A stretch of 64,000 nucleotides of DNA from a beta proteobacterium MWH-UniP1 (lineage in GTDB: Bacteria > Pseudomonadota > Gammaproteobacteria > Burkholderiales > Burkholderiaceae_A). The notes under the pieces were generated by a model that made no database searches, was not told where the DNA came from, and saw only the letters and a program-made list of their open reading frames with translations. The stretch's first letter is position 1, and each line of letters starts with the position of its first letter. Position numbers and translations under genes: made by a program. The stretch covers positions 1,675,401 through 1,739,400 of the forward strand of contig CP143625.1 in assembly GCA_036362785.1 (NCBI GenBank), written 5' to 3'. Positions 1 through 64,000 of this stretch are shown piece after piece.

Positions 1-881
1 CCCGCTGCAAAAGCGGGCACCACCTGCAGCCCACGCGCTTCAAGGGCGGCGATCACGCCGTCATAGTGGCCTGAGTTTCCAGACAGCAAGTAAGAGCGCA
101 ACAACAACAGGCCAACACGGCCTTTGGCATTGGCATTCGACACCACCGTTGGCAACTCGGAAGCCTCGTCTGACATGCGGGACTTCATGCGGGGGTGATA
201 GACACCAAGATCGGGATACTCAATTGGTAATGGCGGATCGTCTTTGCCACGCAAGACTTCACGTGGGCCGGCCGCATATTTGTTCACCAAAAAACGCACC
301 ATGTTGAGCATGTTCTCTTCAGAACCGCCCAACCAGTATTGCAACGACAGGAAATAAGAGCGCACATCCTGTGCCGTGCCAGGAATAAATCGCAGCATCT
401 TGGGCACACGGCGCAACATCTTCATCTGCGCAGCGCCACCGGTGGATGTCTTGTCTTTGTTGCCACGCAGCCGCTTTAAAAGTGCCGTAAGGCCGCTGGC
501 GGGCTTACTCATATCAAACTTACCAAGCCGGGTGTAGCGGACCACTTCAGATGCCGACATGGCGCAGACCATGGCATCACACTGCTCGCGACGCGACTCA
601 AGCGTGGGCAGAATCGGCAAGAAATGCTCTTCCAAAAAGAGCATGGTCACCACAATAATGTCGGCCTGCTCAATATCCTGAATGCACTCTTCTAAATAAC
701 GCGGATCATTACTCCACTCCGATGCGGCATGCATAGTGAGCGACAGGTTGGGGAGCTGCTTGGTCAATCTTGCTTTGGCACGTGCAGTTGCCGTGGCCAA
801 ATGCGTATCCATGGTCACGATCGTGACCCGAATCGGCGGAACAGACGTGGTTCCTTTATCGACTGAAGTGGGCTTTGGCAT
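1..881 (-). CDS. bchH: Magnesium chelatase subunit H (partial, N-terminal 293 residues)
   Basis: BchH is the porphyrin-binding subunit of magnesium chelatase, which with BchI and BchD puts Mg2+ into protoporphyrin IX at the first committed step of bacteriochlorophyll synthesis in the cytoplasm. The minus-strand frame starts at ATG 881 with [10 protein letters not shown] and then reads the family-typical N-terminus ([13 protein letters not shown], a [18 protein letters not shown] stretch, [14 protein letters not shown]). It stays open to the left edge, so about three quarters of the usual ~1200-residue protein lies outside the window. The start lies inside the end of bchB (26-base overlap), which implies translational coupling. 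The partner subunits bchI and bchD are about 36 kb away in the same cluster. Identification rests on sequence recognition and the conserved order bchF-N-B-H. Confidence 0.93.
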
Positions 882-2469
882 CGTAAAGTGTTTCAACAGT
901 GATCAAATGAACGCCACGCTCTTGGGCATAGCGCTCGGTGTTACGGCGGGCTTTGCCCCGCACAAAAAATGGAATTTTGTTGAGTTCTTTTTGCGCATCT
1001 GGTGCCCAGTTGGGCACCACGATCGCTTCGGCGGCATCACTCCCCGCCGCAAGGGCGGTGGCGGTGCCTTGCTCGGCTGCAAGAACCGTGGCCCCTGCCG
1101 CCACCGCAGGTTGTTTTGCAGCATCTGCCGAGAGCGGGGCTGCGGCACCATGGCCCAGATGCGACGGCGCAGCACCATCATGAAACTCAAAATCTTCCCG
1201 AAACATGTGAATCAGGTGCTCTTCCAAGCCCATCATCAGGGGATGAATCCAGGTGTCAAACAACACGTTGGCGCCTTCAAAGCCCATCTGCGGTGAGTAA
1301 CGGGCAGGAAAATCCTGCACGTGAACCGGAGCGGAAATCACCGCACAAGGAACCGACAAGCGCTTGGCAATATGGCGTTCCATCTGGGTTCCCAGCACAA
1401 GTTCCGGATGAAGCGCAGCCACCTGCTCTTCCACTTCCAAATAATCGTCGGTGATCAAGGGCTCAACGCCATAGATCTTGGCGGCTTCACGAATTTCACG
1501 GGCAAACTCACGGCTGTAGGTGCCAAGGCCCACCACGGTGAACCCCATTTCCTGGGCAGCCACACGAGCGGCGGCAACCGCATGGGTGGCGTCGCCAAAA
1601 ATAAAGACCCGCTTGCCGGTGAGATAAGTCGAGTCCACCGAGCGGGAATACCAGCCGGCCCGTGCCGAAGCATTCGCCAGACTTGTGGCATCAATGCCCG
1701 CTAAGCCAGCGACTTCCTGAATGAATTCACGGGTAGCACGATTGCCAATTGGAATTGTTTTGGTGAACGGCAGACCAAACTGCCGCTCCAGCCACGATGC
1801 CACCTGCTGGCCTGTTTCCGGATAGAGCAGCACGTTGAAGTCAGCATGAATCAGCTCGGTTAAATCAGAAGGGCTGGCATGCAGGGGTGCTACGACCGCG
1901 ACATCAATACCAATCTGATCAAGCAGCTTGGTGATCTCGGTCACATCATCACGGTGTCGAAACCCAAGCGCGGTTGGCCCCAAAAGATTACATCGCGGCC
2001 GGCCGGATGTTCTTGGTGTGCGGGTGCGGCCATGACACATGGCCCGAACCATCTGATAAAAAGTTTCTGATGCGCCCCAGTTTTCTTTACGCTGATAGGA
2101 AGGCAGCTCTAGTGGCACCACAGGAATGGGCAGATTCAAAGCAAGTGCCAGGCCAGCGGGATCGTCTTGAATCAATTCAGCGGTGCAGGAAGACCCCACC
2201 ATCATGGCTTGCGGCTTGAATCGCTCATAAGCGGCACGGACCGATGACTTAAAGAGCTCAGCAGTGTCTTTGCCCAGATCGCGCGCCTGGAAGGTGGTGT
2301 AAGTCACCGGCGGCCGCTGCGGCAGCCGCTCAATCATGGTGAAGAGCAAGTCAGCGTAGGTGTCGCCCTGCGGCGCATGCAAGACATAGTGGACATCACG
2401 CATGGCCGTGGCCACGCGCATTGCGCCAACATGGGGCGGTCCTTCGTAAGTCCAGAGGGTAAGTTTCAT
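856..2469 (-). CDS. bchB: Light-independent protochlorophyllide reductase subunit B
   Basis: BchB pairs with BchN as the nitrogenase-like catalytic component of dark-operative protochlorophyllide reductase (DPOR), which reduces ring D of protochlorophyllide using electrons from the BchL iron protein. The 537-residue product begins [18 protein letters not shown]. It has Asp36 in [10 protein letters not shown], the residue known in this family as the unusual carboxylate ligand of the [4Fe-4S] cluster shared with BchN. An Ala-rich linker (about residues 420-475) precedes the small C-terminal domain ([20 protein letters not shown]) typical of BchB/ChlB. The gene lies 10 bases after bchN and overlaps bchH, so bchF-N-B-H looks like one transcript. 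BchL is not in the window. Confidence 0.96.
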
Positions 2470-2479
2470 CTCTGCCCCC

Positions 2480-4269
<1,790 letters not shown>

Positions 4270-4330
4270 CGCGAATGCTCCTACTAGATGCTTTTGTCCC
4301 AACTTCGACTCTAGAACTGAGGGCCATAAC

Positions 4331-4348
4331 TGTCAACTAAATTTGACA
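4331..4348. promoter_or_regulatory. PpsR/CrtJ-type operator (TGT-N12-ACA)
   Basis: An exact TGT-N12-ACA match, TGTCAACTAAATTTGACA, with dyad symmetry TGTCAA/TTGACA. It covers the probable -10 region of the bchF promoter, a position suited to aerobic repression. PpsR is encoded 1.2 kb away. Confidence 0.75.
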
Positions 4349-4367
4349 TCAATTGTCCTTGACAAAC

Positions 4368-4385
4368 TGTAAACTAGCGCGTACA
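4368..4385. promoter_or_regulatory. Second PpsR/CrtJ-type operator
   Basis: Another exact TGT-N12-ACA match (TGTAAACTAGCGCGTACA), 19 bases from the first site on the ppaA side. Its inner bases are less symmetric than those of the first site, so it may be weaker. It could allow cooperative binding or autoregulation of ppaA-ppsR. Confidence 0.6.
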
Positions 4386-4712
4386 TCTAGCTTTGCCTTT
4401 TGACAAGTTCCGCGCGACCCCTTAAAACGAAGTGTTTTCCGGTGGATCGTCGCGGGCACCAGGAACTCGCAAGGACTTCGCGGCTTATGATTAATGAGTG
4501 CTCACATTCAAAAAGAGCGAATCGGGGTCTAGGTTCACCCGCTAGGCTTTTTGTTATTGACTACCATGCAGGACCCCAAGCACATCGGTCAAAAGCGCGA
4601 ACCGTTGACGGACTCCTGCGGGGTGTCGTCTGCAGCGCAGAATCCCATAAATGGGGACGGAACATCCCGGGGCTTTGCCGAAGCCACCGCCAGCCAACAT
4701 CCGGAGGAACAC

Positions 4713-5510
4713 ATGGAATGGCTGGTTAAAACCATCGAGGCGGAGATCATTCCGCGATTAATGGCCGCCCACCACGAAGAAGAACTAGGTGCGGCTGCCG
4801 ATGCCGCATCAGTCCAGCCCTCTGAAGTCTTGGACTTCACCGAAATTATTCTGAATAACGAGTCGGCGATCTGTCACAGCTATATCGAATCCATTCGAAA
4901 TCGTGGGGTCTCACTGAAAAGGGTTTATTTGGAACTGCTGACCCCGTCGGCAAGACTTCTTGACGAGATGTGGACCCAGGATCGTTGCGATTTCACCCAA
5001 ATCACCATTGCGCTCTGGCGAATCCAGCAGGTCATGTGCGACCTGAGCCCCGAGTTTCGAACCGACACGGAACTCTGGAATGCCCATCGGCGCAAAATTA
5101 TGCTCATGCCCGTGCCGGGGTCGCAACACACGCTGGGCGTCCTGATGGTGGCCGAGTTTTTCCGCCGTGCTGGCTGGGCCGTCTGGGGTGAGCCGGCCGC
5201 AGGCAAAAACCGACTGCTAGAAGCCATTAGCCAAGAGTGGTTTGATATCGCTGGGGTCTCCGTTGGTTCCGAGGCACAGTTAGCCGGCCTGGCCGAATTC
5301 ATTGCCGATTTGCGCAACGCCTCAAAAAACAAGGCACTGCTGGTGATTGCGGGTGGCCCCCTGCTGATCCACCACCCTGAGCACGCTGCCAGCATTGGTG
5401 CCGATGCGACCGCAAGAGATGCGGAACACGCGATTGCCGAAGCCGAACGGCTCTTGGCCCTGCACCAACAAAAACTATCCATGCGGGAGCCGCGGTCAGT
5501 CTCACCATGA
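4713..5510 (+). CDS. ppaA: PpaA/AerR-type cobalamin-binding regulator of photosynthesis genes
   Basis: PpaA/AerR proteins bind cobalamin and modulate the repressor PpsR/CrtJ. This product shows the helical N-terminal part (VLDFTEIILNNESAICHSYI, VYLELLTPSARLLDEMW) and a B12-binding Rossmann half (MPVPGSQHTLGVLMVAEFFR, then VSVGSEAQLAGLAEFIADLR and LLVIAGGPLL). The classical DxHxxG signature is replaced by PGSQHTLG, as in this subfamily. ATG 4713 is chosen because GGAGG sits seven bases upstream. TTG 4551 and ATG 4566 would add about 50 residues of low-complexity sequence. The stop overlaps ppsR by four bases, so the two regulators are translationally coupled. The AerR/PpaA name follows family resemblance and synteny. 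Confidence 0.88.
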   Translation: MEWLVKTIEAEIIPRLMAAHHEEELGAAADAASVQPSEVLDFTEIILNNESAICHSYIESIRNRGVSLKRVYLELLTPSARLLDEMWTQDRCDFTQITIALWRIQQVMCDLSPEFRTDTELWNAHRRKIMLMPVPGSQHTLGVLMVAEFFRRAGWAVWGEPAAGKNRLLEAISQEWFDIAGVSVGSEAQLAGLAEFIADLRNASKNKALLVIAGGPLLIHHPEHAASIGADATARDAEHAIAEAERLLALHQQKLSMREPRSVSP

Positions 5511-6925
5511 ATGCCCCGACCAACGGAAACCATCCGCCCATCGCGCTGGACATCAGCACAACGCTGAGCATCATTGCAGCGGCTGCGGATCTTTCCTTGG
5601 TCATTGACCCCAACGGTGACATTCGCGAAGTACGGGTCAGCAACGAGCAACTCCCTCTCGATAGCATCGAGACTTGGCGCGGAAAGCCTTGGGCCTCGGT
5701 CGTCACAAGCGAGAGCCGCGTCAAAGTTGAAGAACTAATTGCAGATGCGGCAGCACTGCGGCCAAGCCGCTGGCGGCATATCAACTACCCATCGCGCCAA
5801 GGCGCTGATGTTCCAATCCTCTGCGCAGCAATTCGGGCCGGTGAAGACGGCAGCATCATCGCCTTTGGTCGTGACCTGCGGACCATGGCTTCGCTTCAGC
5901 AACGCCTGGTCGAGGCCCACCAGGCCATGGAGCGCGATTACCTGCGCATGCGTCACATGGAGACGCGCTACCGGTTGCTGTTTGAGCTTGCCGCAGAGGC
6001 CGTGCTGATCATTGACACCAGTAGCCAGAGAATCCTTGAGGCTAATCCAGCTGCATCAAAAATTCTCGGCATTCAGACTAAAAAAATGCTCGGCAAAACC
6101 TTGTCCGAGTGTGTCGCCGAAACCCACCGCAGTGTGATCGAAGACCTACTGCAGGCCGTGCGCTCCACCGGCGAGGCAGACGCAAGAACCATCTCCGATG
6201 CGAAAGACAGCCTGGACATTACGGTGTCAGCATCGCTCTTTCGCCAAGAAAGCGGCACGCTATTTCTGGTGCGGCTCACGCCATCGATTCTTCATGACGA
6301 TACGGCAGGCGCCAACACAAAACGCAGTGTGTTAATGGAAGTGCTAGAGCGCTCCCCCGATGCGTTTGTGGTGACCGACAATAGCGGCAAGATCCTAACC
6401 TGCAATCACGCGTTTATTGAGATGGCCCAGCTCACCAAGGTGGAGCAGGTGATTGGCCGTAACTTAAGCGACTGGCTTGGCCGCTCGGATGTGGACTTAA
6501 GCGTGCTGATTGCCAATATCCAACAACGCGGTGCGGTGCGTTTATTTGCCACCATGCTGCACGGGGTCAACGGTGCCGATCTGCAAGTGGAAATTTCCGG
6601 TGTTGCCGTGAAATCCAGCCCAACGCCATGCCTTGGCTTTAGCATTCGTGATGTGGGCCAGCGCCTTGGCACGGAGCGCCCATCATTACATCAACTGCCA
6701 CGCTCCGCTGACCAGTTGGTCGAGCTTGTGGGCCGCGTGCCACTCCAAGAAATTGTGAGCGAAACCGCTGACTTGATTGAGAAACTTTGTATCGAAGCGG
6801 CACTCCGGCTCACCCGTGACAACCGGGCTTCTGCCGCAGAGATGCTGGGCTTGTCCCGCCAGAGTCTCTACGTGAAGCTGCGGCGCTATGGGATTGGTGA
6901 AGTCACCGACCGCAGTAAAAAATAG
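5507..6925 (+). CDS. ppsR: PpsR/CrtJ transcriptional repressor of the photosynthesis genes
   Basis: PpsR (CrtJ) represses bch, crt and puf promoters under oxygen by binding TGT-N12-ACA. The 472-residue product has an N-terminal PAS-like part (about 20-130), a helical linker (LQQRLVEAHQAMERDYLRMR), two further PAS domains (about 155-260 and 280-390) and a C-terminal FIS-type helix-turn-helix (ASAAEMLGLSRQSLYVKLRR). The redox-active Cys known in the HTH region of this family is present in KLCIEAAL. Several exact target sites occur in the window. It is coupled to ppaA by an ATGA overlap and followed by a long stem-loop before crtA. Confidence 0.95.
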   Translation: MNAPTNGNHPPIALDISTTLSIIAAAADLSLVIDPNGDIREVRVSNEQLPLDSIETWRGKPWASVVTSESRVKVEELIADAAALRPSRWRHINYPSRQGADVPILCAAIRAGEDGSIIAFGRDLRTMASLQQRLVEAHQAMERDYLRMRHMETRYRLLFELAAEAVLIIDTSSQRILEANPAASKILGIQTKKMLGKTLSECVAETHRSVIEDLLQAVRSTGEADARTISDAKDSLDITVSASLFRQESGTLFLVRLTPSILHDDTAGANTKRSVLMEVLERSPDAFVVTDNSGKILTCNHAFIEMAQLTKVEQVIGRNLSDWLGRSDVDLSVLIANIQQRGAVRLFATMLHGVNGADLQVEISGVAVKSSPTPCLGFSIRDVGQRLGTERPSLHQLPRSADQLVELVGRVPLQEIVSETADLIEKLCIEAALRLTRDNRASAAEMLGLSRQSLYVKLRRYGIGEVTDRSKK

Positions 6926-6938
6926 TTTTTTTGAGACG

Positions 6939-6982
6939 TGTCAATGAAGTCTTAAAAAGCACCGCAAGACCTTCATCTGACA
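6939..6982 (+). other. Long imperfect stem-loop between ppsR and crtA
   Basis: The left arm TGTCAATGAAGTCTT (6939-6953) pairs with AAGACCTTCATCTGACA (6966-6982) over 15 base pairs, with two single-C bulges on the 3' arm and a 12-base loop. No T-run follows in either direction, so a simple intrinsic terminator is unlikely. It could be an mRNA processing or stability element, or act on crtA expression as DNA or RNA. Confidence 0.6.
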
Positions 6983-7007
6983 AAATTCCTTCCAGTACAC
7001 TAAGCCG

Positions 7008-7685
7008 ATGATTGCAGTCATTGTCTTAGTGAATATCAAGCCCGGAAGCAGACTCTGGGGGTTCATGCGTTTTGTCCTTGGCCGTTTTCCTTTGCGAAAC
7101 GTGCCGGGCCTGCGTTTTTCAAAAATTCTGGGCAGCGGCCAAAACGGCGGCTTTGGTCTGAAACCCAGCGCGACACGCCAGGGCCTATTCTGTATCTTCG
7201 ACCAGCGCTCACAGGCCGAAGATTTTTTAAATCACTCGAAAGTTGTCGCAGACTATCGGGCCCATTCCGATGAGTTTTTCTGCGCCACGCTGTCGGCGTT
7301 CTCGGTCAAAGGTACTTGGTCTGGCCAATCCATGGATGTCACCGACACTGAACCTACCACCGGGCCGATTGCCGCACTGACACGCGCATCGATTCGGCCA
7401 TCAAAAGCATCGCAGTTCTGGAGCAATTCCCCGCCCGCAGAAGAGTCATTGGGCCAAGCCACCGGCTGCCTTCTTGCCGTCGGACTCGGCGAAGCACCAA
7501 TCTTCCGACAGGCCACCTTCAGTATCTGGGAAAGTATCGACCACATGAATCGCTATGCACGCACCGGCGCCCACATGGAAGCCATTCGTGCATCACTGGG
7601 CGGTAATCATTTTTCCGAATCCATGTTCGTGAGATTTAGGCCCCTGCAGACCAGCGGCCAGTGGAAAGGCAAACGCTTTGCCTAA
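7008..7685 (+). CDS. crtA: Spheroidene monooxygenase
   Basis: CrtA introduces the keto group that turns spheroidene into spheroidenone when oxygen is present. The 225-residue product has the family hallmarks: an N-terminal VIVLVNIKPGSRLWGFMRF, PGLRFSKILGSGQNGGFGLKP, then LFCIFDQRSQAEDFL. Near the C-terminus it reads GLGEAPIFRQATFSIWES and YARTGAHMEAI. No good Shine-Dalgarno precedes ATG 7008, although the frame and N-terminus fit the family. It is first in a crtA-crtD-crtC unit and overlaps crtD by eight bases. Its presence suggests a spheroidene-series carotenoid pathway in an organism that meets oxygen. Confidence 0.9.
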   Translation: MIAVIVLVNIKPGSRLWGFMRFVLGRFPLRNVPGLRFSKILGSGQNGGFGLKPSATRQGLFCIFDQRSQAEDFLNHSKVVADYRAHSDEFFCATLSAFSVKGTWSGQSMDVTDTEPTTGPIAALTRASIRPSKASQFWSNSPPAEESLGQATGCLLAVGLGEAPIFRQATFSIWESIDHMNRYARTGAHMEAIRASLGGNHFSESMFVRFRPLQTSGQWKGKRFA

Positions 7686-9294
7686 GGCCAGCGGCCATCG
7701 TGTTGTGGTGGTCGGTGGTGGCATTGCAGGTCTGGCCAGCGCGCTTGAATTGGCTATTGCGGGGTTAGACGTCACCCTGCTCGACAGGGCCAACACCCTT
7801 GGCGGCAAACTTCATCAAGTCCAAACCAACGGCGTGGGCATTGATGGCGGCCCCACCGTCTTTACCATGCGCTGGATATTTGATGCGCTCTTTGAAAAAG
7901 CGGGCACACGGCTTGAAGACGAGCTCAATGTTCATCAGGCGCAGATCATTGCCCGGCACGCCTGGGGGCCAGGTGAACAACTAGATCTGCACGCCGATCT
8001 GCATCAATCCGTAAAAGCCGTGGAAGCGTTTTCAGGGCATGCCGAAGCCAATCGTTTTCTTGCCTTTTGCGAACAAGCCAAGCAGGCCTATCAAACGCTT
8101 GAGGCCGCCTATATTCGCTCTGAGCGGCCAAGCGTGATGTCCATGAACAACGACCTGGGCTTATCGGGCTTAAAGGTCCTGTGGGATATCGGCCTGTTTC
8201 AGACACTTTCGAAATCACTGGGTCGTTATTTCAAAGACCCCCGGCTACACCAGCTCTTTTCTCGATACGCCACCTATTGCGGCTCATCTCCGCTGCAGGC
8301 CCCCGCCACGCTCATGCTGATTGCGAATGTGGAAATGCAAGGAGTCTGGGTGATTGATGGCGGCATGACCGCACTGGCCCGATGCCTGCAACGACTCGCC
8401 GAAAAGCATGGGGTGCGGGTGCAAACCAATGCCGACTGCCAAACTATTGTCATGCGCGATGGCCGTGTCTGCGGCGTGCAACTCGCGGGCGGTGAAATCA
8501 TTCCTGCCGACTCTGTGATTTTTAATGGCGATGTTGCAGCACTACGAAACGGCTCCGTTGGCCTGTGGGAGCAACACGATCTGACAGCAGCTTTAACGTC
8601 TGCACAAAACAAGCCATCGTCAATCGCAGAAAAAGCCTTTGGCCCAGCAGAAGATGACCTTTCAAAACGCTCGCTCTCGGCAATGACACTATCGATTCAT
8701 GCCAAGATACAAGGCTTTCCGCTGGTCTATCACAATTTGTTTTTCAATCAGAACTACGCCTCTGAATTTGAAGACATCTTTGCACACCATCGGCTGCCAC
8801 GGCATCCAACCGTCTATGTCTGCGCCCAGGACCGTCGAGATGATGCGCAATCGAATGCCGATCTTGGGGCAGAACGACTACTATTGTTGATCAATGCACC
8901 GGCGACAGGAGATCGCCGGGAATTCGATTCTTCGGAGATTGAGGCATGTACCCAAGCCGGCTTTGCACTGATGGCACGCTGTGGTCTAACGATCGACCAT
9001 CAGGCCCACAACACCGTGATCACCACACCCAGCAGTTTTCATCGGCGCTTTCCCGCAACCGGTGGGGCGCTCTATGGCCATGCGACTCACGGCTGGATGA
9101 GCTCGTTTGCGCGCCACTCCTCCAAGAGCGGCATTCCGGGCTTGTATCTGGCGGGGGGCTCAGTGCACCCGGGGCCGGGCGTACCGATGGCGGCCATGTC
9201 GGGCCGGTTGGCGGCCGCCACCCTAATGGGGCACCTCGGTTTGATCAGACCGTCCGGCCGGGTGGTTATCTCTGGTGGTATGTCGACGCATTAA
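7678..9294 (+). CDS. crtD: Hydroxyneurosporene/methoxyneurosporene 3,4-desaturase
   Basis: CrtD adds the C-3,4 double bond to hydroxylated or methoxylated acyclic carotenoids. The product is a CrtI-type FAD flavoprotein: it has a dinucleotide-binding motif near residue 10 (VVVVGGGIAGLASALELA), an ERxDxxGG-like stretch (LLDRANTLGGKLH), GPTVFTMRWIFDALF, and a C-terminal FAD motif (GLYLAGGSVHPGPGVPMAAM). Translation appears to start at TTG 7678 inside the end of crtA. CrtD is preferred over CrtI because of its position next to crtC and because a separate crtI is present at 12.4-13.9 kb. About 20 odd residues (from GHLGLIRPSG) follow the normal family end, in a region that overlaps the start of crtC. 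Confidence 0.88.
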   Translation: MPKASGHRVVVVGGGIAGLASALELAIAGLDVTLLDRANTLGGKLHQVQTNGVGIDGGPTVFTMRWIFDALFEKAGTRLEDELNVHQAQIIARHAWGPGEQLDLHADLHQSVKAVEAFSGHAEANRFLAFCEQAKQAYQTLEAAYIRSERPSVMSMNNDLGLSGLKVLWDIGLFQTLSKSLGRYFKDPRLHQLFSRYATYCGSSPLQAPATLMLIANVEMQGVWVIDGGMTALARCLQRLAEKHGVRVQTNADCQTIVMRDGRVCGVQLAGGEIIPADSVIFNGDVAALRNGSVGLWEQHDLTAALTSAQNKPSSIAEKAFGPAEDDLSKRSLSAMTLSIHAKIQGFPLVYHNLFFNQNYASEFEDIFAHHRLPRHPTVYVCAQDRRDDAQSNADLGAERLLLLINAPATGDRREFDSSEIEACTQAGFALMARCGLTIDHQAHNTVITTPSSFHRRFPATGGALYGHATHGWMSSFARHSSKSGIPGLYLAGGSVHPGPGVPMAAMSGRLAAATLMGHLGLIRPSGRVVISGGMSTH

Positions 9295-10163
9295 GTGACG
9301 ATGGCCAATATGGCCTGTCGATCATTGCCTTTGTTGGCAGCGTGTTTTCACCCTATTACCACTGGGCCTTGGCCCGCAATCCGCAGACCGATCCTGAAAA
9401 TCATTGCTGCATCAATGTGGCGTTATACGGCCGTGGGGCGCGCCGCTGGGCAATGACCGAGCGCAGTAAACGCCATGTATCTCGAGACAGTGAACACTTT
9501 CGGGTCGGCCCAAGTGAACTGAGCTGGAATGGCAACTGCTTGGAAATTACGCTTAAAGAACGCTCTGCACCACTTGGGCAGAAAATTGCGGGCAAGATCC
9601 GCGTGTTTCCCGATCAGCTTTTTCATTTCATCACCCCACTCGATCAACGGGCCCGCCATCACTGGGGGCCAATTGCCCCTTCAGGCCGCGTCGAGGTGTC
9701 GCTTAATGCGCCAAAGCTTAGCTGGAAAGGCCATGCGTATCTCGATTCCAACGAGGGTGAGGAGCCCATCATTGGTGCCTTTACCGAGTGGGATTGGTCC
9801 AGAGCCAACATGAAAGACGGCGGTGTTTCAGTGCTCTATGACATTCGCGAAAAATCAGGCGTAGAGCGTGTGCTGGCATTGAAATTTAATCCCGATCGGT
9901 CGGTCACGCCTTTCGAAGCACCACCACGGCAGGCGCTACCCAAAGCCTTTTGGCGGGTTGGCCGAAGCATCTGCAGCGACAGCGGTTACCCCCCACGTGT
10001 CTTGCAGACCCTGGAGGACACACCGTTTTACATCCGCTCAGTGATTGATTCCAGCATTGGCGGCGAGCGAGTAATCTCTATGCATGAAACACTGAATATC
10101 CCCAGGCTGGATACCAGTAGTACCCGCTTCATGCTGCCCTTTAAGATGCCGCGGGTCCGGTAA
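8946..10163 (+). CDS. crtC: Hydroxyneurosporene synthase (carotenoid 1,2-hydratase), start unclear
   Basis: CrtC hydrates the C-1,2 double bond of neurosporene or lycopene. Homology begins only at about 9237 (RFDQTVRPGGYLWWYVDALS) and then continues well: IAFVGSVFSPYYHWA, WTMTER-like WAMTERSK, FHFITPLDQRARHHW, YLDSNEGEEPI, TLEDTPFYIRSVID. The listed ATG 8946 is the only ATG, GTG or TTG in this frame before the homologous part, but using it would translate about 95 residues of out-of-frame crtD. An ATG at 9226 sits exactly where CrtC should begin but is in the crtD frame. One extra G in the following GGGG run would bring it into frame with crtC. The gene is real; its start, or the intactness of its 5' end, is not settled. 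Confidence 0.8.
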   Translation: MYPSRLCTDGTLWSNDRPSGPQHRDHHTQQFSSALSRNRWGALWPCDSRLDELVCAPLLQERHSGLVSGGGLSAPGAGRTDGGHVGPVGGRHPNGAPRFDQTVRPGGYLWWYVDALSDDGQYGLSIIAFVGSVFSPYYHWALARNPQTDPENHCCINVALYGRGARRWAMTERSKRHVSRDSEHFRVGPSELSWNGNCLEITLKERSAPLGQKIAGKIRVFPDQLFHFITPLDQRARHHWGPIAPSGRVEVSLNAPKLSWKGHAYLDSNEGEEPIIGAFTEWDWSRANMKDGGVSVLYDIREKSGVERVLALKFNPDRSVTPFEAPPRQALPKAFWRVGRSICSDSGYPPRVLQTLEDTPFYIRSVIDSSIGGERVISMHETLNIPRLDTSSTRFMLPFKMPRVR

Positions 10164-10166
10164 TAA

Positions 10167-10194
10167 AAAAGCCGCGAGCAAAGTCGCGGCTTTT
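10167..10194. terminator. Bidirectional intrinsic terminator between crtC and tctC
   Basis: A stem AAAAGCCGCGA / TCGCGGCTTTT with a six-base loop, with A-run on the left and T-run on the right, lies between two convergent genes and can end transcription from both sides. Confidence 0.9.
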
Positions 10195-10211
10195 CATGAC
10201 GCAAGTCGTGC

Positions 10212-11195
10212 TTAGTCAGCGAAAGCCCCGGCCTTTTTGATGATCGGGCCCCACAGGTCGATCTGCGACTGCAGCAACTGCTTGTGATAAGCAGGCGTTG
10301 CCTTCTCAGGACCAACCGGAGCAGTTCCCAAACCCTCGAAACGCTTGGCCACTTCAGGATCTTTCAGGGCGGTGTTCAAAGCAGCATTAAGTTTGTCCAA
10401 TGCCTCTTTGGGGGTGCCCTTAGGTGCGTACAGACCGTGCCACACCGTGACTTCGAAGTTTGGCAGGCCAGACTCAGCAACGGTTGGCAGCTGGGACAAG
10501 CCCTCGGTCTTTAAGCGCTGCTTGGTGGTAACCGCATAGCCTTTGACGCTGCCAGCTTTGATTCGGGGTGTGGTGTTGGTGGTCTGGTCACACATGAAGT
10601 CCACCTGGCCGCCCATCAGGTCGGTCATGGCAGGGCCAGTGCCCTTGTAGGCCACTGTGGTCAGGTTGGCATTTAATGCCGACTGGAACAACATGCCGCA
10701 CAGATGGGAAGCAGCACCCAAACCAGCGTTGGCCATGTTCCACTTGTTGGCATCTTTTTTCACCAACTGAACGAACTCTTTCATGTTGGCCGCAGGAAAG
10801 TCTTTGCGTGCAATGAAGGTCATGGGCACTTCATTGATGATGCCAATGTGCTCGAAATCTGTGATTGGGTTGTAAGCCAGCTTGCGATATAAAGCGGGCG
10901 CCGTGCTCATGCCGATGTGGTGGACGAGCAGGGTGTAGCCATCGGGCTTGGCCTTGGCCACAATGCCGGGGCCACGGGTGCCGCCAGCGCCGTCCAGGTT
11001 TTCAACCACGACAGGGCTATTGAGGGCCTTGCGCATGGCATCGGCCATGGTGCGGGCTACCACATCAGTTGGGCCACCAGCCGTAAAGGGCACCACAATT
11101 TTGATTTCACGCTCTGGATAAGCTGCGAATGCCGATGCGCTGACCACTGCCGTGCTGGCAATCATCAGGCTGGATACCAAGTGCTTTAGTTTCAT
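10212..11195 (-). CDS. Tripartite tricarboxylate transporter (Bug/TctC) substrate-binding protein
   Basis: This periplasmic binding protein belongs to the Bug family, which is greatly expanded in Burkholderiales and delivers carboxylates and other small organics. The 327-residue product has a Sec signal peptide (cleavage after ASAFA). The family signatures follow: YPEREIKIVVPFTAGGPTDV, ENLDGAGGTRGP, then KPDGYTLLVHHIG and VAYKGTGPAMTDLMGGQVDF. No tctA or tctB membrane genes are nearby, as is common for orphan Bug genes. It interrupts the carotenoid genes, between crtC and crtB, with no sign that it serves photosynthesis. The ligand cannot be read from sequence. Confidence 0.9.
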   Translation of the reverse strand: MKLKHLVSSLMIASTAVVSASAFAAYPEREIKIVVPFTAGGPTDVVARTMADAMRKALNSPVVVENLDGAGGTRGPGIVAKAKPDGYTLLVHHIGMSTAPALYRKLAYNPITDFEHIGIINEVPMTFIARKDFPAANMKEFVQLVKKDANKWNMANAGLGAASHLCGMLFQSALNANLTTVAYKGTGPAMTDLMGGQVDFMCDQTTNTTPRIKAGSVKGYAVTTKQRLKTEGLSQLPTVAESGLPNFEVTVWHGLYAPKGTPKEALDKLNAALNTALKDPEVAKRFEGLGTAPVGPEKATPAYHKQLLQSQIDLWGPIIKKAGAFAD

Positions 11196-11305
11196 AGGAA
11201 GACCGCTCCTTTTCTCGTTATATAACTTTGAATTTTAGACAGGTTTGGCGTGGGCCTGAATCCGGGTAAGCCTTAGTTGGTCTGCCCTAGAAATGCAGGG
11301 CGACA

Positions 11306-12364
11306 TTAAGTACTCCGCCTTGATCGGACACGCTGGCCTCGGGCGGGGTGGCCGTTGCGCTCCAAGATACCCACTACCGAGGCAAATAGACCAGGGTCTG
11401 GCCGATTTTGTTCACCAGGGGGAACCGCCTGCACCAGAAACTCGATTGCCGGCAGTGGCTTTAACAAATAGTCTTTCTGCGGTGCCAGCAGATAGCTGCT
11501 GACTGCCCGGGCCAGCAAGACGAGCTTTCTTGAACGCGACACGACCGATCGATGGTTGATCGAATCAAAGCGATGCTGCGATAGCTTGCGGCCAATCTCA
11601 GCGTAAATCAGCCGGGCCGCCATGATCGAGGCGCGTGCATCACGGGGCAATGCGGCAATGCCGGTTTCAGCACGGGTGTACAACTGATCAGCGGCGTTTA
11701 ATAGCCGCTTGGTCACCGATGCCAAAGCAGGCGAAAACTCTGGGTTTTCTAAAAACTTATCGGGATCAATGCCCGCCTCGCGAAGCCAGGCCAGGGGCAA
11801 ATAGATTCTTCCGCGTCGGGCATCTTCGCCAACATCGCGCGCAATATTGGTGAGCTGCATGGCCACACCGAGCTCACAGGCACGCGCAACAGTCTGCCGG
11901 GACCGGCCACCCATCACGAGCGTCATCATCGCGCCAACGGTGCCCGCCACTCGGGCGCCATAGTCGTAGAGTTCTTCAATCGTTTCATAACGCCGGCCAG
12001 TGGCATCCCACTGAAAACCATCCAAGAGCGCCAGGGGAAGTGCCTGCGGAATGCCGTAAGCGTGAGCTGTGGCCGCAAAGGCCACATCGGCATCAATGCC
12101 AAAAGGCTCATGGCGATAGATCGCGTCTAAGCGCTCATGCAGATAGGCCATCACCACATCAATCGATGCGCCGGGCGGCATCTCATCCACCGCGTCATCG
12201 GCCACACGACAAAAGGCATAAATGGCCGTAGCCGCACAACGATACCGTGTCGGTAGCAGACGTGAGGCCGCGAAAAAAGAATGCGACCCACCACGCATCA
12301 GTCGCTCGCAGGTGGCATAGACCTCGGGCGAATGAATATGCAGCTGGGCAGCACGGTTAGGCAT
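11306..12364 (-). CDS. crtB: Phytoene synthase
   Basis: CrtB condenses two geranylgeranyl diphosphates to phytoene. The 352-residue product shows the squalene/phytoene synthase fold motifs: SFFAASRLLPTRYR, first Asp-rich motif FCRVADDAVDEM, and second Asp-rich motif NIARDVGEDARRGRIYLP. The C-terminal tail (GHPARGQRVRSRRST) is basic and probably not conserved. The start overlaps the crtI stop by eight bases, so the pair is a translationally coupled crtI-crtB operon. Confidence 0.95.
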   Translation of the reverse strand: MPNRAAQLHIHSPEVYATCERLMRGGSHSFFAASRLLPTRYRCAATAIYAFCRVADDAVDEMPPGASIDVVMAYLHERLDAIYRHEPFGIDADVAFAATAHAYGIPQALPLALLDGFQWDATGRRYETIEELYDYGARVAGTVGAMMTLVMGGRSRQTVARACELGVAMQLTNIARDVGEDARRGRIYLPLAWLREAGIDPDKFLENPEFSPALASVTKRLLNAADQLYTRAETGIAALPRDARASIMAARLIYAEIGRKLSQHRFDSINHRSVVSRSRKLVLLARAVSSYLLAPQKDYLLKPLPAIEFLVQAVPPGEQNRPDPGLFASVVGILERNGHPARGQRVRSRRST

Positions 12365-13877
12365 GTTGGGGCACCAGACTGTCGGCCTTTGGAATCACGG
12401 CCTCAAGCGCCATGGCCGAGGCAATCACACCTGGAATGCCAGCACCAGGATGGGTACTTGCGCCCACCATGAACAGCCGATCAATGTCTTCGCTTCGGTT
12501 GTGTGGCCGAAACCAGGCACTCTGCAAAAGAATTGGCTCGGGACCAAACGCTGCACCGCGATAAGACAGCAAACGATTCTGAAAATCTAAGGGCGTGGTC
12601 ACTAACGATTCGGTGATGTGCGCTTCAAAGCCCGGCATGATCGTGTCGTTTAAGTACTTGGCAATCGCCTGGCGATAGGGCTCCGCCTTCTGTGCCCAAT
12701 CGGTGCCATCTTCCAAATGCGGCACGGGCGAAAGCACATAAAAAGTGTCATGGCCTGGTGGCGCCACGGATGGGTCACTGGCACTTGGCCGGTGCAGATA
12801 CAGACTGAAATCATCGGCCAGATGTTGCCGCTTGAAAATGTCGGTCAACAGCTCTTTGTAACGCGGCCCCATCAGAATCGTGTGATGCATCACGTCTGAG
12901 TATTGCTTGTTGGTACCGAAGTACCAGACAAACAGACTCATCGACGACTTCATGCGTTTGATTTTTTTGTCCGTCCAGTGCTTGCGATGTTCTGGCGCGA
13001 TCAGATGTTTATAGGTCCACGCGGTGTCGCTATTGCAGACCACAATATCGGCCTTGATTTCTTCGCCGTTGGCCAGGACCACACCTGTGGCGCGGCCCTT
13101 GTCCACTGTAATTTGCTTGACCTCTGCACGGCAGCGGACTTCATGGCCTTGGCCATTGATCAAATCAACCAGTCCCTTAATCAGGGCACCGGTGCCACCC
13201 ATGGCCCAATGCACGCCATGGCGGCGTTCTAATGAATTAATCAGTGAATAAACACAGGTGACCGAAAATGGATTGCCGCCAATCAACAGCGGATGAAAAC
13301 TAAAGACCATGCGCAATTTGGGATTGCGCATGTATTGGGCCGCCATGCTGTAAATGCTTTTCCATGCCTGCATGCGAAACATGGACGGCATGGCCGCGAA
13401 TAAATCGGTAATGTCGTCAAAGACTTTGGTACTCAGGCCGATAAAACCCAGCCGATAACACTTCTCGGCTTCTTTAAAGAAGGCTTCATAGCCCGGCAGG
13501 TCGTCGGGCGCAAACCGGGCGACTTCGCGGCGCATGGCCTCGGGGTCGCCGGAGTAATCGAAGTGTGTGCCGTCATCAAACCGAATCCGGTAAAAGGGGT
13601 CCATCGGTTTTAGCGTGACGTAATCCGACATGCGTTTGCCGCAGATGGACCAGAGTTCTTCCAACAGGAATGGTGCCGTGACGATCGTTGGGCCGGCGTC
13701 AAACACGTGGCCGCCTCGGCGGTGGACGTAGGCCCTGCCCCCCGGCTGATCTAGCTTTTCCAGGACGGTGACCCGGTAACCTTTGACCCCAAGGCGAATG
13801 GCTGCTGCCAAGCCACCAAAACCGCTTCCCACCACCACGGCGTGTGGCTTTGCGGGCACAACATTTGGACTCTTCAT
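12357..13877 (-). CDS. crtI: Phytoene desaturase
   Basis: CrtI carries out the desaturations of phytoene to neurosporene or lycopene. The 506-residue product has the N-terminal FAD-binding motif (VVVGSGFGGLAAAIRLG, about residues 15-31), VTVLEKLDQPGGRAYV, FDAGPTIVTAPFLLEELW, and the C-terminal motif FMVGASTHPGAGIPGVIASA. It is first of the crtI-crtB pair and is transcribed divergently from bchG. The short intergenic region has a near-match PpsR site. Confidence 0.95.
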   Translation of the reverse strand: MKSPNVVPAKPHAVVVGSGFGGLAAAIRLGVKGYRVTVLEKLDQPGGRAYVHRRGGHVFDAGPTIVTAPFLLEELWSICGKRMSDYVTLKPMDPFYRIRFDDGTHFDYSGDPEAMRREVARFAPDDLPGYEAFFKEAEKCYRLGFIGLSTKVFDDITDLFAAMPSMFRMQAWKSIYSMAAQYMRNPKLRMVFSFHPLLIGGNPFSVTCVYSLINSLERRHGVHWAMGGTGALIKGLVDLINGQGHEVRCRAEVKQITVDKGRATGVVLANGEEIKADIVVCNSDTAWTYKHLIAPEHRKHWTDKKIKRMKSSMSLFVWYFGTNKQYSDVMHHTILMGPRYKELLTDIFKRQHLADDFSLYLHRPSASDPSVAPPGHDTFYVLSPVPHLEDGTDWAQKAEPYRQAIAKYLNDTIMPGFEAHITESLVTTPLDFQNRLLSYRGAAFGPEPILLQSAWFRPHNRSEDIDRLFMVGASTHPGAGIPGVIASAMALEAVIPKADSLVPQHA

Positions 13878-13891
13878 GCTTTGATTGTAAG

Positions 13892-13909
13892 TGTAAGTTT
13901 TAGTTGACG
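13892..13909. promoter_or_regulatory. Probable PpsR-type site between crtI and bchG
   Basis: TGT-N12-ACG, one mismatch from the PpsR consensus, in the 61-base gap between divergent crtI and bchG. A second inverted repeat, TTGAC-N10-GTCAA (13904-13923), overlaps it. Position and partial match make it a candidate rather than a firm site. Confidence 0.45.
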
Positions 13910-13938
13910 GTTGAATATGTCAATACGAAAATGGCACG

Positions 13939-14835
13939 ATGAGTCAATCCGTGTCGCCCCGAGCCCTGCCCGACCCTGCGGCAGTCGCCGAACTGCTCAA
14001 GCCCATTACCTGGTTTCCTCCAATGTGGGCGTTTACTTGCGGTGTAATCGCCTCCGGTATTGATTTATTTCCGAACTGGCCGATTATTTTGATTGGCCTG
14101 CTGCTGACCGGCCCCCTGGTCTGTGCCACCAGCCAGGCCGTCAACGACTGGTACGACCGCCATGTCGATGCCATTAACGAACCGAATCGACCGATCCCGA
14201 GCGGAAGAATTCCCGGCCGCTGGGGCCTGTTTATTGCCATTGGCTGGACTGGCCTGTCCCTGGTGGTGGCCACCGCGCTTGGTGCCTGGGGGTTTGCCGC
14301 CACGGTCTTGGCCCTGATCCTGGCCTGGGCCTACAGCATGCCACCCCTTCGGCTCAAGCAAAACGGCTGGTGGGGCAATGCGGCCTGTGGCCTGAGTTAT
14401 GAAAGCCTGGCCTGGATCACCGGGTCGGCTGTAATGATGGGCGGCATGATGCCCAGCCCATCTTCCATGGGACTGGCCCTGCTCTATGGCCTGGGCGCCC
14501 ACGGCATCATGACCCTGAATGACTTCAAATCCGTGAAGGGTGATCAGCAGATGGGCGTGCGCTCGTTGCCAGTGCAACTTGGTGTACAGCGTGCCGCACA
14601 ACTTGCCTGCTGGACCATGGCCCTGCCCCAAGTCGTGGTGATTGGCATGGTCTGGTCATGGGGGGCTCCGATTCATGCGCTGGCCATTGTTGGCCTGCTA
14701 ATTGGCCAAATTATTTTGATGCGTTGGTTTTTGCAATCGCCAAGTGATCGGGCGCTCTACTACAGCGGTTTTGGTGTGCCGATCTATGTGTCGGGCATGA
14801 TGGTGAGCGCATTTGCATTACGGATCACCACATGA
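13939..14835 (+). CDS. bchG: Bacteriochlorophyll synthase (bacteriochlorophyllide esterification)
   Basis: BchG attaches geranylgeranyl (or phytyl) diphosphate to bacteriochlorophyllide a in the membrane. The 298-residue product is a UbiA-family polytopic prenyltransferase with the Asp-rich motif AVNDWYDRHVDAINEPNRPI near residue 70 and the second motif AYSMPPLRLKQNGWWGN near 133. The DFKSVKGDQQMGVRSLPVQL segment is characteristic of chlorophyll synthases. The stop overlaps the next start by four bases. Order bchG-bch2-bchP is conserved in purple bacteria. Confidence 0.95.
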   Translation: MSQSVSPRALPDPAAVAELLKPITWFPPMWAFTCGVIASGIDLFPNWPIILIGLLLTGPLVCATSQAVNDWYDRHVDAINEPNRPIPSGRIPGRWGLFIAIGWTGLSLVVATALGAWGFAATVLALILAWAYSMPPLRLKQNGWWGNAACGLSYESLAWITGSAVMMGGMMPSPSSMGLALLYGLGAHGIMTLNDFKSVKGDQQMGVRSLPVQLGVQRAAQLACWTMALPQVVVIGMVWSWGAPIHALAIVGLLIGQIILMRWFLQSPSDRALYYSGFGVPIYVSGMMVSAFALRITT

Positions 14836-16232
14836 ACAGCATCACCAATCCAACACTTACAAACATCAAGCCCTTCGGCTGGCTGGCCATTGTGCGGCTG
14901 GGCCTGGCGCAATTTAGCCTTGGTGCCATCGTTGTACTCACCACATCCACATTGAATCGTGTGATGGTGATTGAGCTCGCCCTGCCGGCTTTGCTGCCAG
15001 GCATCTTGGTGGCCCTGCATTACGCAGTACAGATGCTTCGGCCACGCATGGGTTATGGCTCTGACATGATGGGCCGTTGCACGCCATGGATTCTGGGTGG
15101 CATGACCATTCTGGGGGTCGGCGGCGTAATGGCCGCAACCGCCACCACACTCATGGCCACAAGCGTTTTGTGGGGTGGCTCGCTCGCCTTTGCGGCCTTC
15201 TCTTTGATTGGCGTGGGCGTCAGCGCGTCGGGCACCTCTGTTCTTGTCTTGTTGGCCAAGCGTGTGGAAGACCAACGCCGCGCAGCAGCAGCCACGATTG
15301 TCTGGCTCATGATGATTACTGGTCTGGCCATGACCGCCGGCATTACCGGCCAGATGCTTGATCCCTATTCGCATGAACGTCTGTTGGTGATTGCCACCGT
15401 GGTGTCCTTGGCTGCGATTGCGCTGACGTTTCTTGCGCTCTACAAATTAGAAGGCCAGGCCGGCTCGATTAACCCCAACTCGGTCAACGACACGACCACA
15501 GAAAAGTCCAGCTTTAAAGAGGCCATCGGCCAGGTCTGGAATGAACCAGCAGCCCGTCGATTCACGGTCTTTGTGTTTGTATCGATGCTGGCGTTTTCTG
15601 CACAGGATTTAATCCTGGAGCCCTTTGCTGGGATCGTTTTTAATTTCACGCCTGGCGAGACCACTGGGTTGTCTGGCCTACAGCATGGCGGTGTGCTCTG
15701 CGGCATGATTCTTTGTGCCTTTACCTGCGGCCGCTTTGGCGGCCGTTTTGGCGACCGCCAGTTTGGTTCCTTACGCAGTTGGACCGTGGGGGGCTGTATT
15801 GCATCGTCACTCGCACTCTTTAGCCTGGTAGCCGCCGGCATGGTGGGGCCCGGCTATCCATTAAAAATCACGGTCTTCTTATTAGGCGCATCGAACGGTG
15901 CATTTTCAATTGCCGCTATCGCATCCATGATGCGACTGGCCGGCGAAGGCCGTGGCCAGCGAGAAGGCACACGCGTGGGCCTTTGGGGCGCGGCACAGGC
16001 GATCGCCTTTGGCGCGGGGGGCTTGATCGGTGCCACCGCCAGCGACATTAGCCGGCGCTTTATCGATGACCCGGGTCTTGCGTATGGCGTGGTGTTTTTT
16101 GCCGAAGCAGGGCTTTTCTTAGTCGCCGCACGACTTGCACTTGGCATTGATGCCGACCTGGATGAAGCAGCGCAACAGCCTGCCACCAGCACAACCTCAT
16201 GGAAAAGAGAGGAAGGCCATGAACCCGCTTAA
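14832..16232 (+). CDS. BCH2/LhaA/PucC-family membrane protein of the PGC
   Basis: This 466-residue protein belongs to the major-facilitator-like PucC/LhaA/Bch2 family, linked to assembly or pigment delivery for light-harvesting complexes. It has about twelve hydrophobic segments and family signatures such as LNRVMVIELALPALLPGILV, RPRMGYGSDMMGRCTPWILG and NEPAARRFTVFVFVSM. Its place between bchG and bchP is that of bch2 (orf428) in Rhodobacter. Both ends overlap its neighbours (4 and 14 bases). Which family member it is functionally is inferred only from position; lhaA itself would be expected near puhA, outside the window. Confidence 0.87.
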   Translation: MNSITNPTLTNIKPFGWLAIVRLGLAQFSLGAIVVLTTSTLNRVMVIELALPALLPGILVALHYAVQMLRPRMGYGSDMMGRCTPWILGGMTILGVGGVMAATATTLMATSVLWGGSLAFAAFSLIGVGVSASGTSVLVLLAKRVEDQRRAAAATIVWLMMITGLAMTAGITGQMLDPYSHERLLVIATVVSLAAIALTFLALYKLEGQAGSINPNSVNDTTTEKSSFKEAIGQVWNEPAARRFTVFVFVSMLAFSAQDLILEPFAGIVFNFTPGETTGLSGLQHGGVLCGMILCAFTCGRFGGRFGDRQFGSLRSWTVGGCIASSLALFSLVAAGMVGPGYPLKITVFLLGASNGAFSIAAIASMMRLAGEGRGQREGTRVGLWGAAQAIAFGAGGLIGATASDISRRFIDDPGLAYGVVFFAEAGLFLVAARLALGIDADLDEAAQQPATSTTSWKREEGHEPA

Positions 16233-17439
16233 TTCAAATGATATTCAGACTTTTGACGTCGCCGTGATTGGTGGCGGCCCAGCCGGTGCCACCGCCGCAG
16301 ACGATCTGGCACTCAAGGGCTTTTCGGTCATGCTGCTCGATCGCGCCGGCCGCATCAAACCCTGTGGTGGTGCCATTCCGCCGCGGGCCATGAAGGATTT
16401 TCTTATTCCGGATTCCATGTTGGTGGCCCATGCGACCAAGGCCCGGATGATTTCGCCAACCTTTAAAAAAGTCGACATTCCCATTGAAAACGGGTTTGTG
16501 GGCTTGGTTGACCGCTGCGAATTTGATGAATGGCTTCGCGAGCGTGCGCAGTCTCATGGCGCTGATCGCCGCATTGGCACCTTTGATCATTTGGAACACT
16601 TAAGCGATGGCAGCGCCATCGTGCATTACAACGGCCGAAACACGGCAGGCGATACCGAGACCTTCCCCGCCAAGGTCCGCGCCAAAGTCGTGATCGGCGC
16701 CGATGGCGCCAAGTCAGAAGTTGCCCGCCAAAACATCCGTGATGCCGAAAAAACCAAATATGTGTTTGCGTATCACGAGATCGTGAAAACCCCTGAACAG
16801 CCCCCTGCCGACTACGAGGCATCGCGCTGCGATGTGTACTACAACGGCAAGATGTCGCCCGATTTCTACGGCTGGGTCTTCCCCCATGGCGCAACGGCCA
16901 GCATTGGGGTTGGCAGTGCCGACAAGGGCTTTTCACTTCGCAATGCCACCGCGCTCGTACGCCAGGCAGCGGGCTTAGACTCTGCCGAAACGCTACGCCG
17001 CGAGGGTGCGCCGATCCCGCTCAAACCATTGCGCTACTGGGATAACAAAAAAAATGTGGTGCTCGCCGGCGACGCTGCGGGTGTCGTCGCACCCGCATCG
17101 GGCGAAGGCATCTATTACGCCATGGCTGGCGGCCGCTTTGCTGCCGAGGCCGCCGAGATGTTTCTGAAGACCGGCAACGTCAAGGCACTGGCCACCGCCC
17201 GCAAGCGCTTCATGAAAGAGCATGGTCGCGTGTTTTGGATTCTGGGGCTGCTACAGAAGTTCTGGTATTCCAGCGACAAACGCCGCGAGAAATTTGTGAA
17301 GATCTGCGAAGACAAAGACGTGCAAACGCTCACGTTTGAGTCTTATATGCACAAAAAACTGGTCCGCAAAAAACCCATGGCCCATATCCGAATCTTCTTC
17401 AAGGATATGGCCCACCTGCTGGGCATTGCCAAGGCTTAA
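16219..17439 (+). CDS. bchP: Geranylgeranyl (bacterio)chlorophyll reductase
   Basis: BchP reduces the geranylgeranyl tail of bacteriochlorophyll to phytyl. The 406-residue flavoprotein starts at ATG 16219, preceded by GAGAGGAAGG; the longer frame from 16135 reads inside the preceding gene. It has the FAD motif VAVIGGGPAGATAADDLALK near residue 11, DRAGRIKPCGGAIPPRA, VIGADGAKSEVARQ, and NVVLAGDAAGVVAPASGEGI. It is the last gene of bchG-bch2-bchP and its stop overlaps the convergent tspO stop by four bases. Confidence 0.95.
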   Translation: MNPLNSNDIQTFDVAVIGGGPAGATAADDLALKGFSVMLLDRAGRIKPCGGAIPPRAMKDFLIPDSMLVAHATKARMISPTFKKVDIPIENGFVGLVDRCEFDEWLRERAQSHGADRRIGTFDHLEHLSDGSAIVHYNGRNTAGDTETFPAKVRAKVVIGADGAKSEVARQNIRDAEKTKYVFAYHEIVKTPEQPPADYEASRCDVYYNGKMSPDFYGWVFPHGATASIGVGSADKGFSLRNATALVRQAAGLDSAETLRREGAPIPLKPLRYWDNKKNVVLAGDAAGVVAPASGEGIYYAMAGGRFAAEAAEMFLKTGNVKALATARKRFMKEHGRVFWILGLLQKFWYSSDKRREKFVKICEDKDVQTLTFESYMHKKLVRKKPMAHIRIFFKDMAHLLGIAKA

Positions 17440-17933
17440 AACGGCCCGTTGAGCTGCACGTTGGCGTAGTTGAGAAAGCCCGCGATCGTAACCCAGGCCA
17501 AATAGGGCAGCAGAATCACGCTGGCCAGCCGCGAGATCTTCCAAAAGGTCCAGATAATCGCGGCAATCGACAGCCACAGGAAGACCAATTCCACTATGGC
17601 CCAATCGGGCCGCTTGACCGTGAAAAACAGCATGCTCCACAGCACATGCAAGATGCTGTTAATCCCAAAGAGCGCCAGGATCTGCACCCGTTGGGCGGGG
17701 TGCGTGGTGCGCCGCCACGCCATCACTCCCGCAATCACGATCAGAACAAAGATGGATGTCCAGATGACACCAAAGGCCCAGTCGGGCGGCTTCCAGTCTG
17801 GCTGCTTCAGGTTCTGATACCAGGGGCCTAGGTCGGTGAGCATCTGGCCCAAGACCGATACGGCCGACACCCAGATCACGGCCACCGCAATCTGCCGCAC
17901 TAGGGTCCAGTTGGAAGAAGGGTTTGTACTCAT
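17436..17933 (-). CDS. tspO: TspO/MBR family tryptophan-rich sensory protein
   Basis: TspO is a five-helix membrane protein that binds porphyrins. In Rhodobacter sphaeroides it acts as an oxygen-linked negative modulator of photopigment gene expression. The 165-residue product has five hydrophobic segments and the family signatures WYQNLKQPDWKPPDWAFGVIWT near residues 38-59 and YLAWVTIAGFLNYANVQLN at the end. It converges on bchP with overlapping stop codons. A regulatory link to the PGC is inferred from the family and the location. Confidence 0.93.
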   Translation of the reverse strand: MSTNPSSNWTLVRQIAVAVIWVSAVSVLGQMLTDLGPWYQNLKQPDWKPPDWAFGVIWTSIFVLIVIAGVMAWRRTTHPAQRVQILALFGINSILHVLWSMLFFTVKRPDWAIVELVFLWLSIAAIIWTFWKISRLASVILLPYLAWVTIAGFLNYANVQLNGPF

Positions 17934-18060
17934 AGCCGACAGTGTAGAGGGTTTCAGCCTGAAGAAGCGCTAAGAAATCCGTAAACTACGCGGTGTTTGA
18001 CTGCCGCGCTAGTGATGCACCTGCGGCGTTTTCCCGATTAATTTTTTTCTGGAGATTTGC

Positions 18061-19227
18061 ATGAGCGTATCCCCGATGAAACAACGTGTCGTTAAAAATG
18101 CTGTAGTGCTGAGCCTGACTGCCGTGGCCATTGGCTTGGCGGGCTGCTCCAAACAAGACGGTTCCGTGAAAATTGGCCATGTGGCCCCCATGACGGGCAA
18201 CCAGGCCCACCTGGGCAAAGACAATGAAGCCGGTGCCAAACTGGCCATCGCCGATCTGAACAAAGCTGGCGTGCAGATCAACGGCAAGCCGGTGACCTTT
18301 ACCCTGGTCTCTGAAGACGATGGCGCCGACCCCAAGCAAGGCACCGCAGCCGCCCAGAAATTGGTGGATGCCAAGGTTGCCGGTGTGATTGGCCACCTGA
18401 ACTCGGGCACCAGTATTCCCGCATCGAAAATCTACAGCGACGCTGGCATTGCCCAGATCTCGCCCGCTTCGACCAACCCCAAGTACACCATGCAGGGCTT
18501 TAAAACCACCTTCCGTGTCGTGGCCAACGATGCGCAGCTTGGTGGCACCCTGGGCAAGTACGCTGTTCAGGAACTGAAGGGCAAGAGCATTGCCGTGATT
18601 GATGACCGCACGGCCTATGGCCAGGGCGTGGCCGATGAATTCGCCAAGGGTGTTGAAGCCGCCGGTGGCAAAGTGGTGGACCGTCAGTTCACCACCGACA
18701 AATCGACCGACTTCATGTCGATTCTGACAGCCATTCGCGCCAAAAAGCCTGACGTCGTGTTTTACGGTGGCATGGATGCGGTTGCTGGCCCCATGCTGCG
18801 CCAGATGGAGCAGTTAAAAATTAACGCGAAGGTCATGGGTGGTGACGGCATGTGTACCAGCGAATTGCCAAAGCTGGCGGGCAATGCAGTCGGCAACAAC
18901 AAGATCTTCTGTGCTGAAGCCGGTGGTGTGATCGGTGCTTACGAAAAGAAACTGGCTGATTTCCGTGAGCGGTTCCAAAAAGAAACCGGCGCAGAGGTGA
19001 AACTCTATGCACCTTACGTCTACGACGCCACCATGGTTCTGGTAGAGGCCATGAAAAAGGCCAATTCGACCGACCCCAAAAAGTATCTGCCCGAGCTGGC
19101 CAAGATCCAGTACGACGGCGTAACGGGTCCCATCTCGTTTGACGAGAAAGGCGATATCAAAGGCGGCACTCTGTCGCTCTACACCTATCGCAGCGGCAAG
19201 CGTGAACTGGTCAAGGTGATTCAGTAA
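18061..19227 (+). CDS. Branched-chain amino-acid ABC transporter substrate-binding protein (LivJ/K type)
   Basis: Type 1 periplasmic binding protein of the Leu/Ile/Val family. The 388-residue product has an N-terminal signal with a lipobox-like LAGC at about residues 26-29, suggesting a lipoprotein. The family sequence follows: VKIGHVAPMTGNQAHLGKDN, GVIGHLNSGTSIPASKIYSD, and VVDRQFTTDKSTDFMSILTA. GGAG precedes the ATG by eight bases. It heads a five-gene liv operon inserted in the PGC between tspO and hemN. Substrate range (amino acids, amides, aromatics) cannot be told. Confidence 0.93.
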   Translation: MSVSPMKQRVVKNAVVLSLTAVAIGLAGCSKQDGSVKIGHVAPMTGNQAHLGKDNEAGAKLAIADLNKAGVQINGKPVTFTLVSEDDGADPKQGTAAAQKLVDAKVAGVIGHLNSGTSIPASKIYSDAGIAQISPASTNPKYTMQGFKTTFRVVANDAQLGGTLGKYAVQELKGKSIAVIDDRTAYGQGVADEFAKGVEAAGGKVVDRQFTTDKSTDFMSILTAIRAKKPDVVFYGGMDAVAGPMLRQMEQLKINAKVMGGDGMCTSELPKLAGNAVGNNKIFCAEAGGVIGAYEKKLADFRERFQKETGAEVKLYAPYVYDATMVLVEAMKKANSTDPKKYLPELAKIQYDGVTGPISFDEKGDIKGGTLSLYTYRSGKRELVKVIQ

Positions 19228-19235
19228 GGCAATGC

Positions 19236-19259
19236 TTGGGGGGGCCACGTGCCCCCCAA
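19236..19259 (+). other. GC-rich intercistronic hairpin in the liv operon
   Basis: TTGGGGGG (19236-19243) pairs with CCCCCCAA (19252-19259) around an eight-base loop, just after the binding-protein gene. No T-run follows. Such hairpins often stabilise the upstream message so the binding protein exceeds the permeases. Confidence 0.65.
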
Positions 19260-19315
19260 CAATTCCGCGAACGCGCAACTCATCACTTGATTAAAGTGAC
19301 TCCTATAGCCTGACT

Positions 19316-20245
19316 ATGGATACCCTGATCCAACAACTCATCAACGGCCTGGTACTGGGCAGTGTGTATGCCCTGGTGGCACTGGGTTACACCATGGTCT
19401 ATGGCATTTTGCAGTTGATTAACTTCGCCCACGGCGAAGTGCTCATGGTGGGCGCCATGGTGGCGTTAACTGTGTTGGGGCTTTTGGGCACCTTTGTGCC
19501 AGGCCTGCCGCTGGTGATTCAACTCTTGATTGCAACCCTGGTTGCCATTCCCGTGTGCATGCTGCTCTCGGCTGCGATTGAGCGCATTGCCTATCGGCCA
19601 CTGCGGCAGGCGCCGCGATTGGCGCCACTGATCACCGCCATCGGCGTGTCGATTGTCTTGCAGACCATGGCCATGATCATCTGGTCCCCGAATCCACGTG
19701 TGTTTCCGGACTTGCTGTCCACCTCTGCGTTTGAAATTGGTGGGGCACTGCTGGCACCAAAGCAAGTCCTGATTCTGGTGGTCGCAGCGATCGCCATGAC
19801 CGGCCTTTTAATTCTGATTCACAAAACCCGGCTGGGCCGCGCTATGCGGGCCGTGTCTGAAAACCCAAAGATCGCCAGTCTGATGGGCGTGAATCCAGAC
19901 CGCATCATTTCGGCTACTTTTATGCTGGGGGCAGCTCTTGCTGCAATTGCTGGCGTGTTAGTGGCCATGAATTACAACATCACCCATTTCACCATGGGCT
20001 TTATGTTGGGCCTAAAGGCCTTCACCGCCGCAGTGCTGGGTGGCATTGGCAACCTGGCTGGTGCCGTTGCCGGTGGGCTGCTGTTGGGCATTATTGAAAG
20101 CCTTGGCGCTGGCTATATCGGTGATCTCACCGGCGGCTTTCTTGGCAGCCACTACCAAGACATTTTTGCATTCGCTGTGTTGATTCTGGTGCTGGTCGTT
20201 CGGCCATCGGGGTTACTGGGCGAACGTGTGGCAGATCGGGCATAA
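19316..20245 (+). CDS. livH: Branched-chain amino-acid ABC transporter permease LivH
   Basis: Inner-membrane permease of the LivH family, 309 residues and about eight hydrophobic segments. Hallmarks are LINGLVLGSVYALVALGYTM at the start, LINFAHGEVLMVGAMVALT, AFTAAVLGGIGNLAGAVAGG and SGLLGERVADRA at the end. It follows the binding protein by 88 bases, with a hairpin between, and precedes livM by three. Confidence 0.95.
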   Translation: MDTLIQQLINGLVLGSVYALVALGYTMVYGILQLINFAHGEVLMVGAMVALTVLGLLGTFVPGLPLVIQLLIATLVAIPVCMLLSAAIERIAYRPLRQAPRLAPLITAIGVSIVLQTMAMIIWSPNPRVFPDLLSTSAFEIGGALLAPKQVLILVVAAIAMTGLLILIHKTRLGRAMRAVSENPKIASLMGVNPDRIISATFMLGAALAAIAGVLVAMNYNITHFTMGFMLGLKAFTAAVLGGIGNLAGAVAGGLLLGIIESLGAGYIGDLTGGFLGSHYQDIFAFAVLILVLVVRPSGLLGERVADRA

Positions 20246-20248
20246 ATC

Positions 20249-21343
20249 ATGCGCTGGGGTAATGTCTCAATTCCACTCACTCGCCGCAATGCCTGGCTTG
20301 CGGTGGCAGCGATCGGCGTAGCGCTTGTCATCCTTCCATTTTTAGTGGGTATGGCCGGCAATGCGTGGATTCGCATCCTGGCCTTTGCCATGCTCTACAT
20401 CATGCTGGCACTCGGCCTAAATATCGTGGTGGGATATGCGGGCCTGCTCGATCTGGGTTACATCGCCTTTTATGCGGTGGGCGCTTATATGTACGGCTTG
20501 CTGGCCTCGCCCCATTTGTTTGAACACTTTGCCTGGATCCGCAACACCTTTCCCGATGGCCTGCACAGTTCGATCTGGATGGTGGTGCCGCTATCGGCCG
20601 CACTCGCCGCGATGTTTGGTGTACTGCTTGGCGCCCCCACATTAAAGCTTCGCGGTGATTATCTGGCGATCGTCACCCTGGGTTTCGGCGAAATCATTCG
20701 CATCTTTTTGAATAACCTGAATGCGCCCGCCAATCTGACCAACGGGCCACAAGGGCTCACCAATATCGACCCCATTCGCATTGGCAGTGTGAATTTTTCA
20801 AAATCGCTGGATGTCTTTGGCATCACCATTCCATCCGTTCAGCTGTACTACTATCTGTTTTTAATTCTCACACTGGTGGTCATCGTGATCACGGTGCGGC
20901 TTCAAGATTCCCGCGTTGGTCGGGCCTGGGTAGCCATCCGCGAAGACGAGATTGCAGCAAAAGCCATGGGCATTAATACCCGTAACGTCAAGCTCTTGGC
21001 CTTTGCCATGGGGGCGTCGTTTGGTGGTGTGTCAGGCGCCATGTTCTCGGCGTTTCAGGGCTTTGTCTCACCCGAGAGCTTTGTGCTGATGGAAAGTATT
21101 GTGATTGTGGCCATGGTGGTCTTGGGCGGCATGGGCTATGTGCCCGGCGTCATTCTAGGTGCGGTACTGCTCTATGCGATTCCGGAAATCCTGCGCTACG
21201 TGGCCAAACCCATTCAAGAAACCATCTTTGGCCAAGAACTGATTGCACCCGAAGCCCTGCGCATGCTGATCTTCGGTCTGGCCATGGTGATCGTGATGCT
21301 CTATCGGCCGCGTGGCCTTCTGTCAGCGAAACGGGCCCTGTGA
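20249..21343 (+). CDS. livM: Branched-chain amino-acid ABC transporter permease LivM
   Basis: Second permease of the transporter, 364 residues, with LGLNIVVGYAGLLDLGYIAF, LKLRGDYLAIVTLGFGEIIR, EIAAKAMGINTRNVKLLAFA and GGMGYVPGVILGA, all typical of LivM. Length is usual or slightly short for the family. The stop TGA is followed one base later by the livG ATG. Confidence 0.95.
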   Translation: MRWGNVSIPLTRRNAWLAVAAIGVALVILPFLVGMAGNAWIRILAFAMLYIMLALGLNIVVGYAGLLDLGYIAFYAVGAYMYGLLASPHLFEHFAWIRNTFPDGLHSSIWMVVPLSAALAAMFGVLLGAPTLKLRGDYLAIVTLGFGEIIRIFLNNLNAPANLTNGPQGLTNIDPIRIGSVNFSKSLDVFGITIPSVQLYYYLFLILTLVVIVITVRLQDSRVGRAWVAIREDEIAAKAMGINTRNVKLLAFAMGASFGGVSGAMFSAFQGFVSPESFVLMESIVIVAMVVLGGMGYVPGVILGAVLLYAIPEILRYVAKPIQETIFGQELIAPEALRMLIFGLAMVIVMLYRPRGLLSAKRAL

Positions 21344-21344
21344 C

Positions 21345-22124
21345 ATGAGCCTGCTACGTGTGAATCAGGCCCGCAAGGTCTTTGGTGGGTTGGTGGCACT
21401 TGATAACGTGAGCCTGGATATCCCCGCTGGCCAGATCTACGGATTGATTGGCCCAAACGGCGCGGGTAAGACTACCTTTTTCAATGTCATCACTGGCTTA
21501 TATGCGCCCGATGGTGGCCAGTTCGAACTGGCCGGTCAGACCTACGAGCCCACTGCCGTTCACCGGGTGGCAGAAGCAGGCATTGCCCGCACATTCCAAA
21601 ACATCCGGCTCTTTCCAGATATGACTGCGGTGGAAAATGTCATGGTGGGCCGCCACCTGCGCACCCATGGATTTCATCGCGGTGTCTTGGGCGCAGTCTT
21701 GCGAACCAAAGCCTTTAAAGAGAGTGAACGACAGATCCGCGACGAGGCCCGCGCGCTCTTGGCCTATCTTGGTATTGAGCGTCTGGCCGATGCCACCGCC
21801 AAGACCCTGTCGTATGGCGATCAGCGCCGCCTGGAAATTGCTCGGGCACTGGCCACCGAACCCAAGCTGTTGGCCCTGGATGAACCCGCAGCCGGCATGA
21901 ATGCCACCGAAAAAAATTCGCTCAAAACGATCCTGGAAAAAATCCGCCATGACGGCAAAACCATTTTGTTAATCGAGCACGATGTGAAGCTGGTGATGGG
22001 CCTGTGTGATCAGGTGACCGTGCTGGACTATGGCCGGGTGATTGCACAAGGACTACCTGCCGATGTGCAGCGGGATCCACGTGTGATCGAGGCCTATCTG
22101 GGCAGCGGAGCCACCCATGGTTAA
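21345..22124 (+). CDS. livG: Branched-chain amino-acid ABC transporter ATPase LivG
   Basis: ATP-binding subunit. ATG 21345 directly after livM is preferred over the longer frame from 21312. Walker A is GPNGAGKTT, the signature region reads LSYGDQRRLEIARAL, and Walker B is LLALDEPAAGMN, with His switch region LLIEHDVKLVM. The YGDQRR form of the signature is typical of LivG. It overlaps livF by eight bases. Confidence 0.95.
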   Translation: MSLLRVNQARKVFGGLVALDNVSLDIPAGQIYGLIGPNGAGKTTFFNVITGLYAPDGGQFELAGQTYEPTAVHRVAEAGIARTFQNIRLFPDMTAVENVMVGRHLRTHGFHRGVLGAVLRTKAFKESERQIRDEARALLAYLGIERLADATAKTLSYGDQRRLEIARALATEPKLLALDEPAAGMNATEKNSLKTILEKIRHDGKTILLIEHDVKLVMGLCDQVTVLDYGRVIAQGLPADVQRDPRVIEAYLGSGATHG

Positions 22125-22911
22125 TGACATCCAGTCCCCTGTTGATTCAAACCCGACTGGCGAGAAGCACGGCACGCCAGCGCTCGAGCTGCGCGGGCTA
22201 AAGGTGCGCTACGGCGGCATCCAGGCCGTCAAAGGCATTAGCCTGAGTGTGCGCGACGGTGAACTGGTCACCCTGATTGGTGCCAATGGCGCAGGCAAGA
22301 CCACCACACTAAAGGCCATCACTGGCCTGATTGGTACTGCAGAGGGCCATATTCTGTTTCAGGGGGAAGACATCACCCACCGCCCTGCCCACGCCCTTGC
22401 CAGCCGCGGCCTGGTAATGGTCCCCGAGGGCCGCGGTGTCTTTACCCGCATGACGATTTTGGAAAACCTACAGATGGGTGCGTATTGCTTGGGCAAGGGC
22501 CATCACAGTGGCCAGTCCGCCTCATCGCAGTCGATTGCCCAGGCCATTGACGAGCAGTTGGCATTGTTTCCACGATTAAAAGAACGCTGTCATCAGCTGG
22601 CCGGCACCATGTCGGGCGGCGAGCAGCAAATGCTGGCCATGGCGCGGGCACTCATGGCCAAGCCTTCGGTTCTGCTGCTCGATGAACCCTCCATGGGGCT
22701 ATCGCCCGTGATGGTAGAGAAGATCTTTGAAGTGATTCGCGATGTATCTGCCCGTGGCGTCACGATTCTGCTGGTCGAACAAAATGCGCGGCTGGCACTA
22801 CAGATTGCCGATCGCGGCTATGTGATGGAGTCCGGCATGATCACCACCAGTGCACCGGCCGCACAGTTACTTCACGACCCAGCGGTACGCGCCGCCTATT
22901 TGGGCGAATAG
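22117..22911 (+). CDS. livF: Branched-chain amino-acid ABC transporter ATPase LivF
   Basis: Second ATPase subunit, 264 residues, with Walker A GANGAGKTT, signature MSGGEQQMLAMARALMAKP, Walker B LLLDEPSMGLSP and LLVEQNARLALQIADRGYVM. The first 25 or so residues are a non-conserved leader. Last gene of the liv operon; it converges on hemN across a palindromic repeat region. Confidence 0.95.
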   Translation: MVNDIQSPVDSNPTGEKHGTPALELRGLKVRYGGIQAVKGISLSVRDGELVTLIGANGAGKTTTLKAITGLIGTAEGHILFQGEDITHRPAHALASRGLVMVPEGRGVFTRMTILENLQMGAYCLGKGHHSGQSASSQSIAQAIDEQLALFPRLKERCHQLAGTMSGGEQQMLAMARALMAKPSVLLLDEPSMGLSPVMVEKIFEVIRDVSARGVTILLVEQNARLALQIADRGYVMESGMITTSAPAAQLLHDPAVRAAYLGE

Positions 22912-22921
22912 ATCAAGTCTC

Positions 22922-22990
22922 AAACACGGTGTCAGACACCGTGTTTTGATCGACCAGATGTCTGACACCGTGTTTTGGTGCCTGACACCT
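22922..22990. repeat. REP-like palindromic repeats, likely bidirectional terminator
   Basis: A near-perfect palindrome AAACACGGTGTC-A-GACACCGTGTTT at 22922-22946 is followed by a second copy of GACACCGTGTTTTG at 22964-22977 and a degenerate third, CTGACACC, at 22982-22989. They fill the gap between the convergent livF and hemN. The GGTGTC/GACACC core resembles REP-type intergenic palindromes of other proteobacteria. No other copy was seen in this window. Confidence 0.7.
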
Positions 22991-24386
22991 AGATCAGTTT
23001 CGAGAAGCGGCCTGGGTTGACCTGAGACTGGAAGTAGCGGTCAAACACCATGGCAATGCCCCGCAGGAAAAAGCGGCCCTTAGGCGTGATGTCAATTCGC
23101 TCTTCGGACACTGTCAGCATGCCCTCAGACTCAAAGGTCTGGCGCAACTGCGCGAGTTCTTTTTCAAAATATTCCTGGAACTGAACCCCATGGGCCTGAC
23201 CCACCGACTCCATAACCAGGCTGCCCTGGCACATGAGTTCCATGATCACGTCACGACGAATGAGATCGTCAGCGCTGAGTTCAATGCCACGAATAATCGG
23301 CAGCACACCGCGATCGAGTGCTGCATAGTATTCGTCGAGTGTTTTTGCATTCTGGCTAAATGATGCGCCGATCTTACTAATCGATGAGACACCGAGTGCC
23401 AACAAATCGCAGTCGGCCTGGGTGGTGTAGCCCTGGAAATTACGATGCAGGGTGCCATCACGCTGGGCAATGGCAAGCTCGTCATCTACCCGGGCAAAGT
23501 GATCCATGCCCACATACTGATATCCCGCATCTAACATCATGTTGATGGCAAGCAGCATGATCTCCAGCTTGACTTCTGCCGTGGGCATGTCGGCCGGGTC
23601 GATACGGCGCTGCGGCTTAAAGCGTGCCGGCAGGTGGGCATAACTGTACAAGGCCACGCGATCGGGAGATGCCTCTAACACCCGCTCAAGCGTGCGGGCA
23701 AAGCCCTCTGGCGTTTGCTTAGGCAGGCCGTAGATTAAATCCATATTGATCGATTTAAATCCGCACTCGCGTGCCGTGGCCAGTGTGCCCATGGTCATCT
23801 CGGCGGGCTGGATGCGATGCACGGCTTTTTGCACGGCCTCATCAAAATCCTGCACACCAATACTCATCCGATTAAAGCCCAGATCGGCCAAGAGATGAAT
23901 CATCTTGGCGTCTGCACTGCGGGGATCGATTTCAATCGCATATTCCCCATCTTTGGCGAAATCAAAGTGGTCACGCAGCATGCGCATCAGTCGCGAGAGT
24001 TCGCCTGCATTTAAAAATGTGGGCGTGCCACCGCCAAAGTGCATCTGGGTGACATAGCGGCTATTGGGTAAATAAGACGTGGCCAGCCGAATCTCTTTTT
24101 CCAGATAGTCCAGATACTGGGCCGAGCGACTATGGTCTTTGGTGATGACTTTGTTGCAGGCACAGTAATAACAAATCGATGCACAAAACGGCAGATGCAC
24201 ATACAGAGACAAGGGCTTGTCCCGCTCAATGCGATCACGGTGATCGAGCCACTTCACATGGGTCTTGGCGTCAAATCCCTCGTGGAAACGATCCGCAGTT
24301 GGGTACGAGGTATAGCGCGGCCCAGGCATATCAAAACGGCGAATCAACGCCTCGTCTACGCCAAAGCTCTCAATAGTTGTTGTCAT
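22989..24386 (-). CDS. hemN: Oxygen-independent coproporphyrinogen III oxidase
   Basis: HemN is a radical-SAM enzyme that decarboxylates coproporphyrinogen III without oxygen, feeding both heme and bacteriochlorophyll. ATG 24386 gives 465 residues starting MTTTIESFGVDEALIRRFD; the longer frame would start upstream of the regulatory box. Conserved features are GPRYTSYPTADRF, the cluster motif CASICYYCACNKV (CxxxCxxC, about residues 62-68), HFGGGTPTFL, and DLIYGLPKQTPEGF. An FNR-type box 60 bases upstream suggests anaerobic induction. Placement beside the puf operon ties tetrapyrrole supply to photosystem synthesis. Confidence 0.95.
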   Translation of the reverse strand: MTTTIESFGVDEALIRRFDMPGPRYTSYPTADRFHEGFDAKTHVKWLDHRDRIERDKPLSLYVHLPFCASICYYCACNKVITKDHSRSAQYLDYLEKEIRLATSYLPNSRYVTQMHFGGGTPTFLNAGELSRLMRMLRDHFDFAKDGEYAIEIDPRSADAKMIHLLADLGFNRMSIGVQDFDEAVQKAVHRIQPAEMTMGTLATARECGFKSINMDLIYGLPKQTPEGFARTLERVLEASPDRVALYSYAHLPARFKPQRRIDPADMPTAEVKLEIMLLAINMMLDAGYQYVGMDHFARVDDELAIAQRDGTLHRNFQGYTTQADCDLLALGVSSISKIGASFSQNAKTLDEYYAALDRGVLPIIRGIELSADDLIRRDVIMELMCQGSLVMESVGQAHGVQFQEYFEKELAQLRQTFESEGMLTVSEERIDITPKGRFFLRGIAMVFDRYFQSQVNPGRFSKLI

Positions 24387-24441
24387 GCCAGTCCACCCTG
24401 TTTTGTGTTTTCGCAGTATGTCAAACGGCCAGAAAAATACG

Positions 24442-24455
24442 TTGATCTCGATCAA
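24442..24455 (-). promoter_or_regulatory. FNR/Anr box upstream of hemN
   Basis: TTGAT-CTCG-ATCAA is an exact match to the FNR/Anr consensus TTGAT-N4-ATCAA. Its centre is about 62 bases from the hemN ATG, a spacing that suits an activating position near -41.5 with a short leader. Confidence 0.85.
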
Positions 24456-24513
24456 CCGGTCCCGGCTCGCCGCCGATTCACGCCAAATGCTTTGCAGAAT
24501 GTTGATTCGGATC

Positions 24514-24551
24514 AGAAAAAACAAACGCCCAAAGGGGGGAGCCTTTGGGCG
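24514..24551 (-). terminator. Intrinsic terminator of the puf operon
   Basis: A 10-base stem CGCCCAAAGG / CCTTTGGGCG (24526-24551) with a six-base loop. In the minus direction it is followed by a T-rich run (rc of gaaaaaacaaa). It lies about 105 bases past the pufC stop and before the hemN promoter. Confidence 0.88.
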
Positions 24552-24657
24552 TCGCCTCCGCGGCCTGGACGGGGGACATCCGTGTGCGGCCTTTGAGGGA
24601 GGAGGGAAAGATGGGACTGCCGGTCAGACAGCCCACCAAAAGCGGAGTTCCTTGTGT

Positions 24658-25752
24658 TTAGTAGTTGATCACCGTGCTTTTTGCGGGACCCACCTTTGCC
24701 GCAGCAGCGGCCGCTTCAGTCGCTTTTTGCGAGAGCTTGGCAACAGGGCCCACCAACTCTGGGTGAGTCTTTGCCATCGGCTCGCCGTACAGCGGCTTAT
24801 AGGCACCCTGGTGACAGGTCGCGCAGTTCACCTTCGCCACGTCTCCCATCGGGCCGAGACGATTCGGTGGGAATGCACCGGTCAGCGGTGTCATGAACTC
24901 ATTGTTCAGCTCGCGAACCATACGAATGCCATGCCATGCGGCAAGACGCTGTGGTGGGCTCTGGCCCCAATCCGCAAAGTTGCGGGAGTTGTGGCAGAAA
25001 TTACAGTTCACGCCCAGGCCTTTAGACATATGCACCATCAGGCCATAGGTGGCTTCTGTTGCCTGAATGCTCGACCCAGTGCTGTTGATACCCTGTGGCA
25101 ACGCATTCAGTGAGATCTGACGAATGACGTTGTCGTTTTGCAGGTATGCCGTAAATGGATCTTTTGGCAAGGTGCTCAGACCCACAGACGGGGCAGGCTC
25201 GTTTTGGCCATTGCGCTGACCAAAGAACCCTTTGGCTAACTTGGCCTCGTCGGGCTTAAACCAGACCTGATTTGGAATTGGCTGACCGCGGTGGCAGGTA
25301 TGACAAGTCACGCCTGTGGCTGCAACGTGATTTTTCCAGGCAGCGTTTAAGTGCTTGGTCATCTCGGTCATGCGGCGGGCAACAACCTTGGTGTAGAGCG
25401 AATCGTCGGCCAGGTTTTGCAGGTTGTGGCAGTAGGCACAGCCCTGCTCTGGTGCGATCCACAGCGTCATGGAGATCATGACCCGGTTGAACTCGCCAAC
25501 GCTCAGATCACCCAAGACCTTAACGTTTTTGTAAACCTGCCGAGCACGCGGGCCGCCCTTGTCAGCCTCTGGCAGGGCTGCTGGTGCAGTCTGCAGGGCT
25601 TCCTGGCTTGCCAGTGTGCGTGGGTTATAGACCAATTCCATGCCTGTGCCACGAAAACCCGTCTGCACAGCATCGACCGGGGGCCGCTCACAGCCAGCCA
25701 GGAGCGCGGACGCTGCAACGACCAGCGCCACCAAAGAGGTTCTGAAGTTCAT
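24658..25752 (-). CDS. pufC: Photosynthetic reaction centre tetraheme cytochrome c subunit
   Basis: PufC re-reduces the oxidised special pair from the periplasmic side. The 364-residue product has a lipobox LLAGC (Cys21) and four CxxCH heme motifs: CAYCH (105), CHTCH (150), CNFCH (250) and CATCH (310). Axial methionines are expected in the helices before each motif, for example MISMTLW and MVHMSKGLG. The C-terminus is Ala-rich. Its start shares one base with the pufM stop (TAATG). A terminator follows. Confidence 0.97.
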   Translation of the reverse strand: MNFRTSLVALVVAASALLAGCERPPVDAVQTGFRGTGMELVYNPRTLASQEALQTAPAALPEADKGGPRARQVYKNVKVLGDLSVGEFNRVMISMTLWIAPEQGCAYCHNLQNLADDSLYTKVVARRMTEMTKHLNAAWKNHVAATGVTCHTCHRGQPIPNQVWFKPDEAKLAKGFFGQRNGQNEPAPSVGLSTLPKDPFTAYLQNDNVIRQISLNALPQGINSTGSSIQATEATYGLMVHMSKGLGVNCNFCHNSRNFADWGQSPPQRLAAWHGIRMVRELNNEFMTPLTGAFPPNRLGPMGDVAKVNCATCHQGAYKPLYGEPMAKTHPELVGPVAKLSQKATEAAAAAAKVGPAKSTVINY

Positions 25753-26729
25753 TATTTCGCTCCTTGTACAGTCAATGGGTCAATGGTTGGCACACCCCAC
25801 ATATCAGGGTAAGGCGGCGCAATGCCATGCTTCACACCCCAGAGATACCAGTTATCCACCACGGTGCCGGTCAACAAGATGCCGATGCCGCCAGTTAATG
25901 GGCAGAGCACGGCAAACCACCAGGCCCAACGGTGAATCGATTCCATCGTGGCGTTAAAGCCCATGGTCCAACGCCAGAACAACGCGGCGCGCTCTGATGC
26001 CGAGCCACGATCCACGATCTGCTCAACCTCGCGATCACCGCCGTACTGGGTGGTGGCCAAAATGGTGGCACCGTGCATGGCAAAGAGCAGTGCCGAGCCA
26101 TACAGGAAGGCAATCGACAGCATGTGGAAGGGGTTATAAAACAGGTTGCCGTAACGAATCGAGAACGCTGCCGTCCAATCCAGGTGAGAGAAGATGCCAA
26201 AGGGCACACCCTCGGACCAGCTGCCCATGATCACAGGACGAATAAAGCCCAGAACCAGGTAGAGCCAAATAGCAGCAGCAAACGCCCAGGCCACATGGGT
26301 CCCCATGCCCAAGGCACGGGCGCGGCGATAGACCCGGACCCACCAGAGCAGAATCGACACGGTGAGAAAGAGGCCGGCAATATTCCACCAGCCACCCTGA
26401 TTCAAGGGTGCCAAGCGCAGGCCGTATTCGGGTGGGGGTGGATCCAATGACAGCCAGAACAACTGACGAATGAACTGAATCGGGTCGTAATTGACCTGAA
26501 CCAGCATGTTCCAGCCCACGATAGTAAAGGCGATGATGAAGCAAAACGCCGAGGCAACACCAAGTTTGCCGAGATAGAGCGGACCGATCTGTGCGTTGCC
26601 AAGACGGCCGGCAAGATGCACCAAAAACGGTTTGATCACACGTTCGTTATTGTCAGGATGCTTGAGTTCAACGCCGTGATGCGGCGTTGCCACTGCCTGG
26701 ACTTGTGTAAATAGATTCTGATATTCCAT
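25752..26729 (-). CDS. pufM: Photosynthetic reaction centre subunit M
   Basis: PufM forms the heterodimeric reaction-centre core with PufL. The 325-residue product has five hydrophobic helices and the ligand regions [28 protein letters not shown] and SIHRWAWW, with conserved histidines for bacteriochlorophyll and the non-heme iron. It opens with [11 protein letters not shown] and [12 protein letters not shown], as usual. It lies 21 bases after pufL. Confidence 0.97.
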
Positions 26730-26750
26730 GTTGTTCTCCAGATCCCAGGC

Positions 26751-27575
26751 TTATGACCAAATCGGCAGATTGAGCCACCAGCCCCACCACTCTGGCCACC
26801 CGCGTGTCCAGAAGGGGCCACTGATCACAATACACACGGCACTGAAAAACACTGCCGCCAGCGCGAGATATAAGCCCAGACGGTGAATGCCCAAGGTGCC
26901 TACCGAGTAACCAATGGTGTCGCGAAAGAAGGTGTCTTCGTGATCGGAGTTCTTGACCGTCTCACCCTTGGCAGGATTTGCGGCCGACAGAATCAAGCCA
27001 CCGTGCATGGCCAGGGCCAGACAGCAAGTGAAGAACAGTGTGATGGCCAGCATGTGTGCTGGGTTGTAATGAAAGTGCAGATACTGATAGCCAACGTTGG
27101 ACACCCAGTCCAAGTGGCTCAGGATGCCGTATGGGAAACCGTGCCCCCACGCACCCATCAGAACGGGTCGAATCACGACCAGCGTGACATACGCAAAAAT
27201 CGCCATGCTAAAAGCAATTGGCACGTGATAGCCCATGCCCAGCTTTCGGCAGATCTCCACTTCGCGCAGCGCCCAAGACACAAATGCACCAATGGCGCAG
27301 ATGGTGATGAGCTGCCATAGCCCGCCTTCTAACAGCGGGGCCATGCCCAGGCCATAGCTCAGATCTGGCGGAGCAATATTGATTTGCCAGATATTCCAGG
27401 TCGGCCCTTGCGAGGCGCCCCACAGAATAAGAAGTGTGCCCAGTGCGGCAAAAAAGACGGTAGTCAGCCCAAAAAAGCCGACATAAAAAGGCCCGACCCA
27501 AAAGTCGAACATGTCGCCACCAACCAGGGTTCCCCCGCGGACACGATACTTTCTTTCGAAACTGAGCATCGCCAT
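26751..27575 (-). CDS. pufL: Photosynthetic reaction centre subunit L
   Basis: PufL begins [20 protein letters not shown] and has five membrane helices. Bacteriochlorophyll and iron ligands lie in [29 protein letters not shown] and [14 protein letters not shown]. Its 274 residues match the family length. It is preceded by the pufA-pufL stem-loop and a strong GGAG-type site. Confidence 0.97.
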
Positions 27576-27596
27576 TTGTATTTCTCCAGTTTAAGG

Positions 27597-27634
27597 AGCA
27601 GAGAGGTTTGCGATGACCGCAAACACCCCCTGCT
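27597..27634 (-). other. pufA-pufL intercistronic stem-loop
   Basis: On the minus strand AGCAGGGGGTGTTTGCG pairs with CGCAAACCTCTCTGCT around loop GTCAT; the GTTTGCG/CGCAAAC part is perfect. Hairpins here are known in Rhodobacter to protect the upstream light-harvesting message and so set the LH1 to reaction centre ratio. The same role is inferred. Confidence 0.8.
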
Positions 27635-27648
27635 TTGTTCTACAACAA

Positions 27649-27840
27649 TTACTTCGGTGAAGCAGCAGGTGCCGGCGTCGCTTTGGATGCCTTGACTTCT
27701 GCCTGGGTCTTGCCGTTGAGCCAGTTGTAACGCTCGGTGCTGAGCAAGATGAAGTGAATCATCGCTGCGACACCAAACAGAAAAACCGCCTGAGCTGCTA
27801 AAGCGCGAAGCGGATCGAACAAGCGCCAAATTCTCCACAT
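27649..27840 (-). CDS. pufA: Light-harvesting 1 (B870-type) alpha polypeptide
   Basis: The alpha antenna polypeptide, 63 residues: basic/aromatic N-terminus [16 protein letters not shown], one membrane helix with the bacteriochlorophyll-binding His in [15 protein letters not shown], then NWLNG and an Ala/Pro/Lys-rich C-terminal tail ([14 protein letters not shown]), as in betaproteobacterial LH1. Unusually it does not follow pufB directly; a 74-codon gene lies between them. Confidence 0.93.
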
Positions 27841-27859
27841 GGTTCCATCTCCTAAAAAA

Positions 27860-28084
27860 TTAAGTGAGTTGTGACATAAAGGTGTAAACCGCTGCCTTCA
27901 CATCACCGATTAACGTCTTGCCACCTTCTGCTCCCGGAAACCAGGAACGCCACCGCAGGAACAGCACCTGCGCGACGAGAGCAATCGCCAGAAAGACGAC
28001 AAAACTGACAGCAAAAATGCTGTAGTAAGTGATCGAGTTGGTTTTCACCGACTCGTGAAACAGATCGTCTGTTGTCTGTGACAT
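27860..28084 (-). CDS. Small single-helix membrane protein between pufB and pufA (PufQ-like by size, identity uncertain)
   Basis: A 74-residue protein: polar N-terminus with His10, one hydrophobic helix ([20 protein letters not shown]), then the basic/aromatic turn [12 protein letters not shown] and an amphipathic C-terminus [13 protein letters not shown]. There is no His within the helix, so it is not an ordinary antenna polypeptide. It starts 30 bases after pufB and ends 20 bases before pufA. Size and topology recall PufQ, a bacteriochlorophyll-biosynthesis helper normally encoded upstream of pufB, but the sequence is not convincingly the same. A PufX-like or assembly role is possible. The gene is clearly real by spacing; the function is not assigned. 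Confidence 0.75.
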
Positions 28085-28113
28085 AGCATTCCCCTAACTA
28101 AGAAAGTGACGAA

Positions 28114-28263
28114 TCAGTTAATCCATGGACGCCATGCCCAGACCAGCGCATGAGCGATAACGGCAGTTGCCGTAAAAGCAAGAAAACCCTGGATGTAAAA
28201 CTTGTGAAACTCCTGAGCTTCCTCGTCGGTAAGTCCCGAAAGACTCTGATTGTTGTTACTCAT
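28114..28263 (-). CDS. pufB: Light-harvesting 1 (B870-type) beta polypeptide
   Basis: The beta antenna polypeptide, 49 residues from ATG 28263 (GGAGAG eight bases upstream; a longer frame from 28302 adds 13 unrelated residues). Hallmarks are [20 protein letters not shown] with its first conserved His, and the helix [19 protein letters not shown] with the bacteriochlorophyll-ligating His. It is the first puf gene, 111 bases after bchZ. That gap contains a short stem-loop, CGCAG-CTCG-CTGCG on the minus strand. Confidence 0.95.
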
Positions 28264-28374
28264 AGGATCTCTCCAATAAGTTGACCTTGCGGTCGTTACC
28301 ACGACAACCCCCCGTGGCAGGAGATGACGCAGCGAGCTGCGACATTCTTGATGACAGACCGATCATGTGTGCGC

Positions 28375-29841
28375 TCATGCAGGGGCTCCCTGCTTGAGTA
28401 CATCGCGTGCCCGTGACACATGGTCAACGGTCACACGCCGCACACCCTCGCGCTTGGCTTCTCGTTCCGCACGGTCACGCAGACGCTTAGCGGCAGAGAT
28501 TTGAACCAGCACGGGTTCGGTCTGAACAAATTCGTTTAACAACTGCTGGGCATCAGCGTCCCAGGCATAAGATTCTTGAGCGGCACCATCGCCCACACGG
28601 GCCGGTGTCGGATCGACGCGATCCATATCGGTACCCAGCGGCAAGATATGAAAGAGCGCATCAAAGAGTGCGTTACAGAACTCTTGCAGCAAATAAGTGG
28701 CGCCGGCATAACCCATAAATGGTGTGCCGGTGTGGCGACGAATAATGGCCCCGGGGAACGACGCGGGAATATAAGTGGCCCGCGCGCCGGTCTCGGCGAG
28801 ATACATACGCTCGTTATAGCTGCCAAACATCACGAGCGGTGGCTTGTCTTTACAGAGTTGGCGGATGGCTTCGCTGTCAGTTTTTTCACCGGGCTTGCGT
28901 GAGACTGCAAAGTTGCAAGGCAGGCCCAACTCGTCTTCCAAATAATGCCGAATACCGCGGGTATAAGTTTCATTGGCCACCACTGCAAAGCTAGCGGTGC
29001 CGAAAAAGTCTTGGGTTACCGAGCGCCACAAATCCCAAACGGGCTTGATCGTGGTGTGCTTTTGCTGGGTGATGAAGGGCTCTGGATCTAAGTCCAAGAG
29101 CTCGCCCAGTTTTCTTAAAAACTTGGTGGTGCTGTGCATGCCAATTGGGGCCTGCAGATAGGGCCGATCCAAGGCTTCACACAGCAGGCGGCCAAACTCG
29201 CGATACATGCAGATGTTCACATCGGCCTCGACCAGGCGCGAGACATCGGCCAGGTGGCTGCCCAGGGGGAAGACCATATTGATCTCGGCACCAATGCCCT
29301 GCACCAGGCGGCGGATCTCGGCCAAGTCGCTGGGCATATTAAAGGTGCCGTAGGCGGGGCCAATAATGTTGACCCGTGGCTTTTCACCAGGCTTACGTTC
29401 ACGCGGTGGTGGCACTTTTTTCATGCCGTATTCGGTCCACAGCCACATCATGGCGCGGTTGGCACACTGCCACTGATCTTCATCAATCGTGCGTGGCAAG
29501 AACCGCTTGATATTCGTGCCCTCTGGTGTAACACCCCCGCCGATCATCTCAGCGATCGAACCGGTGACCACCACGGCGGGCAGATCAGGATCGAGCGTGG
29601 CATGGGCCCGCTTCATAGAACCCTCGGTGCCTTCGCGGCCCAATTGTTCTTCGGCCAGACCCGTCACCACAATCGGTAATTCGTGGGGTGGCAGCGCATC
29701 GGTGTAATGCAAGACGGAAGTCACCGGCAGGTTCTCACAGCCCACTGGGCCGTCGATCACCACCTGCATGCCCTTGATCGCTGTGAAGACATACACAGCA
29801 CCCCAGTAGCCACCAGCGCGGTCATGGTCGATGACAAACAT
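28375..29841 (-). CDS. bchZ: Chlorophyllide a reductase subunit Z
   Basis: BchZ is one of the two nitrogenase-like catalytic subunits of chlorophyllide a oxidoreductase (COR), which reduces ring B to give the bacteriochlorin. The 488-residue product has [40 protein letters not shown] with a conserved cluster Cys, [20 protein letters not shown], and [16 protein letters not shown]. The start overlaps the bchY stop (TGATG), showing coupling. It leads straight into the puf genes as in Rhodobacter. Confidence 0.96.
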
Positions 29842-31412
29842 CAGCCCATCTCCTCGGCCTTGCGGGCCTTTTGCTGTTTGGCCAACTGACGGCGGGTCAT
29901 CTCACGAAACTCGGGATGGGCTTTGGGCATGTCTTCCCAGACACCGGCGTTATCGCCGTTGCCGATTTCTTCAAAAAATTCCGACATCTGATCAAAGCGC
30001 GCCTTGTTGCCAATCGCCGCATTGATCACCTGGGCAAGTGAACCTGCACCGGCAGGGCCCATAAGTGGCCGGGCAGAAATCAGATTGGTGAAGTACAGCG
30101 CTGGAATGCTGGCCTGCTTGGCGGCCTGCACAACCGGCGTGGTGCCAATTGCCAAGTCGGGTTTGAATTCCGTCATGGCCTGCAGGTCTTGCTCCAGAGA
30201 GGCGCGAAACTGCACCGCAACGCCTTTGGCTTCTAACCACTGACGATCGGCATCAGACCAAACCGTTTTCGGGCATGCCGTGCCGACATAGCGGACATCG
30301 GCGCCAGACTCGACCAAGAGTCGCGCTACCAACAGCTCAGAGCCTTCGTAGCCACTCATGGTGATACGGCCTTTGATTGGCATCTTCGAGAGCGCCCCCT
30401 TGATGGCAGGGAGCATGGCGTTTTTCGCCGCATCAATTTTTTCTTGGGCCACATTGGCGGCCTGGCCAATCGCCTGAAGCCAGGCTTCCGTGCCTTCCAC
30501 ACCAACGGGCGCAGATCCCACAACGGGGCGGCCAGCCGCTTCGAATTCACGAATGCTGGCAGTGTAAAACGGGTGAATGGCAGCAACGGCAGCGCAATCT
30601 AGTGCGGTGTAGAGCTCACGCCACTCACGTGTGGGAACCACAGGGCCAGCGGCCAAGCCCATGGGGGCCAGCATCATGCCAATGCCGACTGGATCAGCCG
30701 GGAACATCTCGCCCAAAAGCGTGATGGTGGGTTTGTCGGTCACACGATTTTTTGGCGCCTGAACCGGACCCGCCAGAATTTCCTCGCGGGCAAATTTCAG
30801 CATGGCACCCGCCAAGACATCTTTTGCTTCTGCGTGAGTGGGCACACCAAAACCCGGCACATCAATGCCGATAATGCGCACACCATTAATTTCTTTGGGC
30901 AACAGCTGCAGCGGCACACCACTTGCGGTAGGCACACACAGATTGATGATCACAATCGCGTCGTACTTGGCAGGATCGGCCTGGGCGTGAACCGAGTCAC
31001 GAATGTCTTCAAAGAGTTTTCCGGTCACCAGGGACTCGGAATTAAAGGGCACATAGCCAACACTGCGGCGTGCACCGTAGAAATGCGATGTAAACGTTAG
31101 GCCATACACACAGCAGGCCGAGCCCGAGAGAATCGTGGCGGTGCGGCGCATACGCAGACCCACACGCAATGAACCAAAGGCTGGGCACATGCTCTGGGGC
31201 TGATCGTGCGGGCCTTTGGGGTAGTCGGCCGCGTATTGATCCAGAGTGTCAGATTTTCCAGCGGATTTCGCTGCCGACATCAGTTGTTCTTTGCCAGAGT
31301 GGCAGCCAAGACCATCGGTCTTCAATGCGTCTGCATTGACCACGCCATTGGGCATGCCGGATGGTTTCACATCCTGGCTACTGACAATGGGAATGGAGAT
31401 GCTCTTGGCCAT
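29841..31412 (-). CDS. bchY: Chlorophyllide a reductase subunit Y
   Basis: BchY is the partner of BchZ in COR. The 523-residue product has cluster-ligand regions [22 protein letters not shown] and [20 protein letters not shown], then [20 protein letters not shown] and the C-terminal [19 protein letters not shown]. It lies 11 bases after bchX and overlaps bchZ by one base. Confidence 0.96.
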
Positions 31413-31423
31413 GTTGGACTCGA

Positions 31424-32440
31424 TCAGACTTCCTCGTAGACCACTTCAAGTGTTTTCTTCTCAACCACGTCTTTGCCCATCATGTCGGCAATCGTGGCGG
31501 GCTCTAAGACCACATCACGGCCAACGGCATCGGCCGAAAAGAGCCCCAGGAGTTCGTCTTGCGAGAGTGGCTTCGGGCGCACCGGTGGCGCATCAGCAAC
31601 ATTCGTGGCCAACTGCTCAAAGAGCGGACCCCACTGTGTGCCAGGACGGCCAATGATTTCGTAATTCGCGCTCTTGCGGCGAATGTCTTCGTTGGCAGGG
31701 ATGGCGGATAAGACCGGAATGCCGGCTTGTTGCGCAAAGGCAGAGGCTTCACCAGTGCCATCGTCTTTGTTGATGACCATGCCGGCCACACCCACATTGC
31801 CACCAAGCTTGCGGAAATATTCCACTGCAGAGCAGACGTTATTGGCCACATAGAGTGACTGCAAGTCATTGCTGCCCACCACAATCACTTTTTGGCACAT
31901 GTCGCGGGCAATTGGCAGACCGAAACCGCCGCAGACCACGTCGCCCAAAAAGTCGAGCAGCACGTAATCAAAACCCCAATCATGAAAGCCGAGTTTTTCG
32001 AGTGTTTCAAAGCCGTGGATGATGCCGCGGCCACCGCAACCCCGGCCCACTTCGGGGCCGCCAAGCTCCATGGCATAGACACCATCGCGCTTAAAGCAGA
32101 CATCACCGATTTGAACTGTTTCACCGGCGAGTTTTTTCTTCGATGAAGTCTCGATGATGGTGGGGCAGGCCTTGCCGCCAAAGAGAAGGCTGGTTGTGTC
32201 GCTTTTGGGATCACAGCCAATCAGCAGTACTTTTTTGCCAAGCTGGGCCATCATGTACGACAGATTCGAGAGCGTGAAACTCTTGCCAATTCCGCCTTTG
32301 CCGTAGATGGCGATGATCTGTGTTTCTTTGGTCACAGGGCCTGTGGCCACTGGATCGGGGTCCACCGCTGCCTCGGCACGGAGGTTTTCTTTCAACACGA
32401 ACTGAACCGGTGCTTCAGCGGGGCGTGAATTCGGATTCAT
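31424..32440 (-). CDS. bchX: Chlorophyllide a reductase iron protein BchX
   Basis: BchX is the NifH-like ATP-dependent electron donor to BchYZ. The 338-residue product has a P-loop in AIYGKGGIGKSFTLSNLSYM (near residue 45) and the two cluster cysteines in GRGCGGRGIIHG and DVVCGGFGLPIA. A roughly 40-residue N-terminal extension before the P-loop is typical of BchX and distinguishes it from BchL. The start overlaps the bchC stop (ATGA). Confidence 0.97.
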   Translation of the reverse strand: MNPNSRPAEAPVQFVLKENLRAEAAVDPDPVATGPVTKETQIIAIYGKGGIGKSFTLSNLSYMMAQLGKKVLLIGCDPKSDTTSLLFGGKACPTIIETSSKKKLAGETVQIGDVCFKRDGVYAMELGGPEVGRGCGGRGIIHGFETLEKLGFHDWGFDYVLLDFLGDVVCGGFGLPIARDMCQKVIVVGSNDLQSLYVANNVCSAVEYFRKLGGNVGVAGMVINKDDGTGEASAFAQQAGIPVLSAIPANEDIRRKSANYEIIGRPGTQWGPLFEQLATNVADAPPVRPKPLSQDELLGLFSADAVGRDVVLEPATIADMMGKDVVEKKTLEVVYEEV

Positions 32441-33396
32441 TGTGTATTTCTCCAGTCAAGGATCATCTTCAGACAGTCGGGGTCTTGAAATGCAGTGCGA
32501 TAAGCCGCATCCGCATTGGCGGGTTCACTACGATGAGTAATCAGGCCATCTAAAGACAGCTTTCCAGACTCGGCCAAACAGCGCACAGCGGTTAAATCTT
32601 GTGGCTGCCACTGGGCAGCAATACGGAAACTGGCTTCCCGCATAAATGCAGGAGGAAACGTGAACGACAAGGGCTCTTCATAAAAACCGGCCAGAGCGAT
32701 TTCACCGTTCATGGCAAGGCGTGAGACCAAGGTGTCGAGAATTTTCGGATCACCACTCACATCGCAGATACGACGGTAGTCACGACGTGCATCGTCTGCT
32801 GGGTCAATGACCTGATAACCCAGCGCCCCTGCGCGACGAGTGGGGTTGGTTTCCCACACCACGGGATGATGACCTGCCACCACCGCAAGGCGTGCAATTA
32901 AGCGGCCCAACACCCCATGGCCAATAATCAAATCGGGTTGGGCGTTGACATCGCCCTGGTAGACGTGATGCGCAGTTGCCGCAAGGGCTAACAACACACC
33001 GCGTTCGCCAAGCGATTCACTAATCGAGAGCGCACGATCGGCGGGCACCACCACTCGCGAGGCCGCACCACCGAATAAACCACGGATGTCGCCAAAGCAT
33101 TTGGCACCGGGTACAAATACAAAATCGCCACACTGATGGGCCGCACTTTTTGTCGTAAACACAACGCGGCCCACTGACTCATATCCCGGCACCAGCGGAT
33201 ATCCCATGCCGGGGAACATTGGCATACGGCCTGACCACAAGAGTTTTTCAGTGCCGGTGCTAATCCCGCTAAACAAAATATCCACGACCACGTCACCATC
33301 TTCTGGGGCGGTAATGGGCACCACACTCAGAGAGAGCTCGTGCGGTTTGTTTAGAACAATCGCCTTAGACTGATTGGCGACGCGGGACAGATCCAT
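32437..33396 (-). CDS. bchC: 3-hydroxyethyl bacteriochlorophyllide a dehydrogenase
   Basis: BchC oxidises the 3-hydroxyethyl group to acetyl, finishing the bacteriochlorophyllide a macrocycle. The 319-residue product resembles zinc-type alcohol dehydrogenases without the usual zinc cysteines: ILFSGISTGTEKLLWSGRMP, MGYPLVPGYESVGRVV, LIIGHGVLGRLIARL. It is first of bchC-X-Y-Z and directly downstream of two tandem PpsR-type sites, the conserved arrangement known from Rhodobacter. Confidence 0.96.
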   Translation of the reverse strand: MDLSRVANQSKAIVLNKPHELSLSVVPITAPEDGDVVVDILFSGISTGTEKLLWSGRMPMFPGMGYPLVPGYESVGRVVFTTKSAAHQCGDFVFVPGAKCFGDIRGLFGGAASRVVVPADRALSISESLGERGVLLALAATAHHVYQGDVNAQPDLIIGHGVLGRLIARLAVVAGHHPVVWETNPTRRAGALGYQVIDPADDARRDYRRICDVSGDPKILDTLVSRLAMNGEIALAGFYEEPLSFTFPPAFMREASFRIAAQWQPQDLTAVRCLAESGKLSLDGLITHRSEPANADAAYRTAFQDPDCLKMILDWRNTQ

Positions 33397-33397
33397 T

Positions 33398-33441
33398 TGT
33401 CAGTTTTACCTTACTTTTCGTATTGTCAATTTCAGTTGACA
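33398..33441 (-). promoter_or_regulatory. Tandem PpsR-type operators upstream of bchC
   Basis: An exact TGT-N12-ACA at 33424-33441 (TGTCAATTTCAGTTGACA) and a one-mismatch copy TGT-N12-ACT at 33398-33415 are eight bases apart. Tandem sites with this spacing allow cooperative CrtJ/PpsR binding at bchC in Rhodobacter. On the minus strand TTGACA (33434-33429) may be the -35 element. The proximal site ends two bases before the bchC ATG. Confidence 0.8.
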
Positions 33442-33535
33442 TTCTGATCGTAGTCTTCCTAATTTCTTTGTCAAGGGCAAACTCCGATCAAAGCGCTCAG
33501 GAAATATGCGCCAGATCAATCAGGTTAGTAAGTCC

Positions 33536-34651
33536 TTACGGACGATTAGCCACAATCAATCTGGTTTGGAGAGGAAGCCGGGTGTTTTCAAGCCGTGGGG
33601 AAGTAAAACCAGCCTGGGAAATGAGCTCGATCAGACGCTGTGCAGTTCTCGAGCGGCCCTTGCCCATGGCCAGCAGATAAAAACCAAAATAGGCATCTCC
33701 CATGGATTCGGCCCCTGGGGTGCCTGACATCGGCTCGGCCACGACCAGCTTTCCACCGCTTGGCAGGGCAGCAAAGACGGCCTTCAAGATGGCCAGCGCC
33801 CGGTGATCGTCATGGTCATACAGCACCCGGATCACGGTCGCGATGTCAGCCCCCTTGGGCAGTGGGGTTTCAAAAAAACTGCCCCCATGAGCAGTCACCC
33901 GCTCACCCAGCCCCGCCTTTTGGAAGTGCCCCCTGGCCAGATTGGCTACCGCAGGCAGATCAAACAGCATCATGGGCAGCTTGGGAAAGCGCTCGGCTGC
34001 CGCCAGCAAAAACGTGCCCTGCCCGCCGCCCACATCCATCAGGCAGCGATGCTTATCAAAAGGGTAGGCGGCCAGAATCTCGCCCGCCACCAGGGGCTGG
34101 GAGGCGCTCATTAACTGGGAATACTCGGCCACACGCTCTTCACTCAACAGCGTTGGCGAACTGGCTTTCTCATCCGCATAGGGCCAATAACTGGCCAAGT
34201 TGGCCTGGGTCTCACCACGCAAGAGTGCTACCGGATCGCGCAGGTCTGCATAAAGGGTGGCATGGTGCTCGACCAAAGCAGTCACAGCAGTATTGCTGAC
34301 CAACACGCCGCCCAGCATGCCCAGGCCCCACTGTTGATCGCCACGCTGCTCGACCAACCGCAATGACTCCGCGGCGCAGAGTAGCCGTAAGGCTGCGTCT
34401 TCACTGAGCTTTAAACGAACAGCGAGTGTTGCTAATGGCTGCGGCCCCGAGGCCAAGATGCGAAACAGATCTAGCTTCACGCAGGCAAAGAGAATCTGCG
34501 AGTAGACAAACCCCGCCACGATATCGAAGAGATTTTTCGCCTCACGCCGGGCGATGGGCCGTGTTAACGGAAACCAGGCAGCAAAACGATGAAACCCTTC
34601 GCTTGCGAGAAGCCGATCCCGCAAATCAAGCCACTTTTGAACCAGGGACAC
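33536..34651 (-). CDS. crtF: Hydroxyneurosporene O-methyltransferase
   Basis: CrtF methylates the C-1 hydroxyl of demethylspheroidene using S-adenosylmethionine. The 371-residue product has an N-terminal dimerisation/winged-helix part (LFDIVAGFVYSQILFACVKL) and a class I methyltransferase domain with motif I LMDVGGGQGTFLLAAAERFP near residue 205. TVIRVLYDHDDHRALAIL follows. The start lies three bases after crtE, so crtE-crtF is an operon that runs on into bchCXYZ-puf as a superoperon. Confidence 0.93.
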   Translation of the reverse strand: MSLVQKWLDLRDRLLASEGFHRFAAWFPLTRPIARREAKNLFDIVAGFVYSQILFACVKLDLFRILASGPQPLATLAVRLKLSEDAALRLLCAAESLRLVEQRGDQQWGLGMLGGVLVSNTAVTALVEHHATLYADLRDPVALLRGETQANLASYWPYADEKASSPTLLSEERVAEYSQLMSASQPLVAGEILAAYPFDKHRCLMDVGGGQGTFLLAAAERFPKLPMMLFDLPAVANLARGHFQKAGLGERVTAHGGSFFETPLPKGADIATVIRVLYDHDDHRALAILKAVFAALPSGGKLVVAEPMSGTPGAESMGDAYFGFYLLAMGKGRSRTAQRLIELISQAGFTSPRLENTRLPLQTRLIVANRP

Positions 34652-34653
34652 GC

Positions 34654-35538
34654 TTACGCCTGCACCCTCTCTAAAGCATCGCGCGGCACCAGCCGCTCCG
34701 ACTCGGCCAAGACCAGGGCCCGCAGATAGGGAGCACCTGGGCAGGATGGAATGGCGCGAATGGCTTTACCGACCAATAAATCGAAATTCTGAATTGCACC
34801 GAAGAGCCCCAGTGATCGGGCAGAACTCTGCCGATCATTGGCGAGATCTTGGCCCGTTGGTTTACCCAGTGCATCGGGGTCACCAATCACGTCGCGAATG
34901 TCATCGGCCACCTGATAGGCCTCGCCCAGCCACTCTCCCAGGGGCCGCCAGGCCTCGGCTGGAGCGCCGGAAGCCAGGGCACCACAGGCGGTGGCAGCAC
35001 CAAACAGGGCACCGGTTTTGGCCCGCTGATAATCCCGCAGATTGGCCTTGGGTTCGCACTCCCAGGCCTGGCCCGCCACAATGCCATCGGGCGCGCCAGT
35101 CGCCTGGGCAATCACCGACATGACGCCGGCAAGGCGCTCGGGGTATTTGGCCTTTACCGTGGCCAGTGCTTGGAAGGCCAACACAATCAGACCATCGCCG
35201 GTAAGCACGGCAATGCGCTCGCCAAACTTGGCGTGAACAGAGGGCTGGCCCCGACGGGTGGGGGAATTGTCGAAACAGGGCAGATCGTCGTGCACGAGCG
35301 AGCCGCAGTGAAGCAGTTCGAGTGCCACGGCAGCCGCCATGGCAAGCTCTGGGTCGTCGTGACCACAGGCCTTGGCCACCGCCAGCGTCAACTGGGGGCG
35401 GATACGGGCACCGCCAGGAAACACAGCGTGGTGATAAGCCTGGGCGAGCAAGGCCGGGCCATGTGGGGACTCTGCCATTGCCACGGCCGAGGCCAATGCC
35501 TCTTCCAAGGCCGATTTAATCGATTCTGCTGACGCCAT
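34654..35538 (-). CDS. crtE: Geranylgeranyl diphosphate synthase
   Basis: CrtE makes the C20 precursor of carotenoids and of the bacteriochlorophyll tail. The 294-residue polyprenyl synthase has ALLAQAYHHAVFPGGARIRPQ at its start, first Asp-rich motif SLVHDDLPCFDNSPTRRG, and second motif AYQVADDIRDVIGDPDALG. DNSPTRRG is the usual short-chain form. It is divergent from bchO, with a PpsR-type site 75 bases upstream. Confidence 0.95.
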   Translation of the reverse strand: MASAESIKSALEEALASAVAMAESPHGPALLAQAYHHAVFPGGARIRPQLTLAVAKACGHDDPELAMAAAVALELLHCGSLVHDDLPCFDNSPTRRGQPSVHAKFGERIAVLTGDGLIVLAFQALATVKAKYPERLAGVMSVIAQATGAPDGIVAGQAWECEPKANLRDYQRAKTGALFGAATACGALASGAPAEAWRPLGEWLGEAYQVADDIRDVIGDPDALGKPTGQDLANDRQSSARSLGLFGAIQNFDLLVGKAIRAIPSCPGAPYLRALVLAESERLVPRDALERVQA

Positions 35539-35598
35539 AATGACCCCTAAAGACGTTTAAACCGGGCCCTACCAATAACCCGGCTGTGTATAGGTATA

Positions 35599-36543
35599 TT
35601 GTCACTTATGACTGTCAACTGCAATAGACACTTTTTGGGCAATCAAGCCGCCGTCGACAGACTGCTGCCCCCCCAGTGGCCATTCCGCGCGACTAGCAGC
35701 CTAGTGTCGGCAGGCCAGCTGACTTGGCATGTCCAGTTTCACAACGCCAAGCGGCCATCCCGCACCACCCTGGTCCTGATTCACGGCACGGGCGCTTCAA
35801 CCCATACCTGGGCCGACTTAATCGAGCCCCTGCGCGAAAACGCCTGCGTGGTGGCGATTGATTTGCCCGGCCATGGCTTTACCAGGGGTGCGGACCCCGC
35901 CATGTTGACCCTGCCACTTATGGCCAACGCACTCCAAGAGTTGTTGTTGAAATTAAAACTTGAAGGCGATGTGGTCTTCATTGGCCACTCTGCAGGCGCA
36001 CCGCTTGCCATTGAGTGGGCGCTCCGATTCGCAACAGCGAAGCCACAGACATTTACGACCACACACATCATTGGCCTGAATCCATCGCTCGTGCCGCCGC
36101 CACCGCTTTACACCACGCTGCTTGGGCCGATGGTTGCCCCCATTGCCACATCAGGTCCCATGACCGGAATGCTCGCCTTTATTGCGGCGAACACCAAAAT
36201 GGTGGACCAGTTATTAGATTCCACAGAATCAAAAATTCCTGAAGCCAATCGCAAGCACTATCGCTATTTGTTTTCGCAGCCACAGCATGTGCAAGGCGCC
36301 ATGGGTTTTATGGCGGGGGCAGATTTGCCATCAATACTTGCGCGCGGAAAAGCGTTATCGATTCCAACAAGCTTTTTATTGGGCGCTCAAGACAGCTGGG
36401 TCAAAGAGGCGCCGCTCAAAGAAGTGCTGCGCGATGCTTTTCCAAAGGCGCGTGTCGAGACCTGGCCCGGCGGGCATCTACTTCACGAAGAGCGTCCACA
36501 GGCGGTCGCCCAGTGGATTTACACCATACTCTTTACGGCCTGA
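35599..36543 (+). CDS. bchO: Alpha/beta hydrolase BchO
   Basis: BchO is a conserved PGC hydrolase associated with the Mg-chelatase genes; its reaction is not established. The 314-residue product has LVLIHGTGASTHTWADLIEP (oxyanion-hole region), VVAIDLPGHGFTR, the nucleophile elbow VFIGHSAGAPLAIEWA, LLGAQDSWVKEAPL (acid) and PGGHLLHEERPQ (His). The longest frame starts at TTG 35599. ATG 35608 and TTG 35635 are alternatives, none with a convincing ribosome-binding site. A PpsR-type site overlaps the first codons of the longest frame, which favours TTG 35635. It runs head-on into bchD with a 25-base overlap. Confidence 0.9.
   Translation: MSLMTVNCNRHFLGNQAAVDRLLPPQWPFRATSSLVSAGQLTWHVQFHNAKRPSRTTLVLIHGTGASTHTWADLIEPLRENACVVAIDLPGHGFTRGADPAMLTLPLMANALQELLLKLKLEGDVVFIGHSAGAPLAIEWALRFATAKPQTFTTTHIIGLNPSLVPPPPLYTTLLGPMVAPIATSGPMTGMLAFIAANTKMVDQLLDSTESKIPEANRKHYRYLFSQPQHVQGAMGFMAGADLPSILARGKALSIPTSFLLGAQDSWVKEAPLKEVLRDAFPKARVETWPGGHLLHEERPQAVAQWIYTILFTA
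35613..35630. promoter_or_regulatory. PpsR-type operator between crtE and bchO
   Basis: Exact TGT-N12-ACA (TGTCAACTGCAATAGACA). It is about 75 bases upstream of the crtE ATG and lies at the bchO 5' end, so it could control both divergent units. Confidence 0.72.
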
Positions 36544-38291
36544 GAGACCTGAGCTGCGCCGGCATGCGGCAGCGGCATGTAACGGGCGTGCATCTGCAAA
36601 GATAGTTTCTGTGCGGCCTCCGATGGCTGTGGCGATGTATCAATCACCATGGCCGCAAAGCCTGCAACGGCAAACTGCTGCGCGGCCAACATGGCATCGG
36701 CCTGGGCCTTTTCACGGCCGGGATTGCCATCACGATCTAAATTGGCTTTGCCGTCGGTCAGCATCACCACCAAGGGTGTTTCGCCCTTACGGGCAATCGA
36801 TAAGGCCAACTGCATGCTGGCATCAATGGCGATCGCCAATGGTGTTCCCCCGCCGCCGGGCAGGCCCGACAGGCCACGTTTGGCACGCACCAAAGAGCGC
36901 GTGGGCGGCAGAATAATTTCGGCCTGTTTTCCGCGAAATGCAATCACTGCCACTTGATCGCGCCGCACATAACAATCGGCCAGCAACAACTCTACGGCGC
37001 CTTTTGCCTCTGCAAGCCGATGAATCGCCGATGAGCCCGATGCGTCGACCACAAAAATGGTGGTGGTTTCAGAGCGTTCTTTAAAGCGCTTGATACGAAA
37101 ATCTTCCGACCGAATCGAAAGCCTGCGTTTCGCAATCGGCCGCGATTCTCTGTGACGGATCTTTTGCCACGGCGCTGCGGCACGCAAGGTGTCAATGATG
37201 CTAAGACGCGCCTTGCCACCGGGCAGCCCCTGACGCGAGCCCAATGGTCGGCCACGACTGCCGCCTTTTTTCTGTGCACCCGATTTACCAGAACCAGAAC
37301 TTCTGGCCATCAACCGCTGATCCGACAGTAACTGCTCCAAAAGACCCGCAGGAATCGCAGCCTTGGCCGCTTCTAAAATCACATCCTCAAGATTTTCCAA
37401 ATCTTCTTGGGGTTTCGATTCGTCTTGATCGTTTTGATCATCGGGCGGTGGCTCTTGCGAGTCCTCGGGCGGTGGCGGCTCTTCTGGTGGTGCTTCCTGC
37501 GGATCCATGGGCATCATGGTGGCCCGTGGTGACAGCACCAAACGTGCCGCAAGCGCGACATCTTCTTTTTCGGTGTGGGCATGGCCAAACCATTTGCCGG
37601 CAAGTTCTGCAGCACGGCGGGCCAGAATCACCGCCCGAATGGAATCAATGCCAAGGGCAAGACCGGTAGCGCATAAGGCCTGCGTGAGTTCATCGCTGAC
37701 CTCTTGCGGATCAGTGCGCGAAACATGCAGCGCTGCATCGTCAGCCTGCGAACCTGATAAAGCTTCTTCAAAAAACTTAATGTCATTTTCCGCCTGCGAG
37801 ACCGATACCTCGCGCAGATCCACATGAAATGCAATGCGGTCGAGCAATTCCACGGGCACACGCTCATCATCGGCCACGCTTTCATCCAACAACACCAGGC
37901 CGAATTCGGCTGGCATCTCGGCAGATAAACCCTCGCGCTGCACGGTGATCTGGCCGCGATCCATTGCGCTGGCCAGCCGTGCGGCCAGTGGCCCACTCAT
38001 ACGCTCGGCCATGGGCACGAGCAACACACCACCGTGTACTTCTGCCAACAGGCCCTTGCTTAACACGGGCTTACCGGCGTTTAGTGTTGCAGAAAGATCC
38101 AGGCCACCCAATAGCCGCTCATCCTGAATAGAGAGTGGCAGTTTGCGAAACGGTGTGCCCGGCGCAATGTGAGACTTTAGAAAATCAAGATAGCGATCCC
38201 GCACAGGCCCAGCATGGGCCTTGATCACCATGCCACCCAAGAGCGATGGATCCCGGGCAAATAGCGTCGCTGCAATCAGCGCATCTTGCAT
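36519..38291 (-). CDS. bchD: Magnesium chelatase subunit D
   Basis: BchD couples the BchI AAA+ ring to BchH. The 590-residue product has a degenerate AAA+ N-terminal half, an acidic, Pro-rich linker at about residues 255-300 (for example PEEPPPPEDSQEPPPDD), and a C-terminal von Willebrand A domain with the MIDAS motif FVVDASGSSA and VVMLTDGKANLDRDG. An integrin-binding-like region precedes it. It is nine bases downstream of bchI. Confidence 0.95.
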   Translation of the reverse strand: MQDALIAATLFARDPSLLGGMVIKAHAGPVRDRYLDFLKSHIAPGTPFRKLPLSIQDERLLGGLDLSATLNAGKPVLSKGLLAEVHGGVLLVPMAERMSGPLAARLASAMDRGQITVQREGLSAEMPAEFGLVLLDESVADDERVPVELLDRIAFHVDLREVSVSQAENDIKFFEEALSGSQADDAALHVSRTDPQEVSDELTQALCATGLALGIDSIRAVILARRAAELAGKWFGHAHTEKEDVALAARLVLSPRATMMPMDPQEAPPEEPPPPEDSQEPPPDDQNDQDESKPQEDLENLEDVILEAAKAAIPAGLLEQLLSDQRLMARSSGSGKSGAQKKGGSRGRPLGSRQGLPGGKARLSIIDTLRAAAPWQKIRHRESRPIAKRRLSIRSEDFRIKRFKERSETTTIFVVDASGSSAIHRLAEAKGAVELLLADCYVRRDQVAVIAFRGKQAEIILPPTRSLVRAKRGLSGLPGGGGTPLAIAIDASMQLALSIARKGETPLVVMLTDGKANLDRDGNPGREKAQADAMLAAQQFAVAGFAAMVIDTSPQPSEAAQKLSLQMHARYMPLPHAGAAQVSQAVKSMV

Positions 38292-38299
38292 TGCGCGAA

Positions 38300-39328
38300 T
38301 CAGGCCGGAAATAAATCGTCGATCACACGCTGGACCCGCACACCAGAGGCTGTGTCGTCTAACGGATTACGCCGCAGTCGATGCCGCAAGGCCATGGGTG
38401 CAATTCGCTTCAAATGGTCTAATGACACTTTCGCCGCGCCCTCAAGGGCGGCAAGCGCCCGGGCGGCGCGCATGAGTGTGAGCTCCCCACGCAGGCCATC
38501 GGTGCCAAGCTTCATACACAGCTCGGCGGCTCGCTCCAAAATTTCATCGGGCACCACGACCGAGTCCAGTTTGTCTCTGCCAGTGGCGATTTTTTTACGA
38601 ATCTTGTTGTCTTCTTTTTTCCAGCTCTCAATAAAGCCAGCCGGGTCGCGCTCAAAGGCATCGCGGCGCTTTACCACTTCAATGCGCGCTGGCAGCTCTT
38701 GCGGTGTTTTCACATCCACCGACAAACCAAAACGATCCAATAGCTGTGGCCGCAACTCGCCTTCTTCCGGGTTGCCACTGCCCACCAAGACAAAACGGGC
38801 CGGATGCTGAACACTTAAACCCTCACGCTCCACCACGTTTTCGCCACTGGCCGCCACGTCAATCAGCAAATCAACAATATGGTCTTCCAGTAGATTGACC
38901 TCGTCGATATACAAAAAGCCACGATTGGCCTTGGCGAGAAGACCAGGCTCAAAGGCTTTCACACCATCGCTAAGCGCGCGCTCTAAATCCAACGCACCCA
39001 CCACGCGGTCTTCGGTCACCCCCAGGGGAAGATCCACCACGGGCACTGGCACCAAATGGGTCTTGGGGTGGGGCTTATCTTTTTTAAGCGTTGCGCAGAA
39101 TTCGCAGACGGATCGCGTTGACTCCGGGTCGCAGGCATAGGGGCAGCCCACGACCGCTTTCATCTTGGGCAGAATTGCCGCCAAAGCACGGACTGCCGTG
39201 GATTTACCGGTTCCGCGGTCGCCAAAGACCAACACACCGCCAATGGATGGATCGACCGTGGTGACCAACATGGCCAGTTTCATTTCGTCCTGACCAACGA
39301 TTGCGGAAAACGGGAATGCTGCTGCCAT
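38300..39328 (-). CDS. bchI: Magnesium chelatase ATPase subunit I
   Basis: BchI is the AAA+ motor of magnesium chelatase. The 342-residue product begins with AFPFSAIVGQDEMKLAMLV, has Walker A VFGDRGTGKSTAVRAL (about 35-50), and Walker B GFLYIDEVNLLEDH. LVGSGNPEEGELRPQLLDRF (sensor I and Arg finger) follows. The order bchI-bchD is conserved. No PpsR-type site was found upstream of it. Confidence 0.96.
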   Translation of the reverse strand: MAAAFPFSAIVGQDEMKLAMLVTTVDPSIGGVLVFGDRGTGKSTAVRALAAILPKMKAVVGCPYACDPESTRSVCEFCATLKKDKPHPKTHLVPVPVVDLPLGVTEDRVVGALDLERALSDGVKAFEPGLLAKANRGFLYIDEVNLLEDHIVDLLIDVAASGENVVEREGLSVQHPARFVLVGSGNPEEGELRPQLLDRFGLSVDVKTPQELPARIEVVKRRDAFERDPAGFIESWKKEDNKIRKKIATGRDKLDSVVVPDEILERAAELCMKLGTDGLRGELTLMRAARALAALEGAAKVSLDHLKRIAPMALRHRLRRNPLDDTASGVRVQRVIDDLFPA

Positions 39329-39353
39329 ACGCTTGGGCTCCTAAACCCCCATT

Positions 39354-39611
39354 TTAACGCCGCCAGCGCCTATACAAATCCAGACCGTGCAGCACACCTG
39401 CTGCGGTTAAGGCGAGCGCCACAGGCCCGGGGCCGCTTTCTGCCAGCGCGAATCGCAAGGCCAGCATGAGCGATAGGCCTGAAAAGAGATTCAACCCAAT
39501 CTCACCCGGCGCAACCCCACGGCCCGTCTTGCGATACCAGGCGGCAATCGCAATAAATTCAATCAGTGTTAATGCGATCACCGCATCCACCAGGTGGACC
39601 AGCCAGGCCAT
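39354..39611 (-). CDS. Small three-helix membrane protein, function unknown
   Basis: An 85-residue protein with three hydrophobic stretches (AVIALTLIEFIAIAAW, LFSGLSLMLALRFALA, VALALTAAGVLHGLDL) and a basic end (YRRWRR). The start codon shares a base with the stop of the upstream aldolase gene (TAATG), so the two are coupled. No family is recognised with confidence. Confidence 0.75.
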   Translation of the reverse strand: MAWLVHLVDAVIALTLIEFIAIAAWYRKTGRGVAPGEIGLNLFSGLSLMLALRFALAESGPGPVALALTAAGVLHGLDLYRRWRR

Positions 39612-40738
39612 TAAAGCAGCGCGCCCCTGGCCGTGATCGGCCAGATATCCACCACGGTGTTGTTTTGAATCACCACCAGTTCGTCGTACAAATTAACGGT
39701 GGGATCGCAGTGGCCAGGAATTAATTTCAGTTTTGCCCCCAGGGCCAGAGGCGGCACCAGTTTGGGATCAATCACCAAGACCCCGTGTTCGTCAGATGCT
39801 TTTACAAAAGTAACGCCAGGGTGATCGGCGACCACTGGCATTCCAGAGTCCACACTGGATGCCTTTAGGCCTGCATCCACTACCGCATGCGAATCCCCCG
39901 CCACACTCATCACCGATGTCCAGACAAATAGGCTGTGTTCAAACTGTGGCATGCCACTGCTCTGCCAATCATTACGTGCGTAATCGGCATCCATAAAAAT
40001 ATACGAACCCACCTGAAGTTCGGTGTAAAGATCACTCGCTGCTTCAATTAGAAAACTACCGGTGCCCGCGCCCGCAATCGTGGTGCAGGTCATGCCATGG
40101 CTTGCTAACAAGTCACGGGTTGACCGCGTGAGCTCAATGGCACGGCCAATCGCAGCACGCCGCTCTTCTTGCGTGCGCATATGCTGGGCTGGCCCATGAT
40201 AGGCCTGCAGGCCCTGAAAGCGCAGGCCTGGCATCTGCACAATCGCTTTCGCCAATGCCAGTGTCGGCTCGCCGGGGGCAATCCCACACCGATGGGCGCC
40301 CACATCCACCTCGATCAAGACAGGAATCACCACTCCCGCACTGAGCGCAACAGCATTCATGGCAGCGGCATTGTCCACGTGATCAACACAGACCGTCACG
40401 CGGATGGACTTGGCCAGCTCACACAGCCGCGCAATCTTTTTATCACCTACCACTTCGTTGGAAATCAAAATGTCTTGAATCCCCATCTCGGCAAAGGCCT
40501 GGGCCTCGGAGACTTTTTGACAGCAAATGCCCACGGCACCACGGGCGATCTGCCGCCGGGCGATTTCTGGGCACTTATGGCTTTTGGCATGCGGCCGCAA
40601 CTGAATGGACCGGCCGCGCAATGCCGCATCAAGCCGATCGCAGTTTCGCTCAAAAGCATCGAGATCAAGAATTAGCGCAGGCGTGTCCACCTGGGCCAAA
40701 GACTCCCCCAAACGGGCAGCCGATACGTGAATTGCCAT
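39611..40738 (-). CDS. DSD1-type PLP-dependent aldolase/dehydratase (D-threonine or D-3-hydroxyaspartate aldolase-like)
   Basis: Fold type III PLP enzyme of the alanine-racemase-like/DSD1 family, 375 residues. The N-terminal barrel has DTPALILDLDAFERNCD and the PLP lysine region LRPHAKSHKCPEIAR (about residue 53). The C-terminal metal-binding motif is PGHCDPTVNLYDEL, where His and Cys bind a divalent metal. Members include D-threonine aldolase, D-serine dehydratase and 3-hydroxy-D-aspartate aldolase; sequence alone does not choose between them. It is coupled to the small membrane protein downstream. Confidence 0.85.
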   Translation of the reverse strand: MAIHVSAARLGESLAQVDTPALILDLDAFERNCDRLDAALRGRSIQLRPHAKSHKCPEIARRQIARGAVGICCQKVSEAQAFAEMGIQDILISNEVVGDKKIARLCELAKSIRVTVCVDHVDNAAAMNAVALSAGVVIPVLIEVDVGAHRCGIAPGEPTLALAKAIVQMPGLRFQGLQAYHGPAQHMRTQEERRAAIGRAIELTRSTRDLLASHGMTCTTIAGAGTGSFLIEAASDLYTELQVGSYIFMDADYARNDWQSSGMPQFEHSLFVWTSVMSVAGDSHAVVDAGLKASSVDSGMPVVADHPGVTFVKASDEHGVLVIDPKLVPPLALGAKLKLIPGHCDPTVNLYDELVVIQNNTVVDIWPITARGALL

Positions 40739-40746
40739 TAAATCGA

Positions 40747-41226
40747 TTAGCCCAGGGTTTTAGCCGCCTGCAGGACTTCTTCCACGTGGCCTGCCACTTT
40801 GACGCCACGCCATGAACGGCGCAGCACCCCCTTGGCATCAATCAAAAACGTCGAGCGCTCAATGCCACGGACCTGCTTGCCGTACATGTTTTTGTTTTTG
40901 ATCACGCCAAAGGCGCTGCACAGTGTCTCGTCGGTGTCTGACACCAACACAATGCTTAAGCCATGCTTTTGAATAAACTTTTGGTGAGACGCAATGCTGT
41001 CACGTGACACACCAATCACCTGGGTGTCTGCCTTTAAAAAGGCCTGATGCTGGGCCGAGAAATCCTTGGCCTCGACGGTGCAGCCTGGCGTGTCATCTTT
41101 GGGGTAAAAATAAATCACCAGGTTGTGGCCCTGGTAGTCGGCCAACTGAATATTGCCCAGCGTGGTGGTCAGTGCCAAACCCGACACCATGGGAGAGAGT
41201 TTTTCACCATCAAGAACGTCTTGCAT
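40747..41226 (-). CDS. bcp: Thioredoxin-dependent peroxiredoxin (BCP/PrxQ type)
   Basis: PrxQ/BCP enzymes reduce peroxides using an N-terminal peroxidatic Cys. ATG 41226 (MQDVLDGEKLSPM) is preferred to the frame from 41244. The product has YFYPKDDTPGCTVEAKDFSA with the peroxidatic Cys; the usual resolving Cys five residues later is absent (CTVEAKDF). The next Cys is in DETLCSAFGV, so it may act as a 1-Cys or atypical enzyme. It lies next to greB and the DSD1 gene, an ordinary housekeeping stretch. Confidence 0.9.
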   Translation of the reverse strand: MQDVLDGEKLSPMVSGLALTTTLGNIQLADYQGHNLVIYFYPKDDTPGCTVEAKDFSAQHQAFLKADTQVIGVSRDSIASHQKFIQKHGLSIVLVSDTDETLCSAFGVIKNKNMYGKQVRGIERSTFLIDAKGVLRRSWRGVKVAGHVEEVLQAAKTLG

Positions 41227-41304
41227 TGTCGATTGCTCCAACAAATTGGGAAGCCCAAATCATAGAGCAAGTCACTGGCCAAACCGCCGCCAGCCACCCG
41301 CCAA

Positions 41305-41859
41305 TCAGGCGGGGTAACGGACCGAAATAATCTCGACTTCCCTGGGGCCAGAGGGGCTTTGCACAGTCACCGTGTCTCCCTCACGGGCCTTAATGAGCGC
41401 CCGGGCCATAGGGGATATCCAACTGATGCAATGTTCCCCAAGATGGGTCTCATCCACCCCCACGATGCGATAAGTGTGCTCTTGACCATCGGACTCCATG
41501 ATGGTGACTTCGGCCCCAAAAAAGATCTGGTCATTGCCCGCCTGCTGGGCAGGGTCCACCACCTGGGCAATCGCCAATCGCTTGGTCAGAAACCGCAGCC
41601 GACGATCAATTTCACGCAGCCGCCGCTTGCCATAGATGTAATCGCCATTTTCCGATCGGTCGCCGTTTGATGCCGCCCACGACACGATCTCCACGGTCTT
41701 GGGCCGCTCCACTTTCAGCAGGTGCTGCAACTCATCATTTAAGGCCGCATAGCCTGCCGGTGTCAGATAGTTGGGCGTGCCGGCCGGCAGACTGCTGGCC
41801 GCCTGCTCTGGGCCATCGTCTTCTTCCTGGTCGGTCTCTTTGGTAAAGGCTTTGCTCAT
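41305..41859 (-). CDS. greB: Transcription elongation factor GreB
   Basis: GreB rescues backtracked RNA polymerase by stimulating transcript cleavage. The 184-residue product has a 28-residue acidic leader, then YLTPAGYAALNDELQHLLKV, the coiled-coil tip NGDRSENGDYIYGKRRLREI with acidic residues, and the C-terminal FKBP-like domain (EHCISWISPMARALIKAREG). The tip sequence fits GreB better than GreA. Confidence 0.9.
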   Translation of the reverse strand: MSKAFTKETDQEEDDGPEQAASSLPAGTPNYLTPAGYAALNDELQHLLKVERPKTVEIVSWAASNGDRSENGDYIYGKRRLREIDRRLRFLTKRLAIAQVVDPAQQAGNDQIFFGAEVTIMESDGQEHTYRIVGVDETHLGEHCISWISPMARALIKAREGDTVTVQSPSGPREVEIISVRYPA

Positions 41860-41889
41860 AGAATGCTGACTCTAGCAAAAGGAGACCCC

Positions 41890-42204
41890 ATGATTCATGA
41901 ACTACGCATCTATCACTGCTGCCCCGGCCGACTGCCCGATCTGGTCAACCGCTTTAAGACCCACACCCTTGGTTTTTTTCAGCAATACGGCATCAAGCAC
42001 GACAAGTTTTGGACCACACTCATTGGTCCGTCTAACGCGGCGCTCTATTACATTTTGGAATGGGAATCGCTCGCTGAGCGTGAAGCCAAGTGGAATGCCT
42101 TTCAGGCCGACCCCAAGTGGATCGCCACCCGCAAAGACACTGAAGCGAACGGCCAGATTGTCGAGCGTATTGAGAACCTGATTCTGAGCCCGCTGCCGCT
42201 GTAA
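41890..42204 (+). CDS. NIPSNAP family protein
   Basis: A 104-residue dimeric alpha/beta-barrel protein starting at ATG 41890, with AGGAGA eight bases upstream. It opens MIHELRIYHCCPGRLPDLVN and has ALYYILEWESLAEREAKWNA, both diagnostic of NIPSNAP/DabA-like folds. Function is unknown in bacteria. It stands alone between greB and queC. Confidence 0.88.
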   Translation: MIHELRIYHCCPGRLPDLVNRFKTHTLGFFQQYGIKHDKFWTTLIGPSNAALYYILEWESLAEREAKWNAFQADPKWIATRKDTEANGQIVERIENLILSPLPL

Positions 42205-42239
42205 TTCCGGCAGCCACACGACCCCGACCGCCTGGGTAT

Positions 42240-42935
42240 TTAGGCCACGCCAAAGGCCTGGGCGCGGGGATCGACCAAGCCATTTTCCGCAAAACCCTTA
42301 TTGCGAAGTTGGCAGGCATCGCAGCTGCCGCAGGGCCGTCCATCAGGGCCTGGGTCATAACAACTCGTGGTGCGTGCGTAGTCCACGCCCAGACTTAAGC
42401 CCAGCCGAATAATCTGCGCCTTGGTCATGTCCATGAGTGGCGTGTGGATGGTGACACCACGGCCCTCGACACCCTCGCGCGTTGCCAAGTTGGCCATGGC
42501 TTGAAAGGCCGCAATGTATTCCGGCCGGCAATCGGGATAGCCACTGTAATCCAGCGCGTTCACGCCAATAAAGATGTGACGCGACTGCGTGACCTCCGCG
42601 CAGGCCAGTGCAAATGACAAAAAGATGGTGTTTCTTGCAGGCACATACGTGATCGGAATCTCTTCCGAAGGCTGCGATAACTCGCGATTTTTGGGCACCT
42701 GAATATCACTGGTCAGCGCCGAGCCCCCAAAGGGACGCAAATCAATGCTGACCACCCGATGTGCTTTGGCCCCCATGGCGGCAGACAAATCCGCAGCCGC
42801 ATCAATCTCTGCCCGGTGCCGCTGGCCATAATCAAAGGCCAGTGTGGTGACTTGATAGCCTTGCGATAAGGCCTGGGCCAGCACGGTGGCCGAATCCAGG
42901 CCACCACTGAGCAGAACAATTGCGCGCATATTCAT
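42240..42935 (-). CDS. queC: 7-cyano-7-deazaguanine synthase
   Basis: QueC makes preQ0, the precursor of queuosine in tRNA. The 231-residue product has the PP-loop [17 protein letters not shown] at its start, [19 protein letters not shown], and the C-terminal zinc site with four cysteines ([20 protein letters not shown]). No other queuosine genes are in the window, so it is likely a single resident gene between PGC segments. Confidence 0.95.
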
Positions 42936-42948
42936 GCGCTGGATCGTA

Positions 42949-43548
42949 TCACCAGGTCACTTCAAACACGCAGGATGAATCCCCCGAGGCTTCACACTTG
43001 GTCTCCTCGACACGGGAATTGGGGTGCACGATCACACGAAAGATGCGTTCAAACGTGGCCGCATAAAAATCGCATACCGGGATGTCGGACTTGATCTGGC
43101 TACACAGTGGGTTATTGATGATTTCAAACACAAACGGCTTGCCGGGCCGAAAGGAAAAAGTGCCGCTACCCGCAAATGTCCAGGAATGTTTACCGATCGC
43201 TTGCGCCAACACACGCGCAGCGATCGAGGCGGGAAGAAAACGCAAAACCGCCTGTGCAAACTTTGGAATACGGTTGGCAAGTAAATAATCGCCCGTGCGC
43301 AGGCCCGCATCCCAGGAAAGCGCCTTGGCCTCGGACTCGCCAAACACTTCACGCAATTTGGCCTGCAATACGGCCACATCACGCTCCGACACCATTTCGG
43401 TTGGGCGCGACAGCAAATGATGCGATAAGCCCGCTGACGAAAAGAGCGCCTCGCAGGCGCCCTCTCCGTGTTTCGCGGTTACCGAATCAATGACCTGCAA
43501 AATTGCATTGGGCCCGATTCGGTCGCGTGCCGCAGTTGTAAGACTCAT
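42949..43548 (-). CDS. bchJ: BchJ, V4R-domain protein of bacteriochlorophyll synthesis
   Basis: BchJ was named as 4-vinyl reductase, though later work points to other enzymes (BciA/BciB) for that step and to an accessory role for BchJ. The 199-residue product has a leading [19 protein letters not shown] and a V4R domain, with [20 protein letters not shown] and the Cys-bearing end [18 protein letters not shown]. It is directly downstream of bchE (18 bases), so the pair is an operon. Recognition is by sequence and synteny. Confidence 0.88.
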
Positions 43549-43566
43549 CTCAACCAGTCTTGCCCA

Positions 43567-45258
43567 CTAAACAACGGCCGCTTCGTCTTTCTTTTGCACA
43601 TCAACCAGCTTCTTACCCGATAAGACCGCGTCCATCTCTTCTTCGGTCAGCTGCTCGGCCTGATTGCCGCCACCGCAGGCCATGGCGGCATTGATCTCGC
43701 CCTGACGACGCTTGTGCTCAATCTTCGGCCCGTGCATGGTGACCCAGCCCTCGTCGCTCGCAACACTATCATTGCCCGCTTCAAAGGTACGCGTGGTATC
43801 AAACGCAAAGTCCACCTTCTTGGTACTCTGCGGGCCCCAATAGCCCACACGGCCCAGGTCGTAGAACTTGCGCTCAACGCTACTCTTCAAAAATGCCTTT
43901 AAGCAGCCCAGCAGGTATTTACGCTTGGTCTTATCGCGTGTCCATGGGTAATGCAGGAAGGACTTGCGCATGAAGAAGCGCCGGTAGTTGGCCATGACAC
44001 CATCCAACAATTCACCACGGGTGATTGCCTCTGGCTTCATGATGGGCGTGACAAAGTTGTATTTCTCGTAGTCAAAGACTTCCACTTTGTCGCCAAGCTC
44101 TTGGAAGAGATCGCTAAATGGCCAGGGCGTGTACATGGCCCAGTTGGCCATGTCCGGATTCCAGTCCAGGGTCATGCGATAGGTTTCTTCCAGCGTTTCC
44201 TTGGTCTCGTTTTCCAAGCCCACAATGAACTGGGCTTCGGTCACGATGCCGGCATCACGCAAGAGCTGAATGGCTTTCTTGTTCTGTGCAATCGTGGTTT
44301 CTTTGTTGAAACGGTCCAGCTTTAGCTGGGCTGCAGCTTCCGTGCCCAGCGAGACGTGAATCAGGCCGGCCTTGCGGAACATTGGCAGCAGTTTTTCGTC
44401 GCGCAGAATATCCGTCACGCGCGTGTTGATTCCCCAGAGAATCCCCAGATCACGATCAATCAATTCTTGGCAGAACTGAATGAACTTTTTGCGGTGAATG
44501 GTGGGCTCTTCGTCAGCAAGAATGAAAAAGCCGACGCCGTGGTTCTTGACCAGATCTTCAATCTCATCCACGACTTTCTTGGGATCACGAATCCGATAAT
44601 CCCGCCAGAACTTCCATTGGCTACAGAACGTGCAGGTAAATGGGCAGCCCCGGGCGAAGTTGGGAATGGCCACACGGGTGTTCATGGGAATGTAGATGTA
44701 CTTACTCCACTCCAAAATCCCCCAATCAGGCGTAATGCGATCCAAATCTTCAATGGTCGCCTCAGCAGGTGTGGCAATGATTTTGCCGCTGGCATCTGCA
44801 TAAGCAATGCCCTTCACCGAGTTGTGGTCTGCAGCCCAGCTGCCGTTTTCAACAGCAATCACAAAATTCAAAAAGACCTGCTCACCCTCGCCACGCACAA
44901 TGGCGTCGATCCACGGGGCCTCTTTCAGCACCTGGGGATACATAAAGGTGGCGTGAATGCCGCCCAGCACCGTCACCACATTGGGGTTGACTTCCTTGGC
45001 TACCTGCAAAATTCGCTCAGCCTTGTAAATGGCTGGCGTAATGGCGGTGGCGCCCACGATATCGGGCTTTAATTCTGCGAGTTTCGCGCGGACCACATCT
45101 TCTTCCAGATCGTCGGTCATCGCGTCGATGAAGTGCACATCGGTGTAGCCGCCTGCTTTCAGGTAGCCAGACAAATAAGCTACCCAGGCCGGTGGCCAGT
45201 TGCCCGCAATCTCGGCACCACCGGAGTGGTAATTCGGATGAATAAAGACGATGCGCAT
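43567..45258 (-). CDS. bchE: Anaerobic magnesium-protoporphyrin IX monomethyl ester cyclase
   Basis: BchE is the oxygen-independent enzyme forming the isocyclic ring, a radical-SAM protein reported to depend on cobalamin. ATG 45258 ([20 protein letters not shown]) with GGGGAAG upstream is chosen over 45273. The N-terminal half is B12-binding-like; the radical-SAM cysteines are in [17 protein letters not shown] (about residues 205-221). The [20 protein letters not shown] stretch is typical. C-terminal [20 protein letters not shown] ends in an acidic/Lys tail. A PpsR-type site lies 61 bases upstream. An acsF gene is not in the window, but much of the PGC is outside it. Confidence 0.96.
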
Positions 45259-45271
45259 TGCTTCCCCTTGC

Positions 45272-45286
45272 ACGCCAAACTGGCGT
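45272..45286 (-). other. Short hairpin in the bchE leader
   Basis: ACGCCA-AAC-TGGCGT is a perfect six-base stem with a three-base loop, 14 bases upstream of the bchE ATG. It lies next to the ribosome-binding site and might affect translation. No T-run follows. Confidence 0.45.
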
Positions 45287-45318
45287 TTGTTAACGTCTTC
45301 TCAAGGTAACAAAACGCG

Positions 45319-45336
45319 TGTCAACTGTTCTTGACA
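45319..45336 (-). promoter_or_regulatory. PpsR-type operator upstream of bchE
   Basis: Exact TGT-N12-ACA (TGTCAACTGTTCTTGACA) with outer symmetry TGTCAA/TTGACA. It sits in the 82-base gap between the yeeE stop and the bchE start; on the minus strand the TTGACA half could also be a -35 element. Confidence 0.78.
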
Positions 45337-45340
45337 CTAA

Positions 45341-46429
45341 TCAAGGAGCGCCGTTTTCCCGCGAATCAACGAGTCGATCAGCAATGCCGGCACCCAGCCA
45401 CATGCCCAGCAGACTCAGCCAGGCCGTTAGCGCGAAGATGGCCCCACCCGTCACACCCGCCCCCACGGCACAGCCGCCGGCAAGCATGGACCCAAAGCCC
45501 ATAAATATCGCGCCCAGAATGTAACGGGGCATGGTGTACGCGCCACCAAAGCCTTCTAGCTTGAGATCGCCCCCAATGGCTGCGCCAATCAAAGAACCCA
45601 AAAACACACCGGGCAGCATGCCAAACTCAAATCCAATTTTCGGTGCCGGCTGGGACAGCACCCGCATCAGCCACTCAGCAGACGGCCCGCTAAAGGTCAG
45701 GCCCTGAATCTGTATCGGTTCAAAAGAATTCTTAGCAACAAGCTGGCTAAACCCCCAGGCCGCCGCCACCATCAGGCCAGTGCCAATACCGCCGATCCAC
45801 ATCCACCGGCTACGGGTGGCGCTTCGGCGCACGAAATACAGGGCAGCCACTGCCCAAATCAGCCCCATCACCAGGCCGCCCATATGCCCAACACCCAACT
45901 GGGCCAGCATGTCACGGCTCGGGCCCCCGTCAATGGTCCACCAGCTACTGATTTCCGTTCGAAGCGGTGATAAGGCCCCCGCCAACGACGCCTGGGCAGT
46001 GACCGCGAAAATTAGCCCAGACAACAAGGCCCGAAGATTGCCATTGGCCGACAACACCAAGAGCCGGCTGGCGCAGCCACGGGTCAGGATCATGCCGACA
46101 CCAAACACCACCCCACCGACCAGGGCCCCAGAGAGACTTCCAGTCGCGGAAATTTGACGGGCGGAACTGGTATCAAGCCAGCCGGTCATGGCCATCACCT
46201 GAACCGCGATCACTGCGCTGGAAAAGGCCAGCAACCAGATCGAGAGTTTTTCACCAAAACGACGCTGCCAAAACTCAATCACCGCCGCACGAAGACAAAA
46301 GCGCGACCGCTGGGCAAAAAAGCCAAACAGCATGCCAATCACGGCCCCGCCTGCGGCCAGGACCAGGCCTTCGCCATATTGTTCGATGAAATTCGCCAGC
46401 ATGATTTGGTTTAAGGAATAATCCAACAT
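45341..46429 (-). CDS. YeeE/YedE family transporter (thiosulfate/sulfur uptake type)
   Basis: YeeE/YedE proteins carry sulfur compounds such as thiosulfate across the inner membrane through a chain of cysteines. The protein is about 362 residues from ATG 46429 (MLDYSLNQIMLANF), with around nine hydrophobic segments. It keeps the three diagnostic Cys sites: QRSRFCLRAAV (about 47), TRGCASRLLVL (about 120) and LAGGCAVGAGVTGG (near 325). It ends four bases before the PpsR site of bchE, in the same direction. No SOX genes are nearby. Specificity is inferred from the family. Confidence 0.87.
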   Translation of the reverse strand: MLDYSLNQIMLANFIEQYGEGLVLAAGGAVIGMLFGFFAQRSRFCLRAAVIEFWQRRFGEKLSIWLLAFSSAVIAVQVMAMTGWLDTSSARQISATGSLSGALVGGVVFGVGMILTRGCASRLLVLSANGNLRALLSGLIFAVTAQASLAGALSPLRTEISSWWTIDGGPSRDMLAQLGVGHMGGLVMGLIWAVAALYFVRRSATRSRWMWIGGIGTGLMVAAAWGFSQLVAKNSFEPIQIQGLTFSGPSAEWLMRVLSQPAPKIGFEFGMLPGVFLGSLIGAAIGGDLKLEGFGGAYTMPRYILGAIFMGFGSMLAGGCAVGAGVTGGAIFALTAWLSLLGMWLGAGIADRLVDSRENGAP

Positions 46430-46488
46430 CCTAACCACCGGCCGCCCTGGCTGGCTTGATAAGCGTCAATAAAAGGGATCTACCCACC

Positions 46489-46890
46489 ATGATGTCGATG
46501 TTCTGGTCCAGAACGTTTTTGATTCTCGCGGGAATTTTTGGGGCGACCGGGGTTATTGCCGGTGCCTATGCATCCCATGGCCTAGCGGCCATGGTGGAAC
46601 CAAGACTTGTTGAGATTTTTGCAACAGCCGCCCGTTATCAGCTGGTTCATGCCGTGGCGCTGCTGGCGCTGGCCATGGTCAGCACCTTTAAATTCTTCAG
46701 AACCTGGTCGGTGGTGGCGGGGCTGGCCTTCACCTTTGGGATTGCAGTCTTTAGCGGCAGTCTGTATTTGCGCGTGCTCTTAGACATACCAAGCCTGGGT
46801 GCCGTGACACCCATTGGCGGGCTGGGGCTGATTCTGGGCTGGGTCGCCCTGATCATTGCAGGCTGGCGGGCCAGTGTTAACGCCGCGTAA
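46489..46890 (+). CDS. DUF423 family membrane protein
   Basis: A small four-helix membrane protein of the DUF423 (YgdD-like) family, 133 residues from ATG 46489 (AGGGA about ten bases upstream). Signatures are ILAGIFGATGVIAGAYASHG, FATAARYQLVHAVALLALA, FSGSLYLRVLLDIPSLGAVT and PIGGLGLILGWVALI. Function unknown. It diverges from yeeE. Confidence 0.88.
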   Translation: MMSMFWSRTFLILAGIFGATGVIAGAYASHGLAAMVEPRLVEIFATAARYQLVHAVALLALAMVSTFKFFRTWSVVAGLAFTFGIAVFSGSLYLRVLLDIPSLGAVTPIGGLGLILGWVALIIAGWRASVNAA

Positions 46891-46943
46891 CAATCGCAAC
46901 GTCAATCACAGCAGGGCCCGCCCTGCATCAAACTCACATCAAA

Positions 46944-47597
46944 TTACAGTCCCAATGCCTTATCAATCCAGGCCGTGTCGTATCGGCCTGAAGTGATTTC
47001 GGCAAGCGTGGTTTTTTCAGAATCCACCTTGGCCCAAGAGGCCTTCGCAATTTCCTGGGCGATGGCAGCGGGGATCGCCACAATGCCATCAGAATCACCC
47101 ACGATCACATCCCCTGGATTAACGGTCATGCCACCAATGGTGACGGGCACGTTGATGCTGCCCGGGCCGTCTTTATAGGGGCCACGGGGTGTGACCCCAC
47201 GTGCGTAGCAAGGAAACTTGGCCTCTTCAAAAGCGTCCACGTCACGAATAGCGCCATCCATAACAAAGCCAACACAGCCGCGCAGTTTCGCAGTGGTCAT
47301 CATGATCTCGCCCACCAAGGCACGCGTGATATCACCCTCGCCGTCAACAAGTAATACATCGCCTGCTTCCAGCATGGTGAGTGCCTTGTGAATCAATAGA
47401 TTGTCGCCAGACCGCACACGAACGGTGAAGGCATTGCCCACCATGGCCACCGGCGAACGATTCACAGGCGCCAATCCGACCGAGCCGGGGATACGGCCCA
47501 TGACATCGCCAATCGCAGAAGATGGCAGACCACGGCAGGCCTCGATGGCTGCCGCAGCACCCGGAACACGGGGATTAATTTGAATTCCTGGTTTCAC
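46944..47597 (-). CDS. RraA-like aldolase family protein (HMG/CHA aldolase type)
   Basis: The family includes RraA and 4-hydroxy-4-methyl-2-oxoglutarate/4-carboxy-4-hydroxy-2-oxoadipate aldolases. The 217-residue product has LPSSAIGDVMGRIPG, VRVRSGDNLLIHKALTML, VGEIMMTTAKLRGCVGFVMD, GAIRDVDAF and VNPGDVIVGDSDGIVAIP. The G-x-x-D metal/substrate site (GEIM...RD) is present, so aldolase activity is likely. It lies three bases after a TctC-type binding-protein gene, which suggests uptake and cleavage of a carboxylic acid. Confidence 0.85.
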   Translation of the reverse strand: MKPGIQINPRVPGAAAAIEACRGLPSSAIGDVMGRIPGSVGLAPVNRSPVAMVGNAFTVRVRSGDNLLIHKALTMLEAGDVLLVDGEGDITRALVGEIMMTTAKLRGCVGFVMDGAIRDVDAFEEAKFPCYARGVTPRGPYKDGPGSINVPVTIGGMTVNPGDVIVGDSDGIVAIPAAIAQEIAKASWAKVDSEKTTLAEITSGRYDTAWIDKALGL

Positions 47598-47600
47598 TGT

Positions 47601-48584
47601 TTATTCCTTTGGTGCGCCGGAGTCACGAACAATGCCTTCGTAGCGCTTGATTTCAGAAGCGGCGAATTTACCAAACTCATCTGCAGTACCACCGCCAATC
47701 TCTGCACCAAGTTCATGCAGACGCTTACGCACTTCCGCATTCTGCAGTGCCTTGTTGAATTCCTTGTTCAGTCGGGCCACCACGTCTGCAGGTGCATTAG
47801 CAGGCAGCATCACACCGTACCAGGCCGACGCCAGCATGGGGAAACCCGCTTCAGCAAATGTAGGCACATTGGGCAACACTTCGAGCCGCTTTTTAGAGGC
47901 GACCGCGAGTGGCTTAAGACGGCCCGCACGCACACTACCCAACGAGCCCGTGTCCACCATCATGTCGATATGTCCCGCAATCAGGTCCACCGCAGCGGGG
48001 CCGCTGCCCTTGTAGGGCACATGCCGAATATCAATACCCGTAATGGTTTTAAAGTTGGCGCCCGCCAAATGCTGCGAACCACCAATGCCAGCAGAGCCAT
48101 AGGTGTACTTGCCCGGCTCTTTTTTCGCAGCATTCACAATGTCTTTGATCGAATTCCAAGGCGAATTCGCCGGTACCACCATCACATTGGGCACGGATGC
48201 AACAAACACAACCGGCGTGAAGTCTTTATTTACATCAAAGCCCTGGCTCTTATACAAGTGGGGGCCTGCTGCGTGAGTCGAACTGGTGGTTAACAAAATC
48301 GTATAACCATCCGCTTTTTCCTTAACAAATGCTGCTGTGCCGATATTGCCGCCAGCACCACCTTTGTTTTCCACCACCACCGACTGGCCGAGCGACTGTG
48401 ACAGGGTCTGCGCCAGAATCCGTGCAATCTGGTCGGTTGCACCACCCGGCGCCCAGGGCACCACAAACTTGATTGGCTTAGAGGGATAGGTGTCCGCCAT
48501 GGCCGTGGTCGGCATGGCGACAGCAAGGGATGACAGCGCAACAGAGAACAAAGAAGTCACAACAAGAGTTCGACGTTTTTGCAT
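47601..48584 (-). CDS. Tripartite tricarboxylate transporter (Bug/TctC) substrate-binding protein, second copy
   Basis: Periplasmic Bug-family protein, about 327 residues from ATG 48584 (TAGGAG upstream; the frame back to 48701 is rejected). It has a signal peptide (MQKRRTLVVTSLFSVALSS to AMADT), YPSKPIKFVVPWAPGGATDQ, VENKGGAGGNIGTAAFVKEK and VPYKGSGPAAVDLIAGHIDM. It forms an operon with the RraA-like gene. It is only distantly similar to the first Bug protein at 10.2 kb, so the two are unlikely to be a recent duplication. Confidence 0.92.
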   Translation of the reverse strand: MQKRRTLVVTSLFSVALSSLAVAMPTTAMADTYPSKPIKFVVPWAPGGATDQIARILAQTLSQSLGQSVVVENKGGAGGNIGTAAFVKEKADGYTILLTTSSTHAAGPHLYKSQGFDVNKDFTPVVFVASVPNVMVVPANSPWNSIKDIVNAAKKEPGKYTYGSAGIGGSQHLAGANFKTITGIDIRHVPYKGSGPAAVDLIAGHIDMMVDTGSLGSVRAGRLKPLAVASKKRLEVLPNVPTFAEAGFPMLASAWYGVMLPANAPADVVARLNKEFNKALQNAEVRKRLHELGAEIGGGTADEFGKFAASEIKRYEGIVRDSGAPKE

Positions 48585-48801
48585 GATAAAAACTCCTAAA
48601 CGAAAAAAAGCGGCTGAATTGCCGCCTTTGCCAAGCACTTTGGACGAGCCTAAGTTTATCCCAGCCCCAGGACTCATAAATTTGATCTGCTGCAAGCGCA
48701 CACGACATAAAAAGCAAAAAAACTACTGCTAAGATTCCGGTCAAGTTCAGTACTAAAGCGGTACAAGATTCTCGATTTCACGTTCCATCAAAGGAGTTGG
48801 T

Positions 48802-50106
48802 ATGACATTTCCCAGACTTCGCCGCAGCCTGCTGTCTGTTGTGATCGCGGCAACCCTTCCCTCTGCAGTCTTGGCCGAGACCATCTCGGTTGTCACCTCG
48901 TTTCCAAAAGAACTCACTGCCGCTTATAAAAAAGCATTTGAGGCAAAGTACCCCAACGACAAGCTAGAAATTCTGAACAAAAACACCGCGGCCGGTATTG
49001 CCTATGTTCGTGAGCAGCCGGCGGGCTCACGGCCCGAAGTGTTTTGGGCATCCGCGCCTGATGCATTTGAAGTCTTATCCAGCAGCAAATTACTCACCAA
49101 GATCGGCGCAGGCAATCCCGCTATTCCCGCCAAAGTCGGCAACTATCCGGTAAATGACCCCGAGGGCTTTTATCGCGGCCAGGCGCTGGCTGGTTATGGC
49201 CTGATGTGGAACACCCGTTACATGGCGGCCAACAAACTGCCCGCCCCTAAAGAGTGGGCTGACTTGGTCAAACCCGTCTATTTCGGCCACTTGGCCATCT
49301 CTAGCCCATCACGCTCGGGCACAACCCACCTCACGGTGGAAACCATCTTGCAAGGCGAAGGCTGGACCAAGGGCTGGGCACAGTTGCTCGCCATTTGTGG
49401 CAACAGCGCCGCGATTACTGAGCGCAGCTTCGGTGTGCCCGATGGTGTGTCCAACGGCCAATACGGCATTGGTCTGGTGATCGACTTCTTTGGTTTAGCC
49501 GCGAAGAACTCGGGCATGCCCGTTGAATTCGTTTACCCATCTGTCACGTCGATTGTTCCAGCCAATATTGGTTTAATTGCGGGTGCCAAATCACCCGAGG
49601 CTGGCCGCCGCTTTATTGAATTCACACTCTCTGAAGAAGGCCAGATGCTCTTGCTGCAAAAAGACATCAGCCGTCTGCCGGTGCTGCCATCGATTTATGC
49701 CAAGGCCCCAGCCGGCTACCCCAATCCATTTGGCGGCAACATCAAGGCCAAGGTGAACTTCAACTCCAACTTGTCGGAAGCCCGTTACATGGTGGTCCGC
49801 TCCATGTTCGACCAAATGATTACCTTTCGTCACAAGGAATTGGTGGCTGCAACAAAGGCCATTCATGACGCCGAAAAACGCATTGGCGGCAAATCAAATC
49901 CGCGACTCGAAGAAGCGAAGAAGCTCGCCTTTTCTCCAGTGGTCGATGACAAGCAAGTGACCGATGCCAAACTCTTGGCACTCTTTAAAGCTGAAAAATC
50001 AGACGCAGAGGCCACCAAAAATAAGGCCAAGACTGAAGAAGAGTGGGCCACCAAGGCCAAGGCCAACTACGCCAAAGCCATTGAGATTGCCAACGCCGTA
50101 AAATGA
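48802..50106 (+). CDS. Iron(III)/phosphonate-type ABC transporter substrate-binding protein
   Basis: Type 2 periplasmic binding protein (434 residues) with signal peptide ending about VLAE, ISVVTSFPKELTAAYKKAF, FWASAPDAFEVL, GYGLMWNTRYMAANKLP and SRSGTTHLTVETILQGEGW. The last 100 residues (from about MVVRSMFDQMITFRHKEL) form a Lys/Glu-rich helical extension not found in ordinary FbpA proteins. The family covers Fe(III), 2-aminoethylphosphonate and polyamine-like substrates; ligand not determined. It heads an operon with a fused permease and an ATPase. Confidence 0.85.
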   Translation: MTFPRLRRSLLSVVIAATLPSAVLAETISVVTSFPKELTAAYKKAFEAKYPNDKLEILNKNTAAGIAYVREQPAGSRPEVFWASAPDAFEVLSSSKLLTKIGAGNPAIPAKVGNYPVNDPEGFYRGQALAGYGLMWNTRYMAANKLPAPKEWADLVKPVYFGHLAISSPSRSGTTHLTVETILQGEGWTKGWAQLLAICGNSAAITERSFGVPDGVSNGQYGIGLVIDFFGLAAKNSGMPVEFVYPSVTSIVPANIGLIAGAKSPEAGRRFIEFTLSEEGQMLLLQKDISRLPVLPSIYAKAPAGYPNPFGGNIKAKVNFNSNLSEARYMVVRSMFDQMITFRHKELVAATKAIHDAEKRIGGKSNPRLEEAKKLAFSPVVDDKQVTDAKLLALFKAEKSDAEATKNKAKTEEEWATKAKANYAKAIEIANAVK

Positions 50107-50125
50107 TCTAAGGCCGACCCCAACC

Positions 50126-50151
50126 AACACCCCCGCCATGTCGGGGGTGTT
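50126..50151 (+). other. Intercistronic hairpin after the binding-protein gene
   Basis: AACACCCCCG and CGGGGGTGTT form a perfect 10-base stem with loop CCATGT in the 59-base gap before the permease gene. No long T-run follows, so an mRNA-stabilising or partial-attenuation role is more likely than full termination. Confidence 0.7.
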
Positions 50152-50165
50152 GTCTTAAAACCAAC

Positions 50166-51854
50166 GTGAATCGTCGACACCACCCTGGCACCGTTGCAGT
50201 TGCGATTGCGATTGCCGCCTTTCTGATTGTCTTTCTGATCGGGCCAATTCTGTCCGTGATCTACACGGCATTTTCCGATGGCTCCGGCGGTTTCACGCTG
50301 TCGCACTTCGCCGCGTTTGCGGGCATCTCGCTCATGCGCGAGTCGTTTGCCAACAGCCTGTTTGTGGCTGGCATGACAGTACTTTTTGCCACCCTGATCG
50401 CTGTGCCCCTGGCTTATCTAACCATGCGGTTTCAATTCCGTGGGGCCGTGTTGATTCAAACCCTGGGGGTCTTGCCGCTGGTGATGCCGGCCTTTGTGGG
50501 CGCAGCGGCCATGCAGCTCATCTTTGGCCGCTCAGGTGCGGTCAATCTCATTTTGAATGACACGTTTGGCTTTGGCATCCCCGTTATGGAAGGGTTGTCG
50601 GGCATTATTTTTGTCGAAACGCTGCACTACTTTCCGTTTATTTTGCTGAATCTGTCGGCATCACTGGCGGCCATTGATTCCTCTATGGAGGAAGCCGGAC
50701 AAAATCTGGGGGCCTCGGGTTTTCGGCTCTTTCGCAAAGTTGTTTTTCCTTTGGCACTGCCTGGCTACATTGCTGGTGCATCGCTGGTCTTTATTAAAGT
50801 CTTTGACGACCTGGGCACGCCGCTGGTGCTTAATGTCACCAACATGCTGGCCCCACAGGCCTATCTGCGTGTGACATCGGTGGGCATTGAAGACCCGATT
50901 GGCTATGTGATCTGCGTGATCTTGGTCTTATTTTCCATTTTCGCCATGGGCGGGTCATGGTGGTTTGTCAAACGCAAAGACTATGCGTTGGTGTCTCGTG
51001 GTGGCGCCCAGGCCCCCAAACGAAAACTCAGCAGCTGGCAGACGGCACTGGCCTATGGCTGGATTATTGGCGTGTTGATGTTGGTGTTATCACCCCACAT
51101 TGGCATTTTGTTGATGTCCTTTTTCAAGGTCTGGAGCTTTAGCGTGCTGCCCGAGCAGTTCACGCTGGCCCACTACGCCACCGTGTTTACCGATGCCAAG
51201 CAGATGATCTGGAATACGCTGCTGTATTGCGGTCTGGCCGCATTTGTCGACGTGATCATCGGTGCTGCGATTGCGTATATCGTGGTGCGCACCACCATCC
51301 CAGGCCGGCAGATTCTGGATCACTTGGTCACCATCGCCCTGGCCATGCCGGGCTTGGTGCTGGGCATTGGCTATCTGCGATTCTTCCGCGGCGTTGAACT
51401 GCCCTTTGGCATTGGCGCCTTTACTGCCAGCTGGTTGGTCTTTGTGGTGGCGTATTCGGTGCGCCGCCTGCCCTATGCGCTGCGTTCCTGCATGGCAGCA
51501 CTCACCCAAGTCCACCCCGCACTCGAAGAAGCCGCAGAAAATCTTGGCGCAAGCCGCTGGCGCATCATCCGCCGGATTGTGGTGCCACTCATGATGGGTG
51601 GATTGCTCGCCGGCTTTGTGACCAGCTTTATTACTGCTGCCGCAGAAATTTCCGAAACGATTCTGCTCACCAGTAAAGAGAGCCTGGCACCAATGTCGTA
51701 CGGCATTTATCTGTATTTCCAATCGATCGCTGGCCGCGGCCCTGGGGCTGCACTGAGCGTGGTGGCCGTCACACTTGTGGCACTGGGCACCTATATCAGT
51801 CACCGTCTGGCCGCAGCCGCGACACCGCATCAGAAAGTGGGGGGCCGCGCATGA
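50166..51854 (+). CDS. ABC transporter permease, duplicated (FbpB/PhnV-type fusion)
   Basis: Inner-membrane permease of 562 residues with two homologous halves. Each half has a type I importer loop: EEAGQNLGASGFRLFRKVVF (about residues 175-195) and EEAAENLGASRWRIIRRIVV (about 455-475). A GTG start at 50166 gives MNRRHHPGTVAVAIAIAAF. About twelve hydrophobic segments are visible. The stop overlaps the ATPase start by four bases. This fused arrangement is typical of iron(III) transporters such as FbpB. Confidence 0.92.
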   Translation: MNRRHHPGTVAVAIAIAAFLIVFLIGPILSVIYTAFSDGSGGFTLSHFAAFAGISLMRESFANSLFVAGMTVLFATLIAVPLAYLTMRFQFRGAVLIQTLGVLPLVMPAFVGAAAMQLIFGRSGAVNLILNDTFGFGIPVMEGLSGIIFVETLHYFPFILLNLSASLAAIDSSMEEAGQNLGASGFRLFRKVVFPLALPGYIAGASLVFIKVFDDLGTPLVLNVTNMLAPQAYLRVTSVGIEDPIGYVICVILVLFSIFAMGGSWWFVKRKDYALVSRGGAQAPKRKLSSWQTALAYGWIIGVLMLVLSPHIGILLMSFFKVWSFSVLPEQFTLAHYATVFTDAKQMIWNTLLYCGLAAFVDVIIGAAIAYIVVRTTIPGRQILDHLVTIALAMPGLVLGIGYLRFFRGVELPFGIGAFTASWLVFVVAYSVRRLPYALRSCMAALTQVHPALEEAAENLGASRWRIIRRIVVPLMMGGLLAGFVTSFITAAAEISETILLTSKESLAPMSYGIYLYFQSIAGRGPGAALSVVAVTLVALGTYISHRLAAAATPHQKVGGRA

Positions 51855-52921
51855 AATCCGTTGGCATCGACATCAAAAATATTGCTTTGTCATTTGGCAG
51901 CACATCGGTACTTAAAGACATTAGCCTCACCATTGCGCCCGGAGAGTTTTTTGCACTTCTGGGGCCGTCAGGTTCCGGGAAGTCCACACTCTTGCGATTG
52001 ATTGCCGGCTTTAATCAGCATCAGCACGGCGAACTCCTGATCGATGGCAAAGATGTCACGGGCACACCCCCATGGCTTCGCAATGTAGGCATGGTCTTTC
52101 AAAACTATGCACTGTGGCCCCACATGACCGTTTTTCAAAATGTGGCCTTTGGTCTAGAGGCCCGCAAGCTGCCCAGTGCCGAGATCGAGAAAAAAGTTCA
52201 GGCCGCACTCGAATTGGTGGACCTGGCCAGCTATGCCGATCGCAGACCGGGTCAACTATCAGGCGGCCAACAACAACGTGTTGCGATTGCACGCACACTG
52301 GCCATTGAGCCGCAGGTGTTGCTCTTAGATGAGCCACTATCCAACTTAGATGCGAAACTTCGCGCCCAGACCCGCCAAGAATTGGTACGGCTGCAGCGCC
52401 GCCTGGGCATCACCACCATTTTTGTGACCCACGATCAGGAAGAAGCGCTCACCACTTGTCAACGAATTGCCGTGATGGACCAAGGCATCATTCAGCAGGT
52501 GGGCACCCCCATGGAGCTCTTTGATTTCCCGGTGAACCGTTTCGTGGCCCAGTTTGTGGGCTCGGTGAACCTGTATTCTGGTGAGATTATTCGTGAAGGC
52601 GACGCACCAAGATTTAAATCAGACGCATTAGGGGACATTGTGTTGCCCCGTGGCTTGGCATTGCCCGCCCAGTCGGCCGATCTGGCCTTTCGGCCACACT
52701 CGGTGAGTTTTGCGCCGGATACAAGCGCCGATGCATTACACCTCACTGGCACCGTAGAAGATTCAGAATTTTTAGGTGAGTTTTTGCGCTATGACATTCG
52801 TGTGGCCGAAGCCATGATCAAGGCGGATATCCCGCATGCCCGCGGCGCTGTCCCACTGGCCACTGGCTCAACCGTGCAGTTGACCGTGCCGTCTTCAGAG
52901 ATTCGTTTCGTTAATCGCTAG
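51851..52921 (+). CDS. ABC transporter ATP-binding protein (iron/polyamine/phosphonate type)
   Basis: ATPase of 356 residues. Walker A is GPSGSGKSTLLRLIAGF, the signature QLSGGQQQRVAIARTLAIEP, and Walker B LLLDEPLSNLDAKLR, with FVTHDQEEALTTC. A C-terminal TOBE-like domain follows (about 280-356). GMVFQNYALWPHMTVFQNVA is typical of the FbpC/PotA group. It overlaps the permease gene. It is the last gene before the change in composition at 53 kb. Confidence 0.94.
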   Translation: MKSVGIDIKNIALSFGSTSVLKDISLTIAPGEFFALLGPSGSGKSTLLRLIAGFNQHQHGELLIDGKDVTGTPPWLRNVGMVFQNYALWPHMTVFQNVAFGLEARKLPSAEIEKKVQAALELVDLASYADRRPGQLSGGQQQRVAIARTLAIEPQVLLLDEPLSNLDAKLRAQTRQELVRLQRRLGITTIFVTHDQEEALTTCQRIAVMDQGIIQQVGTPMELFDFPVNRFVAQFVGSVNLYSGEIIREGDAPRFKSDALGDIVLPRGLALPAQSADLAFRPHSVSFAPDTSADALHLTGTVEDSEFLGEFLRYDIRVAEAMIKADIPHARGAVPLATGSTVQLTVPSSEIRFVNR

Positions 52922-52942
52922 CAAACCGCCAAGTTAGCATAA

Positions 52943-53161
52943 CGGGCCCAATCGGCGTTCAATTCGATTGATGGCCGCGCGGGCCCTGAGTACCGGTATC
53001 TTCGCTCACCAGTGGGGAGACTACATAAGGAGCTACCCGAGCGGCTGAATTTGGCGCTATCGACATTTCCAACAACCCCTGACGGACTAGTACCTGAACC
53101 AGATTGGGTTACTCTGGGGTTCGTCGGGGCCGGTGGGTCTGAAGAATGGGTGGATTTTTAA
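52943..53161 (+). pseudogene. Possible coding remnant at the island boundary
   Basis: The gap between the ABC ATPase and the accessory operon has no intact gene. One plus-strand frame is open from 52943 to TAA 53159-53161 and reads protein-like sequence (LALSTFPTTPDGLVPEPDWV, then a Gly-rich stretch and EEWVDF) but has no start except GTG 53012. A second frame from ATG 52971 reads TGIFAHQWGDYIRSYPSG and then stops, as if a frameshift separated two parts of one gene. The family is not recognised. It may be a decayed gene fragment left at an insertion junction, or chance. Confidence 0.25.
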
Positions 53162-53168
53162 GCCAAAT

Positions 53169-53438
53169 CTATTTCCTCATCAGTTGACGCAAAATGTCGT
53201 CAGTATCTAAGGGTTTTTGTTGGGCGGGCGCTGACTGTGGCGCAGGGGCCGCTTGACCTGGTGAGGCACCGGGATCTTTAGCAGCGTCTTTCTCGCCAAC
53301 CAATGTTTCACCAACTCGTTTGCGGACTTCGGTAACCGTTTCCTGCGGGGTTGCATCACCCGAATACCATTTCTGTATAGCACCGAAGCCAAGATACAAC
53401 ACAGCCACCACAACGACAACCCCAATCAGCCTGAACAT
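53169..53438 (-). CDS. Small membrane-anchored protein, function unknown
   Basis: An 89-residue protein: one N-terminal hydrophobic segment (LIGVVVVVAVLYLGFGAIQ), then a soluble part with TVTEVRKRVGETLVGEKD, an Ala/Pro/Gln-rich stretch (about residues 57-73) and TDDILRQLMRK. It is the last gene of the nine-gene minus-strand operon, nine bases after the 415-residue gene. Topology suggests an inner-membrane anchor with a periplasmic domain. No family recognised. Confidence 0.7.
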   Translation of the reverse strand: MFRLIGVVVVVAVLYLGFGAIQKWYSGDATPQETVTEVRKRVGETLVGEKDAAKDPGASPGQAAPAPQSAPAQQKPLDTDDILRQLMRK

Positions 53439-53447
53439 GATAATTCC

Positions 53448-54695
53448 TTAATATCGACAAGTTAAAAATACCTCTCTTAACGACTTTAGATCTTTTGTAT
53501 CTACCGCAGGATCCAAACCGATCACCTTGATTTTCTCTTGGCTATCCGTCATTACTGCTTCTGAAAACAAATCGAACATTTTGATGGCGATTTGAACCAT
53601 GTAACGTAGATCGTAATCTTTTAAACGATCAAACATTGCTTTCGGTAGCTCGTTATTTTCAATTAACAATATCTTCTTATCAAACAAAACATTTTTTCTT
53701 TGCGCGTCAGAAACCTTGATAAAAAGTGACATTCCGCGGGCGTATAAGATATTCGCAATGTTAGATCCATTCGATTTTCGGAGCGCGCGATGCACGGTTA
53801 AGTCAATCACATAGTTATTTTCAAGCGGATCATTCAATCTCCCAAAAATCTTGCTAATGTTTGGAAACTTATTGAAACGTGAGGCAAGCGATCCATTCAA
53901 GACATCATTTTGTGCGAAAGGTAGTACTGAAATATCGGCCTTCTCCGCCAATGATGCTGTCAGTGCCTGGCCGAAAAACTGCTCATTGAGCGACTCTGAA
54001 ATTCCCAACTCTTTAATTACGGCCGCCGCTTCTGGAGTAATCGTTACTGAGTTGACCTTTAAGCGTTTCGGTAATCGCGCCTCGCGGAACTTCTTTGTCG
54101 CGACCTTTCGCCCAAAAACATTGACGAGAGAGTTATCTACTTCGAATACGAGTTTTTTAAAGTTTTGCGTCCTATCGGTGTCATTACCGATTTTCGCGAT
54201 TTCCCCCGACTGAACTCGAAAAGGAAAGCTATACAACACCCTTAAATCTCCGTCAGAACCGCCAGATCGAGGCAGATCGAGATAAAGCACTTGTGCGAGA
54301 GCATAGACAAAAGAGAGCTGGAAATCGCCCCCTCCCCCGTCGTTTGGCACCAGAATCATCTGCTCATAATCCAAAGACACCGTAAATATAAGCGCGGGAT
54401 CTGAATTCGCATCCATTAATTTCGCGGGATCTTCCGCTATGCCACCGGAATAGTTTTTTCCAAGCTGGGAGGTCAGTGCGAGAGCGAGCTTCGACTGCCC
54501 ACCACTTGCGTTTAGCGCCTTGGTCAGTATTGGAAAAGCCCGCGATACATCAGTATTAGGCACAGAAAACCCCATGCCACCCCACATAACCTGATCAGCT
54601 CTAGGGGGGCGTCCTGAGGACTGCGCGAATAACCTTAAAGGAATTGCCGAGGTAATAAGCGCCGTGGAAGCAGTTAACACGGTTCGACGTTTCAT
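53448..54695 (-). CDS. Exported protein, function unknown (possible Tat signal)
   Basis: 415 residues with an N-terminal signal MKRRTVLTASTALITSAIPL whose Arg-Arg followed by hydrophobic residues suits the Tat or Sec route, cleaved near LFAQS. The mature part has Gly-rich sequence at about 117-122 (NDGGGGDF) and alternating strands (FQLSFVYALAQVLYLDLPR, LRVLYSFPFRV, YVIDLTVHRALRK). It ends with DTKDLKSLREVFLTCRY. No catalytic motif or known domain was recognised. It is coupled by an eight-base gap to the upstream 443-residue gene, so it probably works with that product outside the cytoplasm. Confidence 0.75.
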   Translation of the reverse strand: MKRRTVLTASTALITSAIPLRLFAQSSGRPPRADQVMWGGMGFSVPNTDVSRAFPILTKALNASGGQSKLALALTSQLGKNYSGGIAEDPAKLMDANSDPALIFTVSLDYEQMILVPNDGGGGDFQLSFVYALAQVLYLDLPRSGGSDGDLRVLYSFPFRVQSGEIAKIGNDTDRTQNFKKLVFEVDNSLVNVFGRKVATKKFREARLPKRLKVNSVTITPEAAAVIKELGISESLNEQFFGQALTASLAEKADISVLPFAQNDVLNGSLASRFNKFPNISKIFGRLNDPLENNYVIDLTVHRALRKSNGSNIANILYARGMSLFIKVSDAQRKNVLFDKKILLIENNELPKAMFDRLKDYDLRYMVQIAIKMFDLFSEAVMTDSQEKIKVIGLDPAVDTKDLKSLREVFLTCRY

Positions 54696-54703
54696 TTAAT
54701 ACC

Positions 54704-56035
54704 TCAGAGATCTTTGGCGAGAGCCGTCGGCGGTAGTTGCGGGGTGGGTACACCGGCCTGCTTCGCGAGCTCTACCTGACGACGTCCAACACTACATGCG
54801 TCCCGGAAGTAACGGTTAATGTGTTCTCCCGATTCCATCGTACCCCCAATATCACCCGAAAAAAACTTTAGGGCAACCTCTACCGTAATCCCTTTTAGGG
54901 AGTTCAGGTTTTCCACCATCTTTTTGTTGGCATCAGCCAATTTGGCCTTCGCTTGATCATCAAGCTGCGGGTTTTTCGCTAGCAAAGATGTCACCTCCGA
55001 TTTGTATGCGGCTGACTGATTGGCAGCAACTTCAATAAGATTGGCTTCGCCAGATCCCTCTTTTTTAAGCATTTCCGCCTTGGCTCGAATTTCTGCCATA
55101 CGGGGGCCTGCCCCTAGAGCCTCAAGCGTCAACTCATCAATTTTTTTACCCTCACTCATCAGCGCGAGAGCTCGCTTATTGGTATCCGAAGATTTCGCTG
55201 CGGCCCGCTGCCTGTCAAAGTCCGCAGTCATTTGCTGACTCTGCTTCAGGAGTCCTAGATATTGATCTCGAGACTGCCAGTTTGGAAGATTGTTAAGCGC
55301 AAAAAAAATCGTCTGATCGGCTAACTTGACTGAATATTGCGAACTCGCACGTCCAATATAATTTGAAAAAGTCGAAATATTCTTTTGAGCGTAATCACCA
55401 AATAAATGATGACGCGCAATCAATGCGATACCCAAACCTGAATTATCCAGGCTGGATTTTCTCAGTATTTCGTGAGCCTTCCCCTTGTCTAAGGCGAGAT
55501 CAGGATATTGCATTAAGAGCATCGCGAGCAAGGTCTGTGCTTCGGTACGCTCAGATGGTTTGTCACCATCACGATAACCGTCTCCAGTCTCTGCATAGGA
55601 AATTACCTGTGCCAACATGGCCACAGAAGGGTTTGCATTGAAGGCCTCAGCCAAATCCCTAACGGTAGTGTCGTGAATGTCCGGAATATGAGCGCGAAGA
55701 TTTACAAAGGAGCCCTGATGGGATTTATTAATACCCTGAAGTAACCTTTGCTCTAAATCTGCACTTAGCTTGAAATATTTTCCTGCGATCACATCTGGTG
55801 CTGCCGAAAGTTTTTTCTCTTTAAAACTTGCCCCTAAAACCTGCTTACACGTGGAGTTAAAAGCATCGCCAGCGTTTGATGCTCCACCTTTTTGCCCAGG
55901 ACTCGCTGCAGCTGGTGATCCACCACCCTGCTGAATTTTCTTTAGCTTATCGTTTAACTTATCTAAGAAAGCGTGTGAAGGCGTTACTCCAACCGTCAAA
56001 AGGGTCGCAATAAACATTAGTCGTGTCTTTTTCAT
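54704..56035 (-). CDS. Exported helical-repeat-like protein, function unknown
   Basis: 443 residues with signal peptide MKKTRLMFIATLLTVGVTPS (cleavage near SHA). A Lys/Gln and Gly/Ala/Ser-rich spacer follows at about residues 24-57 (KLKKIQQGGGSPAAASPG). Mostly helical sequence continues: VRDLAEAFNANPSVAMLAQV, TEAQTLLAMLLMQYPDLALD, GLGIALIARHHLFGDYAQKN. Part of this could be an alpha-solenoid like TPR/Sel1, though no repeat was confirmed. It ends near ALAKDL. Position in the operon links it to the CsgG/LPP20-like genes. Confidence 0.75.
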   Translation of the reverse strand: MKKTRLMFIATLLTVGVTPSHAFLDKLNDKLKKIQQGGGSPAAASPGQKGGASNAGDAFNSTCKQVLGASFKEKKLSAAPDVIAGKYFKLSADLEQRLLQGINKSHQGSFVNLRAHIPDIHDTTVRDLAEAFNANPSVAMLAQVISYAETGDGYRDGDKPSERTEAQTLLAMLLMQYPDLALDKGKAHEILRKSSLDNSGLGIALIARHHLFGDYAQKNISTFSNYIGRASSQYSVKLADQTIFFALNNLPNWQSRDQYLGLLKQSQQMTADFDRQRAAAKSSDTNKRALALMSEGKKIDELTLEALGAGPRMAEIRAKAEMLKKEGSGEANLIEVAANQSAAYKSEVTSLLAKNPQLDDQAKAKLADANKKMVENLNSLKGITVEVALKFFSGDIGGTMESGEHINRYFRDACSVGRRQVELAKQAGVPTPQLPPTALAKDL

Positions 56036-56050
56036 TTTCTCACCAGATAA

Positions 56051-56629
56051 TTAAAGAGTGTCAATATAAATTTTCGGTGCTGCCGAGGGGGGCGCAGACT
56101 TTGGTTCAGCCGGCGGAGTTGAGGCACGCTGTGGAGGTGAAGTGCCTGCCCCACCCTCAATCATCCGCTTGGCTTGCTCCATCACATCACCCGTAGCCGA
56201 TGCCGACTGCGATGCCTCCCAATTAAGATTCGATCGTGATACCCAGACAAGAATAACCGTCTGTGTTCGACATTTTTTTGCTACTGATTGGACTCCATGG
56301 GAAATTAGTGCAGCAGACTCAGAAGGAGGGCTTACTAGTTTCGAGTAGGCTTTAATAAATTCACGATATGCATAAGTTCGAGCCATGGCACTTGCGGCCT
56401 GACCATTTAGACCATCTGCAGATAATTCCTCTACAGAAACCTTGTATGCGTATGTTGCATCGCTTTCTTTTGCGATCTCAGCAAAAGACCCGATCTTTGT
56501 TTTTGCAAAACCGGTGTCATCGCAAATGCGAGATTCGATGGGTTGATTTGAAGCAGCGTTTACAAAGCCCACCCACAAAAAACAAAAGGCGAGTAAACCC
56601 GCCTTTTGCATACCTTGATTAAAAATCAT
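56051..56629 (-). CDS. Exported protein with LPP20-like helix, function unknown
   Basis: 192 residues from ATG 56629 (AAGGG upstream); ATG 56611 would remove six residues. The signal peptide is hydrophobic LLAFCFLWVGFVNAAS. The mature part has ICDDTGFAKTKIGSFAEIAK, AMARTYAYREFIKAYSKLV resembling an LPP20-type Ala-rich helix, and a C-terminal Pro/Ser/Ala-rich tail (about residues 167-185). It overlaps the upstream 220-residue gene by 11 bases. A short, possibly linker-bearing partner of the neighbouring proteins is suggested. Confidence 0.7.
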   Translation of the reverse strand: MIFNQGMQKAGLLAFCFLWVGFVNAASNQPIESRICDDTGFAKTKIGSFAEIAKESDATYAYKVSVEELSADGLNGQAASAMARTYAYREFIKAYSKLVSPPSESAALISHGVQSVAKKCRTQTVILVWVSRSNLNWEASQSASATGDVMEQAKRMIEGGAGTSPPQRASTPPAEPKSAPPSAAPKIYIDTL

Positions 56630-57281
56630 CGGAGCCCTTGCGACGCTGCTCAAAACTCTTCAGATTTTTTTGCTGCAAAGTTTGCCCCTGGGCGGACTGA
56701 GGCTGGGCAGCAGGTGCGGGTGCGCCCGTACCGGGGTTGGCCGACCGTGCTGCGCCTGCCTGCGATTGCGCTGCTGCTGCTTGGCTCTGACAGCTAACTC
56801 CAATTTTTACTGTCACAGTACGCTGTTTTGCATCGACTTGACGACCCAACACCTGCACGCCAGATAACACGGCTTCCGCGCTTGTTTCGTCGATACTCGC
56901 CATCATGCGTTGGGCCTCTGTGCTACCGCTACTCGAACCATCAGCATTGGTCATCATCGTTGATTTACTGGCGTTAGCGATAGCTTCTTTGGCTTTTTGT
57001 TTGGTGGAATAGAACATCGCTAACTGACTTCTTGCTTTATTTGTTGCTTCTTTTGTGGCAAGTTGCACGTCCATTGCAGTATTAGCAAAAATGTTACCCA
57101 CGCCGTAGCACTTGATGCGAGCCTGACAACCATTTTTAGGTGGAGCTAAAGAACATCCTGCAAACCCGCCTAGCGGAACTTCGTCTGCAGCTTGTATTGG
57201 TTCGCCCTCGGATTGGGCATAAACTACTGAGGAGATTCCAGTCAACGCGAGGAATACAGTGGTGATTAGCTTTTTTTTCAT
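56619..57281 (-). CDS. Exported LPP20-like protein, function unknown
   Basis: 220 residues with signal peptide MKKKLITTVFLALTGISSVV cleaved near VYAQS. Cysteines are in GCSLAPPKNGCQARIKCYG (about 42-60). DVQLATKEATNKARSQLAMF fits the LPP20 pattern of a helix with regularly spaced Ala. QVDAKQRTVTVKIGVSCQ resembles the strand end of that fold. The C-terminus is a Gln/Ala/Pro-rich tail ending SFEQRRKGSDDF, a basic then acidic end. It lies 24 bases after the CsgG-like gene. Confidence 0.7.
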   Translation of the reverse strand: MKKKLITTVFLALTGISSVVYAQSEGEPIQAADEVPLGGFAGCSLAPPKNGCQARIKCYGVGNIFANTAMDVQLATKEATNKARSQLAMFYSTKQKAKEAIANASKSTMMTNADGSSSGSTEAQRMMASIDETSAEAVLSGVQVLGRQVDAKQRTVTVKIGVSCQSQAAAAQSQAGAARSANPGTGAPAPAAQPQSAQGQTLQQKNLKSFEQRRKGSDDF

Positions 57282-57305
57282 GATTACCCCTTAAGATTAA
57301 AATTG

Positions 57306-58538
57306 TTAATCGTCATCGTCACTTGTAACAAAAAGTTTTTTAGCTTTTTTGCTTTCGCCTGATCCCGACTCCACGAATACACCAAGCCCGCCAAAGGCGT
57401 CGGCTCCGTTTTCTCCGGTTCGCCATACTTGATAGCTTTGCATGGCCAACAGACGTGGATCAAGTTCAACTTTCCCAGCTAATTTCGCTCGTGAAATTCT
57501 TGCGTCAGCATAAGAGATCACGGCCGTGCCAACATCAGAGTGGTCGTGACTAAGATACTCCCCTGTGTGTGGGTCTCGTAGAGCGGCGCCCATTTTTTTG
57601 ATAACTAGCTTGTCACCTATTGAAAAAAAATCAGACCCCTGCCCGATCGTTATAAAGCCACTGTCTTGACCAAGTACGGTTGGCGGATAAACGGTTTGAA
57701 TAACAGCCCGTGACAATCCTTTACCTAACATTGCGATACGTCTTGCGTTGGAAGTTTCGTCACCGAATTTCAAAGGAACATTTTTCTTTTCAGAAAATTT
57801 GACTTGCCGAGTCGAATAATAGATTACTTCAAGCGTCGCGAAAGCGGACTGCCTACCATCGTTTCTTCCCGCGGTTGTAACTGACACAACCGCAATAAAA
57901 TCCGGTGCAACCTCCGCTGATAAACGGACAGAGTCCTCTAAAGATCCGCTTTTGCGAATGCGAGAAAGCTGGGATTCAACCTGCACCGAATTTCTACGGT
58001 CCATAACAGCGAACTTACGACCGGTAGTCAATTGCTGGGTTACCTCGCTCAAGAGTGCATTGGTATACCTTGGATCCCCTGTGTTTGACGGAACGACAGC
58101 CAGCTTAATTCTTTTTAACTGCTCAGACCGTTTGAGCACAAAAACATCTACTGCAGCAGAGGCCGCATAGTCACCGGCCGGAGATATTTCAGAGGAAATC
58201 TTTGTCCAAGATCTAACAACCCCTTTTGTCTTGCGAGAGATATCTTCCTCGATACTACGACTCATGGATGTCGAGCTATTTGCACCATCTGAACTCGATT
58301 TTGCCGTAGTCGAAATTCTTATCGACGAAGCAACTGCCTCACCATTTACCTGCGCAACACCATTAAAAACGGCATCAGATAGCGCTTCCGCCTCTGTCTT
58401 TCCAAACCCGCTCGCCGTAACGGAGACAACCTGTATTTGCTGCGCAACAGCCGCCAAAGGAATTATTGATAATGCGACTCCCCCAAGAAAGAGGGCACGA
58501 AGACATGCCAAAAAAGTTTTAGGTGGCTGTTTATTCAC
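57306..58538 (-). CDS. FlgT-like/CsgG-like exported protein with acidic tail
   Basis: 410 residues with signal peptide cleaved near AAVAQQ. Three parts are visible. An LPP20-like N-terminal domain has TASGFGKTEAEALSDAVFNG and GVVRSWTKISSEI. A CsgG/TolB-N-like middle domain has IKLAVVPSNTGDPRYTNALL, TTGRKFAVMDRRNSVQVESQ and LSAEVAPDFIAVVSVTTAG. A C-terminal SH3-like domain has SDFFSIGDKLVIKKMGAALR, DPHTGEYLSHDHSDVGTAVI and SRAKLAGKVE. This order matches flagellar protein FlgT, but no flagellar gene is nearby. The last residues, FVTSDDDD, are acidic after Lys-rich sequence. It may be a core of an envelope assembly. Confidence 0.72.
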   Translation of the reverse strand: MNKQPPKTFLACLRALFLGGVALSIIPLAAVAQQIQVVSVTASGFGKTEAEALSDAVFNGVAQVNGEAVASSIRISTTAKSSSDGANSSTSMSRSIEEDISRKTKGVVRSWTKISSEISPAGDYAASAAVDVFVLKRSEQLKRIKLAVVPSNTGDPRYTNALLSEVTQQLTTGRKFAVMDRRNSVQVESQLSRIRKSGSLEDSVRLSAEVAPDFIAVVSVTTAGRNDGRQSAFATLEVIYYSTRQVKFSEKKNVPLKFGDETSNARRIAMLGKGLSRAVIQTVYPPTVLGQDSGFITIGQGSDFFSIGDKLVIKKMGAALRDPHTGEYLSHDHSDVGTAVISYADARISRAKLAGKVELDPRLLAMQSYQVWRTGENGADAFGGLGVFVESGSGESKKAKKLFVTSDDDD

Positions 58539-58552
58539 GTCAATATCTCGAA

Positions 58553-59662
58553 TTAATTGAGGTTTTTCGACCGCAACTGATTCACGATCTGCTGCGCCGC
58601 TTCTTTCGCCGCCTGCTTCAAGGCGTCTGAACGCGCACCATCTTCACGCGGCCCTACGCCGTAGTAGTCAACCGGACCCACAGACGCCACTTTTCGGGGC
58701 AAGCGACGTGAGAGTTCATAAACCTGGATATTTACTGAAGCACGAGCTCTTACACCGCCACTATTTCGGTCTTGTTCGATGCTATCAAAATCAAGCGTGC
58801 CCATTGCAAAAAACTTTTGTTCACATTTACGCATAGCATCAAAAACGAGCTTTCGTACATTATCTGACAATTCAGCGGTTTCAGATGCGAGCAAGTCAGA
58901 GCGCACCTCATTGGTTTTTACACTACCGCATTCTGCTGCCACGTCCGCATAGGCGGACGGTTCGTAACCAGCTTCCGTCAGATACTTTGAGATGTTTGAA
59001 TCAACATCTTTTGCGTCGCCCAGTGCCCACTTAACTTTTTGAGCCTTACGAGTGGTCGATCCAGAGGTCGTCGCTGAGGCTTTCATCGTTACTTTATCCC
59101 CCTGAATTGCGCGCTCAGAAGATCCGCCGTCGGCTTCCTTTAATTGCTCAGCGTCAATTTTTTCATTGACTAAGCTGGTACTTGCGCTGGCCTTTTTGAC
59201 CACTTTTGCATCAAAGCTCTTCGCCTCTGCTTGGATACGCGGAAGAATTAAAAAGCCAAATGCACTACCCTCACCCGACTTAGCACCGCCGGCCGAGAGG
59301 ATAGTGGCGACGAGATTGTCATTCACAACGCCACGCACTGTAAAGCGCATCTTCTTTGCGTTTTTGTCTACTTGCTCGTCTATAAATTCAACATTTGTTA
59401 CGAAATCGTCAATACGTTTTTGAATTTCTTCTTTCTTGGACTCAATTACACGAATCGTTGACGTATCTTGCCTGCCAACGTAACTTTTCCATAGCTCTTG
59501 CTTGGCAGTTGGGGTGATTTTCTTTTTGGTTTCTTCATTAGGTGAGTCAGAAAAAAAACCCGACTCATAGTTAATCTCAAACGTCGTTCGAATGCTCGCC
59601 GCTATCGCAGAAGTCGAGGTTAAAAGTGCAATCATGGCACCTAACCAAAAAGAACGTTTCAT
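58553..59662 (-). CDS. Exported LPP20/FlgT-N-like protein, function unknown
   Basis: 369 residues with signal peptide MKRSFWLGAMIALLTSTSAI (cleavage near AIAAS). It has QELWKSYVGRQDTSTIRVIE, a helix-strand set around FVTNVEFIDEQVDKNAKKMR, FTVRGVVNDNLVATIL, a Ser/Thr/Lys-rich centre (about 160-205), and an LPP20-like C-terminal helix DGARSDALKQAAKEAAQQIV. Start ATG 59662. It lies 25 bases after the M48 gene and 14 before the CsgG-like gene. Its likeness to its downstream neighbour is in general build, not clear identity. Confidence 0.7.
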   Translation of the reverse strand: MKRSFWLGAMIALLTSTSAIAASIRTTFEINYESGFFSDSPNEETKKKITPTAKQELWKSYVGRQDTSTIRVIESKKEEIQKRIDDFVTNVEFIDEQVDKNAKKMRFTVRGVVNDNLVATILSAGGAKSGEGSAFGFLILPRIQAEAKSFDAKVVKKASASTSLVNEKIDAEQLKEADGGSSERAIQGDKVTMKASATTSGSTTRKAQKVKWALGDAKDVDSNISKYLTEAGYEPSAYADVAAECGSVKTNEVRSDLLASETAELSDNVRKLVFDAMRKCEQKFFAMGTLDFDSIEQDRNSGGVRARASVNIQVYELSRRLPRKVASVGPVDYYGVGPREDGARSDALKQAAKEAAQQIVNQLRSKNLN

Positions 59663-59687
59663 ACCAATCTCCTAAACAAAAAATTAT

Positions 59688-60527
59688 TTACCGTACGAAC
59701 TGACGATATCGATTAGCACTTCGACTGGGTATCGCTGCTTTTTCTATCTCTGTATTTACCTGTTTCGCTAGAGCGATTCGACGATTTTCTGCAGAGGGAT
59801 GCGTCGACAACAAAAGTTCGTTTGAGGGTTCTTTTGGCGACAAATTCGCGAGTTTTTCCATTACACGCAGCAAGGCCGAAGAGTCATATCCTGCGCGAGC
59901 CGCGTAAATCATTCCGTCTCGATCAGCCTCATACTCCGCCGATTGATCCAAACCACGCGCAAGAATCTGCCCTACCATCGCCGAGAGTTTGTCTGACATA
60001 CCGGTTGCGTCGTCGGTAATTTTCACGGCTTGGGCACCAAACTCCAACATCCGCTGCTTACGAATAACCCGATAGTGATGCTTACGTACAACGTGAGCGA
60101 CCTCATGAGCGAGAACCGCAGCAAGCTCATCCTCAGACTCGAGCAATTGCATGAGTTGGCTTGTAATTAAAATCTGCCCACCCGGCGCCGCAAATGCATT
60201 GACCGCGGTCGAATCCACCACGCCAAAAGACCATGAAAGATCTCGTCGCTCGGATTGATCAGCCACGCGACGACCCACTAAATTGACGTATTTCTGAATT
60301 TTTGAATCCGGCAGCAACTTGGCGGCACCAAGAATCTGACCTGCTACTAAGCGCCCCGTAGCCAACTCTTCCTGAAGGCTCTCGGGATCCATTTTTAATG
60401 CAGCGCCACCGATGTCAAGATTGATCGATTGGGCCTTCGCGACCCCACCCACGACGAAACACCAAGTGACTATCGCCGTACACAACCAGAGCTTTAGGGG
60501 GCTCATCAAGAATTTAATCGTCGTCAT
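59688..60527 (-). CDS. M48-family zinc metalloprotease, exported
   Basis: Peptidase of the M48 (Ste24/BepA-like) family. The zinc motif is HEVAHVVRKHH in LAAVLAHEVAHVVRKHH (about residues 138-154), with third ligand Glu in EYEADRDGM. FAAPGGQILITSQLMQLLES is conserved in soluble M48 proteases. The protein is about 280 residues from ATG 60527; ATG 60506 is also possible. A signal sequence follows (LWLCTAIVTWCFVVGG to AKAQ). Like BepA, it may act in outer-membrane or periplasmic protein quality control. It overlaps the upstream SH3 gene by 14 bases. Confidence 0.88.
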   Translation of the reverse strand: MTTIKFLMSPLKLWLCTAIVTWCFVVGGVAKAQSINLDIGGAALKMDPESLQEELATGRLVAGQILGAAKLLPDSKIQKYVNLVGRRVADQSERRDLSWSFGVVDSTAVNAFAAPGGQILITSQLMQLLESEDELAAVLAHEVAHVVRKHHYRVIRKQRMLEFGAQAVKITDDATGMSDKLSAMVGQILARGLDQSAEYEADRDGMIYAARAGYDSSALLRVMEKLANLSPKEPSNELLLSTHPSAENRRIALAKQVNTEIEKAAIPSRSANRYRQFVR

Positions 60528-61122
60528 CATCTCCATCACCAGATTTTTTTCTGTCCGCGGACCTCTTAGGAGACCCCTGCGAAGCCTTTCCGTCTCGACT
60601 TGTCGGCCCAAAAGTCGGCCTTCCTTTTACACCCTGCGGGGGAGCCGCCAGGAGCGCTAATTTGCGATTTTGAAGCCCGCCTTGAGTTGCGAAATCGTCC
60701 GCAGCGCTCGCAGAAACCCCCAATTTTTTTAATTCTTCGACTTGTAAGTGATCAGGTTTCGAGGCGATCACATCTTTTGAGGAAAGCCCGCGAGCCGCCG
60801 ATGTAGAAACAATATTTCCCTTGCCAGATCTCCCGCTGTCTAAGTTCGAAAGGCCACCACCAGCCCCCTTCGGCGTAGAAACTTCTGATGCTTTTAGCCA
60901 GCCTTTTGCTCCACCAGATTCCACTTCTAAGTAGAAACCCTGCCGTCTTAAAACTTTAACGGGAGCGTTTGCCGGTAACTGCTTAAGTGCTTTCGAATCT
61001 GCTGTGGGCTCAGCCCTCAAAGGCGCAGGGACGGCGAGTTCCTGGGCAAGACCAATCCCTGCGGAACACACCAAAAAGATGCATAAAAGGCAACTTTTAA
61101 ATGGTACGGAGCTAAAAAACAC
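60514..61122 (-). CDS. Exported SH3-domain protein with poly-Asp tail
   Basis: 202 residues from a GTG start at 61122 (GGGGATCC upstream), signal peptide cleaved near GLAQE. One bacterial SH3 (SH3_3-like) domain at about residues 32-82 has PLRAEPTADSKALKQLPANA, VKVLRRQGFYLEVESG and GWLKASEV. A Gly/Ser-rich middle and QVEELKKLGVSASAADDFAT follow, then a Lys/Arg-rich end closing in KKSGDGDDDDD. SH3_3 domains often contact cell-wall peptides. It is the first gene of the operon, so its promoter governs all nine. Confidence 0.78.
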   Translation of the reverse strand: MFFSSVPFKSCLLCIFLVCSAGIGLAQELAVPAPLRAEPTADSKALKQLPANAPVKVLRRQGFYLEVESGGAKGWLKASEVSTPKGAGGGLSNLDSGRSGKGNIVSTSAARGLSSKDVIASKPDHLQVEELKKLGVSASAADDFATQGGLQNRKLALLAAPPQGVKGRPTFGPTSRDGKASQGSPKRSADRKKSGDGDDDDD

Positions 61123-61149
61123 AGGATCCCCAAAAAAAACATCTAGTTG

Positions 61150-61201
61150 ATTTTAGACTTAATACTTATTTTTGTAAAATTGCTATAGCGATAGTTATAA
61201 G
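61150..61201. promoter_or_regulatory. Divergent promoters sharing one -35 hexamer
   Basis: TTGTAA (61172-61177) is the -35 element for a rightward promoter with TATAAG at 61196-61201 (18-base spacer). On the other strand the same bases read TTACAA, with TAAAAT at 61155-61150 (16-base spacer) facing the nine-gene operon. Both -10 elements match TATAAT at five of six positions. Confidence 0.65.
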
Positions 61202-61270
61202 CCTTCCGTTACAGTCAAAATTTTCGATACTTCCCGATATCAAACTGATTTTTTTGAAAGTTAAAAACCC

Positions 61271-61858
61271 ATGCCCGAGACAAATGACACCGCATCCCAA
61301 GCTGACCAATTCGAGAAAAGAATTTCGATCACGATCTCTGGAGTCGCTGTTTTGCTTTTACTGAACTCGATGGGCGCCGGAAATGCAAGTTCCGAGGCGG
61401 CCTTTCAAAATACTGTCGCAATCAACACATACGCGTTTTATCAAGCGAAAACAATTCGACAAAACGACCTTGAACTAGCCGCCAACGCGCTAGACACTAT
61501 TGTTGATACAGCCGTTCCGGCGATCAACTCCGAAACAAAAAAGAAAGCAAAAGAAATTGCGGTAGGTTATCGCGCCAAAGCCTCGAGTTATGACAGTGAT
61601 CCAACCACCAGCGAGGGCAAAAAGGAATTGCTCGAGAAAGCGCGTAACGCGGAACAGCAACGCGATTCAGCGATGGAGAAAGGACCTTACTTTGACTTGG
61701 CAAGTCTGTTGCTGCAGCTAGCAGTGATTCTTTTTTCGGTCGTGCTACTTACCAAGAAAAAAACCCTATTGCTCGCCGCTTCAGCTACGGCCGTGACTGG
61801 GGGATTTTTCACACTCAACGCTTTTTTTATGCTTATCAAAATCCCGGGGCTTGGATAA
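61271..61858 (+). CDS. DUF4337-like membrane protein
   Basis: 195 residues with a short soluble start, hydrophobic ITISGVAVLLLLNSMGAGNA (about 22-41), a helical middle (NTYAFYQAKTIRQNDLELAA and EGKKELLEKARNAEQQRDSA), and two hydrophobic segments near the end (LASLLLQLAVILFSVVLLTK, LLLAASATAVTGGFFTLNAF). The layout of N-terminal TM, NTYAFYQAKTIRQ and two C-terminal TMs fits the DUF4337 family of unknown function. It is followed by the CHASE2 gene 39 bases on. Confidence 0.78.
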   Translation: MPETNDTASQADQFEKRISITISGVAVLLLLNSMGAGNASSEAAFQNTVAINTYAFYQAKTIRQNDLELAANALDTIVDTAVPAINSETKKKAKEIAVGYRAKASSYDSDPTTSEGKKELLEKARNAEQQRDSAMEKGPYFDLASLLLQLAVILFSVVLLTKKKTLLLAASATAVTGGFFTLNAFFMLIKIPGLG

Positions 61859-61897
61859 CAGAGCGAACAACGCATCTCACGACCCGGAGGAGACTAA

Positions 61898-63625
61898 TTG
61901 GACAAATTGTTTGAGATTTTCTTTGACTGGTTTCAGGAATTCTCAAAACGATACCTGCCAGCCATCTACAGATGGATCGAAGCAGGATTTCATTTTAGAG
62001 ATCGAGCCACCACAGCAACGGCAAGGCTCCTAAGGACCTCGGGAGATCGCGGCATTTTACTCGTTGCGATTCTTACCTCGGCGTATGCGCTTTATCTCTA
62101 TGGCGTGGACGTCTACAAGCCAAATACGCCCAAGCCATCTCATGACACTATCTTAAAAGCAAGATTCTCTAGCCCAGTACCTTCTGCCAATATTGTTATT
62201 CTGGATGTCGACGAACGATCAATCGCCAATATGGCAGATCAATATGGGCGATGGCCATGGCGCAGAGATGTCTTGGCTGACGGTCTTCAAAAACTTTCGG
62301 AATACGGCACAAAAGGGATTCTATTTAACGTCCTTCTGTCAGAGCCTGACAAACAAAATCCAGCTGCCGATCGGCTAATGAATGTCGCTGCCGACACAGT
62401 TAAAACGAGTGCTTATCCAGTTATCCGACTAGCACAGCAAAACGATGGCCTCAGCCAATTAAAAGTCAGCAGTCTTCCGGGGACTATTGTCGAGCCGAAA
62501 GCAGAAGATAACACCATCGCAGTCATCGTCCCCCTTTTCCCTGGAATGCACGAACGACTCGGCATCGCTAATCAGCAACCAGATAGTGATGGAATCGTCC
62601 GTAGGTATCCTTTTTATTGGGCCGAACCCGGTTTTAAATTGCCCTCAATTGTTGCCACTACATTGTTTGTCTCTGATTTGTCACCCAGCAAAGATTTGCC
62701 AGATAGCTTTTCTTTAAACTGGCGTAACAAAAAGGGAACGTATCAACGCATATCCTTCAGCGACCTATTTTTAGATCAATTATCCGAGCAAGACAAAAAA
62801 TCGCTAAAGAACGCTTTAGTTGTTGTGGGTGTATCTGCCCCCGGGATTGGGCAGACAAAACCGACTGGAGTAAAAGCAACTACAGACGACAGTGAAATCA
62901 TTGCAACAGCCATTGATGATGCACTTCATGATACTCACCTACGAATCACGCCCGCTTGGGTATTGTTAGTCTTGAATTTAGTATCTATCTGGTCGCTTTA
63001 TTTGGTGTTCTCCGTCAAGACTGCCAAGAATCCACCGCTAAATAAAATTTTTGTCGTACTGCAGACCGCACTTGGCGGGCTAACTATGCTATCTGCAAGC
63101 TATACAAGTTATCTTGTTGACCTTACTGATAGCATGAAATTTGCCCTTGGAGTTTTTGCTGCGATAAAACTTGCTCAATCTCTTGATGATCGTTGGTCGC
63201 GCGGACGCAAAGGGTATCGTCGCCTAAGGTCTGGCTTAGCTGGACAGACAATTTTAATTATTAGTTACTTTGATAACTCCATAGTCGATGCAAATGAATC
63301 TGAGCTTCAGCGAGAGATTGAGAAAATCGTCGGTGTCGATCGTGTAGTCCGCATTGATGATTTATTTAGTGGCGAGAGTTTCGTTAAAAATTTTCTTTCT
63401 GGTTGTCACGGCCTCGTCATTTGTGTGTCCTCCATTCCTTTGAAATTGCAGGTAATCCAGACAATAAAAAGCTTCAAGATTGACCCCGTTAGCGTGCGCG
63501 AGTGCCCCATGACACACACATGGGATCTTGAAGACAAGAACTTCGCCAAAGCTATCAGTCCGGCTCTCTTGGCTAATATAGGCGGCCTGCTTGGTCCGGC
63601 CGACGGCAAACCCGTAAATTTATAG
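61898..63625 (+). CDS. CHASE2-domain membrane protein with unassigned C-terminal domain
   Basis: 575 residues from TTG 61898 (GGAGGAG about nine bases upstream). One membrane segment (about 52-70) precedes an extracytoplasmic CHASE2 sensor at about residues 80-340: VILDVDERSIANMADQYGRW, PWRRDVLADGLQKLSEYG, ILFNVLLSEPDKQNPAADR. Three further membrane segments follow (about 349-372, 382-407, 413-428). The cytoplasmic end (about 445-575) has QTILIISYFDNSIVDANESE and LVICVSSIPLKLQVIQTIKS, with no kinase, cyclase or GGDEF motif. The output is therefore unknown. Confidence 0.85.
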   Translation: MDKLFEIFFDWFQEFSKRYLPAIYRWIEAGFHFRDRATTATARLLRTSGDRGILLVAILTSAYALYLYGVDVYKPNTPKPSHDTILKARFSSPVPSANIVILDVDERSIANMADQYGRWPWRRDVLADGLQKLSEYGTKGILFNVLLSEPDKQNPAADRLMNVAADTVKTSAYPVIRLAQQNDGLSQLKVSSLPGTIVEPKAEDNTIAVIVPLFPGMHERLGIANQQPDSDGIVRRYPFYWAEPGFKLPSIVATTLFVSDLSPSKDLPDSFSLNWRNKKGTYQRISFSDLFLDQLSEQDKKSLKNALVVVGVSAPGIGQTKPTGVKATTDDSEIIATAIDDALHDTHLRITPAWVLLVLNLVSIWSLYLVFSVKTAKNPPLNKIFVVLQTALGGLTMLSASYTSYLVDLTDSMKFALGVFAAIKLAQSLDDRWSRGRKGYRRLRSGLAGQTILIISYFDNSIVDANESELQREIEKIVGVDRVVRIDDLFSGESFVKNFLSGCHGLVICVSSIPLKLQVIQTIKSFKIDPVSVRECPMTHTWDLEDKNFAKAISPALLANIGGLLGPADGKPVNL

Positions 63626-63766
63626 AAATTCACTGCGCCTTTTTACAGTTACCATGGTTCTTCTATTTCTCTGGATTTACGAGAAGAAACTTCTCTACTT
63701 AAAAGTCGGTTTGCTGCTATCAACTTTGACTGGACTGATGTTTTCGTATTAAATTTCTGCACAACA

Positions 63767-63810
63767 ACCAAACTTTTTAAGTTTGGTCCTCGTCTACGGG
63801 ACCCTTTTTT
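63767..63810 (+). terminator. Hairpins and T-run after the CHASE2 gene
   Basis: A perfect nine-base stem ACCAAACTT/AAGTTTGGT (loop TTT, 63767-63787) is followed by GGTCC...GGACC and TTTTTT at 63805-63810. The second hairpin with the T-run fits an intrinsic terminator; the first may compete with it. The rest of the 232-base gap shows no supported gene. Confidence 0.65.
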
Positions 63811-63857
63811 GCTCTCAAATTTTATGACCCATTTTCCCCAGCACAAGTTTATTCATC

Positions 63858-64000
63858 GGTGAAAAGACTCTCTTTTATTCTCATCACGTTTGTCACAATT
63901 GCGCTTGCCGCATGCAAATCCGCACCAGAAAACTATGCGCACATACCGGGAATCAGTGGACTAGCTTCGCTTGGCCAAAATAATTTTTTGACGGTACACG
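63858..64000 (+). CDS. Putative lipoprotein, partial (C-terminus beyond window)
   Basis: A GTG start at 63858 opens MKRLSFILITFVTIALAACK, a Lys-Arg then hydrophobic signal with lipobox LAAC, so Cys19 would be lipidated. The next residues, SAPENYAHIPGISGLASLGQ and NNFLTVH, recall the ISGLA...FL.VHD stretch of some esterase-like/DUF3616 proteins, but only 47 residues are visible and this is weak. It is not clear whether it belongs with the CHASE2 gene, since a terminator lies between them. Confidence 0.55.

Follow-up and report, generated by a model that had tools for sequence, protein, structure and literature searches.

Two FlgT-like exported proteins in a recurrent gene set: a candidate non-flagellar periplasmic ring or scaffold in a genome without P ring or secretin

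The window, that is, the whole stretch of 64,000 nucleotides analysed here, contains nine open reading frames transcribed in the order g9 to g1 from the minus strand (61122 to 53169), and all of them were found as proposed in the preliminary description, spaced by 25 bases or less or overlapping. The genes g9 and g8 overlap, and the spacings that follow are 25, 14 and 24 bases, an overlap or about 7 bases between g5 and g4, depending on the start codon chosen, and then 15, 8 and 9 bases. The genes are the following:

g9: 60514 to 61122, minus strand; accessory exported SH3_3 protein of 202 residues, with the end GDGDDDDD (Pfam SH3_3, 6.3e-8)
g8: 59688 to 60611, minus strand; accessory M48 metalloprotease (Pfam, 3.4e-31)
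g7: 58553 to 59662, minus strand; core exported protein of 369 residues, the second FlgT-like protein (AlphaFold, Foldseek, 13 loci)
g6: 57306 to 58538, minus strand; core exported FlgT-like protein of 410 residues (AlphaFold, Foldseek, family profiles)
g5: 56619 to 57281, minus strand; exported protein of 220 residues with the tail GSDDF, a short DUF6844 relative (the iterative profile joins DUF6844 proteins)
g4: 56051 to 56611, minus strand; small exported protein with relatives adjoining g5
g3: 54704 to 56035, minus strand; core helical exported protein of 443 residues with relatives in the loci L045, L072 and L040
g2: 53448 to 54695, minus strand; core exported protein of 415 residues (13 loci and the genome G1080)
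g1: 53169 to 53438, minus strand; anchored single-helix protein of 89 residues with a Pro/Ala-rich tail and relatives in other loci

The true start of g8 is probably an internal ATG near 60531 and, given that start, a signal-like or anchor-like hydrophobic N-terminus was recognised by eye on all nine proteins, where eight had been proposed. The start of g4 is probably the ATG at 56611, the reading frame itself opening at a TTG at 56653. Among the window proteins of the operon, only g8 and g9 passed the Pfam cut-offs. The operon lies in about 12 kb (approximately 53.0-64.8 kb) with a G+C content of 0.43-0.52, versus about 0.55 for the genome, which is a single contig of 2.05 Mb and 99.8% complete; the low-G+C stretch also contains a divergent DUF4337 gene and a CHASE2 gene. 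Neither a tRNA as an island integration site nor, by eye among the open reading frames, an integrase was found in the window and the next ~27 kb, and a phage origin was rejected, the operon having no match in phage records. Literature searches of open-licence papers returned no paper on this gene combination.

The protein g6 comprises an N-terminal domain (residues ~35-135), a CsgG/TolB-N-like domain (~144-292), an SH3 domain of the FlgT_C/TsaP type (~295-375) and the acidic tail SDDDD. Its AlphaFold model (pLDDT 71.6) found FlgT (3W1E) as the best PDB match in Foldseek (E 6.5e-14, 410 columns) at a sequence identity of ~11%, followed by a chain of the Vibrio LPHT ring and, further down, by CsgG, TolB, GNA1162 and the dodecamer PelC, CsgG and PelC being ring formers. 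The models of g6 and g7 are of moderate confidence (pLDDT 72-73, pTM 0.50-0.52), and the superpositions on FlgT have low TM-scores (0.22-0.30) and a large rmsd; the FlgT match is therefore to be read domain by domain, and the claim is limited to the same domains in the same order. The profile of the g6 family, built on an alignment of 21 sequences, matched CsgG with the middle domain (5e-4), and the TsaP-type 6ve2_O (3.6e-8) and Myxococcus xanthus TsaP (1.2e-5) with the C-terminal domain. The proposed order of FlgT_N/LPP20-like, CsgG/TolB-N-like and SH3-like domains is thus held by the Foldseek match and by these profiles. The Pfam CsgG domain was detected in 16 of the 21 family members (E <= 0.01) and LpoB domain matches in 10, while the assignment of CsgG to the window g6 comes from the model and the family profile, and its LpoB score of 15.1 bits lies below the curated cut-off of 22.3. 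A survey of g6 in 399 genomes of the order gave many weak matches of two classes (judged on a few checked examples per class), namely LysM proteins of the TsaP type, matching with the C-terminal domain only, and CsgG lipoproteins, matching with the middle domain only.

For g7, the domains are FlgT_N-like and FlgT_M/TolB-N-like, without the SH3 end. The best Foldseek match of its model (pLDDT 72.8) was chain 0 of the Vibrio LPHT ring 8z5n (1.3e-5); this is the same chain as the second match of g6. With FlgT as the best match of g6 and an LPHT-ring chain as that of g7, the operon encodes two FlgT-like proteins. The direct profile comparison of g7 and g6 gave a weak signal in the N domain (probability 48%), and those of g5 with g6, g2 with g6 and g7 with g5 gave none. 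The proposal of LPP20-type helices in three other proteins holds in part: g7 is FlgT-like, the g5 family matches LPP20 at chance level (E 0.16) and g4 yielded nothing.

The protein g2 has no Pfam match and no recognised fold. Several carriers possess a twin-arginine-like start of g2, seen by eye as KRRTVL in the window and as SRREFL and DRRKFL elsewhere, which would mean that the protein is exported folded. A relationship of g2 to FlgI of the flagellar P ring was rejected, as profile-profile comparison with FlgI of the carrier genomes gave a probability of 0.2% (in a set of 13 rows, two of which were wrong-strand open reading frames); the FlgI match in the PDB profile search (E 0.09, then 0.014) was treated as a short chance motif. 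The start of g3 is amphipathic and then Gly-rich, and its C-terminal ~136 residues match a small protein, x, of other loci (hhalign E 6.1e-5, probability 65%), so that g3 reads as an enlarged form of this core helical protein and the window probably has a counterpart to each of the four version-A genes of the gene set (below). The two large proteins had been proposed as cargo or scaffold; they are not obviously cargo, g2 being a widely kept core protein and g3, by its match to x, an enlarged core one.

The family profile of g5 matches 4QVR, the Francisella protein FTT_1539c (2e-55), whereas g5 itself has no Pfam DUF6844 match over the cut-off, the link being made via the iterative profile. Relatives of g4 adjoin g5 in L003, L062, L064 and L065 and, weakly, in L045, and those of g1 occur in L045 and L062 and, weakly, in L040 and L064. 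All g5/DUF6844 proteins seen have a C-terminus of acidic residues with F or W (SDDF, ADDF, ADEF, LDVF, DDDF, FGEW and others). All version-A g6 proteins end in D..W (DDNW, DDKW, SDANW, SDDEW), with linkers of varying length ahead, and some g6 proteins of mixed versions end in ESDY or DSDW. Such an acidic end with F/W was found in 4 of 207 other open reading frames of the loci, the related sequences in these sets not being independent. The simplest reading of the acidic aromatic tail would be a C-terminal docking tag.

The Pfam matches of g8 and g9 bear out the proposed presence of an M48 protease and an SH3 protein in the operon. The protease has a BepA-like catalytic part without the length of BepA, scoring 111 bits with the NCBIfam BepA model against a cut-off of 570. 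Both genes are confined to the window, being absent from all other loci of the system, and were therefore rejected as core parts. The suggestion that the M48 protease is a built-in quality control thus finds no support, with three further M48 genes in the window's genome, and the SH3 protein, lying near no other copy of the system, likewise falls away as a component. The poly-Asp tail common to g9 and g6 was considered as a sign of g9 membership and was weakened, the last codons of g9, with its Asp codons, overlapping the start region of g8.

Three versions of the gene set were distinguished, version C comprising mixtures:

Version A: g2-g7-x-g6, in Cupriavidus metallidurans CH34 (L005), L036-L039, L043, L044 and L057-L059
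Version B: a COG3014-like lipoprotein, YcfL, LpoB, DUF6844 and a g6-like protein, with variations, in Azospirillum TSH100 (L004), L041, L042, L054-L056, L060 and L061
Version C: the window operon
Version C: g7-g6-g5-g4(?)-g3-g2-g1, in L045
Version C: L040
Version C: g7-g6-g3-g2, in L072
Version C: g6-g5-g4-g2-g7-x, in Caballeronia SBC2, Burkholderia 8Y and Burkholderia L27
Version C: g6-g5-g4-g1, in a Sterolibacterium MAG fragment

In scattered Burkholderiales and further Gammaproteobacteria, the genes g2, g7 and g6 are found jointly with either g3 or x; g2, g7 and g6 adjoin one another in 15 loci belonging to varied families. These three diverge in step (Mantel 0.96, 0.77 and 0.81; 0 of 5000 permutations each), values that partly reflect organism kinship where inheritance is vertical. 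A search of 369 genomes starting from g2 revealed two other carriers, with g6 and g7 alongside in both. Within the family, 2 of 26 genomes carry the system, as do, at strong scores, ~2.5% of those of the order in the survey of 399 genomes, with several copies residing on plasmids or chromids. The folds are present and the core genes stay together in unrelated genomes, so that the core interpretation of the preliminary description withstands the refuting conditions set there. It should be narrowed to the core g2-g7-g6-g3/x, to which g5, g4 and g1 are often added, whereas M48/SH3 are local additions.

The window's genome lacks FlgI (P ring), which the same search detected in 14 of 19 carriers and 3 control genomes, as well as a secretin (PF00263) and CsgF; the setting is thus outside flagella and curli, as proposed. 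Among the 19 carriers tested, P ring and secretin are both missing in G000, G265, G132 and G089, and in G276 only the P ring is missing. Genes may be absent from draft assemblies, but the window's genome is one contig and G265, G132 and G089 are 98-100% complete. With neither P ring nor secretin in the window's genome and three other carriers, the system cannot depend on the LP ring, as in the FlgT role, or on a secretin, as in the TsaP role, and the roles of FlgT, TsaP and CsgG with their usual partners are excluded in the window's genome.

The operon is novel as a system and built of known folds. We consider the chances even that its product is a periplasmic ring or scaffold of non-flagellar type, linked to the outer membrane, comparable to the FlgT H ring and working without a flagellum, secretin or curli pore. 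By analogy, g6 (N-M-C) and g7 (N-M) would assemble into stacked rings, with oligomerisation mediated by their LPP20-like and TolB-N/CsgG-like domains, and the SH3 domain of g6 could touch another component. The proteins g2 and g3 (or x) would be constant partners and g5 also a partner, the amphipathic helix at the start of g3/x could contact the membrane, and the acidic aromatic-ended tails of the g5 and g6 homologues may dock a common partner. The client might be an assembly spanning the envelope, the junction of peptidoglycan and outer membrane, or a molecule that is exported. An outer-membrane attachment is suggested by the lipoprotein-like signals on most version-A g6 proteins and by the Francisella relatives in vesicles; several g6 homologues have a lipobox, but the signal peptide of the window g6 has none, and as this g6 is not a lipoprotein, its own tie to the outer membrane would be indirect at best. 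Against a ring stands the occurrence of TolB-N/CsgG-like domains in non-ring proteins as well (TolB, LpoB). A more specific picture, which we put forward tentatively as rather less probable, is that of an undescribed envelope machine carried as an interspecies cassette, in which the two FlgT-like proteins would stack as rings with neither flagellum nor secretin nor curli pore, and the parts would share the acidic aromatic tag for a common partner.

The first alternative is an envelope-maintenance module that would act, as LpoB/TolB do, on the growth of peptidoglycan or on its link to the outer membrane, with the FlgT-like folds as adaptors and not rings. Besides the LpoB matches in the g6 family and the TolB match of the model, the sister operon of version B has a true LpoB and YcfL, and the SH3 and M48 proteins of the window would fit cell-wall binding and envelope proteolysis; however, the window operon is without a true LpoB, SH3 and M48 do not accompany the system elsewhere, and its patchy presence in the family argues against a housekeeping role, so we regard this module as somewhat unlikely. 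Less probable still is a secretion or export channel of the CsgG/PelC type, in which g6 (and g7) would form the vestibule, in the periplasm or outer membrane, through which a protein or polysaccharide is exported. The frequency of the CsgG domain in the family, CsgG and PelC among the Foldseek matches, and the version-A g6 proteins, most of them lipoprotein-like as CsgG is, are consistent with such a channel. However, the window g6 is without the ~15-20 residues that align to the first membrane hairpin of CsgG, the CsgG profile match stops ahead of the second one (hairpin positions in CsgG being taken here as generally known), and the model consists of a soluble sheet only; pore formation by the window's own g6 is therefore unlikely on alignment and model. 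There is also no CsgF in the genome, and neither a barrel protein nor exopolysaccharide genes occur in the operon or recurrently adjoin it. The proposal of a non-flagellar ring or secretion apparatus thus stands as to its FlgT/CsgG-like core outside flagella and curli and is weakened as to secretion, a structural scaffold being favoured over a pore. A decayed or repurposed flagellar or pilus accessory operon (FlgT/FlgO/FlgP or TsaP), suggested by the FlgT architecture and the TsaP-type end of g6, is largely refuted and most improbable, given the missing P ring and secretin in the window's genome and G265, G132 and G089, the ~11% identity to FlgT, and intact genes that form an independent conserved unit, also in flagellated genomes.

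FlgT-type folds serve as flagellar accessories and, via the C-terminal domain, as accessories of pilus secretins. Two FlgT-like proteins in a conserved but patchily spread gene set of a cell without P ring and secretin show the fold to serve something else; should the stacked-ring machine be real, one ring-building fold would have been put to separate uses in FlgT, TsaP and the present system. The set is small and testable for finding the structure that the FlgT-type fold serves here, and links unannotated proteins of Cupriavidus, Burkholderia and Azospirillum and, through DUF6844, Francisella.

Among the known systems, the DUF6844-family member FTT_1539c sits in the Francisella operon FTT1537c-1540c, and Francisella relatives have been found in outer-membrane vesicles (PMC10963506, PMC6795709). 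An insertion in FTT1538c, which shares this four-gene operon, caused slight attenuation with possible polar effects (PMC4696196), and this says little on the mechanism. The version-B operon resembles that of the window in a FlgT-like protein and a DUF6844 relative with an acidic aromatic tail, but is without g2, g7 and g3 and has LpoB, YcfL and a lipoprotein missing from the window. The middle domain of g6 is like those of CsgG and of LpoB/TolB-N/PelC/GNA1162, whereas, unlike CsgG, the window g6 is without a lipobox and, by alignment and model, without the membrane hairpins, in a genome without CsgF. The C-terminal SH3-like domain is shared with TsaP, the type IV pilus secretin-associated protein, but g6 has no LysM, which the TsaP-like comparison proteins have, and the genome has no secretin. 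The H ring of Vibrio, formed by FlgT, FlgO and FlgP, has been described (PMC6504787). The window system differs from it in the lack of a P ring in the genome, the ~11% identity, the presence of two FlgT-like proteins, and g2 and g3 without flagellar counterparts, and perhaps also in FlgO and FlgP, no relative of either having been identified in the operon; it resembles it in being exported and encoded alongside further exported proteins, with the three domains of FlgT in the same order in g6 and the first two of them in g7.

The stem-loop found inside the nine-gene operon of exported proteins is positioned immediately past the stop codon of g5 and, by its appearance in the sequence, looks like a terminator or attenuator that could split the operon; it has no obvious counterpart in the relatives. 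The low-G+C stretch holding the operon also contains two further genes, neither of which was seen adjoining other copies of the system.

56582-56609, minus strand: 12-bp stem with a 4-base loop, then TTTTTT, within the g4 signal-peptide codons
61271-63625: gene for a divergent DUF4337 membrane protein, and one for a CHASE2 protein

At its start the core protein g2 (415 residues) has twin-arginine-like motifs in several carriers and ordinary signal peptides in others; the loci concerned are the window and four of other genomes. In Burkholderia sp. L27 there is a possible fusion joining g1 to g2.

53448-54695; L045, L040, L037, L072: the two kinds of g2 start
L064:12395-13723: g1-like anchor in frame with g2

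Further observations concern the FlgT-like proteins g6 and g7. Paired g6-type proteins occur in sister operons (COG3014-like/YcfL/LpoB/DUF6844/g6-like, without g2, g7 and g3), in genomes without a P ring or secretin, and the N-domain insert is found in two carrier groups of version A (g2-g7-x-g6). In genome G1080, where the cassette order is g7-g6-g3-g2, directly followed by trpD/trpC-like genes, the N-terminal domain of the g7 relative appears to be duplicated.

L041:8228-10410; L042:8533-10681: two g6-type proteins side by side, about 300 and 415 residues
L043:8567-10264; L058:8677-10323: Ser/Ala/Gly-rich insert of 60-75 residues in the version-A g6 N domain
L072:4890-6347: g7 relative of G1080, 485 residues
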